In this document: piece after piece, positions 1 through 35,172 of the stretch | How the letters are laid out: every line of letters starts with the position of its first letter | Numbering within the stretch: the first letter of the stretch is position 1 | Assembly (NCBI GenBank): GCA_902784165.1 | Contig: CACZTL010000011.1 | Coordinates: 1 to 35,172, forward strand | Reading direction: 5' to 3' | DNA length: 35,172 nucleotides | Source of the DNA: an uncultured Lachnospiraceae bacterium | GTDB taxonomy: Bacteria > Bacillota > Clostridia > Lachnospirales > Lachnospiraceae | Notes under the pieces: model-generated | What the model was told of the DNA's origin: nothing | The model's database searches: none | The model's input: the letters and a program-made list of their open reading frames with translations, nothing else | Made by a program: the position numbers and the translations under genes

Positions 1-2225
1 CATGCATAAACCGGATCGTCCCAGTCATGAGCATTCTCGTCTATAGGAATCGTTTCCGTCCTCGTATGGGAAGGATCATGTTTGCACGTGTATGTCTTCT
101 CCCCTTCCTCGGTACAGGTAGGTTCCTTAGTCACCTTACCTTCATCCCAGTCATGGGCATCCTCGTCTATGGGAATCGTTTCCGTGTAAGAATGCGAAGC
201 ATCATTTGCACAGGTATAGGTCATTTCACCCTCTTCACTACAAGTAGGCTCCTTCGTCACCACCCCGCGCTTCCATGTGTGGTTATCTGGATCCTTAAGG
301 ATAGTTTCCGTCCTCGTATGGGAAGAATCATGTTTGCACGTGTATGTCTTCACTCCTTCCTCAGTACAGGTAGCTTCCTTAGTCACCTTGCCTTCATCCC
401 AGTCATGCCCTGTAGCCGGGATAGTTATATTTTCACGGCTCAGCTCCTCATTGCAAATGGTGCAATAAACAACCTCATCAAAAGAACCTGGCTTCTCGCA
501 AGTAGGTTCCACCCTGTTTTCCTCTAACCTTTCACTCTCTTTATGCCCGGTAGCCGGCGTCTTCAGAGCAACCCTCGTGTCCGTGTGCTCCTTGCCGTCT
601 ATGCTCTTATCAGCAGTGAGTGTAGCCGTAAATGTGGTGAAGCCCTCTTTCGTGCACTCCGGCTGAGTAACTTTCTTAGTCAGTGCAGCATCCTGATATT
701 TTTCGTGATATAAAACCCTTGAGCATACGAAATGACCGGCTGCCACCTCGTAGCCCTCGTCCTCCGAGCCGCTCCAGACCATCTCCTTGAAGGCGTAGTC
801 ATGATTCTCCTCTTCAACAACAGATATGTAAATGCCGCCTCCGGCTTCCACATCAAGATAATACCCGGTCTTATCCTCCTCTAAAGGAGTCGAGCCGTTA
901 TAAGGCACATATTTTTTGCATTCATCTCCTGTATCCGCAAGAGTGAACCTAAGCCTTTCACCCTGATGGGCAACAGAGTATCCGAATAAGTCAGTCTCAA
1001 GAGGCTCTCCGCCAGCGCGGGTTATCGTACAAAAATCCTCCTGCCCTTCCTTTAACTTAACGATATAATTTGTCTTTTCTGCAAATGTGCAGTCATCAAA
1101 CATCTCACCCCCGGCAGTTATCCTCCATACGGTAAGTTCTGTATTGTCCCTGACATCTGCATGATAAAGACCTGTAATGCCGTTTCTGGCTGCGTTTAAT
1201 GTGCCCGTGATAAGAATAGCCGATCGCTCGCTACCATCTGCCAGAAAAACACCATCCGATCCGGCAGAGGTAACATCGCCATATACCAGATATTTACCTG
1301 CCTGACCTGCTTGTATCCCGACACCTCTTGCGTAAATGTCACCATTTACATTTACCATAACGAAATCACCGTTGCCGCCGCTGCCGCCTCCGGCGTAAAT
1401 GCCGCAACCGTCTGTTGACTTCAGGCTTCCTGTTTCCGCTGCTGCTAAGCTTCCGCCGTAGGCACTTATATTCAGGGCATGATTCCCTGAACTTATATTT
1501 CCTGCTAAAACGGCAGTCATACTGTCATAAGATGCCCTAACGTTAAGACCGATTGCTTTTTCGGAGCTGACATCGCCGAGCTTTGCATTCATAAAACCGC
1601 CGTGTTCGGACGAAACTTTATTCCACCCCTTAGCGTTCACGTTTCCCGTGGTGATCGTCGCTCTTGCGTTCTCTCCCCATGCTACCGCATCTATTCCGAC
1701 ATCTGCAGATGTGACATCCTTTACCGTCACAGTCAGATCCCCATCGGATGCTGCGCTCGCCTGCAATCCGTAGTTGGAGCCGCCTAAATCACCCTCTACG
1801 GTATTTGTGATATTTCCTGCCGTCACCGAAACGCCTCCGGCGTTTGCACGTGTGTAAAGTCCCTTTACATACCCTCTGCCGCCGATCTCCACATCGCCTG
1901 TGTAAGCGTCTATGACACCCCTGCTTTTGGAGTAAAATGCGGCTCCCATGCCATAGCCCGTCGCCGTGGCTCTCACATCCCCCGCGTCTATCGTGGCTAC
2001 GTAGCCGTTTGCTGCATTTGCACCCAGTCCATAGCCATTTTCGGTTGTGATGCTTCTTCCGTCGCTAAGATCCGCATTCTCATTCTCCGCATGAACCTCC
2101 ACCTCAAACTCATTCCCGTCCACCTTAGCCTGAGCCGTAACCGGCAGCCCCAGGGACACAACAAGAGCCACCGCCGTCGTGGCTGCTCCGGCTCCGCGCC
2201 GCAGCCACTTTCTCTTTCCTGACAT
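1..2225 (-). CDS. Secreted cell-surface protein with HDW/Cys repeats (3' end outside window)
   Basis: An open frame with no stop runs from an ATG at 2225 (GGAGG 10 nt upstream) to the left edge, at least 741 codons. Residues 1-33 form a signal peptide: basic MSGKRKWLRR, a hydrophobic stretch, then an AQA cleavage site. Residues about 34-400 are rich in Gly, Asp, Asn, Ala and Val with repeated GDV/GNI turns, which suggests a beta-helix or similar stacked fold (inference). From about residue 500 there are tandem modules of about 40 residues, with VTKEPTC, TYTC, SHT and AHDWDEG elements plus a CTICNEELSRE variant. Such modules are common in clostridial surface proteins. No enzyme motif is visible and the cell-wall anchor, if any, lies outside the window. 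Its promoter faces a LytTR-type operator. Function unknown; likely adhesion or surface display. Confidence 0.85.
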   Translation of the reverse strand, partial: MSGKRKWLRRGAGAATTAVALVVSLGLPVTAQAKVDGNEFEVEVHAENENADLSDGRSITTENGYGLGANAANGYVATIDAGDVRATATGYGMGAAFYSKSRGVIDAYTGDVEIGGRGYVKGLYTRANAGGVSVTAGNITNTVEGDLGGSNYGLQASAASDGDLTVTVKDVTSADVGIDAVAWGENARATITTGNVNAKGWNKVSSEHGGFMNAKLGDVSSEKAIGLNVRASYDSMTAVLAGNISSGNHALNISAYGGSLAAAETGSLKSTDGCGIYAGGGSGGNGDFVMVNVNGDIYARGVGIQAGQAGKYLVYGDVTSAGSDGVFLADGSERSAILITGTLNAARNGITGLYHADVRDNTELTVWRITAGGEMFDDCTFAEKTNYIVKLKEGQEDFCTITRAGGEPLETDLFGYSVAHQGERLRFTLADTGDECKKYVPYNGSTPLEEDKTGYYLDVEAGGGIYISVVEEENHDYAFKEMVWSGSEDEGYEVAAGHFVCSRVLYHEKYQDAALTKKVTQPECTKEGFTTFTATLTADKSIDGKEHTDTRVALKTPATGHKESERLEENRVEPTCEKPGSFDEVVYCTICNEELSRENITIPATGHDWDEGKVTKEATCTEEGVKTYTCKHDSSHTRTETILKDPDNHTWKRGVVTKEPTCSEEGEMTYTCANDASHSYTETIPIDEDAHDWDEGKVTKEPTCTEEGEKTYTCKHDPSHTRTETIPIDENAHDWDDPVYA

Positions 2226-2448
2226 AGATCATACACCTCCTGTTTTCTATCGGATTTTATTCCGAAATAATAATCTGTTCTGACGCTGCCAACGTTTTTT
2301 AGGTTACTAACCAGTACTAACACAAATAACGTTGTTCGGTCAGAATACATTTGCACCCATATAATACCCTTCCGGTGCCATGAGCGCTTGGTCAGACCTA
2401 CGTGCATCTTATCAAAACACACATATCAGGCGCCCTGCCCACACTGTG

Positions 2449-2477
2449 ATTTTACTCCCTGTATATGCTCACAACAA
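2449..2477 (-). promoter_or_regulatory. Promoter of the surface protein gene
   Basis: On the minus strand TTGTTG (2477-2472), a 17-bp spacer and TAAAAT (2454-2449). Transcription from here would give a leader of about 215 nt before the ATG at 2225. The -35 lies 12 bp from a pair of direct repeats, as in the opposite promoter. Confidence 0.55.
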
Positions 2478-2489
2478 TAGATTTGGAAC

Positions 2490-2518
2490 AGGCGGTATAT
2501 ATTCGGTCGCAAGCGGTA
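2490..2518 (-). promoter_or_regulatory. Putative LytTR-type operator, minus-facing pair
   Basis: Two direct repeats read TACCGCTT (2518-2511) and TACCGCCT (2497-2490) on the minus strand, exactly 21 bp apart. LytTR regulators typically bind two direct repeats spaced about two helical turns just upstream of a -35 box. The downstream edge is 12 bp from the TTGTTG -35. Binding is inferred, not shown. Confidence 0.55.
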
Positions 2519-2577
2519 AATGTGATATCAGCAAGGGACGAAACACCTTTTGACCCTTGTATCATTTGATAGTATCC

Positions 2578-2607
2578 TACCGCTTAATCCTTATTTCTGA
2601 CCGCTTA
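2578..2607 (+). promoter_or_regulatory. Putative LytTR-type operator, plus-facing pair
   Basis: ACCGCTTA occurs at 2579-2586 and again at 2600-2607, a 21-bp period, ending 11 bp before the TTGAGA -35 at 2619. It is the mirror image of the pair at 2490-2518. The adjacent LytTR gene makes autoregulation likely. Confidence 0.6.
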
Positions 2608-2618
2608 CGCCAGGGTTA

Positions 2619-2647
2619 TTGAGAGGGGTTTTTTCGACGTATATAAT
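2619..2647 (+). promoter_or_regulatory. Promoter of the small membrane protein/LytTR/DUF3021 operon
   Basis: TTGAGA (2619-2624), a 17-bp spacer and a perfect TATAAT (2642-2647). It lies about 60 bp upstream of the first start codon at 2710 and directly follows the direct repeats. Confidence 0.7.
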
Positions 2648-2709
2648 GTGGGTAGAAACAGTACCCATTGACCTAAATAATTTACAAAAAGTATGGGAGG
2701 TATTATACT

Positions 2710-2868
2710 ATGAACACTAAAATCTTAATACCGATAATAAGTATGGCTTCCGTAGCCGTGATGATCATATGGGGGCAGTTAAGCTCCTATCAGTACAGCT
2801 GGATAGCCGTTATGATAGGCGGTATAGTTGTTGCCGCCCTTGCGATAATCAATAAAAACAAAAGATGA
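2710..2868 (+). CDS. Small two-helix membrane protein
   Basis: This 52-residue protein starts at ATG 2710 after a clear GGAGG. The sequence is almost wholly hydrophobic: one helix at about residues 4-21 and a second at about 30-47, then a basic NKNKR tail. It resembles no enzyme family I can name. It is the first gene after a strong promoter and lies 38 bp upstream of the LytTR regulator, so it is very likely co-transcribed with the LytTR and DUF3021 genes. A role as a third, membrane-bound part of that regulatory module is possible but unproven. It falls below the usual length cut-off of gene callers. Confidence 0.65.
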   Translation: MNTKILIPIISMASVAVMIIWGQLSSYQYSWIAVMIGGIVVAALAIINKNKR

Positions 2869-2906
2869 GAGACTAAAATAATCAGGAAAGGATTCGGTTT
2901 TTACAA

Positions 2907-3365
2907 ATGAAAAAAGTAAATGTGGAATTCAGACCGGATCCGAAGCGTCCGGACATAGGCGTGACATTTACAGCATCAGAAAAGGATGATGAGGTGGACG
3001 CGCTTATGAAGAGGGTCAGTGATCCCCTCGATGATACTCTTACGGTTTTTGACAGCAGAAATACGGCAACTCTTTTGTCAGAGGAGGATATAATCAGCAT
3101 ATCCTCCGACAATAAAAAGCTTAAGATAATCGCTGAAAACGGCGAATACGAATTAAAAAAGCCCCTTCGTGATATGGAGAAGCAGCTTCATCCTGTTGCA
3201 TTTTTAAAAATTTCACGCTATGAAATCATAAATCTCGGAAAGGTGTCGAAGTTTGATTTTTCCGTAACCGGCACCTTTCGTATAGTTATGAAAAACGGTA
3301 TGGTTACATGGGCGTCAAGAAGACTTATACCTGAAATAAAGAAAAGACTGCAGGGAAAGGAGTGA
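2907..3365 (+). CDS. LytTR-domain DNA-binding regulator
   Basis: A 152-residue protein with a divergent N-terminal part (1-50) and a LytTR DNA-binding domain at about 55-150. The diagnostic LytTR pattern is present: KISRYEIINLGKV, followed by a strand-rich stretch, KNGMVTWASRRLIPEIKKRL. There is no response-regulator receiver domain. Stand-alone LytTR proteins encoded next to a membrane protein form the so-called LytTR regulatory systems, in which the membrane partner restrains the regulator. The stop overlaps the next gene's start region. The likely target is the pair of mirrored repeat sites at 2490-2607, controlling its own operon and the divergent surface protein. Family assignment is firm; targets are inferred. 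Confidence 0.85.
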   Translation: MKKVNVEFRPDPKRPDIGVTFTASEKDDEVDALMKRVSDPLDDTLTVFDSRNTATLLSEEDIISISSDNKKLKIIAENGEYELKKPLRDMEKQLHPVAFLKISRYEIINLGKVSKFDFSVTGTFRIVMKNGMVTWASRRLIPEIKKRLQGKE

Positions 3366-3370
3366 TGAAA

Positions 3371-3817
3371 ATGATAGCGAATACAATAAAACGGGCTGTC
3401 ATGGGATATGTGCTGGGAATGGCTGTAGGCGTGGTCATAACCCTGATAACAGGATATGCGGGTACGGGAACTGCGGTGTATTTTGCGCCGGAGCTTAAAG
3501 AGGCCATGGGGAGTGAACTGGGGGCGCTTACTGCACAGGTGCTGCTCTCCGGACTTTTTGGAGCCATCTGCTTTGCCTGCATGGGTTTCCATGAGATGGA
3601 AAGGCTTGGACTTTTGGGATCCTGCCTGCTGCATTACGCCAGCATCATGGCTTCCTTCTTCCCTATCGCAATATTCCTGCACTGGTTTGAACTTGATCCC
3701 CTTTCCATAGGGATAATGGTAACTGTTATGACGGCGGGATATTTTATCATATGGGTGATCATGTACTTAAGGTACAAAGCTGAGGTGCGCAAGCTAAATG
3801 AACTGCTGGCAGCATAA
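3371..3817 (+). CDS. DUF3021 family membrane protein
   Basis: This hydrophobic protein of about 148 residues has four predicted membrane helices, around residues 8-28, 55-76, 84-108 and 116-140, and a basic C-terminal tail (LRYKAEVRKLNELLAA). Size, topology and position directly after a LytTR gene match the DUF3021 family. ATG 3371 was chosen because it is 8 nt from GGAG (3359-3362); an in-frame GTG at 3362 and ATG at 3365 are too close to that site. The gene overlaps or abuts the LytTR stop, so the two are translationally coupled. In related systems the membrane partner antagonises the LytTR regulator; this is inferred here. Confidence 0.8.
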   Translation: MIANTIKRAVMGYVLGMAVGVVITLITGYAGTGTAVYFAPELKEAMGSELGALTAQVLLSGLFGAICFACMGFHEMERLGLLGSCLLHYASIMASFFPIAIFLHWFELDPLSIGIMVTVMTAGYFIIWVIMYLRYKAEVRKLNELLAA

Positions 3818-3848
3818 AAAAAGCTGACTGTGTAAAGTCAGCTTTTTT
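3818..3848 (+). terminator. Rho-independent terminator after the DUF3021 gene
   Basis: AAGCTGACT and AGTCAGCTT form a stem around the loop GTGTAA, followed by seven T. It directly follows the DUF3021 stop codon and ends the LytTR operon. Confidence 0.9.
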
Positions 3849-3940
3849 TGTACCGCTTATTTTCAGTTAGAACGCTCGCCAGGATCCCCTTTTTTATCCT
3901 TTTGACAAACACCTACAGATCGTTCATTTCCTCATCTTTA

Positions 3941-5050
3941 TCAAACACAACGCTTTTCCTTATATTTCTTTTTCAGAAACTTATATAGTCTCGCCAGAAA
4001 AAACGAATCGATCAATAGTATAGCCGAATAGATATATATCGCCGGATAACCGGGAGCCATCCCATTCAGTTCACAACAGAAGAAATATGTAGCGCCCAGT
4101 ATCACCCATTAAATGCAATAAATTGACGTAATATTCCTGCTCAACTCGAAGAAAAACTTGAGTTTGGATGCGTCGGCTTTCTTCAGCAAAAAGTAAAAAA
4201 CAGACAGCAGCGCAAAGTCAATGGCAAGCAGCCCGGCCGCCTCCATAAGGCTGCAGATATAATATTCGCCTGCTTTTGTTAAAAAATACATCCCGAAAAC
4301 GCTGCTTCCCGAAATATAGAACAATGCCGTCACACCTGAAACTATCAGTATTCTTTTATATAATAGATCCTTATCTTCTGTTTCCTGAATGATTTTACCA
4401 AACAACAAACCCGCGGCAACAAAAATATACCAGCTTAAAAAGCAGAAAGTAAAATGCCCTTGCTGTGTAGGCATGAAAATACCAAGTATCATGTTGATCA
4501 CATAATTATCTGTGTCTGCAAATGCGATCATCGTTCCGATCACGGACAGGATCATTCCGATAAAGAGAATGTGTATTTCCTTTAACTTCAGCTTCTTAAA
4601 AATACCGGTGACTATGAAAGCTAATCCCACAAAATGAAAAATATCCGGAAAAAGGAAATCTTGGATGGTTATGTTTGAAATACCGGAACCGCTGATGATA
4701 TCATAGATTAAATAGAATATGCCTGCCCGGGCAATATTGAGCACATAGGCAAGGATGAGTAATATAATGCCTCTTCGGATCTGATCTGCGGGAGTATTTT
4801 TCCTTGAGTATGCCATCCCCACGCCCATAGCAAACATAAATCCGTGTGCAACCACAATATATGCGCCGAAAATGTCGTCTCCAAGTATATACAAAAACTC
4901 ATTCTCATATCCCGGATGAGTCGGCGCAAAAGATGTAACACTATGGCAGATCACCATACAGATGATAGCAAGCCCTTTCAAAAGATCTAAGTTTAACTGT
5001 CTCTCATTCTGCCTGACCAATATCCTGCTGATACCTCTTCCATAACTCAA
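3941..5050 (-). pseudogene. Membrane acyltransferase (acyltransferase 3 / YeiB-like), interrupted
   Basis: The frame encodes a polytopic membrane protein with the family's opening LNLDLLKGLAIICMVICHS and about ten helices. Reading stops at TAA 4111-4109 after SRNITSIYCI. The same frame then continues for 55 codons (WVILGATYFF, another membrane helix, and a basic KKKYKEKRCV tail) to TGA at 3941. Family members usually read through this point, so the stop looks like a recent nonsense change of a CAA or CAT codon. The 5' end is also poor: the longest frame starts with TTG 5050 and has no ribosome binding site, while the nearest ATG lies in another frame and soon stops. The family moves acyl groups onto extracytoplasmic sugars. 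Probably inactive, though a truncated product cannot be ruled out. Confidence 0.65.
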
Positions 5051-5258
5051 ATTTTAAGAATCTTTGCGATAAAAAGCTTCCTCTTACACGTAAACAGTAT
5101 ATAACGTTTCTTCAGGGTTGTGTAGTCCCCGCTGCTGCAAAGAACCGTGCTGTTATTATTTAGTTAGGTTATTTTAAACGCTCAGCCAATAGTAACGAAC
5201 GTATCTCTTTTACAAACACATCTTACTTATGTAGAATGCCAAACAGACAGACAGGATT

Positions 5259-5558
5259 TCATCTTATCTCCCGCGTTTCAAAAATCAGCTCTGCCTCTGT
5301 CGCGCTTTCTGCAAATGCTGCTATATCGTCCATCATGCTGTCAGCCATAACTGTATCAGGTACAATAAATGCAACGCTTACCTCAAGGATCTGATGCACA
5401 TCCTGCTCACCCGTCTCTGCAACCGAGGCATGATACTTGTTTTGCAGCTTAGCTATAAGGCTCTTTATGATCATCCTTTTTTCTTTCAGGCTATGCACCC
5501 ATGACGCCCGAAAACGAAATGTCATGACTGCAAGCTTTATATTTACATCCTTTTTCAT
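5259..5558 (-). CDS. DUF503 family protein (YlxP-like)
   Basis: A 99-residue protein with the DUF503 signature SLKEKRMIIKSLIAKLQNKY near residues 23-42, then SVAETGEQDVHQ and a C-terminal helix. Bacillus YlxP belongs to this family and is encoded near ribosome maturation genes there; its biochemical role is not established. Here it stands alone downstream of thioredoxin, separated from it by a terminator. The family normally begins with a short strand (MIVGVLTIEL-like), and the local MTFRFRASWVHSLKEKR fits this. The start ATG 5558 has a GAGG about 10 nt upstream. Confidence 0.8.
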   Translation of the reverse strand: MKKDVNIKLAVMTFRFRASWVHSLKEKRMIIKSLIAKLQNKYHASVAETGEQDVHQILEVSVAFIVPDTVMADSMMDDIAAFAESATEAELIFETREIR

Positions 5559-5601
5559 ATTCAGTTTACCTCACACTGTCTTTCATGACACACTCTGACA
5601 C

Positions 5602-5648
5602 AAAAAACTCCCGAAATTAATATGCAACCACATCATTTCAGGAGTTTC
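5602..5648 (-). terminator. Terminator after the thioredoxin gene
   Basis: On the minus strand AAACTCCTGAAAT pairs with ATTTCGGGAGTTT across a 17-nt loop and is followed by a T run. One mismatch in the stem. Confidence 0.75.
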
Positions 5649-5705
5649 TATATTTGTCATTATTGTTATTTTGTATATGCCATAATTCACCCGGGCTAAC
5701 AGCTT

Positions 5706-6011
5706 TTAAGCAAGCATCGCAACCACTTCATCTCTGGACTTCCTGCCCACCGATGTGCTTACTACCTCTCCGTTCTTAAATACCATAAGTGTCGGAATGC
5801 TCTTCACTCCGTGTTCTACTGCGATGTCCCTGTACTCATCCACATCAAGCATACCGATCCTGTCGGGAGCTTCCGCTGCTTCGATCTTCTCTAAGATCGG
5901 AGTCATGAACTTGCATGACTCACACCATGTAGCAAAAAAATCTACCATAACGGGTACGTCTGACTGTATAAAGTCATTGAAATTATCTTTTGTTATCTTT
6001 TTTATAGCCAT
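5706..6011 (-). CDS. Thioredoxin-fold protein with WCESC active site
   Basis: A 101-residue single-domain thioredoxin. The redox pair is C30 and C33 in FFATWCESCKFMTPIL, and the cis-proline loop SIPT is at 71-74. Classical thioredoxins have WCGPC; here Gly-Pro is replaced by Glu-Ser, which should change the redox potential and partner choice (inference from known effects of CXXC dipeptides). ATG 6011 follows AGGAGG; a longer frame to 6071 begins within a palindromic repeat and is not believed. It lies downstream of the Cys-repeat peptide gene on the same strand, with a terminator and a repeat between them. Function as a general disulfide reductase or as a dedicated partner remains open. Confidence 0.9.
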   Translation of the reverse strand: MAIKKITKDNFNDFIQSDVPVMVDFFATWCESCKFMTPILEKIEAAEAPDRIGMLDVDEYRDIAVEHGVKSIPTLMVFKNGEVVSTSVGRKSRDEVVAMLA

Positions 6012-6040
6012 ATAAAACCTCCTGTTATTTTGCTTAGTTA

Positions 6041-6074
6041 TGTGTGTCAATGGGGACGGTTCTACTGACACACT
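6041..6074. repeat. Short TGTGTCA repeat with GGGGACGGTTCTAC core
   Basis: TGTGTCA and TGACACA ends flank the core TGGGGACGGTTCTAC. This single-unit form of the window's repeat family lies in the leader of the thioredoxin gene. Confidence 0.8.
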
Positions 6075-6092
6075 GATACTTCTTTAGTTTTT

Positions 6093-6139
6093 AAAAGGAT
6101 ACCCCGGATTTTCGCAATTACGAAATCCGAGATATCCTT
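6093..6139 (-). terminator. Terminator after the Cys-repeat peptide gene
   Basis: Minus-strand AAGGATATCTCGGATTTCG and a matching GCGAAAATCCGGGGTATCC form a long stem with small internal mismatches around a 5-nt loop, ending in TTTT. It separates the peptide gene from thioredoxin. Confidence 0.8.
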
Positions 6140-6170
6140 CCAATCGCACTAATACCCTGTTTTCCGATGA

Positions 6171-6401
6171 TCAGATATCACAGGAATTAAATCCGGGCTT
6201 GCAGTCCTTCTCACCTGTGGACTCTTTCTCAGGTGTTGAATTAGTAGGCTCTCCGTCTATGGAGCAGCTGTTGAATCCAGGCTTGCAAACAGCCTCGCCG
6301 TCTGCAGGCACTTCCTCGACCTTCTTTTCTACCTTCTTACCAGTATCTCCACTGATATCACATGAGTTAAATCCCGGCTTGCAATCTTTTTCATCTGCCA
6401 T
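6171..6401 (-). CDS. Small acidic protein with three CKPGFNSC repeats
   Basis: This 76-residue protein has three near-identical blocks, CKPGFNSCDI (7-16), CKPGFNSCSI (39-48) and CKPGFNSCDI at the very C-terminus (67-76). Cysteines 7/14, 39/46 and 67/74 are all spaced C-X6-C. The linkers are charged and rich in Glu, Lys and Gly. There is no signal peptide or membrane helix. The start ATG is preceded by TAGGAGG, and a strong promoter and terminator make it a single-gene unit, so it is probably well expressed. I do not recognise the family. It could be a metal- or redox-active peptide, a multi-core precursor of a modified peptide, or a substrate for the nearby atypical thioredoxin. No modifying enzyme is adjacent. 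Confidence 0.75.
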   Translation of the reverse strand: MADEKDCKPGFNSCDISGDTGKKVEKKVEEVPADGEAVCKPGFNSCSIDGEPTNSTPEKESTGEKDCKPGFNSCDI

Positions 6402-6451
6402 AATTACATACCTCCTATAATCAAATACATTGTTATTATTATTTCATACTA

Positions 6452-6480
6452 ATTATATAATATGAACTAAAATAAATCAA
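6452..6480 (-). promoter_or_regulatory. Promoter of the Cys-repeat peptide gene
   Basis: Minus-strand TTGATT (6480-6475), a 17-bp spacer and perfect TATAAT (6457-6452), about 50 bp upstream of the ATG. Confidence 0.75.
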
Positions 6481-6541
6481 TGTTAATTTATAAAAACCCT
6501 CCGTAGTAAATCCCCTTTGGTTACTATTTAGTGATAACTGT

Positions 6542-6578
6542 AGTGTGTCAAACGGGGACTGTCCCCGTTTGACACACT
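6542..6578. repeat. Perfect 37-bp palindrome of the TGTGTCAAA family
   Basis: Two 18-bp arms, AGTGTGTCAAACGGGGAC and its exact complement, surround a single T. This is the short form of the repeat, lying between the divergent peptide and AraC promoters. Confidence 0.9.
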
Positions 6579-6583
6579 AACTA

Positions 6584-6612
6584 TTGCTCTTGCTACTCTC
6601 TGATAGTATAAT
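6584..6612 (+). promoter_or_regulatory. Promoter of the AraC-family gene
   Basis: TTGCTC (6584-6589), 17-bp spacer and perfect TATAAT (6607-6612), 93 bp upstream of ATG 6705. Confidence 0.6.
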
Positions 6613-6704
6613 ATTACATAATTCAGAATAAATATAGTACTTTATTGCACAAAATTAGGATTATTTTCCATACATTTGCAAATATTACAAAAAGGGTGAT
6701 ATTT

Positions 6705-7553
6705 ATGTTTACCGAAACCTTCCATTTTAACAACGGAGATGTGCCGGTATTTACCTGCCATGAGTGCTTGGACGAGCATATCGCGCACAGCGAGATGACA
6801 CATTTGCATAACGATATCGAGATCGTGTCGGTGCTTAAGGGCAATATCAACTGTCAGACCGGTGATGAGCATTTCAATCTGAAAAAGGGTGACATCTGCT
6901 TTATCAACAGAAATCAGCTTCATTCTCTGCACGAAACGGGCGGGGAGAGCAGTCATCGTGTACTTATCATAGGGAGCGAGCTTTTGAAAAAAACACCTTC
7001 GGTGTATGAAAAATACATCAAGGTGTTTCTGGATGATTTGAGTTTTTCGCATGTGCGCTTCGAGGGGTGCGAGAGTCATGCCGCTGAGATAAATAAAATA
7101 ATAAATGAAATGGAACGGCTGAAAGACGAAGCGGCTCCCGCGTATGAGCTGGAGGTGCTCTCTCTTATTTACAGGCTTATCTGGCATCTGTACCAGGCTT
7201 ATACCTCAGGTCCCGCTTCAAAGCCTGTTGATGAAAAGATGCTCATACAGGAGCAAATGACAGAGTTTATATATGAACATTTCAGCGAGCCGATAACTCT
7301 TGACGATATCGCAAACTCCGGCAAAATCAGCCGAAGCCAGTGCTCTAAGCTGTTCAAGCATTTTACGGAAATGTCTCCGATAAGCTTTCTAAATCATCAC
7401 AGACTTGAGCTGAGCAGGGATATGCTCAGGAGTACGAATAAAAGCATATCGGAAATCGCATTTGAATGCGGATTTTCCGACCAGAGCTATTACAACAGGA
7501 TGTTTAAGCAGGCATATGCGTGTACACCGCTTGAATATAGGAAGGGGGCGTGA
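6705..7553 (+). CDS. AraC-family transcriptional regulator
   Basis: A 282-residue protein with an N-terminal cupin-like sensor at about 15-95 (HLHNDIEIVSVLKGNINC, then KKGDICFINRNQLHSLHE) and a C-terminal AraC double helix-turn-helix at about 183-282. The second recognition region reads ISEIAFECGFSDQSYYNRMFKQ, close to the family signature, ending PLEYRKGA. Cupin-type AraC proteins usually sense small molecules such as sugars. ATG 6705 follows AAAAGGGTG; the longer frame from 6645 lacks a site. It is divergent from the Cys-repeat peptide gene, which is one plausible target, although no operator could be identified. The ligand is unknown. Confidence 0.9.
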   Translation: MFTETFHFNNGDVPVFTCHECLDEHIAHSEMTHLHNDIEIVSVLKGNINCQTGDEHFNLKKGDICFINRNQLHSLHETGGESSHRVLIIGSELLKKTPSVYEKYIKVFLDDLSFSHVRFEGCESHAAEINKIINEMERLKDEAAPAYELEVLSLIYRLIWHLYQAYTSGPASKPVDEKMLIQEQMTEFIYEHFSEPITLDDIANSGKISRSQCSKLFKHFTEMSPISFLNHHRLELSRDMLRSTNKSISEIAFECGFSDQSYYNRMFKQAYACTPLEYRKGA

Positions 7554-7574
7554 TTTAGGTGCGGTATTCAATGT

Positions 7575-7646
7575 AAGTGTGTCAGATGGGGACAGTCCCT
7601 TTGTGTCAAGACTGACACAAAGGGACTGTCCCCATCTGACACACTT
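7575..7646. repeat. 72-bp palindrome, long form
   Basis: Two 34-bp arms beginning AAGTGTGTCAGATGGGGAC with inner AGTCCCTTTGTGTCA are perfect complements around AGAC. It ends on the first base of the thiH stop codon and probably acts as the operon's terminator or RNA-stabilising hairpin. Confidence 0.92.
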
Positions 7647-8755
7647 TACTCCCAGTCCTTAAAAACAGGTTGGTATCCCCTTGCTCGTATAGCTTCACTC
7701 ATCTCCTCTACACTGCGGGTATCCGTTATCTCAAACTGCCCATCACTTTTGGCTTCATCGGCATGCCCCCCTACCTCGGTTACGGAGCCTGCGCTCATTT
7801 TCGTCACGCCGAGTCCTATAAGCCTGTCACGAAGCGCGGCCGGCTCTCTTGTTGAAATCGTTATTCCGAGTCGCGGCAAAAACAAGCGATAAGCAAGCAT
7901 CGCCTGCACAAGATCTATATCCTTAACGCTGCATGCCGCATTATATCCCGTGACTCCCTCATGTTCGCATATCCGCGGGATCGAAACGGCTATATCGCTT
8001 CCCGGATATTTATCCTGAAGATATTTTGCATGAAGACCTGTGAAAAATGTGTCGCGCCGCCAGTCATCAAGCCCGAGAAGTGCGCCTAAATTTACCGTAT
8101 TATATCCGGCTTTACAGGCAAGCTCCGGACTATCAAGACGTTTTCTGTAGTCCGCTTTCTCACCTATAGGATGAAGTGCGGGGTAAATATCTTCGTTATA
8201 GGTTTCCTGAAACATTGTAAAGCCTTCCGCACCGGCTTCAAAAAGCATCTCATACTCCGGCTCTGTCAGAGAATATATCTCAATTATCACTGAATCTACA
8301 TATTTTTTAAGTATGCGCACAGCCTGCGCAACATACTCCGGCGGAGTAGCCCTTCTGCTCTCTCCCGTAAGGATTATGACATGTCTTATTCCGCTCTCCC
8401 TTATAGCTCGTCCTTCCGCCTCTATTTCTTCGGGCGTGAGGATTCCGCGCTTTACGGGATTGTTACGGTTAAAACCGCAATATACGCAGCCGTTATCACA
8501 CACATTTGAAAGATAAAGAGGCGTAAAAAGCGTAATAGTCCTGCCGAAGAATCTTTCCGTTATCCGGTTAGCCTCCTGCGCCATAGCCTCAAGCACCTCA
8601 GGCTCCTGAGCAGCCTCTGAAAGCAGCACTGCTAAATCCTCAGGTTTTTTAACAGGCTTATTTATTATGCGAAGCACATCTTCTGATGTAGTTTCGGTAA
8701 ATGCGGTTTCAAAATCGTAGTTTTTATATTTTTTATATGTATTGTAGAAACTCAT
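7646..8755 (-). CDS. thiH: 2-iminoacetate synthase ThiH
   Basis: A 369-residue radical SAM enzyme, the normal length for ThiH. The [4Fe-4S] motif is C-X3-C-X2-C in NVCDNGCVYCGF near residue 90, followed by the expected VIILTGESRR and GYNTVNLGALLGLDDWR segments. ThiH splits tyrosine to give dehydroglycine (2-iminoacetate) for the thiazole ring, with p-cresol as by-product, and is used by anaerobes in place of ThiO. It is the last gene of thiC-thiD-thiS-thiG-thiH, 106 bp after thiG across a palindromic repeat. The stop codon touches the next repeat. Regulation is through the TPP riboswitch upstream of thiC. Confidence 0.96.
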   Translation of the reverse strand: MSFYNTYKKYKNYDFETAFTETTSEDVLRIINKPVKKPEDLAVLLSEAAQEPEVLEAMAQEANRITERFFGRTITLFTPLYLSNVCDNGCVYCGFNRNNPVKRGILTPEEIEAEGRAIRESGIRHVIILTGESRRATPPEYVAQAVRILKKYVDSVIIEIYSLTEPEYEMLFEAGAEGFTMFQETYNEDIYPALHPIGEKADYRKRLDSPELACKAGYNTVNLGALLGLDDWRRDTFFTGLHAKYLQDKYPGSDIAVSIPRICEHEGVTGYNAACSVKDIDLVQAMLAYRLFLPRLGITISTREPAALRDRLIGLGVTKMSAGSVTEVGGHADEAKSDGQFEITDTRSVEEMSEAIRARGYQPVFKDWE

Positions 8756-8784
8756 ATTTTCCTCATTTAAAAACAGGGGACACC

Positions 8785-8854
8785 GTGTGTCAAAGGGGAC
8801 GTTTCTACTGACACATCCGTAGGTGTGTCAGTAGAAACGTCCCCTTTGACACAC
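8785..8854. repeat. 70-bp palindrome, GGGGACGTTTCTAC form
   Basis: Two 31-bp arms (TGTGTCAAAGGGGACG, then TTTCTACTGACACA) are inverted around TCCGTAGG. It lies between thiG and thiH and represents two head-to-head copies of the short form seen at 6041. Confidence 0.92.
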
Positions 8855-8861
8855 TACCTCC

Positions 8862-9635
8862 CTACCTCAAAAATCCCGTTAGCGGCGTGGACGCTTCTGC
8901 CATGCTTTTTACCGCACCGGGTCCGGACAGGTAGGCCTTTCTTCCCGCGCGCACAGCCTCTCCGAATGCCTCAGCCATAAGAACGGGATCTGCTGCCGTT
9001 GCTATCGCAGTATTTACAAGGACCGCGTCTGCACCCGCCTCCATACACTCTGCCGCTTCACTCGGCTTGCCTATCCCGGCATCAACTATAACAGGTATAT
9101 CAAGCTCGTTACACATAATTTCCACCAGCTCGCGGGTCTTAAATCCCTTATTCGTACCGATAGGCGCACCAAGCGGCATTACCGAGGCAGCCCCGGCATC
9201 GCGCATACGACGGGCCGCATACAGATCAGGTGTCATATACGGCATAACTATAAAGCCGTCATTTACAAGTATCTCCGTTGCTTTAAGAGTCTCTTCATTA
9301 TCAGGAAGCAGATATTTGTTATCCGACACGACCTCTATCTTAACCCAGTCCCCGCACCCTGCCGCGCGCCCGAGTCTCGCTATACGCACTGCCTCCTCGG
9401 CATTTCTTGCGCCGTGGGTATTCGGCATCAGTATGCAATCCTTAGGCAAATGCTGCGTTATATTATCAGTGTTCGTATTAAAATCCACACGCCTTATCGC
9501 CACTGTAACGATATGCGCACCGCTTACTTCAATACATTTCGGAATCAGTGCGTCGTCCCCGAACTTACCCGTACCGAGGAAAAGACGGCTGTTTATCTTA
9601 TGTCCATTTATTATAAACTCATCATTATCTGTCAT
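8862..9635 (-). CDS. thiG: Thiazole synthase ThiG
   Basis: A 257-residue TIM-barrel enzyme matching the usual ThiG length. Visible signatures are [10 protein letters not shown] near the N-terminus, [19 protein letters not shown] and [29 protein letters not shown]. ThiG joins deoxyxylulose 5-phosphate, dehydroglycine from ThiH and sulfur from ThiS thiocarboxylate to form the thiazole phosphate. ATG 9635 was chosen because the longer frame up to 9707 starts inside a palindromic repeat ([11 protein letters not shown] is a repeat translation). It lies between thiS and thiH in the thiamine operon. Confidence 0.96.
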
Positions 9636-9673
9636 TATTACATCCTCTTTTTGCAAAACTTCCTCAAGGGAAG

Positions 9674-9710
9674 AGTGTGTCAGATGGGGACAGTCCCCGT
9701 TTGACACACT
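9674..9710. repeat. 37-bp palindrome, short form
   Basis: AGTGTGTCAGATGGGGAC pairs with GTCCCCGTTTGACACACT apart from two mismatches in the arm. It lies between thiS and thiG. Confidence 0.88.
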
Positions 9711-9741
9711 CTCCGCAACTTATAACATTCTCGGACGTGGA

Positions 9742-9942
9742 TCACCCCCCTCCGACAAATCTAAGCACCTCTAACACACTTCCCTCTTTAAGTACAGTCG
9801 TTTCAAAATCCTCCGGCTTTAAAATCTCACCATCCGCTTCGACAACTACTGTTTTGGGATCTGTCTTTCTCTCCTCTAAAATCGCCGTTACCGTAGTACC
9901 CTCCGCCACGATCGTGTCCTCACCGTTAAGTATTATATTCAT
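9742..9942 (-). CDS. thiS: Sulfur carrier protein ThiS
   Basis: A 66-residue ubiquitin-like protein ending RFVGGG; the C-terminal Gly-Gly is the site that is adenylated and converted to thiocarboxylate for ThiG. The start MNIILNGEDTIVAEGTTV matches ThiS. ATG 9942 follows AAGGAG. It lies between thiD and thiG. No thiF adenylyltransferase is encoded in the window, so activation must rely on a gene elsewhere or on another E1-like enzyme. Confidence 0.95.
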   Translation of the reverse strand: MNIILNGEDTIVAEGTTVTAILEERKTDPKTVVVEADGEILKPEDFETTVLKEGSVLEVLRFVGGG

Positions 9943-9992
9943 CGCATACTCCTTATTACTATTTACTGTTTAACGCCAATTATTTCATCATG

Positions 9993-10031
9993 AAGTGTGT
10001 CAAACGGGAACAGTCCCCATTTGACACACTT
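9993..10031. repeat. 39-bp palindrome, short form
   Basis: AAGTGTGTCAAACGGGAAC and a near-complementary GTCCCCATTTGACACACTT around A. It lies between thiD and thiS, 4 bp from the thiD stop. Confidence 0.88.
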
Positions 10032-10035
10032 CACG

Positions 10036-10893
10036 TCAGACGGGAACCTTTTCGAATCTGTACATATGATTCAGGGGACCTCTTCCCTTACCAAGGTCAA
10101 GCCTGGCATTTATCGCTCCGGTAACATATTCCTTGGCTTTTCTTACCGCACTCTTAAGATCATTTCCGGCTGCAAGACCGGCTGCGATTGCACTTGAAAG
10201 AGTGCAGCCTGTTCCGTGTGTATTCGGATTATCTGACCTTTCGGCATACAAATACACAGGCTTCTCTCCCGGTATCAGCAAAAGATCCGTAGAAGCGCCC
10301 TTAAAATCACCCTGCACACCCTCTTCAGATTCTTCAAACTCTGTAAATGTATCACAAAACAGAGCATGTCCGCCTTTTATAAGCACAGCACAACCAAACC
10401 ATCTCTCAAGCAATTTAGCCGCCTTTAGCATCTCCCCGTGAGACTTTATAATCAGACCGGTGAGCGCTTCAGCCTCAGGGATATTTGGTGTGATGATATC
10501 AGCTAAAGGTAATAAGTAATCACAAAGCGCCTTTTTTGCATTTTCCGATATAAGCTCTGAGCCGGAGGTCGAGACCATCACCGGATCTACGACTGTATTG
10601 GCAGCATTATTTTTTTGCAGCGTTTCTGCGATGATTCGGATACCGTCCGGATCCGAAAGCATACCTATCTTCACTGCATCCGGGAAAATATCACTAAACA
10701 CAGCCTCAAGCTGCATTTTTATAAAATCTGCAGGCACACCGTGGATTCCGGTCACACCTAAAGTATTCTGGGCGGTAAGAGCAGTAATTACGCTCATGCC
10801 GTAGACCTTGTGCGCTGCAAATGTTTTGAGATCCGCCTGTATACCGGCTCCTCCGCTCGGGTCGGAACCGGCTATTGTTAAGCAAGTGTTCAT
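10036..10893 (-). CDS. thiD: Hydroxymethylpyrimidine/phosphomethylpyrimidine kinase ThiD
   Basis: A 285-residue ribokinase-fold kinase that phosphorylates HMP to HMP-PP for thiamine. Signatures are the N-terminal LTIAGSDPSGGAGIQADLKTF substrate site, DPVMVSTSG, and the C-terminal anion hole NTHGTGCTLSSAIAAGLA. A roughly 25-residue acidic insertion (FEESEEGVQGDFKGAS) sits before the SDNPNTHG loop. ATG 10893 lies 9 nt after AAAGG; a GTG 9 nt upstream is the alternative. The last residues VPV and the stop are read from a sequence resembling the palindromic repeat family. It follows thiC in the operon. Confidence 0.95.
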   Translation of the reverse strand: MNTCLTIAGSDPSGGAGIQADLKTFAAHKVYGMSVITALTAQNTLGVTGIHGVPADFIKMQLEAVFSDIFPDAVKIGMLSDPDGIRIIAETLQKNNAANTVVDPVMVSTSGSELISENAKKALCDYLLPLADIITPNIPEAEALTGLIIKSHGEMLKAAKLLERWFGCAVLIKGGHALFCDTFTEFEESEEGVQGDFKGASTDLLLIPGEKPVYLYAERSDNPNTHGTGCTLSSAIAAGLAAGNDLKSAVRKAKEYVTGAINARLDLGKGRGPLNHMYRFEKVPV

Positions 10894-10928
10894 ATCCTGC
10901 ACCTTTTTCGTTTATAAACTTGGAAAGT

Positions 10929-10961
10929 TGTGTATCAAAGGGGACGGTTCTACTGACACAC
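10929..10961. repeat. Short TGTGTCA repeat with GGGGACGGTTCTAC core
   Basis: Single unit like that at 6041, with one change in the left end (TGTGTATCA). It lies between thiC and thiD, one base from the thiC stop. Confidence 0.8.
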
Positions 10962-10962
10962 C

Positions 10963-12276
10963 TCACTCCCCGAAAATCTTAACCTCTCCACCTGCCAGTA
11001 TCGCATTCATATTCCTTACAGAGCAGAAATTACCGCACATACTGCAGGAGTCCTCTTTCTCAGGAGCAGCGGAATCCCTGTAGCGCCTTGCCTTTTCCGG
11101 ATCGATAGCTATCTCAAACTGCTTATCCCAGTCAAGCACCTGCCTTGCGTCGCCCATGTCATCGTCCGGATCCGTCGCATGAGGCAGCCCCTTGGCTATA
11201 TCTGCCGCATGGGCCGCTATCTTAGATGCCATAATGCCCTCCTTTACATCATCAAGATCAGGAAGTCTTAAATGCTCTGCCGGCGTCACATAACACAGGA
11301 AAGAAGCCCCGTGCCATGCAGCCATAGCTCCTCCTATAGCCGACGTGATATGATCATATCCGGGAGCAATATCGGTCACCAGCGGACCCAGCACATAAAA
11401 AGGCGCGCCGTGGCAAAGAGTCTTTTGAATCTCCATATTGGCTGCTATCTGATTCATAGGCATATGACCCGGCCCCTCTATCATAACCTGCACATCCTTT
11501 TCCCATGCCCTGAGCGTAAGCTCACCGAGCGTCATAAGCTCTTCGATCTGAGCTGCATCGGACGCATCCGCAATACAGCCCGGTCTGCAGGCGTCACCAA
11601 GACTGATAGTCACATCGTATTCTCTGCAAATATCAAGAAGCTCGTCATAATACTCAAAGAAGGGATTCTCGTTTCCGGTCATCTCCATCCACGCATAAAT
11701 GATAGATCCGCCTCTTGATACGATATTCATCTTTCGCTTATTACGCTTGAATTTTGCAGCTGTTTCACGATTGATACCGCAGTGGATCGTAAGAAAATCC
11801 ACTCCATCCTCAGCATGTAGTCTTACGACGTCAAGCCATTCCTTCGCGGTAATCTTTTTTAATTCTTTTTTATAGTAAACGAGCGCATCATATATAGGCA
11901 CCGTGCCAAGCATAGCAGGACACTTTGACGCTATATGACGTCTGAATGAACTTGTATCACCACAGGAGCTCAAGTCCATAATAGCCTCTGCTCCGTACTT
12001 CACCGCCATATCCACCTTCTGATACTCTACATTCCAATCCTCTGCATCACGTGAAGCGCCGAGATTCACATTTATCTTAGTAGTCAGCGCATGCCCGATT
12101 CCGTTAGGATCCAGAGCGGTATGATTTTTATTAGCCGGGATGATTACATGACCTTTTGCGATAAGGTTCTTAAGCTTTTCAGGATCCATATGCTCCTTAG
12201 CTGCCACCTTCTCCATCTCCGGAGTGATGATACCCAGCTTGGCAGCGTGCATCTGCGTTGTATATTCTCTTTCCAT
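10963..12276 (-). CDS. thiC: Phosphomethylpyrimidine synthase ThiC
   Basis: A 437-residue radical SAM enzyme that converts aminoimidazole ribotide to HMP phosphate. The unusual C-terminal cluster motif CSMCGNFCS (C-X2-C-X4-C) is present, as are ThiC signatures [23 protein letters not shown] and [11 protein letters not shown]. The length matches clostridial ThiC, which lacks the long N-terminal extension of proteobacterial forms. ATG 12276 follows AAGGAGT. It is the first gene after the TPP riboswitch and its terminator, with a 72-bp palindrome between terminator and ribosome binding site. Confidence 0.97.
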
Positions 12277-12312
12277 AGTAACTCCTTATTTATATATTCG
12301 GACATTTCCGGA

Positions 12313-12384
12313 AAGTGTGTCAAATGGGGACAGTCCCTTTGTGTCAGGACTGACACAAAGGGACTGTCCCCATTTGACACACTT
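12313..12384. repeat. 72-bp palindrome in the thiC leader
   Basis: Perfect 34-bp arms (AAGTGTGTCAAATGGGGAC, inner AGTCCCTTTGTGTCA) around GGAC. It lies 3 bp downstream of the riboswitch terminator and 36 bp before the thiC start, so it is part of the mRNA only when the riboswitch is open. Confidence 0.92.
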
Positions 12385-12387
12385 CTC

Positions 12388-12424
12388 AAAAAAAGGACAC
12401 AAGCCCCGTAAAAGCTCATGTCCC
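12388..12424 (-). terminator. Expression-platform terminator of the TPP riboswitch
   Basis: On the minus strand GGACATGAGC pairs fully (two G-U pairs) with GCTTGTGTCC, followed by seven T. It lies about 20 nt after the aptamer, as expected for a riboswitch that ends transcription when TPP is bound. Confidence 0.88.
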
Positions 12425-12443
12425 GTATATTAAAACAGTTTAT

Positions 12444-12525
12444 GACTCCCTACGCCGGCATTATCCGAATCAGGTAAAGGGTCGAAGTTGATAACTTCCT
12501 CTCAGCCTGCACACAAGCTCCCCTG
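12444..12525 (-). ncRNA. TPP riboswitch (THI-box aptamer)
   Basis: Minus strand shows the conserved THI-box order: GGGGAGC, GCTGAGAGG, a variable hairpin (AAGTTATCAACTT), GACCCTTTACCTGAT, GGATAATGCCGGCGTAGGGA. These are the pyrimidine- and pyrophosphate-binding elements. It controls thiC-thiD-thiS-thiG-thiH by termination at the hairpin that follows. Confidence 0.96.
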
Positions 12526-12540
12526 TATTTATTTTTGTAC

Positions 12541-12569
12541 AATCTACCACTAAACTCCTTATGTGTCAA
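12541..12569 (-). promoter_or_regulatory. Promoter of the thiamine operon
   Basis: Minus-strand perfect TTGACA (12569-12564), 17-bp spacer and TAGATT (12546-12541), just upstream of the aptamer. The -35 context TTGACACAT is identical to the ends of the palindromic repeats. Confidence 0.7.
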
Positions 12570-12574
12570 GGGAA

Positions 12575-12646
12575 AAGTGTGTCAAACGAGGACAGTCCCT
12601 TTGTGTCATGGCTGACACAAAGGGACTGTCCCCGTTTGACACACTT
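12575..12646. repeat. 72-bp palindrome, long form
   Basis: Arms AAGTGTGTCAAACGAGGAC/inner AGTCCCTTTGTGTCA and their complement (one mismatch, CGAGG against CGGGG) around TGGC. It lies between the NYN gene's stop and the thiamine promoter. Confidence 0.92.
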
Positions 12647-12651
12647 TCATA

Positions 12652-13740
12652 TCACGCAGGATACAGTATCTTCCTGCCTGCCTCATCCACAGTCATGCGT
12701 ATCTCTCCGATAATCGAGGCAAACTTCGACAAAGTCGAATACCCGAAGCTTTTCACATGAAAATGCGGATACTTCCTGTGTATGAGCTGTCCTATATATC
12801 CGAGATCCACTCCCGATGTACCGGCTTCTTTTACACATTCAATAATAAATTGCTTTACGGTCTCCTTGAGCGTATCATTTTTCTTTAATGAAACAAATGT
12901 CTTGTATCCTATAGCATTTAATTCAAAGTCATCCGAATCGCGAAGGAACTGTGTAAGAGAGCTGTATCCGTAATTTCTTACGTCAAAGTCAGAATGCTTT
13001 TTATGAAGGCGCGCCGCTATTTCTCCCATCTCGGTAGTGCGCCCCCTGTCATCATTATCCGCTATGATCTGAACTATATCCTTTTCAACAACGCTCTGGT
13101 GCAGTATCTCTGACTGCCTGTCATCCGTGTAGTCTCCGTAAGCAGTTTCATCATCCGGAGTCGCCCTATACCCCGTGTCATCAGCGATTATCGTTTCCGA
13201 AGTTACGGACTCCGAGCTGAATCTCCCGGAATCTCCGCGCCCGGGAACGAATCTTTTTACATTTACCTTCTTATTCTCCGTGCTCTCAGATTCGTCATCC
13301 TCACTCTGCTCAACCAAAAGATCCAGACTGACAAATACGGAACAAGCCGCACGGAACGATCTGGGTGTTTTCTTCTCACCCATACCTATGATCTCCATGC
13401 CCGATTCTCTTAGTCTTCCTGCAAGTCTGGTAAAATCCGAATCGCTCGACACTATGCAGAAGCCGTCCACATTCCCCGTATAAAGAATATCCATCGCATC
13501 TATGATAAGCGTCGAATCCGTCGCATTTTTCCCGACCGTATACCTAAACTGCTGTATGGGCGTTATGGAATTTTTTATAAGCTCAGTCTTCCACTTTGCG
13601 GACTGGGGTGTCGTCCAGTCGCCGTAGATCCTTTTATAAGTTACGGTGCCGTATTTTGTCATCTCATCAATGATTACCGATATATATTTTGAAGATATGT
13701 TATCGGAATCAATGAGTAATGCAAATTTTTTGTCCTCCAA
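12652..13740 (-). CDS. NYN-domain putative ribonuclease with two OST-HTH/LOTUS domains
   Basis: A 362-residue protein. Residues 1-150 form a NYN/LabA-like (PIN-fold) nuclease domain with the acidic metal-binding residues D11 (ALLIDSDN), the D75/D81 region and D100/D102 (IVSSDSDFTRL). Residues 150-215 are a disordered acidic and Ser-rich linker. Two LOTUS (OST-HTH) domains follow, about 216-280 and 292-352, each ending with the FxVRNYGYSSLTQFL / FHVKSFGYSTLSKFA motif. LOTUS domains bind RNA, so this is likely an RNA-targeting nuclease of unknown substrate. It starts 14 bp after the LysR stop with its ribosome binding site in the gap, so the two are probably one transcript. Confidence 0.88.
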   Translation of the reverse strand: MEDKKFALLIDSDNISSKYISVIIDEMTKYGTVTYKRIYGDWTTPQSAKWKTELIKNSITPIQQFRYTVGKNATDSTLIIDAMDILYTGNVDGFCIVSSDSDFTRLAGRLRESGMEIIGMGEKKTPRSFRAACSVFVSLDLLVEQSEDDESESTENKKVNVKRFVPGRGDSGRFSSESVTSETIIADDTGYRATPDDETAYGDYTDDRQSEILHQSVVEKDIVQIIADNDDRGRTTEMGEIAARLHKKHSDFDVRNYGYSSLTQFLRDSDDFELNAIGYKTFVSLKKNDTLKETVKQFIIECVKEAGTSGVDLGYIGQLIHRKYPHFHVKSFGYSTLSKFASIIGEIRMTVDEAGRKILYPA

Positions 13741-13753
13741 ATATTACCTCCTT

Positions 13754-14683
13754 TTACTTCGCAGATTTTGAGCCTTTATAAACCTTATCAGAATATTTTT
13801 TCAATTCTTCAACATAAAGCTGCGCCATTTCACTAAGCGGCATATTATGATGCTTAAGATAGCCTATCGTCATGGTATCATCCGTATCAAGCGGAATCGC
13901 CTTAAAACCAACGCCATTCAGTGTCTCGCAAAGGATACCTGAGCAGAGCGTATACGCATTTAACCCCTTCATAAAGTTAAGTGCGGTAGAACGGTCATCC
14001 ACTTTTATTATCTGCTTGTAGTCAAGCGTGCTTAATACCTCTTCGGCAAAATAAAATGAATTTTTATCACCCTGCTCAAATGAAATGCACGGATAATCCG
14101 CAAGCTGCTCTAAAGAAAGCTTATCCTCACCTGACAGCGGATTAACCTCAGCTAAAAACACATATATCCCGCAGTCAAACAGCGGAGTAAACTCAAGACC
14201 CTCCCTTCTGAATATCTTGGTCATGCTCATCCTGTTAAAATCATTAAGGTATAAAACCCCCACCTCACTCTTAAGAAGCTTTACATTCTGGATTATCTCG
14301 TGAGTTTTTGTCTCATGCATGGCAAACTCATACTCACGCATTCCGAACTCTTTTACTATCTTGATAAACGCTTCAACTGCAAATGAATAATGCTGTGATG
14401 ATACTGAAAATTTCTTCTTTGCCGGCTCGCTGCTGATATATTTATCCTCTATAAGATTATAGTACTCAAGCATCTGCCTTGCGTATCCGAGAAACTCATC
14501 GCCCTCCGGCGTTGTCGATATACCTTTGCTGGAGCGTGTAAATATCTGCAGCTTCAGCTCATTCTCCAACTCCTTGATCGCTCCGGAAAGCGAAGGCTGA
14601 GTGATAAAAAGAGAATTTGCTGCCATATTTATCGATTTATGCTCTGCAACCGTTACAGCATATCGAAGCTGTTGTAAAGTCAT
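13754..14683 (-). CDS. LysR-family transcriptional regulator
   Basis: A 309-residue LysR-type regulator. The winged helix at 1-60 is typical: MTLQQLRYAVTVAEHKSINMAA, then TQPSLSGAIKELENELKLQIFTRSSKG. A periplasmic-binding-protein-like effector domain follows (about 90-295). ATG 14683 has GGAGG upstream. The usual divergent target gene is absent; instead it is followed at once by the NYN/LOTUS gene. Ligand and targets cannot be read from the sequence. Confidence 0.92.
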   Translation of the reverse strand: MTLQQLRYAVTVAEHKSINMAANSLFITQPSLSGAIKELENELKLQIFTRSSKGISTTPEGDEFLGYARQMLEYYNLIEDKYISSEPAKKKFSVSSQHYSFAVEAFIKIVKEFGMREYEFAMHETKTHEIIQNVKLLKSEVGVLYLNDFNRMSMTKIFRREGLEFTPLFDCGIYVFLAEVNPLSGEDKLSLEQLADYPCISFEQGDKNSFYFAEEVLSTLDYKQIIKVDDRSTALNFMKGLNAYTLCSGILCETLNGVGFKAIPLDTDDTMTIGYLKHHNMPLSEMAQLYVEELKKYSDKVYKGSKSAK

Positions 14684-14779
14684 TTGGTAAACCTCCGTTT
14701 GTATGCAAAGAAAAGCAGTTTTACACCAACTCTTCCGGTTCCCGAGGTTTGCCCCAATCCCCCTCAGAAGTTCTTTTAA

Positions 14780-14812
14780 AATGTGTCAACGAGGACGTAT
14801 CTCTTTGACATA
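14780..14812. repeat. Degenerate TGTGTCAA repeat remnant
   Basis: AATGTGTCAACGAGGACG followed by TTTGACATA nearby resembles a decayed copy of the palindromic family, between the TtcA-like gene and the LysR gene. Confidence 0.4.
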
Positions 14813-14841
14813 TCCGCGTCCCGATTGTCAACATGGTAACA

Positions 14842-15723
14842 TCAATACTCATCTAAAAATGAGTGCCTTTCTCCCTTGTGCTTATAAGAAATAACCGTAT
14901 CAAGGTTCACATTTTCCATGCTTTTGAAAATATTACTCTCTATGTACGGATTAATCTTTTTAAGCTCCTTTATAATCTTTGCTGTCTCACGCCTTTTAGA
15001 AACATCCTCAAGCTCACGCTTTGCAAGCTCATTCACATCGCTTCCGCAATGATCGGTAAATCTGCAGGCGCACCTTAAAAACTCAAGACCATTCTCATCT
15101 CTCCATCGTTTTATATCATCTTCACGCACCAGGTAAAGCGGTCTGATAAGCTCCATGCCTTCAAAGTTAGTACTCTTTAGCTTCGGCATCATGGTCTGGA
15201 TCTGCGCCCCGTATAACATACCCATAAGTATAGTCTCAATTACGTCATCGTAGTGATGCGCAAGAGCTATCTTATTACAGCCCATTTCCCTCGCTTTGCT
15301 GTAAAGGTAGCCTCTCCTCATACGTGCGCACAGATAGCACGGCGATTTCTCAACATATGCCACGCTGTCAAAAATATCCGTGTTAAATATCGTAAGCGGT
15401 ACGCCCAAAAGCTTAGCATTATTTTCAAGCAGTCTTCTGTTATGACCGTTATACCCCGGATCCATAGACAAAAAGACAAGCTCAAATGAAAACTTTTTAT
15501 GCTTCTTAATCTCCTGAAAGCACTTCGCAAGGAGCATGGAATCTTTGCCTCCGGATATACAGACTGCTACCTTGTCTCCCTCCTGCAAAAGCTCATATCT
15601 GTTCAGAGCCCTTGCAAACGGTGAAAATATCTTTTTGTGAAACCGCTTTCGCAGGCTGTATTCTACTTCCTTTTGCTTTTCGGAAACCGAATCAGACATT
15701 TCTTCTTCTGAACCGATCGACAT
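14842..15723 (-). CDS. TtcA-family tRNA 2-thiolation ATPase
   Basis: A 293-residue PP-loop (adenine nucleotide alpha hydrolase) enzyme. The ATP-binding CISGGKDSMLL lies at about 55-65. A CYLCARMRRG pair in the middle and further cysteines in CACRFTDHC match the Fe-S ligands of TtcA-type tRNA thiolases, which make 2-thiocytidine at position 32. Firmicute homologues are often annotated TtcA-like without proof of the target base, so no symbol is given. ATG 15723 follows GGAGAG. It stands alone, downstream of the Rrf2 gene on the same strand but beyond that gene's terminator. Confidence 0.88.
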   Translation of the reverse strand: MSIGSEEEMSDSVSEKQKEVEYSLRKRFHKKIFSPFARALNRYELLQEGDKVAVCISGGKDSMLLAKCFQEIKKHKKFSFELVFLSMDPGYNGHNRRLLENNAKLLGVPLTIFNTDIFDSVAYVEKSPCYLCARMRRGYLYSKAREMGCNKIALAHHYDDVIETILMGMLYGAQIQTMMPKLKSTNFEGMELIRPLYLVREDDIKRWRDENGLEFLRCACRFTDHCGSDVNELAKRELEDVSKRRETAKIIKELKKINPYIESNIFKSMENVNLDTVISYKHKGERHSFLDEY

Positions 15724-15810
15724 ACTTTCTCTCCTGTTAAAAATGATACCTGTATATTTTAACTAATAAAAAGTACGATTGCAATATATACGCACACTGT
15801 TTTTTTATTT

Positions 15811-15863
15811 TGTATGTCAAACGGGGACGGTTCTGCTGACACACCGTCCCCTTTTGACACACA
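15811..15863. repeat. Composite TGTGTCAAA repeat
   Basis: TGTATGTCAAACGGGGACGG, then TTCTGCTGACACA, then CCGTCCCCTTTTGACACACA. The outer parts pair to form a hairpin with the GGTTCTGCTGACACA form in its loop; it looks like a short GGTTCT unit abutting half a palindrome. Confidence 0.8.
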
Positions 15864-15864
15864 A

Positions 15865-15896
15865 AAACCCCCTCCCTTAAAAACCGGGAAGGGGTA
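15865..15896 (-). terminator. Terminator after the Rrf2 gene
   Basis: Minus-strand CCCCTTCCC and GGGAGGGG form a stem with one bulged base around an A/T-rich loop, followed by TTTTT, directly after the Rrf2 stop. Confidence 0.8.
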
Positions 15897-15901
15897 GCTT
15901 T

Positions 15902-16405
15902 TCATACTGCATGCATATTCTGTAAGCTCTTTAACGGCGGCATACCCTCAAGACTCTTGAGCGGCGCCCCGCCTCCGGGCGTCATTCCGGTAAATATGCT
16001 CATGTCTCCGTTTACGATATCCTGTATGCTTGTATTATCGAAGCAATAACTAAGCCAATACTGCATCTCCATGTAAAACATATGCATATGACATGAACCC
16101 GTAGCACCTAAGCTGCAATACTGATCATCCTCAACACATCGGTTTATGCGCATGGTATCTTCCATGGTATCAAAAATGTCAGTAAGGAAAATATCCTCAG
16201 GTGACCTTGCAAGGCGATATCCGCCCTTAGCACCCATTTCGTTCTCTACTATGCCCGACATACGAAGCTTCTGCATAATTCTCTGTACAAAATCACGGCT
16301 TACGTTAATTTTTTCCCCAAGCTCCTTAGATGTAAGCAATCCTTCTGTCTGTGCAAGCGTAAGGACACATCTTAAGGCATAGTCTGTTGTGATATTTATC
16401 TGCAT
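15902..16405 (-). CDS. Rrf2-family transcriptional regulator, probable Fe-S sensor
   Basis: A 167-residue protein with the Rrf2 winged helix at the N-terminus (TTDYALRCVLTLAQTEGLLTSKELGEK, then RIMQKLRMSGIVE and the wing GAKGGYRLAR). Cysteines C90, C97 and C105 (RCVEDDQYCSLGATGSC) resemble the cluster-binding loop of IscR/NsrR-type members, though the spacing C-X6-C-X7-C differs from IscR's C-X5-C-X5-C. The C-terminal 30 residues carry an imperfect repeat (APLKSLEGMPPLKSLQNM). It starts 36 bp after the preceding low-complexity membrane protein gene and is likely co-transcribed with it. No iscS/iscU genes are adjacent. Confidence 0.9.
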   Translation of the reverse strand: MQINITTDYALRCVLTLAQTEGLLTSKELGEKINVSRDFVQRIMQKLRMSGIVENEMGAKGGYRLARSPEDIFLTDIFDTMEDTMRINRCVEDDQYCSLGATGSCHMHMFYMEMQYWLSYCFDNTSIQDIVNGDMSIFTGMTPGGGAPLKSLEGMPPLKSLQNMHAV

Positions 16406-16441
16406 ACGATCACCTCCCTTCTAAAATTTATTAAACACATA

Positions 16442-17212
16442 TCAATAAAATATAATGAACTCTCCTCCGGATACGTCAGGTAAATCATCTCCTGTCTTTT
16501 CCTTATAATCTCCTGCTCTTGCCGCCTCTGCTGCAGCCTTGAGACGTGCCTGGTCAGCCTCGTAAGCTGCCTGAGCCTCCTGCGCTCTCCTGTTTGTGGT
16601 CAGCTCCTGTGCAGCTGCCTCACCCGACTGCTCGATAAAGTTAACCGACTGAACCTCGACCTGCTCGGTAACCTGCTCGGTAACGATTACGGGTGTCTCA
16701 ACCGTAACCGCTTTTTCGCTAACCACCGTTTCCGTGCGTGTCTGCGGAACAACCTCTACATAGGTCTGCGCTTCCTGCGCAGGAGCAGATGTATCCCCCT
16801 GCACTACAGCGGGCGCCTCTGCATAACCTTCGCTCTCCTGCACGGGAGCAGTCTCTCCCGAAGCTGCTGTGCCGTCATTTCCTTCAGATGCTGCAGCTGT
16901 TGTATCGCTCTCAGCACTGCTTGGCGTGGGTGTTACAGTACTCTGTTCTTCTCCGAAAGCACTGCCCAAAACGCCTGCTGCCGCTGCCGCGCCCGTTCCT
17001 TCGGCGTCGGCAACTACCGTCGGCTTGTCAGCCTCCCCGGCACCGGGCTGCTGAAACGCGCCTTCAATTCCTTCTAATATCCCCGTGCCTTCCATATCCG
17101 AAACATTCACGGAGTTGCCCTGATTTACATTAAAAACTATCAGAGCTGTGGCGACAGCTGCGCCTGCTATCGTCCCGATAAGAGCCACGCCTTTCTTCAA
17201 TCTGATTCTCAT
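16442..17212 (-). CDS. Membrane-anchored low-complexity protein ending GGEFIIFY
   Basis: A 256-residue protein with a basic start (MRIRLKKG), one hydrophobic helix at about 9-27, and a long Ala/Glu/Thr/Gln/Val-rich region without predicted fold. A Val-rich stretch (VSEKAVTVETPVIVTEQV) and an Ala/Glu/Arg helical segment (AQEAQAAYEADQARLKAAAEAARAG) precede the C-terminus SGGEFIIFY. The product probably sits outside the membrane, tethered by the N-terminal helix or cleaved after it. It is clearly related to the protein at 17658-18356 by its start, Val-rich segment and last residues. I know no named family. It precedes the Rrf2 gene by 36 bp. Confidence 0.8.
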   Translation of the reverse strand: MRIRLKKGVALIGTIAGAAVATALIVFNVNQGNSVNVSDMEGTGILEGIEGAFQQPGAGEADKPTVVADAEGTGAAAAAGVLGSAFGEEQSTVTPTPSSAESDTTAAASEGNDGTAASGETAPVQESEGYAEAPAVVQGDTSAPAQEAQTYVEVVPQTRTETVVSEKAVTVETPVIVTEQVTEQVEVQSVNFIEQSGEAAAQELTTNRRAQEAQAAYEADQARLKAAAEAARAGDYKEKTGDDLPDVSGGEFIIFY

Positions 17213-17327
17213 ATCACGCCTCCTTCGTATTGGTCTTGCATGTGGTGAAAAGGACGTGTACGTTCTATCGCCATATGTAAAATCAGCACACTCTTCCTAA
17301 AATTCTAAAAACCTTTTTCCTACCTAC

Positions 17328-17356
17328 ATTATAGCACTTTGAAATCTAAAGTAAAC
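17328..17356 (-). promoter_or_regulatory. Probable promoter of the GGEFIIFY gene
   Basis: Minus-strand perfect TATAAT (17333-17328) with GTTTAC 17 bp upstream (17356-17351). The -35 is weak, and the leader is about 110 nt. Confidence 0.45.
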
Positions 17357-17577
17357 CTGTTTTGTCTGATATTTTTAAAATTAAAAAAAACTGAAAATAA
17401 TAAAGAAACGAGTGGTATGCCTTTTGAAAATTAAGTGGATTCATTTATTTTTACATAAATATTACATTTTTATTAATTTTATTTATAATCTTTAGTTAAT
17501 CCCTCGGTTTGCTTTTCTTTTGCGGTTGTTTGCTTAGCAGAGACAACCACTGTGTGTCAAGATGGGGGACACAAACA
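17334..17577. other. A/T-rich intergenic stretch
   Basis: No coding frame with a ribosome binding site was found. It holds a long A/T-rich run (17380-17510), a small inverted repeat GGTTGT/ACAACC (17524-17548) and a decayed repeat fragment TGTGTGTCAAGATGGGGGAC (17551-17570). Confidence 0.5.
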
Positions 17578-17614
17578 AACCGCACCCGGATACGAATTAT
17601 CCGGGTGCGGCGGC
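17578..17614 (-). terminator. Terminator after the GGDEFIIFN gene
   Basis: CCGCACCCGGATA and its perfect complement flank a 5-nt loop; on the minus strand it is followed by TTTGTTTGT. A strong hairpin with a moderate T tract. Confidence 0.75.
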
Positions 17615-17657
17615 TGTTTGATAATGGAGTAGAATAAAAAATCGTCAGGAAAATGAG

Positions 17658-18356
17658 TTAATTAAATATTATGAACTCATCTCCGCCTGTATTATTATCC
17701 GCATCAACTCCATCATCGCTAAACGTAGGAGTCACAATGCTTTGCCTAGCCTCATCTGCGCCTGCTGCCGTATTTCCTCCCAAAGCACCTTTGAAGGATT
17801 GTGTCTGTACTTCTTCAACAACCGTTTCTTCCACCGGAACTTCCACGGTTGTCACGACATCTTTTGTAACAGGAGTACTTACGGTAACCGTCTGTACGCT
17901 TTCGACTACTTCTTCCACCGGCGCTGCCTCTTCTACGACCGTTGTAGCAGGTGTAGCGACAGTTTCCTGAACAGGTGCGTCCGTCTGTGTAGCGGCTTCA
18001 ATAACCGGAGCCTGTGCGGGAGTTTCATCCTCGACCTTATCCTGCACTTGTGTCTCGGTTGTTGCTACCGGCGCAGCCTGATTAGCATCTGTTTCATCTG
18101 CTGACATAGTAACTCCTGCCAGAACAGCAGCATCAGCATTTGCATCCACCTGTACAGCAGTACCTGCTGTGTTTTCGCCATCTAAAAGATCAACGACTGC
18201 ATCGGAAAGACCTGAATGTTCAGTTCCTACATGAGCAACCTCATGGTTTTTGATAACGCCGTTATCAGTCGTCATCTTAAAGAGCGCTCCGCAAAGCAGG
18301 ACACTGCCGGCAATGCCTACTGCTATCAAACTCTTTTTGCCAATTCTGATTCTCAT
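17658..18356 (-). CDS. Membrane-anchored low-complexity protein ending GGDEFIIFN
   Basis: A 232-residue protein: basic MRIRIGKKS, a hydrophobic helix at about 9-25, then an acidic Ala/Thr/Val/Glu-rich region. Repeated Val/Pro segments (TVSTPVTKDVVTTVEVPVEET) lead to the C-terminus NNTGGDEFIIFN. The N-terminus, Val-rich segment and C-terminal motif match the neighbouring protein at 16442-17212, so the two are diverged paralogues. Only one Cys is present, in the helix. ATG 18356 follows AAGGAGGAAAG. The strict conservation of the last eight residues in otherwise variable proteins suggests a function for the C-terminus, such as recognition by an export or processing factor (inference). Confidence 0.8.
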   Translation of the reverse strand: MRIRIGKKSLIAVGIAGSVLLCGALFKMTTDNGVIKNHEVAHVGTEHSGLSDAVVDLLDGENTAGTAVQVDANADAAVLAGVTMSADETDANQAAPVATTETQVQDKVEDETPAQAPVIEAATQTDAPVQETVATPATTVVEEAAPVEEVVESVQTVTVSTPVTKDVVTTVEVPVEETVVEEVQTQSFKGALGGNTAAGADEARQSIVTPTFSDDGVDADNNTGGDEFIIFN

Positions 18357-18458
18357 TTTACTTTCCTCCTTTACCCAAACAGCAAACCTTATTCTTAGGT
18401 GTCACACTTAAAAATAAAAGTTATGACAAGACGTAGTAAGTTCCCTCACTACAACTAT

Positions 18459-18487
18459 ATTATACTTTTTTTAACAAAGATTTTCAA
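18459..18487 (-). promoter_or_regulatory. Promoter of the GGDEFIIFN gene
   Basis: Minus-strand TTGAAA (18487-18482), 17-bp spacer and perfect TATAAT (18464-18459), about 100 bp before the ATG. Confidence 0.75.
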
Positions 18488-18626
18488 GTTAAAGCTTTCA
18501 CAATAATTGATATTATTATATCTCTTTTTTGTGCAATTTGCATATAATATCGTATATATCCGGTATAATATCTTTTGTTTAATGTAGGATAAGTGAATTA
18601 TGTTATAAAAATAACGTCTGTAGCTA

Positions 18627-18719
18627 TTACTTATCATCTCTTCTTCGTTTGATCAATACGACTGCGGCGCCAAATGCCGCAGCAATACTCCCTGCCGGCG
18701 CCATTACCCATGCACTCAT
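18627..18719 (-). CDS. Possible 30-residue single-helix membrane peptide
   Basis: ATG 18719 opens a 30-codon frame: MSAWVMAPAGSIAAAFGAAV, then VLIKRRRDDK. It has a single hydrophobic helix and a basic end. The ribosome binding site is weak (GAAAGAA). It could be a real small membrane peptide or the remnant C-terminus of a decayed gene. Low certainty. Confidence 0.3.
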   Translation of the reverse strand: MSAWVMAPAGSIAAAFGAAVVLIKRRRDDK

Positions 18720-18835
18720 ATAATTCTTTCGAGACAGGGGGACATTGCTTTTGTCTTACTGTATTCCCGTTCGTAATAATTCTCCAAGACGAAAGCAGCG
18801 TCCCCTTATCTTCCCCTTGTCTTCCCTCAAACCAA

Positions 18836-19890
18836 TCAGGCTGCATACATCTTCACATACTTATCAGCATCCTCACGGGAAAGTTTAAAGTACTTCATCA
18901 GCTTAGAAACTATTCGATCTTCGGGCACATTTTCATCTATATTATCTTCAACCATAACCTTTATGCCCTCTTGACGAACTTCTTGGCTCACCTCGTTTCT
19001 GACCTCGTTTCTGACCTCGTCTCTTACCTCGTCTCTTACTTCGTTCTTAACCTCGTTTCTAACCTCGTCTCTAACTTCATTCTTAACCTCGTTTCTAACC
19101 TCGTCTCTCATATCCTCTCGTTCATTTCGCAGGATTCTCTCGAAATTTTCTCTTATACTTGGCATCGGTTTTACCTCCTCTTTTTTTGTCCTAAATTTTT
19201 CCCCACAATACAGCTCTATCAGTCTGCCTGCATCCTCTTGAAGTCTGAAGTTGCCTTCTTCCGTCTCTATTACTTCTTTGATTTTATCCCTTTTTCCTAT
19301 GTTTTTCAATAACGAAAACACCTGTCTTACATCTGTCCTGAACTGCTTAAGCTTGTCCTCTGTCAGCTCAGTCAGCTCTATGATATGCAGCGGATAGTCG
19401 TTTACGATCCGCATCCTTTTCCCGATCTTTTTATCTATTCCGCACAACTCCCAAAGACTTTTCAGACCTGTCCATTTGCCGCCGGAATAGATCACTATGG
19501 TACCCACCGGCTCCAGCCTGTCTGTCTTTAAGAATTTATACAAAAGCTCTCCCGGTTCGATCGGCTTATTTTCTGCTGCAAATGTATCTTTATTTTTTTC
19601 TTTATCGACTTTATCTGCTTTTCGTACTCCATGTGATCATATCCCATGATCCTTGCCGCCAGAGAGTAGTCTATAGTTTCCTGACTCTCTATACCGCAGA
19701 TCATGATATTATGACCGCAGACTACCTTGCGTACCGTATCGCGCAGGAACCTGCCGCCGCCGGGCTTTGCCTCCTTTACATCCTTCGGAGCTACCACCTG
19801 CTCCCCCTGATAGCAGAACATATTTACAATATCTGCAAACCGGCTGCTTTCTTTAAAATAATCCTTCCATACTTCATCAAATTTTGACAT
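18836..19890 (-). pseudogene. Rpn-family PD-(D/E)XK nuclease/putative transposase, frameshifted
   Basis: Two frames together make one Rpn-type protein. The first (19890-19528) holds FADIVNMFCYQGEQVV, a nuclease-core segment (RKVVCGHNIMICGIESQETIDYSLAARIMGYD) and the YEKQIKSIKKK helix. The second (ending 18836) continues LEPVGTIVIYSGGKWTG, SLWELCGI and TDVRQVFSLLK. The join lies at a run of seven A (minus strand, 19599-19593): in the second frame the reading after SIKKK becomes NKDTFAAENKPIEPGELLYKF, a natural linker. Either one A was lost or slippage on A7 restores the frame. The C-terminal part has a tandem EV-repeat helix. Rpn proteins act in RecA-independent recombination in E. coli; Lachnospiraceae often carry many copies. 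Confidence 0.75.
18990..19112 (-). repeat. 12-bp coding tandem repeat (R[DN]EV/KNEV)
   Basis: About ten units of 12 bp, reading CCTCGTTTCTGA-like on the plus strand, encode RDEV, RNEV and KNEV four-residue blocks in the Rpn-family C-terminal frame. The period stays in frame and would form a charged helix or coiled coil. Confidence 0.8.
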
Positions 19891-20245
19891 AATTAAAAAT
19901 CACCCCTCACTCTTTTTTTTGATTTCGATGAACGAAAATAAAACCATCCGCTTCTTAACGACCCATACAAGCTTTTAATTTAAAAACATACTTCCACCCC
20001 CTCCTCTCATACAAAAAAAATTTTACTGCTTCGGAAACTGATCCGTTTGCGGCGAACACCGCTTTATTTAGAATCGGTGCCGTAAGAATATACGGCATCT
20101 GTTGCAAAGCAACGAAAGATAGTATAAGTGATAAACAGTATTAATGCAACCTTTTTAAGTCATATAATCATAATTAAAAAAGCCTCCGATTTTTATGACA
20201 AAATGGATTCAAAATCCTTTTTATCATAAAAAATAGCATTTTACC
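19891..20245. other. Intergenic stretch between Rpn gene and fabZ terminator
   Basis: No gene is supported here. It contains the Rpn ribosome binding site (GAGGGGTG), poly-A/T tracts, and two small hairpins, TGCCGTAAGAATATACGGCA (20078-20097) and GTTGCAAAGCAAC (20101-20113). Short open frames on the minus strand lack ribosome binding sites. Confidence 0.5.
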
Positions 20246-20248
20246 AAA

Positions 20249-20279
20249 CAAAAAACGATACGGAATTTTTCCGTACCGT
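20249..20279 (-). terminator. Terminator of the fabD-fabG-fabF-fabZ operon
   Basis: Minus-strand ACGGTACGGAA pairs with TTCCGTATCGT (one G-U) around AAA, followed by six T, about 20 bp after the fabZ stop. Confidence 0.85.
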
Positions 20280-20300
20280 AGGCACTGCAATACGCCTTTT

Positions 20301-20726
20301 TTATCCCAAAGCAAATGTAATTTCTGCCTCCACTGCTGTCTCTCCGTCAACGATCGCAACAGCTTTTCCGGCTCCGATAGGACCTCTTCTTTTTGTAAGC
20401 TCGCACTTCAGCTCTATCACATCACCGGGGATGACTTTTCTTTTGAATCGGACGTTTTTTGCACCTCCGAAAAATGCGACCTTGCCCTTGTTTTCTTCTT
20501 CCGTAAGAAGCGCCACTGCCCCCGTCTGGGCAAGTGCCTCTAAGATTAAAACTCCCGGCATAACTGCAAGCCCCGGGAAATGCCCCTGAAACTGCGCTTC
20601 ATTTGCAGAGACGCACTTTTTTGCTATTGCGTACTGCCCGGGCTCACACTCCTCTACGCGGTCGATCATGAGGAAGGGGTAGCGGTGAGGAAGGATCTTT
20701 TGTATTTCATCTGAATTAAGCTGCAT
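20301..20726 (-). CDS. fabZ: 3-hydroxyacyl-ACP dehydratase FabZ
   Basis: A 141-residue hot-dog-fold dehydratase. Catalytic H49 ([17 protein letters not shown]) and E63 are in place, and the start [22 protein letters not shown] is typical. It removes water from 3-hydroxyacyl-ACP in each elongation cycle. ATG 20726 has AAGGAG upstream; it begins 21 bp after the fabF stop. Last gene of the fabD operon. Without FabA in sight, how the cell makes unsaturated chains cannot be told from this window. Confidence 0.96.
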
Positions 20727-20747
20727 CTTGTTCTCCTTGTATACGAA

Positions 20748-21980
20748 TCAAATCTTTTTAAACACCAGGCACACGTTATGCCCGCCGAATCCAAAGGAGT
20801 TTGACATAGCATATTTTATATCCGCCTCCTGCCCCTTTCCCGGAACATAATCCAGGTCACAGGCTTCATCTGCCTCCTGCAGCCCTGCTGTCGGCGGGGC
20901 TATTGCCTCTTCTATGGCTTTGACCGTAAATACCGCCTCTACCGCCGCGCTTGCGCCGAGTAAATGACCTGTCATGGACTTTGTAGAACTTACCTTCAGC
21001 TTTTTTGCATGCTCTCCGAACACATTATGAATAGCCTTTGTTTCGCACTCGTCATTTATCTTGGTGGATGTGCCGTGAGCATTTACATAATCAATATCTT
21101 CGGCAGTTATGCCGGCATCCTCTATCGCAAGCTGCATACATCTTGAAGACTCCTTTGCCGAAGGATCAAGAGCCGTGATATGGTATGCATCGCATGTGGC
21201 AGCGTAACCGGCAATCTCTCCGAGGATCTTAGCGCCCCTGCTTACGGCGTGCTCGTATTCCTCAAGCACAAGCACTGCCGCGCCCTCTCCCATCACGAAA
21301 CCGTTTCGCTCTTTATCAAACGGGATGGAGGCGCGCCCCGGATCTTCCGATTTCGAAAGCGCCTTCAGGGCCGTAAAGCCTCCTATGCAGAGCTCTGTTA
21401 TGGTGGCTTCGCTGCCGCCCGCAAGCATTACGTCAGCGTATCCGTCGCGAATATTTCTGAACGCATCACCTATGCCGTTGGCAGCCGATGCGCATGCGGA
21501 AACCGCGCACGAGCACATACCCTTAAGACCGTGACGTATGGCGATGTTTCCGGCTGCCATATTTGAAATGGCTTTTGGGATATAATAGGCCGAAACACGG
21601 TCAAAGCCTTTCTCAAGACCTCTGCTGTGCTCGCTCTCTATCGTGCCTATACCGCCTATTCCGCTCGACATGGTCACGCCCCATCGTCTCCTGTCATCAT
21701 CACAGCTTTCAAGTCCGGATTCGTCAAACGCCTGCTGCGCCGCGCACACGGCATAGACGGAATAATCGTCCAGCTTTCTTATCTCTGAGGCATCCATATA
21801 TTCCTCGGGATTAAAATCTTTAAGCTCTCCTGCAAGCTTTACCTTTCTGTCTGATGTATCGTATTTTGTGATGGGACCGATACCGCAGACACCGTCTTTA
21901 ACATTTTTCCATGCTTCTTCAACTGTATTTCCGACAGGGCATACGATCCCCATGCCTGTTATAACTACTCTTCGTTTCAT
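20748..21980 (-). CDS. fabF: 3-oxoacyl-ACP synthase II FabF
   Basis: A 410-residue condensing enzyme of normal FabF length. The nucleophile C163 lies in SACASAANGIGDAF, with the two histidines in VNAHGTSTKINDECET and KSMTGHLLGASAAVE, and the C-terminal NSFGFGGHN loop. It condenses malonyl-ACP with acyl-ACP. ATG 21980 follows AGGAG. It lies between fabG and fabZ, with a partial palindromic repeat in the gap before it. No fabH initiator enzyme is present in the window. Confidence 0.97.
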   Translation of the reverse strand: MKRRVVITGMGIVCPVGNTVEEAWKNVKDGVCGIGPITKYDTSDRKVKLAGELKDFNPEEYMDASEIRKLDDYSVYAVCAAQQAFDESGLESCDDDRRRWGVTMSSGIGGIGTIESEHSRGLEKGFDRVSAYYIPKAISNMAAGNIAIRHGLKGMCSCAVSACASAANGIGDAFRNIRDGYADVMLAGGSEATITELCIGGFTALKALSKSEDPGRASIPFDKERNGFVMGEGAAVLVLEEYEHAVSRGAKILGEIAGYAATCDAYHITALDPSAKESSRCMQLAIEDAGITAEDIDYVNAHGTSTKINDECETKAIHNVFGEHAKKLKVSSTKSMTGHLLGASAAVEAVFTVKAIEEAIAPPTAGLQEADEACDLDYVPGKGQEADIKYAMSNSFGFGGHNVCLVFKKI

Positions 21981-22008
21981 GCTTTTACTCCTGTATTATT
22001 TATAGTGT

Positions 22009-22036
22009 AAAAGTGTGTCAAACGGTGACACATTTT
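22009..22036. repeat. Truncated TGTGTCAAA palindrome
   Basis: AAAGTGTGTCA and TGACACATTTT flank only AACGG; the GGGGACAGTCCC core has been lost. It lies between fabG and fabF. Confidence 0.7.
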
Positions 22037-22773
22037 CAAATCATCCCGCCATCTACCGTCAATACCTGTCCGGTCACATAAGACGCATCGGGTCCGGCAA
22101 AAAAGAGAACCGCCCCGGCTATATCCTCCGGACTTCCCATGCGTCCGGCAGGTATAGCTCCGATAAAGCTTTCACGCGCTTTCTCAGGCATTGCAGAAGT
22201 CATATCTGTCTCTATAAATCCCGGAGCAACCGCATTTACGGTAATGCCCTTGGAGACCAGCTCCCTTGCAAGGGACTTCGTCATGCCGATTATCCCGGCC
22301 TTGCTGGCGCTGTAATTTACCTGACCTGCATTGCCGCGTATACCGACTATACTGCTGATACTTATTATCCGGCCGCTCCTTTTCTTCAGCATAAGCTTTG
22401 AAGCGGCTTTCATGCAGTTAAATGTTCCTTTAAGATTTATGTCAACCACGCTGTCGAAATCCTCTTCCTTCATGCGCAGTATTATGCCGTCTTTCGTGAT
22501 GCCGGCGTTGTTTACCAGGATATCCACCTTGTCAAACTCTTCTGTGGCTGCGGCAAACATACTCTCAACCTGCGCCATATCCGAAACATCCGCTTTTACC
22601 GTAAACGTACGCGCACCAAGCGCTTCACATTCCTTTGCGCACTCGACCGCCGCGGCTTCGCTGCCTGAATAATTTATGATAACATCAGCGCCTTCTTTTG
22701 CGAAACGCAGAGCGATCGCTCTTCCTATGCCCTTCCCGGCTCCGGTTATCAGGGCGGTTTTACCTTGTAGCAT
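22036..22773 (-). CDS. fabG: 3-oxoacyl-ACP reductase FabG
   Basis: A 245-residue short-chain dehydrogenase. Cofactor motif TGAGKGIG is at 10-17, NNAG at about 88, and the Ser-Tyr-Lys catalytic set in SISSIVG and YSASKAG. The ending YVTGQVLTVDGGMI is typical of FabG. It reduces 3-oxoacyl-ACP with NADPH. ATG 22773 follows AAAGGAG. It sits between fabD and fabF, in a standard order. Confidence 0.97.
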   Translation of the reverse strand: MLQGKTALITGAGKGIGRAIALRFAKEGADVIINYSGSEAAAVECAKECEALGARTFTVKADVSDMAQVESMFAAATEEFDKVDILVNNAGITKDGIILRMKEEDFDSVVDINLKGTFNCMKAASKLMLKKRSGRIISISSIVGIRGNAGQVNYSASKAGIIGMTKSLARELVSKGITVNAVAPGFIETDMTSAMPEKARESFIGAIPAGRMGSPEDIAGAVLFFAGPDASYVTGQVLTVDGGMI

Positions 22774-22804
22774 AATTATCTATCTCCTTTTTTAATTTCC
22801 TCAA

Positions 22805-22830
22805 GAAAGTGTGTCAAACGGGGACAGACA
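22805..22830. repeat. Partial palindrome overlapping the fabD stop
   Basis: AAGTGTGTCAAACGGGGACAG (from 22808) followed by ACAC; only one arm remains. The fabD frame runs into it and ends on its TGA. Confidence 0.75.
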
Positions 22831-23719
22831 CTTCAATCTTATCCGTAGTGCGTTTGATAAATCCGGCTATCGTATTCCCCGGACCGACCTCGATAACCTG
22901 CGTGACGCCTTCCGCCTCAAGAAACTCTATGATCCGGCGCATCCTGACAGGCGACATTACCTGCTGCACCAAAAGCTTTTTTATAGCATCGCTTTCAACC
23001 GGCTCCTGTGCCGGTCTTCCCGTGACATTAAATACCACCGGTATATTCATTTTGCCAAATGTTACATTTGCAAAATATGCTCTCAGTTCTTCAGCCGCCG
23101 GTTTCATCAACTCGGTATGAAATGCTGAACTGACCTTTAGAGGAACGCATTTGCCGATTCCACGCTCTTTTATCAGACGCGCTGCTTCATCGGCTGCTGC
23201 TGTATAGCCGGCGATAACATTCTGACCCTTGCAGTTATAGTTAGATATGCTAACTGGCTCACCTAGGCGGCTTTTTACCTCGCTGCAAATCTCTTCAACC
23301 GGTTCCGGCTCAGGACCCAGCACGGCATACATTTTTGCGTCTATCCCTTCTGCCGCCTTTTTCATTACCTGACCGCGGAATGCTGTCAGTCTTATAAACG
23401 TTTCAAGATCAAACACTCCGCTAAAATACAGCGCGCTGTATTCTCCCAGGCTGAGACCCGCCGTGTAATCAGCGCTCACGCCCTTATTTTTAAGAAGACG
23501 CACAACACCCGCGGCGTAAGCAGCAAGCACCGGCTGGACAACAGCCGTATCGGCAAGCGTTTTTTCATCAGCCTCAAGCATCATTTTCTTTATATCAAAG
23601 CCGGCATACTCGCTTGCCTCATCTATGCAAGCCGCAAAATCCGGTTCTCTATCAAAATATTCTCTTCCCATGCCGGGGCACTGGCTGCCCTGACCTGTAA
23701 ATAATACTGCTGTTTTCAC
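22814..23719 (-). CDS. fabD: Malonyl-CoA:ACP transacylase FabD
   Basis: A 301-residue transacylase. The opening LFTGQGSQCPGMGREY, nucleophile S90 in GLSLGEYSA and histidine in SAFHTELMKPA are all present. It loads malonyl groups on ACP. The start is GTG 23719 with GAGG just upstream; no better ATG exists. The last residues (SVPV) and the stop lie within a palindromic repeat arm, so the repeat has defined the C-terminus. It is the first gene of fabD-fabG-fabF-fabZ and has its own promoter with the 38-bp box shared with acpP. Confidence 0.96.
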   Translation of the reverse strand: MKTAVLFTGQGSQCPGMGREYFDREPDFAACIDEASEYAGFDIKKMMLEADEKTLADTAVVQPVLAAYAAGVVRLLKNKGVSADYTAGLSLGEYSALYFSGVFDLETFIRLTAFRGQVMKKAAEGIDAKMYAVLGPEPEPVEEICSEVKSRLGEPVSISNYNCKGQNVIAGYTAAADEAARLIKERGIGKCVPLKVSSAFHTELMKPAAEELRAYFANVTFGKMNIPVVFNVTGRPAQEPVESDAIKKLLVQQVMSPVRMRRIIEFLEAEGVTQVIEVGPGNTIAGFIKRTTDKIEVSVPV

Positions 23720-23741
23720 AATTCCTCATTTATTTATATAT

Positions 23742-23779
23742 TTTTAGCTATATATATTTATCTAAATATATTTAACTTT
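23742..23779 (-). promoter_or_regulatory. Putative fatty-acid regulon operator, fabD copy
   Basis: A 38-bp box identical at 36 positions to that before acpP. The core ATATTTAGATAAATAT (23769-23754, minus strand) is a perfect inverted repeat with a 2-bp centre. It begins 4 bp after the -10 box, so a bound repressor would block initiation. Confidence 0.7.
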
Positions 23780-23783
23780 ATGC

Positions 23784-23812
23784 ATAATACCTTTTTACAC
23801 CATATTTGTCAA
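23784..23812 (-). promoter_or_regulatory. fabD promoter
   Basis: Minus-strand perfect TTGACA (23812-23807), 17-bp spacer and TATTAT (23789-23784), the same hexamers as at acpP. Confidence 0.8.
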
Positions 23813-23936
23813 TAAAAAATACATTAAAAATCATCGCCGGTCTGCTATCCGATGTAATGCCGCAGCGTCTATCCGGTCAGCACCCGGCTTTATCTCTTCT
23901 TATAGATATATGATAAGTATACGAATACAGTATTCC

Positions 23937-24028
23937 GCAATATTTTGCAATTTCATCCAGCAATATTTTGTAATTTCATCCAGCAATATTTTACATTTTT
24001 ATCTGGCAATATTTTATTATTTCATCCC
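23937..24028. repeat. Four 23-bp tandem repeats
   Basis: Units starting GCAATATTTT at 23937, 23960, 23983 and 24006, each 23 bp. The first two differ at one base; the later ones are more diverged. It lies between the accDA terminator and the fabD promoter. Confidence 0.85.
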
Positions 24029-24057
24029 GCTTTATGTACTTGTCAATAAAAGCAGAA

Positions 24058-24098
24058 TAAAAAAGATCATGCGCCGTAATTAGGCATATGATCTTTAT
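24058..24098 (-). terminator. Terminator of the acpP-accDA operon
   Basis: Minus-strand AAAGATCATATGCC and GGCGCATGATCTTT form a stem (one mismatch region) with a T-rich tail. It ends transcription before the fabD promoter. Confidence 0.75.
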
Positions 24099-24124
24099 AT
24101 AATAATATGTGTTCAAGCATATCA

Positions 24125-24160
24125 TGTGTCAAACGGGCACAGACAAAGTGTGTCCCCGTT
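24125..24160. repeat. Degenerate TGTGTCAAA palindrome
   Basis: TGTGTCAAACGGGCACAGAC then AAAGTGTGTCCCCGTTT: a rearranged copy just after the accDA stop. Confidence 0.6.
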
Positions 24161-24162
24161 TC

Positions 24163-25959
24163 TTACAACTCTGCCGCCAACCGTTTCTTCAAATCCTCAC
24201 AAAACCTGTCAATACCTGCCGCCAGCCCTTCTTCGGGCTCCGGTATAACCTCATCGACAAAACCATCTTCATAAAGATCATATGACGTAAGTCTCATAAC
24301 CTCACACGCTTCTTTAACTCTTGAAGGATCCTTCCACAGGATCGAGGAAAATCCTTCCGGCGAAAGTATCGAATAAACTGCGTTCTCAAGCATAAGTACA
24401 CGATTCGCAACTCCTATCGCAAGAGCGCCTCCGCTGCTTCCCTCACCCGTAACTACGGCGATGACGGGTACTTTAAGCTCACTCATAGCCGCAAGATTCT
24501 CGGCTATAGAGATACTGATACCGTTTTCCTCGGCCTCTTTCCCGGGATATGCACCGGGTGTGTCTATAAATGTAATAACAGGGCGTCCGAATTTCTCCGC
24601 CTGCCTCATAAGGCGCAGTGCCTTTCGATATCCTTCGGGACCCGGCATACCGAAATTGTACTCGATATTTTCAGCGGCGGTACGCCCTTTTCTGTGCGCT
24701 ATGACCGTGACAGGCAGGCCGTTCAGATAAGCTATACCGCCCATGATCGCCTTATCATCTCCTCCGAGCCTGTCGCCAGAAAACTCCATGAAACCTTCAA
24801 ATATACGGCTTATCAGCTCAGGGTTTCTGGGGCGGTCTTTGTCGCGCGCGGCACATACCCTGTCCCACGCGGCAGGTTTTTGAACTGAGTTATCTTCTCT
24901 GTTTGCAGTTTTTTTCTCAGAAACTACGCCGGATTTTTCATTTTCTTTACCCGTTGTATTATGTTGAGTTATAGAGAGGGCATCGCTGTCGCTCGGAATG
25001 CCGGTTAAAGTATCCGCGGGTTTCATTTCGCAAGTTGATAAGCGGCAGTTTTTAGATAATGAAAACACACTGTTTCCACGAGCAGATAACAAATCTTTCC
25101 TGTTATTAGATACGTTAATCGATAATTTTCTTCTTTCAGATATCAAGTGTGCTGCTTCACTATTCTCCGTTCGCACTCCGGCGCCCTTCCCGTGCAGCTT
25201 TAAAATCTCACGCAATACCCCCAGCATTTCCGCGCGCGGCACAATCTTATCAACAAAACCATGCTCGAGCTGGAACTCTGCGCTCTGAAACCCGTCAGGC
25301 AGCTGCTGCCGTATGGTCTGCTCTATAACTCTCGGACCGGCAAAGCCTATGAGCGCTCCGGGCTCCGCCAGGCATATATCTGAAAGCGACGCAAAGCTTG
25401 CGCTTACGCCGCCCATGCAGGGGTGGGTAAGAACCGATATAAAAAGCCCGCCGCCTGTTTTAAATTTCTGAACGGCTGCCGAGGTACGCGCCATTTGCAT
25501 AAGAGAAAACATCCCCTCCTGCATACGGGCACCGCCACTTGCAGCAAAGATTATAAGAGGGCAATTATCCCTCCCGGCCGCCTCCGCAAGCCTCACTATC
25601 TTTTCGCCGACAACGGTTCCCATGCTGCCCATCATGAAATGGCGGCTGAGTTCTCCTACGTATACCTTCACTGCGCCTGCCGTCCCGCGTCCGCAAATAA
25701 ATGCATCCTTCGCGCCGGTATTACTCCTCGCAAGCTCCAACTTCTCCCCGTATCCCGGAAAGCTCAAAGGATCGCCGGTGCTCAGTTCGGAAAACATCTC
25801 TTCAAATGTTCCCTCATCAAGGAGCTCTTTTATCCTCTCTCCCGGATCGCTTCGCTCGCTTTGTTTTTCTCTCAGGGATTTATAGGACATAAGAAGTTTT
25901 CTCCGCATGATGAACGGATTTGTTGTTTCTTCGTTTTTTGCAGCTGCTTCAGCACTCAT
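24163..25959 (-). CDS. accDA: Fused acetyl-CoA carboxylase carboxyltransferase AccD-AccA, no zinc ribbon
   Basis: A 598-residue fusion. Residues about 40-262 are the AccD (beta) part, with SRHFMMGSMGTVVGEKIVR, FAASGGARMQEGMFSLMQMA, MGGVSASFASL and GFAGPRVIEQTIRQ. A low-complexity linker rich in Ser, Asn and Lys (about 263-370) follows. Residues about 371-598 are the AccA (alpha) part, with RPRNPELISRIFEGFMEFSGDR, IDTPGAYPGKEAEE and EGSSGGALAIGVANRVLMLEN. The four-cysteine zinc ribbon that starts normal AccD is absent: no cysteine occurs before the beta crotonase-like domain. The enzyme transfers CO2 from carboxybiotin on AccB to acetyl-CoA. ATG 25959 follows AGGAGG. It ends the acpP-accB-accC-fabK-accDA unit. 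Confidence 0.93.
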   Translation of the reverse strand: MSAEAAAKNEETTNPFIMRRKLLMSYKSLREKQSERSDPGERIKELLDEGTFEEMFSELSTGDPLSFPGYGEKLELARSNTGAKDAFICGRGTAGAVKVYVGELSRHFMMGSMGTVVGEKIVRLAEAAGRDNCPLIIFAASGGARMQEGMFSLMQMARTSAAVQKFKTGGGLFISVLTHPCMGGVSASFASLSDICLAEPGALIGFAGPRVIEQTIRQQLPDGFQSAEFQLEHGFVDKIVPRAEMLGVLREILKLHGKGAGVRTENSEAAHLISERRKLSINVSNNRKDLLSARGNSVFSLSKNCRLSTCEMKPADTLTGIPSDSDALSITQHNTTGKENEKSGVVSEKKTANREDNSVQKPAAWDRVCAARDKDRPRNPELISRIFEGFMEFSGDRLGGDDKAIMGGIAYLNGLPVTVIAHRKGRTAAENIEYNFGMPGPEGYRKALRLMRQAEKFGRPVITFIDTPGAYPGKEAEENGISISIAENLAAMSELKVPVIAVVTGEGSSGGALAIGVANRVLMLENAVYSILSPEGFSSILWKDPSRVKEACEVMRLTSYDLYEDGFVDEVIPEPEEGLAAGIDRFCEDLKKRLAAEL

Positions 25960-25991
25960 TTTTGCCTCCTGCCGATCTTGCTATATTATGA

Positions 25992-26888
25992 TTATCCAAC
26001 CAGTTCCTCTATTATCTGAGCCACAGGACGTATATCATTTAACTGTCCGCATACCTGACCTGCCATGAGAGAACCCATGGAAACATCTCCGTCAAATACG
26101 GCTTTCCTTAGCGAGCCGAGCGTGTACTTTTCCAGCTCTTCCTTGCCTGCGCCTTTTGACTCAAGCGCCAGATACTCTCTGGACATTTTATTCTTTATCA
26201 AACGCACCGGCGTACCGGATATACGCCCCGTAACCGTGGTGGAATTATCCCTCGCCTTTATAAGCTGCTGCTTGTAGTTTTCATGTATCGGACACTCCTC
26301 GCTCACAAGCAGACAGGTGCCTACCTGTACTCCGCACGCACCTAAGGCAAGCGCTGCATTTACCTGTCTGTTGTCTGCTATTCCTCCTGCTGCTATCACC
26401 GGTACGCTAAGCGCGTCAACCATCTGCGGCACGAGCGCCATAGTAGTCATCTCACCCACATGACCGCCGGCCTCCGTACCCTCTGCTATGACAGCATCTG
26501 CGCCGCACCTTACCAGCCGCTGCGCCAAAAGCACTGAGGAGGACACAGGGATCACCGTGATACCCACGTCCTTCCACATTTCCATATATGCCCCCGGATT
26601 TCCGGCGCCGGTCGTCAGAACCTTAACTCCTTCTCTTACGACAAGCTCAGCCATTTCCGGCGTGTGGGGATTCATGAGCATAAGATTTACACCAAAGGGC
26701 TTATCGGTATTTTCCCTGCAAATGTGTATTTCCTCCTCAAGCCTTGCCGCGTCAAGGCCGCCCGACGCAATAAGACCGAGCGCGCCTGCATTGGAGCAAG
26801 CCGCAGCAAAGCGTCCTGTGGCGATATTGGCCATACCGCCTTGTATGATAGGGTGTTTTGTACCTAATATTTCGTTGAGATATTTCAT
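25992..26888 (-). CDS. fabK: Enoyl-ACP reductase II FabK
   Basis: A 298-residue FMN-dependent TIM-barrel enzyme of the nitronate monooxygenase-like family. Signatures are HPIIQGGMANIATGRFAAACSNAGALG, GVNLMLMNP, EGTEAGGHVG and VIAAGGIADNRQVNAALALGACGVQVGTC. FabK performs the last reduction of each elongation cycle and replaces FabI in many clostridia and streptococci; the position between accC and accDA supports FabK over nitronate monooxygenase. ATG 26888 lies 6 nt after GGAG; a longer frame to 26924 begins in a repeat remnant. Confidence 0.93.
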   Translation of the reverse strand: MKYLNEILGTKHPIIQGGMANIATGRFAAACSNAGALGLIASGGLDAARLEEEIHICRENTDKPFGVNLMLMNPHTPEMAELVVREGVKVLTTGAGNPGAYMEMWKDVGITVIPVSSSVLLAQRLVRCGADAVIAEGTEAGGHVGEMTTMALVPQMVDALSVPVIAAGGIADNRQVNAALALGACGVQVGTCLLVSEECPIHENYKQQLIKARDNSTTVTGRISGTPVRLIKNKMSREYLALESKGAGKEELEKYTLGSLRKAVFDGDVSMGSLMAGQVCGQLNDIRPVAQIIEELVG

Positions 26889-26912
26889 GACCAACTCCTG
26901 TATAGTTATAAT

Positions 26913-26927
26913 CAAGTGTGTCAACGT
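26913..26927. repeat. Half-arm of the TGTGTCAA repeat at the accC stop
   Basis: CAAGTGTGTCAACG only. The accC stop TGA lies inside it. Confidence 0.55.
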
Positions 26928-28291
26928 GCCCTTTTATCCCACTTTATCAGCGACTCAGCATATTTTGCCAAAAACGACGTATCATAATTCCCGCCTACAA
27001 ATCCGGGGTTAAAGAGCACAAGATAAAGAAAATTTAAATTTGTATCTATGCCGTCAACCGTCATTTCCTCAAGCGCAGCCCGCATTTTCTTTATAGCCTT
27101 TAATCGCCCGGGGGCATGCACTATGATTTTTGCGATCATCGGATCATAATACGGGCTCACTCTCGCTCCCTGGAAAAGAGCGCTCTCACACCTCACGCCA
27201 AGACCGCCGGGCAGATGCAGAAATGTAATGTCTCCCGGCGACGGAGTGAAGCCTCTTTCCGGATTCTCTGCATTTATCCTGCACTCAATAGCATGCCCTC
27301 TGATCTTAAGCTCGGACTGCTTTATGGACAGTTCTCTGCCTGCTGCGATCCGTATCTGCTCCCTTACTATATCTACGCCCGTAACTGCTTCGGTCACAGG
27401 GTGCTCTACCTGCACGCGGGTATTCATTTCTATAAAATAAAAATGCCCTTTTTCATCAAGAACAAACTCTATAGTACCGGCATTTTCATAATTTACGGCA
27501 CGAGCCGCTTTAAGGGCCGCCTCATAAAGCGCAGACCGCTGCTGCTTTGTCAGACACCTTGCGGGAGCCTCTTCTATCAGCTTTTGATTTCTTCTTTGCA
27601 TGGAGCAGTCACGCTCACCCAGGTGTATGATATTCCCCTTTTTGTCACCGAGTATCTGAACCTCTATGTGACGGGGATTTATTATCAGCTTTTCCATGTA
27701 AAGCGAGCTGTCGCCAAATGCCGCTCCTGCCTCGGCTCCGGCCTCTTCATAGGCTTTTTCCAGCTCGCTCTCATGCTTTACAATACGCATCCCGCGGCCT
27801 CCGCCTCCGGATGAAGCCTTGATGAGCACCGGATACCCTATTCGATCCGCACATTTGCGGGCCTCACCTACATTTGCCAAACAACCGTCAGAACCCGGAA
27901 CTATGGGAACCCTGTGCTTTTTCATAAGGCTTCGCGCTGCCTGCTTGTCACCCATGCGTCTTATAATGTCGGCGCAAGGTCCGATAAAAGCAATTCCGTT
28001 TTTTTCGCATTCCTCTGCAAATGCCGCATTTTCCGAAAGGAATCCGTATCCCGGGTGTATAGCGCTGCATTTATGAGCTTTTGCCGCGGCTATAATCGCA
28101 TCTTGATTTAAGTAGCTCTCCGCTGCCTTCGCGGGACCGATACATACCGAATAAGTCGAATAATGCGCCGGAAGCGTATCCCGGTCCTCTTCGGACACGG
28201 CAAGAACGGTCTCGATGCCCATCTCGCGGCAGCAGCGGATCACCCTCATCGCGATCTCGCCCCTGTTCGCCACCAATATACGTTTGAACAT
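26921..28291 (-). CDS. accC: Biotin carboxylase AccC
   Basis: A 456-residue ATP-grasp enzyme that carboxylates the biotin on AccB. It starts MFKRILVANRGEIAMRVIR, and has the ATP loop KASSGGGGRGMRIV, GERDCSMQRRNQKLIEEAP and the catalytic FIEMNTRVQVEHPVTEAVTG region. ATG 28291 follows GGAGG; the longer frame from 28342 is rejected. The last codons fall in a repeat fragment. It lies between accB and fabK. Confidence 0.97.
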   Translation of the reverse strand: MFKRILVANRGEIAMRVIRCCREMGIETVLAVSEEDRDTLPAHYSTYSVCIGPAKAAESYLNQDAIIAAAKAHKCSAIHPGYGFLSENAAFAEECEKNGIAFIGPCADIIRRMGDKQAARSLMKKHRVPIVPGSDGCLANVGEARKCADRIGYPVLIKASSGGGGRGMRIVKHESELEKAYEEAGAEAGAAFGDSSLYMEKLIINPRHIEVQILGDKKGNIIHLGERDCSMQRRNQKLIEEAPARCLTKQQRSALYEAALKAARAVNYENAGTIEFVLDEKGHFYFIEMNTRVQVEHPVTEAVTGVDIVREQIRIAAGRELSIKQSELKIRGHAIECRINAENPERGFTPSPGDITFLHLPGGLGVRCESALFQGARVSPYYDPMIAKIIVHAPGRLKAIKKMRAALEEMTVDGIDTNLNFLYLVLFNPGFVGGNYDTSFLAKYAESLIKWDKRAR

Positions 28292-28331
28292 ATTTCTCCT
28301 CCGTTTTGAGTGTGCCGGATGATGACAGAAC

Positions 28332-28404
28332 AAATGTGTCAAATAGGGGACAGTCCCTTTGTATCAGGACTGACACAAAGGGACTGTCCCCATTTGACAC
28401 ATTT
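28332..28404. repeat. Long palindrome, accB-accC gap
   Basis: Arms AAATGTGTCAAATAGGGGAC/inner AGTCCCTTTGTATCA against the standard complement around GGAC; one inserted base and one mismatch in the left arm. Confidence 0.9.
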
Positions 28405-28407
28405 TGT

Positions 28408-28899
28408 TCAGTCAATCGACATAAGCACCTGCTTAAACTCGGCAAAGTCCTCATTTTTTATAAATATCTTCTTTACAACACCCGAAACCGGAGCCGTGAT
28501 CTCGTTCATCATCTTCATAGCCTCTATAAGACCGAGCACATCACCCTTCTTCACCTGCTGCCCTTCCTTTACATAGGCAGGCGCGCCCGGCTTCGGAGCG
28601 CTGTAAAAAACACCGGCAACGGGTGCATGTACCTTTGTGCCCTCTGCCTCATCACTATCCTGTGAGCTTTTTGAAGAAACTGCTCCGTTATCTCCCTCAG
28701 CAAAAGACTTATCTTCGGCAAATGTTTTGTTTCCTGCTTCGGGTGCATTTACACCGGCAGCAGCCGATCTCTCCAGCTCCAACGACATATCTCCGGAGCA
28801 GTATTTCAACCTGCTAAGCCCCGACTCCTCAAATCTGTCTATGAGCTTAAAAATATCCGCGGATTGCTCCTTGTGTTTATCATTTTTATCTTTTTCCAT
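28408..28899 (-). CDS. accB: Biotin carboxyl carrier protein AccB
   Basis: A 163-residue carrier with a variable Ala/Ser/Asp-rich linker (about 48-88) and a C-terminal biotinyl domain starting VHAPVAGVFY. The biotin-accepting lysine is about K129 in GLIEAMKMMNEITAP. ATG 28899 lies 7 nt after GGAG; the longer frame up to 29025 begins by translating a palindromic repeat (SVSNGDSPFVSVLTQ) and is not believed. It lies between acpP and accC. BirA (29949-30935) is the likely enzyme that attaches biotin. Confidence 0.95.
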   Translation of the reverse strand: MEKDKNDKHKEQSADIFKLIDRFEESGLSRLKYCSGDMSLELERSAAAGVNAPEAGNKTFAEDKSFAEGDNGAVSSKSSQDSDEAEGTKVHAPVAGVFYSAPKPGAPAYVKEGQQVKKGDVLGLIEAMKMMNEITAPVSGVVKKIFIKNEDFAEFKQVLMSID

Positions 28900-28930
28900 T
28901 ATCATACTCCATACAGGTTTTCGATGGGCA

Positions 28931-29002
28931 AAGTGTGTCAAATGGGGACAGTCCCTTTGTGTCAGAACTGACACAAAGGGACTGTCCCCATTTGACACAC
29001 TT
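28931..29002. repeat. 72-bp palindrome, acpP-accB gap
   Basis: Perfect 34-bp arms (AAGTGTGTCAAATGGGGAC, inner AGTCCCTTTGTGTCA) around GAAC. An extra TTTGACACATTT follows on the right, a second copy of the end. Confidence 0.92.
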
Positions 29003-29033
29003 TGACACATTTGTCGTACTTGCAAAGCTGCTG

Positions 29034-29264
29034 TTATGAATGACTTTCGATATAATCAACGATATTTCCGATGGTCTTAAGCTCAGACGTATCCTCATCG
29101 GGTATGGTAATCCCGAACTCATCCTCCATAGATGCAACAAGCTCAAACGCTTCTATGGAATCAAACCCCAGGTCATCAAAAAGGTTCGTATCCCTTGTGA
29201 TTTCCTTGTCCTCGATATTCATAGTATCCTTAATAAGCTCCGTAACCTTCTCTAATGTGTTCAT
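29034..29264 (-). CDS. acpP: Acyl carrier protein
   Basis: A 76-residue acyl carrier. The phosphopantetheine serine is S36 in DDLGFDSIEAFELVASME; most ACPs have DSL, so DSI is a small deviation. Charged helix II and C-terminal IGNIVDYIES are typical. ATG 29264 follows GGAGGTAT. It is the first gene of acpP-accB-accC-fabK-accDA and is preceded by the shared 38-bp operator box. Confidence 0.95.
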   Translation of the reverse strand: MNTLEKVTELIKDTMNIEDKEITRDTNLFDDLGFDSIEAFELVASMEDEFGITIPDEDTSELKTIGNIVDYIESHS

Positions 29265-29301
29265 AATATACCTCCGAAATGCATTTCAATTATATTAATT
29301 A

Positions 29302-29339
29302 TTTTAGCTTTATATATTTATCTAAATATATTGAACTTT
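29302..29339 (-). promoter_or_regulatory. Putative fatty-acid regulon operator, acpP copy
   Basis: Matches the fabD box at 36 of 38 positions; core ATATTTAGATAAATAT at 29329-29314 on the minus strand. It lies 5 bp past the acpP -10 and overlaps the -35 of bioY on the other strand. Confidence 0.7.
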
Positions 29340-29359
29340 TTGAAATAATACGCTATAAT
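29331..29359 (+). promoter_or_regulatory. bioY promoter
   Basis: TTGAAC (29331-29336), 17-bp spacer and perfect TATAAT (29354-29359). The -35 exists because of a G that is T in the fabD copy of the box. Confidence 0.7.
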
Positions 29360-29373
29360 CTAATCATTGTCAA
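29345..29373 (-). promoter_or_regulatory. acpP promoter
   Basis: Minus-strand TTGACA (29373-29368), 17-bp spacer, TATTAT (29350-29345); overlaps the opposite bioY promoter. Confidence 0.8.
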
Positions 29374-29408
29374 GTTTTTTATTAAACAAACAGACGAAAG
29401 GAGGAAAA

Positions 29409-29942
29409 ATGAAATCAAACATCATCAATCTGAAAGCAATGACTTTTACAGCTCTCATGACTGCCGTTATATGCATCCTTGGTCCTCTTTCGATTCCCGT
29501 CGGGCCGGTGCCTTTATCACTTACTACATTTGCAGTCTTCTTATCGGTTTATATGCTCGGAGCAAAAAAAGGCACCTTAAGCGTAGTTTTGTACCTGCTT
29601 ATCGGACTCGCCGGGCTTCCTGTGTTCTCAGGCTTTCAGGGAGGAGCCGCCAAGCTTTTCGGACCTACGGGCGGATATCTTTTAGGCTTTATACCCGCTG
29701 CTCTTATCGCAGGGTTCCTGATCGAAAAGTACGCACGAAAAAAAGCGGCAAGCGCATTTGCCATGTTGCTTGCCACTGCTGTATTGTATATGATCGGAAC
29801 CGGATGGCTTGCGGTAAGTATGCACATGTCTCTACCCGCAGCTTTGATGGCAGGTGTTGTGCCTTTCATACCGGGGGATATCGTGAAGATCCTTTTAAGC
29901 ATAACTCTGGGAAATATAATAATGCAACGTGTATCAAGATGA
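29409..29942 (+). CDS. bioY: Biotin transporter S-component BioY
   Basis: A 177-residue membrane protein with about six helices. The opening FTALMTAVICILGPLSIPVGPVPLSLTTFAVFL and the GAKKGTLSVVLYLLIGLAGLPVF and GPTGGYLLGF segments are diagnostic of BioY, the biotin-binding subunit of ECF transporters. ATG 29409 follows GGAGGAAAA. The energy-coupling subunits are not in the window. It is convergent with birA (6 bp between stops) and divergent from acpP, which ties biotin uptake to acetyl-CoA carboxylase. Confidence 0.95.
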   Translation: MKSNIINLKAMTFTALMTAVICILGPLSIPVGPVPLSLTTFAVFLSVYMLGAKKGTLSVVLYLLIGLAGLPVFSGFQGGAAKLFGPTGGYLLGFIPAALIAGFLIEKYARKKAASAFAMLLATAVLYMIGTGWLAVSMHMSLPAALMAGVVPFIPGDIVKILLSITLGNIIMQRVSR

Positions 29943-29948
29943 CGGTTT

Positions 29949-30935
29949 TTACCACACCTCGCCGGATGACAGCACTTTTATCGTGCCGTCATCTTTTTTT
30001 ATTACAAGTCCGCCGCTTTCATCCAAATCCACCGCTGTTGCCGAAAAGGACTCACCCGCCAACTGTACATCCACTTTCTTCCCGAGAGTATCAAGCCGTT
30101 CTTTATAGCGGCGCAGAATGTTATCCGCATACAACAAGCTTCCCATCGTATGACCCGTATCCGGCATTTGATTCTCAATCGGTACTATATCCGTATCTGA
30201 CAGACGATATCCCTTACGTAACAAATCGGGTTCTGAAACACTTCCCCCTTTATCCGCCAAACCTAAGTCAGACACTGCATAAACCGCGTGAGCAGACTCA
30301 GTCTTCGGATATACTTCATTAACACATCCCAAACCAGCGCCCGGCATAATATCCGCCATGCGGTTTATGAGTTCTGCAACCATGCAGGCTTTAGAAACTC
30401 CTGCTTGACCGTCCGGATATAAAGAGCCTGCCTTAGCCGTAAGCTCCTCGGGAAAATCCTCCCGGCGGATGCAATAATTTATGCCTATACCGACAACAAC
30501 CCATTTAAAAAAACCGCTGTCCGCATCAAGAGCCGATTCCGTCAGTATCCCTCCTATCTTCTTCCCGTCAAGCAGTATGTCATTTACCCATTTTATGCGC
30601 GGCTGCCTGCCTGTCACATTTTCAATCGCCTCACAAGCAGCAACCGCAGCCGCCAAAGTAAAATTAAGAGCTCTCCCTGCACTCATATTTTCCGGAGTAA
30701 ACACGAAGCTTATGTATATTCCGCCATCCGGAGAAAAAAACTGCCGTCCGGGTTTTCCTCTGCCTGCAGTCTGCCTTTCAGCTATGAAAATGCTTCCGCC
30801 CGCATCCGCAGAAGCACGGGCTTTTTCCTTAGCAAGCGTGTTTGTCGATGTTGTCTCTTCGTAGTAATAAATTTTTGAGGCGTCTATACCCTCTTTGAGT
30901 AACGCTTCAATGGTCCTTTTATTCTTTATCATCAT
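29949..30935 (-). CDS. birA: Biotin-[acetyl-CoA-carboxylase] ligase, no DNA-binding domain
   Basis: A 328-residue biotin protein ligase. The catalytic part has EETTSTNTLAKEKA, AERQTAGRGKPGRQFFSPDGG, IKWVNDILLDGKKIGGILTE and VVGIGINY. The N-terminal winged helix of regulatory BirA is missing, so it is a ligase only. Between the ligase core and the SH3-like C-terminal domain (LDTLGKKVDVQLAG, ATAVDLDESGGLVIKKDDGT) there is an unusual insertion of about 55-60 residues (around 205-265) not seen in typical members; it makes the protein longer than the roughly 260 residues expected for this type. The start has only a weak ribosome binding site. It modifies AccB. Confidence 0.93.
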   Translation of the reverse strand: MMIKNKRTIEALLKEGIDASKIYYYEETTSTNTLAKEKARASADAGGSIFIAERQTAGRGKPGRQFFSPDGGIYISFVFTPENMSAGRALNFTLAAAVAACEAIENVTGRQPRIKWVNDILLDGKKIGGILTESALDADSGFFKWVVVGIGINYCIRREDFPEELTAKAGSLYPDGQAGVSKACMVAELINRMADIMPGAGLGCVNEVYPKTESAHAVYAVSDLGLADKGGSVSEPDLLRKGYRLSDTDIVPIENQMPDTGHTMGSLLYADNILRRYKERLDTLGKKVDVQLAGESFSATAVDLDESGGLVIKKDDGTIKVLSSGEVW

Positions 30936-30946
30936 AAAACCTGTGA

Positions 30947-31016
30947 AAGTGTGTCAAATAGGGACAGTCCCTTTGTGTCAGTCCTGACGCAAAGGGACTG
31001 TCCCCGTTTGACACAT
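30947..31016. repeat. Long palindrome, between MarR gene and birA
   Basis: AAGTGTGTCAAATAGGGAC/inner AGTCCCTTTGTGTCA and its near complement around GTCC, with a few substitutions. Confidence 0.9.
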
Positions 31017-31027
31017 ATCATATACAA

Positions 31028-31465
31028 TCACTTCATATCCTCATCAAGTTCCTCAAGTATGACCTCAAGCACATGCCTGAAATCACCCCACTCCTTGTCA
31101 GACATCCGTTCTCTGATCTTGTCCATCTTAGCATCCACGTAGGAAGCGCTGATGTTGTAATAATTCATATATTTGTCGGTAACCTGAAGGTAGTACTCTC
31201 GTTTGTCCTCTTCAGACTGTATTCTCTCAAGATATCCCTTTTTGACAAGATTATTTATCTTGTAAGCAGCATTTGGCGAGGACATATGCAGGAAGTTTGC
31301 AAATTCATTTACCGTCGGCCGCTTAAGTGCATAAATAACCTCCATGCAAAATGTCTCAACTGTAGTAAGCGTCGCCTCGCGTTTTTCGAAATTACTGAAT
31401 ACCTCTCGATAAAAATGCATCTTAAACTGCGTATAAACCTTCTCAAAAAGCTCTTTTGTTTCCAT
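31028..31465 (-). CDS. MarR-family regulator, FabT-like
   Basis: A 145-residue MarR regulator. The winged helix spans about 40-100: TTVETFCMEVIYALKRPTVNEFANFLHMSSPNAAYKINNLVKKGYLERIQSEEDKREYYLQVT. FabT, the MarR repressor of fatty acid synthesis in streptococci and some clostridia, is normally encoded beside fabH and acpP; here the gene is on the same strand about 1.8 kb upstream of acpP, separated by birA and bioY. The shared inverted repeat at acpP and fabD is the likely target. An imperfect half-site (31497-31506, ATATTTATTT) lies in its own leader. The regulatory link is inferred. Confidence 0.8.
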   Translation of the reverse strand: METKELFEKVYTQFKMHFYREVFSNFEKREATLTTVETFCMEVIYALKRPTVNEFANFLHMSSPNAAYKINNLVKKGYLERIQSEEDKREYYLQVTDKYMNYYNISASYVDAKMDKIRERMSDKEWGDFRHVLEVILEELDEDMK

Positions 31466-31667
31466 ATTACATCTCCTGTAAATGTTTGCGGCCTACATAT
31501 TTATTTTGACCGGATTCTCTTCCAATTCCGGAATATCTTCATTAGTTTATTCCTTCGTAATCACGTAACATTATATTTCGCATGTTTTTTAATTATAAGC
31601 TTTTTTATTTGCTTTTTAAATCTTTTCTATCTATCTCAACTTGCATAATGAAATATGCTTCACTAAA

Positions 31668-32420
31668 TCATTTTATCTCCAGCACTACCGGACAGTGGTC
31701 GCTTCCCTCTACATCCATAAGTATCTGTGCCGATTCCAGTCTGTCATTTAGCGACTCCGAAACCAAAAAGTAATCAATACGCCAGCCTGTATTATTTGCT
31801 CTGGCATTACCCCTGAAGCTCCACCAAGAGTACATACCCTCTTTATCAGGATAAAAATATCGGAAGGTATCTGTAAAGCCTGACTCCTGTAATGCAGTCA
31901 TCTTCTCCCTTTCTTCGTCTGTAAATCCCGCATTTTTTCTGTTAGTCTTTGGGTTTTTGAGATCTATCTCCTTATGCGCAACATTCATGTCACCGCATAT
32001 GATAACAGGCTTTTTATTTTCAAGCTCTTTAACAAACTTAAGGAAATCCTCTTCCCACTCCATACGGTAATCCAGGCGCGCAAGTTCATTTTGCGAATTG
32101 GGAACATATACATTTACGGAGTAAAATTCCGGAAACTCCAGAGTCACTATGCGCCCTTCGTGATCATGCTTATCTATGCCCATGTTGCAGGACACGCTCA
32201 AGGGCTTTTCCTTTGTAAGTGTAAGTGTTCCCGAATATCCTTTTTTCTCGGCAGAGCACCAATACTGATGATATCCAGGCAGATCCACATCTGCCTGTCC
32301 CTCCTGCATTTTTGTTTCCTGCAGGCATAATATATCCGGCTTCTCAGCCTCAACAAATTCAAAAAAATTTTTCTTCATAACGGCACGCAGACCGTTTACA
32401 TTCCATGAAATAAGCTTCAC
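31668..32420 (-). CDS. xth: Exodeoxyribonuclease III
   Basis: A 250-residue AP endonuclease/3'-5' exonuclease of the Mg-dependent family. Motifs are MKLISWNVNGLRAV, DILCLQETKM (metal Glu), YVPNSQ, ICGDMNVAH (Asp/Asn), GWRIDYFLVSE and the final GSDHCPVVLEI. It cleaves at abasic sites in repair. The start is GTG 32420 after AAAGGGG. One local change, SGTLTLTK where SGTA is usual, is minor. It stands alone downstream of the radical SAM gene. Confidence 0.95.
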   Translation of the reverse strand: MKLISWNVNGLRAVMKKNFFEFVEAEKPDILCLQETKMQEGQADVDLPGYHQYWCSAEKKGYSGTLTLTKEKPLSVSCNMGIDKHDHEGRIVTLEFPEFYSVNVYVPNSQNELARLDYRMEWEEDFLKFVKELENKKPVIICGDMNVAHKEIDLKNPKTNRKNAGFTDEEREKMTALQESGFTDTFRYFYPDKEGMYSWWSFRGNARANNTGWRIDYFLVSESLNDRLESAQILMDVEGSDHCPVVLEIK

Positions 32421-32444
32421 ATGATACCCCTTTATAAAATGACA

Positions 32445-32478
32445 TATGTGTCAGGCTGGACAGTCCCTTTGTGACACA
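32445..32478. repeat. Degenerate long-form repeat
   Basis: TATGTGTCAGGCTGGACAG, then TCCCTTTGTGACACAGTT: a shortened copy upstream of xth. Confidence 0.65.
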
Positions 32479-32543
32479 GTTTTAAAATAGTGCCTCGTGA
32501 TTATAACATATAATCCGATGATAACAAATCTTGTTTTTCGCGG

Positions 32544-33440
32544 CTAAATATTTCCGGTATATACATATCTGAGATACTTTCCCGCCGTTTCGGCAAGTCT
32601 GTATACATAATCAACCGGCGTTGCCTCTCCGTCCGCCATCCGATGACGCGGGAAAAATCTGCTAATGTGCAAAGGTATCTCTTCCCCTCTTCCACCGTTA
32701 AGCCCTGCTATCCACCGGGCTTCTCTTTCTATTTCCTCTTCTGTGTCGTTAAAGCCGGGAACTATAAGTGTAGTCACCTCAAGATGCACCTTGCCTGACG
32801 CAAGCTCTATAAACTGCTTTGTGTACTCAAGGCTGCCTCCCAAAAAACTTTTATAGCCGGCCTGCGTAAAGCACTTGAGATCAACATTGGCTGCATCAAT
32901 CCACGGAATCACTTTCATAGCTGTATCCGGGCTGATGCAGCCGTTTGTCACCAGTACATTTTTCATGCCGCTGTTTCGCACAAGCTTCGCACAATCCAAA
33001 ACATACTCAAAAGAAATAAGCGGTTCATTGTATGTAAATGCAACGCCTATATTTCCGTCTGCACGCATCTGCAGCGCAAGGCTGTTTAGCTGCGCGGGCG
33101 ACATGTCTTTTACACTTAGCCTGTGAAGTCCGTACTCATCCCTGTATAAAATATCCGGATCATCCGTATCCCGATCTGTATCCGCAAACCCTCTTGCTAT
33201 CTCAAAATTTTGACAATACGGACAGTCCATGTTGCAGCCGTAGCTTCCGACTGAAAGTATCCGGCTGCCGGGATAAAACCTCCTGAGAGGCTTTTTCTCA
33301 ATCGGATCTAAGGCAAGACCTGTAAGCACTCCGTAATTAAGCGGCACCACCTCACCCTGTCTTGTGCCGCGCACTCGGCACCACCCTGTTTTTCCTTCCG
33401 GAATGTCACATTTTCTGAAACAGACATTACAAGCAGCCAT
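32544..33440 (-). CDS. amrS: AmmeMemoRadiSam system radical SAM enzyme
   Basis: A 298-residue radical SAM protein. The start ACNVCFRKCDIPEGKTGWCRVRGTRQG is the extra Cys-rich segment of this family. The cluster motif is SVGSYGCNMDCPYCQNFEIA (C-X3-C-X2-C). Later segments FTYNEPLISFEYVLD and VTNGCISPDTA match pyruvate-formate-lyase-activase-like members. The family is defined by linkage to an AMMECR1 protein and a Memo-like protein; the chemistry is unknown. It lies downstream of both partners, across a palindromic repeat. Confidence 0.92.
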   Translation of the reverse strand: MAACNVCFRKCDIPEGKTGWCRVRGTRQGEVVPLNYGVLTGLALDPIEKKPLRRFYPGSRILSVGSYGCNMDCPYCQNFEIARGFADTDRDTDDPDILYRDEYGLHRLSVKDMSPAQLNSLALQMRADGNIGVAFTYNEPLISFEYVLDCAKLVRNSGMKNVLVTNGCISPDTAMKVIPWIDAANVDLKCFTQAGYKSFLGGSLEYTKQFIELASGKVHLEVTTLIVPGFNDTEEEIEREARWIAGLNGGRGEEIPLHISRFFPRHRMADGEATPVDYVYRLAETAGKYLRYVYTGNI

Positions 33441-33474
33441 ACATTTACCCCGCTATAAACTAATGCGTTAATAT

Positions 33475-33523
33475 AAGTGTGTCAGAAGGGGACAGACTTG
33501 GTCTGTCCCCGTTTGACACACTT
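33475..33523. repeat. 49-bp palindrome, mid-length form
   Basis: AAGTGTGTCAGAAGGGGACAG and its near complement flank ACTTGGT; two mismatches. It overlaps the stop of the Memo-like gene. Confidence 0.9.
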
Positions 33524-34316
33524 ACACCCTGTAGATACATATTCCGTAGCCTACGCCGAAAACATCCTCATGGCTGATCCTTTCGGCTTTAACATCAATG
33601 TCTTCAAGCGCTCCCGCCATGATACAAAAGCTTCTGTGACCGCATTCTGCCGCAGACCTTAGCAGCTTTTCAGGAAAATGCGTCAGCTCATCGAAACGAC
33701 CTTCTCCCATAACATCCATGATGCGCTCATCATACACGGGACCGTTCCTGTCAAAACCGTAAGGGCCGCTTTCCTTTAGCTTATGAGACAGGTCTCCGCT
33801 TGCTATGAAGAATACCTGTCGCCCGGTTTCGCTTACAGCCCTGCTTATTATACGACCGAGCTGCACATGCTTTTCAAGAGAAAGACCCGAAAGACCGACT
33901 CGAACAAGCTTATAGCTTTTATAAAACTTATTTACAAAATACAGCGGCACCATAACCCCGTGATCAAGCTCCGGCTCGCGCTCACCCTCCGTGCCTGCCG
34001 GAAACGAACTTTCTGATGCCAAATTTGCTATTCTTTCGACAAGCTCAGTATCATACTCGACATTTATCTTTACCTCCGGAGCCCTGAAAAGCCCCATATC
34101 TCCGTGAGCCGCATTACCGGGAGATATATGAAAATAATCCCCGTACATAATAGTATGGGGCGATGACAATATGATGGTATCCGGCTTAAGCTCTGCTACA
34201 AGCTTTCCGACCTGCTTAAACCCTTCTGATGTATCGGATATTTTCTTCTCTTCACCTCTTCCCACCTCAGGAAGTATGATAGGCGGGTGAGGTACCATAC
34301 ATGCTCCTGTAATCAT
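33522..34316 (-). CDS. amrB: AmmeMemoRadiSam system protein B (Memo/LigB-like)
   Basis: A 264-residue protein of the class III extradiol dioxygenase fold. VPHPPIILPEVG near residue 8 carries the first metal histidine; SSPHTIMYGDYF, ELDHGVMVPLYFV and FFIASGDLSHKL supply the remaining family residues. Members act as Memo-like proteins rather than proven dioxygenases. ATG 34316 follows GGAGG. It starts 18 bp after the AMMECR1 gene, so both are one operon. The stop touches the palindrome at 33523. Confidence 0.9.
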   Translation of the reverse strand: MITGACMVPHPPIILPEVGRGEEKKISDTSEGFKQVGKLVAELKPDTIILSSPHTIMYGDYFHISPGNAAHGDMGLFRAPEVKINVEYDTELVERIANLASESSFPAGTEGEREPELDHGVMVPLYFVNKFYKSYKLVRVGLSGLSLEKHVQLGRIISRAVSETGRQVFFIASGDLSHKLKESGPYGFDRNGPVYDERIMDVMGEGRFDELTHFPEKLLRSAAECGHRSFCIMAGALEDIDVKAERISHEDVFGVGYGICIYRV

Positions 34317-34334
34317 TTTTTCCTCCGAAATTAA

Positions 34335-34850
34335 TTAAATGTGTCTTACGACTTCAAAGCGCTCAAGCACTACATCCGTATCAAGCGGATCTATCCCTGC
34401 TTTTTGCTTTGCGATACTGATCTGATAGTCTACAGTATCAACTCCGTCCAGATTAGGAAGCAAAAGCCCCCTTTTAAATCCCTTTGTCACTACCACGCCG
34501 TATCTTACCGGGTCAAGGTCTTTTTTGCTCTTTACGGGCTCCATCGGCCCGAGCACATCCACGCTTATCTCAAGCGCATCTGTCTCGTCCTCCCTAACCT
34601 CAGGAAAACGCGGATCCCTTGTAGCGGCGCTTATTGCATTTTCAATGATCTCCGCAGCTACGGACTCCCTCGTCGCCGCAAGTGTGCCTATACAGCCTCT
34701 CAGCGCCCCGTCCTTATGCAGTGAAACAAATACACCGGCTCTCCTGCCGGTCATATCCTCCGGCAGACCTTCGGGAACAGATATCCTTCTTCCTGTCTTT
34801 ATAAAGGAAGTAAGCGATTTCCGCGCCAGTGCTACGTAAATATCTTCCAT
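34335..34850 (-). CDS. amrA: AmmeMemoRadiSam system protein A (AMMECR1)
   Basis: A 171-residue AMMECR1-domain protein. The signature [33 protein letters not shown] is clear, followed by [12 protein letters not shown] and [27 protein letters not shown]. The conserved Cys lies in the RGCIG motif. In several relatives this domain is fused to the Memo-like partner; here it is a separate gene just upstream. ATG 34850 follows GGAGGTGA, about 12 nt away. Function unknown. Confidence 0.92.
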
Positions 34851-34877
34851 ACTCGAAACGTCACCTCCGAATTTATA

Positions 34878-34912
34878 TTTAGAATTTTACCACATTATTC
34901 CGAAATTCTAAA
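34878..34912 (-). promoter_or_regulatory. Promoter region with inverted repeat upstream of amrA
   Basis: TTTAGAAT (34878-34885) and ATTCTAAA (34905-34912) form an 8-bp inverted repeat with a 19-bp centre. Within it a minus-strand TAAAAT -10 lies 17 bp after TTTAGA. It looks like an operator over a promoter for the AmmeMemoRadiSam genes; moderate certainty. Confidence 0.45.
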
Positions 34913-34985
34913 TACTGATTAGAACTTTGATTATTTTTGATATTTTTCTCATTGCTCTTTATCACTTCTTGACAGATTCCAAAAG

Positions 34986-35034
34986 AAAAAAGACCTGCAC
35001 CTTATCAGTACAAGTCTTTTATTTATGCAGGTCT
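34986..35034 (-). terminator. Terminator of the EF-Tu gene
   Basis: Minus-strand AGACCTGCA and TGCAGGTCT pair across a 28-nt loop that contains a smaller stem (AGACTTGTACTGATAAGG region), followed by six T. Confidence 0.8.
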
Positions 35035-35042
35035 AATGCAAA

Positions 35043-35172
35043 TTACTCGATAATTGTAGCAACCGCACCTGAACCTACTGTATGACCACCCTCACGGATA
35101 GCGAAACGGAGACCCTGCTCCATAGCTACCTTGTGGATAAGCTCAACTGTCATCTCAACGTTATCTCCGGGC
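35043..35172 (-). CDS. tuf: Elongation factor Tu, C-terminal fragment (5' end outside window)
   Basis: The last 43 codons of EF-Tu run in from the right edge: [20 protein letters not shown], then [20 protein letters not shown] and IE before TAA 35045-35043. This is the end of the third (beta-barrel) domain and matches EF-Tu in every conserved position, with GSGAV replacing the more common GAGVV. It delivers aminoacyl-tRNA to the ribosome. The terminator follows directly. Confidence 0.96.

Follow-up and report, generated by a model that had tools for sequence, protein, structure and literature searches.

Mirrored LytTR operators between a surface-protein gene and a LytTR-DUF3021 operon: a probable LytTR Regulatory System variant with an envelope-protein output

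The locus described here, from an uncultured Lachnospiraceae bacterium, carries two LytTR-type operators placed back to back between a LytTR-DUF3021 operon and a divergent gene for a large surface protein. It is probably a variant of the LytTR Regulatory System (LRS) with an envelope-protein output, in which one regulator would drive both its own operon and the surface-protein gene. The case for such a variant is built on the paired operators, the LRS gene set, recurrence within a LytTR clade, the secreted neighbours of that clade, and the layout of one related locus, L112. Directly observed are the sites in the window (the whole stretch of 35,172 nucleotides that was analysed), how they are spaced and how rare they are, which genes accompany them, and that they recur in relatives. 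Control of both transcription units by one regulator had been proposed in an earlier sequence-only reading of this DNA, and LRS geometry, gene set, and relatives now lend that proposal support.

Operators, promoters, and genes of the locus

The intergenic region (2226-2709) contains two pairs of direct repeats on opposite strands, each with a 21-bp period (families D3 and D9 of the repeat listing). The right operator (2579-2608, plus strand) is aimed at the LytTR operon and consists of ACCGCTTAA (2579-2587), a 12-bp spacer, and ACCGCTTAC (2600-2608). Exactly 10 bp past it lies the right promoter (2619-2647, plus strand), composed of TTGAGA (2619-2624), 17 bp, and TATAAT (2642-2647), which matches the consensus at 11 of 12 positions and exceeds the threshold of a consensus promoter scan. 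The left operator (2488-2517, minus strand) is aimed at the surface-protein gene and consists of ACCGCTTGC (2517-2509), a 12-bp spacer, and ACCGCCTGT (2496-2488). It is followed, again after exactly 10 bp, by the left promoter (2449-2477, minus strand) with TTGTTG (2477-2472), 17 bp, and TAAAAT (2454-2449); this promoter is absent from the consensus scan listing, and its -35 box matches at three of six positions. The sequence-only reading had described opposite-facing repeat pairs 21 bp apart, each leading to a -35 box with a -10 box at 17-bp spacing, and all of this holds on both strands, positions included. Its distance of 11-12 bp from repeat to -35 was measured from 8-mers and becomes 10 bp when the repeats are taken as 9-mers.

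The rightward operon begins with a gene for a 52-aa membrane peptide (2710-2868, plus strand) that has two hydrophobic stretches by eye. The LytTR regulator (2907-3365, plus strand) is a 152-aa protein with a short N-terminal region and a LytTR domain (PF04397, 2.5e-19, 69.7 bits against a cut-off of 22.6), which is its sole Pfam domain; no receiver domain was found in the Pfam search. Its predicted model (pLDDT 81) matches the solved LytTR domains of a B. cereus protein, ComE, and AgrA. Directly downstream is the gene for a DUF3021 membrane protein (3371-3817, plus strand; PF11457, 2e-25, 89.9 bits against a cut-off of 24.7), with an alternative GTG start at 3362. The neighbouring LytTR/DUF3021 module named in the sequence-only reading is thereby confirmed, with both proteins above their Pfam cut-offs, and its operon stands, while the peptide as first gene had been overlooked. 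A probable intrinsic terminator (3823-3849, plus strand; GCTGACT-6-AGTCAGC followed by T7) is visible by eye and does not appear in the terminator scan listing. A lone half-site, ACCGCTTA, lies directly past this terminator at 3852-3859 and has no partner 21 bp on.

The leftward gene (3-2225, minus strand) encodes a surface protein with a signal peptide and, by eye, C-terminal repeats of about 45 aa; 741 aa are seen before the contig edge cuts the gene. The protein has no Pfam family match and no full-length match in 11 genus genomes, where only the C-terminal part, from residue 544 onward, finds a counterpart. Its structure prediction has a mean pLDDT of 39, an unusable confidence. The predicted mRNA would have a long leader (2226-2448, minus strand) of about 220 nt, its start site being deduced from the left promoter, with the Shine-Dalgarno sequence AGGAGG. 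The segment 2223-2442 of the minus strand folds much better than shuffled sequence (z -3.78, with 1 of 200 shuffles equally good), and the fold model pairs the Shine-Dalgarno region with the 5' part of the segment. Such a modelled fold is a possible second layer of control.

The pattern ACCGCYT-N13/14-ACCGCYT, which had been fitted to the observation, has two matches in the organism's own 1.6-Mb assembly (89% complete), both at this locus, and none in a backwards control. With three mismatches allowed, the window contains three matches against 0.78 expected, and 3 of 100 shuffles reach three; taken alone, this loose pattern is weak evidence against chance. An independent matrix was made from 19 of the 25 published LRS site-pair rows (PMC6193735, Tables 2 and 3). 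It ranks the right operator first in the window at 22.8 bits and the left operator second at 16.9 bits, with the next best site at 12.4 bits, and in simulated first-order sequence (30 x 35 kb, period 21) it finds three sites of at least 16 bits.

A looser pattern gives three matches in the own genome, namely both operators and G000:C99:5926. A wider regulon through this motif in that genome was rejected, the sole extra match lying inside and antisense to a lipoprotein-like ORF. Pattern matches in three genus sequences (L045, L046, and L047) were likewise set aside as operators because by eye they appear to fall within coding sequence, a judgement made on 501 bases each of L045 and L046 and 3000 bases of L047, with no ORF listing at hand.

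Relation to known LytTR systems

The LRS of Streptococcus mutans (among them HdrRM, BrsRM, and SMU_433/434) likewise pair a receiver-less LytTR protein with a DUF3021 or DUF2154 membrane protein, and likewise carry 9-bp direct repeats with a 12-bp spacer, about 10 bp from the -35 box, ahead of the regulator operon (accessible text of PMC6193735). Published LRS sites in general have repeats of 9 bp; in most of them the spacer is 12 bp and the -35 box lies 10 bp away (PMC6193735, Tables 2 and 3). The window contains a receiver-less LytTR, a downstream DUF3021 partner, and 9-12-9 repeats 10 bp before the operon -35; judged by these sequence features, the operon is an LRS. The LytTR-type geometry claimed by the sequence-only reading is borne out, since both strands match the published LRS spacing (PMC6193735), while the published LRS class and the inhibitor role expected of DUF3021 had escaped it.

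According to the available sections of PMC6193735, the membrane proteins of S. mutans LRS inhibit their regulators, HdrR binds its repeats and activates its own operon from a site at the position seen here, and the systems cross-regulate one another. For HdrRM, the discussion in PMC13384398, as far as it is accessible, reports that the regulator is held by membrane sequestration. LRS are widespread yet characterised in S. mutans only, where bacteriocins, competence, cell death, and linked ABC transporters are the named outputs; for most LRS the natural outputs are described as not established (accessible text of PMC6193735). Compared with these systems, the window adds a mirrored second operator for a divergent surface-protein gene, its operon opens with a gene for a small membrane peptide, and it belongs to a clade whose recurrent partners are secreted or lipoprotein neighbours.

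AgrA- and ComE-type regulators share the DNA-binding fold of the window LytTR. They use direct repeats about 21 bp apart and combine a receiver domain with a histidine kinase partner. Assignment of the window protein to this two-component class was rejected: no receiver domain was found in Pfam, and the LytTR gene is flanked by the peptide and DUF3021 genes. Another comparable system is SAUSA300_2310/2311 of Staphylococcus aureus, which we take to be the staphylococcal DUF3021-type LRS. Like the window, it has a LytTR regulator with a partner gene and is termed an LRS homologue, and a 2311 mutant emerged from a screen for cross-wall placement of the surface protein SpA (PMC13104630). The accessible text of that paper calls the function of the system largely unknown and mentions no mirrored operator at a neighbouring surface-protein gene (PMC13104630). 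In the literature searched, in its accessible parts and with most subscription papers outside it, we found nothing that describes LRS operators in mirrored pairs or links an LRS clade to surface proteins. The LRS class is known, and the mirrored surface-protein variant appears to be new.

Operators and partner genes in related loci

A scan of GTDB genome contigs with a LytTR alignment yielded 12 related loci (L062-L073) from Lachnospiraceae, Eubacterium, Ruminococcus, and other Clostridia MAGs, several of them from goat or sheep gut; the RUG isolates among them are presumably rumen genomes. A search of 391 class genomes added L111, L112, and a distant LytTR set, which comprises 38 of the 48 rows (10 left out) that remain in the 51-row class listing once the window, L111, and L112 are set apart. 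Clade membership required a LytTR score above 150 bits with a profile built on 11 member sequences. Its 15 loci, window included, form one group with support of 100/99 in a tree of 24 rows, made up of the 15 clade loci and 9 distant ones; 12 distant rows were listed, and three were dropped because a guessed start gave a short protein. In 397 family genomes searched at 1e-35, the LytTR search returned, besides the window, only G1037, a partial clade member whose upstream side is cut off by the contig end. By eye, a secreted protein is lacking on its downstream side, and G1037 is not counted among the 15 clade loci.

A strict scan combined the published-site matrix with -35 and -10 boxes up to 700 bp upstream of LytTR, allowing 8-12 bp to the -35 and 16-18 bp to the -10. 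It finds operators in 13 of the 15 clade loci, the window included. They lie on both strands in five loci (the window, L067, L068, L111, and L112), point only towards LytTR in six, and point only away in two (L062 and L063); two loci (L069 and L072) have none, and a looser scan recovers an operator in L069 as well. In the distant set, 21 of 38 loci have an operator towards LytTR, and none has one pointing away or a mirrored pair. Mirrored operators are thus present in 5/15 clade loci versus 0/38 distant loci (Fisher p 0.001, or p 0.004 with L067 and L068, which come from one MAG, counted once), and in 5/13 versus 0/21 among operator-bearing loci (p 0.005), with the reservation that clade loci are not mutually independent. 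When the matrix is applied without promoter boxes, opposite-strand matches of 11-13 bits occur upstream in three distant loci (L128, L130, and L138), and all of them fail the promoter test. The strict scan chose spacings other than 10/17 in L062, in L063, and at the minus site of L112; by eye 10/17 fits too, with weak -35 boxes. The background of the strict scan is one match in 36,718 bp of reversed control and 16 matches in 567,598 bp outside the tested regions.

These counts bear on whether the repeats could be a product of chance, which we find scarcely credible. Short two-copy repeats are common, several being present in the window listing, and the loose pattern search comes close to the expected number. 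Against this, the two operators take the first two places in the published-site ranking, the fitted pattern is unique to the locus in 1.6 Mb, and operators recur in nearly the whole clade when the reversed control gives a single match; on matrix ranks, uniqueness, and recurrence, chance was rejected. The sequence-only reading had proposed a comparison with relatives that keep the same gene order, and had named loss of the repeats there as one outcome that would count against it. Such loss is not seen: by the strict scan 13 of the 15 clade loci retain an operator, and mirrored operators recur in four loci besides the window. The comparison could not extend to the exact gene pair, since none of the 11 genus genomes has a full-length match to the surface protein.

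In L062 and L063, which are the closest relatives, no strict operator points towards LytTR, and the one present points away, with poor -35 boxes; autoregulation is therefore not evident throughout the clade. In the mirrored loci, the distances between operators are 62, 21, 21, 21, and 10 bp, near whole helical turns, so that the sites would share one helix face. This regularity is suggestive only, and it speaks for the reading, in our view improbable, that the four half-sites form one unit, by looping or in a four-site complex, with promoters that compete or mutually repress and do not rise together. However, there are only three distinct spacings, two of the loci belong to one MAG, and HdrR acts as an activator from its published site at this position (PMC6193735, accessible text).

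The sites might also be bound mainly by another LytTR of the same cell, in which case their control would be cross-talk and not local. The own genome does contain a second LytTR gene, L002 (G000:C79:20092-23379), which by eye lies beside a DUF3021-like partner and a degenerate site of 21-bp period, and the mutual regulation of S. mutans LRS sets a precedent (PMC6193735, as accessible). This reading is nevertheless unlikely. By eye the paralogue's own site differs (ACCGTTGAC/GCCGATTAC), and operators of the ACCGCTT/ACCGTTT type go with the close LytTR clade from one family to another.

In 14 of the 15 clade loci the module has a gene for a secreted protein or lipoprotein beside it, versus 5 of 38 distant loci (p 6e-8), or versus 5 of 22 when distant loci are restricted to those with such a neighbour position (p 3e-5). 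A neighbour is here the gene downstream of DUF3021 or the divergent gene, and signal peptides were called with a crude hydropathy rule, applied to genes of 90 aa or more, with shorter ones admitted only at contig ends. Since the rule skips genes under 90 aa, L062 was scored by the lipoprotein behind its 53-aa peptide. Among the five distant positives, L137 and L142 at least look false by eye, and the membrane partners of distant loci were taken with no Pfam check. The partner domains include CUB (the divergent gene of L112, and L069), InlB-type repeats (the downstream gene of L112, L069, and L071), dockerin (L070), and BspA leucine-rich repeats (the second gene in L073). As they vary between loci, the regulator keeps a partner class while the partner itself changes.

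The 52-aa peptide has homologues in L062, L111, and L067 (46, 56, and 44% identity), each downstream of an LRS-type operator. In L111 and L067 it is the mirrored operator that faces the peptide gene, and the secreted protein sits downstream; in L062 the peptide gene and the lipoprotein gene share a single operator. Mirrored operators therefore face a peptide or a secreted gene depending on the locus, which indicates that operators stay in place while genes swap sides. Strong peptide matches (E below 1e-8) are confined to the window, L062 (G008), and L111 (G957) among 11 genus, 299 family, 392 order, and 391 class genomes. The search of the 299 family genomes returned the window only, and in profile searches of the order and class genomes every further match beyond the window and L111 was weak (E 1e-6 or worse), most of them lying within larger frames. 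The one clade locus with no recognised secreted neighbour, L066, has three promoters of LRS geometry at -2124, -489, and +937 relative to LytTR, and the promoter at +937 precedes a frame whose start resembles the 52-aa peptide.

Two further observations concern the gene content of the clade. A small Cys-rich ORF of about 70-107 aa with a GWxHQxWC-like motif lies directly upstream of LytTR in L064-L073, on the stretch that separates the operator from LytTR (e.g. L067:652-879); it is absent from the window, L062, and L063, and the one example tested had no Pfam match. A close LytTR (E below 1e-50) occurs in 2 of 11 genus genomes, and since the neighbouring genes also differ between L062 and the window, the module looks accessory.

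The layout of L112 resembles that of the window. A mirrored operator there precedes the gene of a secreted CUB protein of 1417 aa; the second repeat of this operator, ACCGCCTAT, is similar to ACCGCCTGT of the window, and its promoter, TTGTAC-17-TAAAAT by eye, occupies the position of the window's left promoter, TTGTTG-17-TAAAAT. Unlike the window, L112 encodes another secreted protein downstream of DUF3021, and no peptide gene was seen there. Several features of the window weigh against joint control: the left site is weaker (16.9 bits) with a poor -35, the leader is long, and the contig ends inside a surface gene that is not common to genus relatives. Apart from the contig end, these would also fit a locus in which the right operator alone works, the left pair is a relic (for example of a divergent peptide or lipoprotein gene as in L062, L063, L067, and L068), and the surface gene is driven from within the leader. 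We regard a relic as rather unlikely. Decay of the 9-12-9-10-6-17-6 geometry would be expected in a relic, and the left site still has all of it; no consensus promoter is listed on the minus strand between the left operator and the surface-protein gene; and L112 has the same repeat variant and the same -10 before another secreted protein.

Proposed mechanism and significance

We consider it likely that the locus is a back-to-back-operator LRS in which DUF3021 restrains LytTR and the released LytTR raises both promoters. We infer LytTR binding, activation of both promoters, and the existence of a signal. In the resting state, by analogy with S. mutans, the DUF3021 membrane protein would hold LytTR inactive, perhaps by membrane sequestration. 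A putative envelope signal would free LytTR, which would then occupy each pair of 9-bp repeats beside its -35 box and aid RNA polymerase at both promoters. To the right, increased expression of the peptide-LytTR-DUF3021 operon would constitute positive feedback; to the left, the large secreted surface protein would be raised from a promoter in the same intergenic region. The expected outcome is on/off or graded display of the surface protein, coupled to the level of the regulator.

A broader proposal, which we put forward tentatively and hold to be doubtful at present, is that the clade is a surface-display-dedicated LRS branch of gut Clostridia. Its operators would couple the regulator, the inhibitor, the two-helix peptide, and an interchangeable surface protein as a bistable switch, and DUF3021 would receive feedback from the peptide or from the displayed protein.

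The locus is of interest because a probable LRS output, the large surface protein encoded at the same locus, can be named from sequence alone, and because secreted proteins and lipoproteins of varied domains accompany its LytTR clade. It also suggests how one might find those surface proteins of rumen and gut Clostridia that are switched and not constitutive. With one regulator, one expected inhibitor, and two operators 62 bp apart, it is a small, self-contained test bed.

Elsewhere in the window, the only Rfam match is a TPP riboswitch at 12430-12534 on the minus strand, upstream of an ORF (10963-12276) that is ThiC-like by eye.
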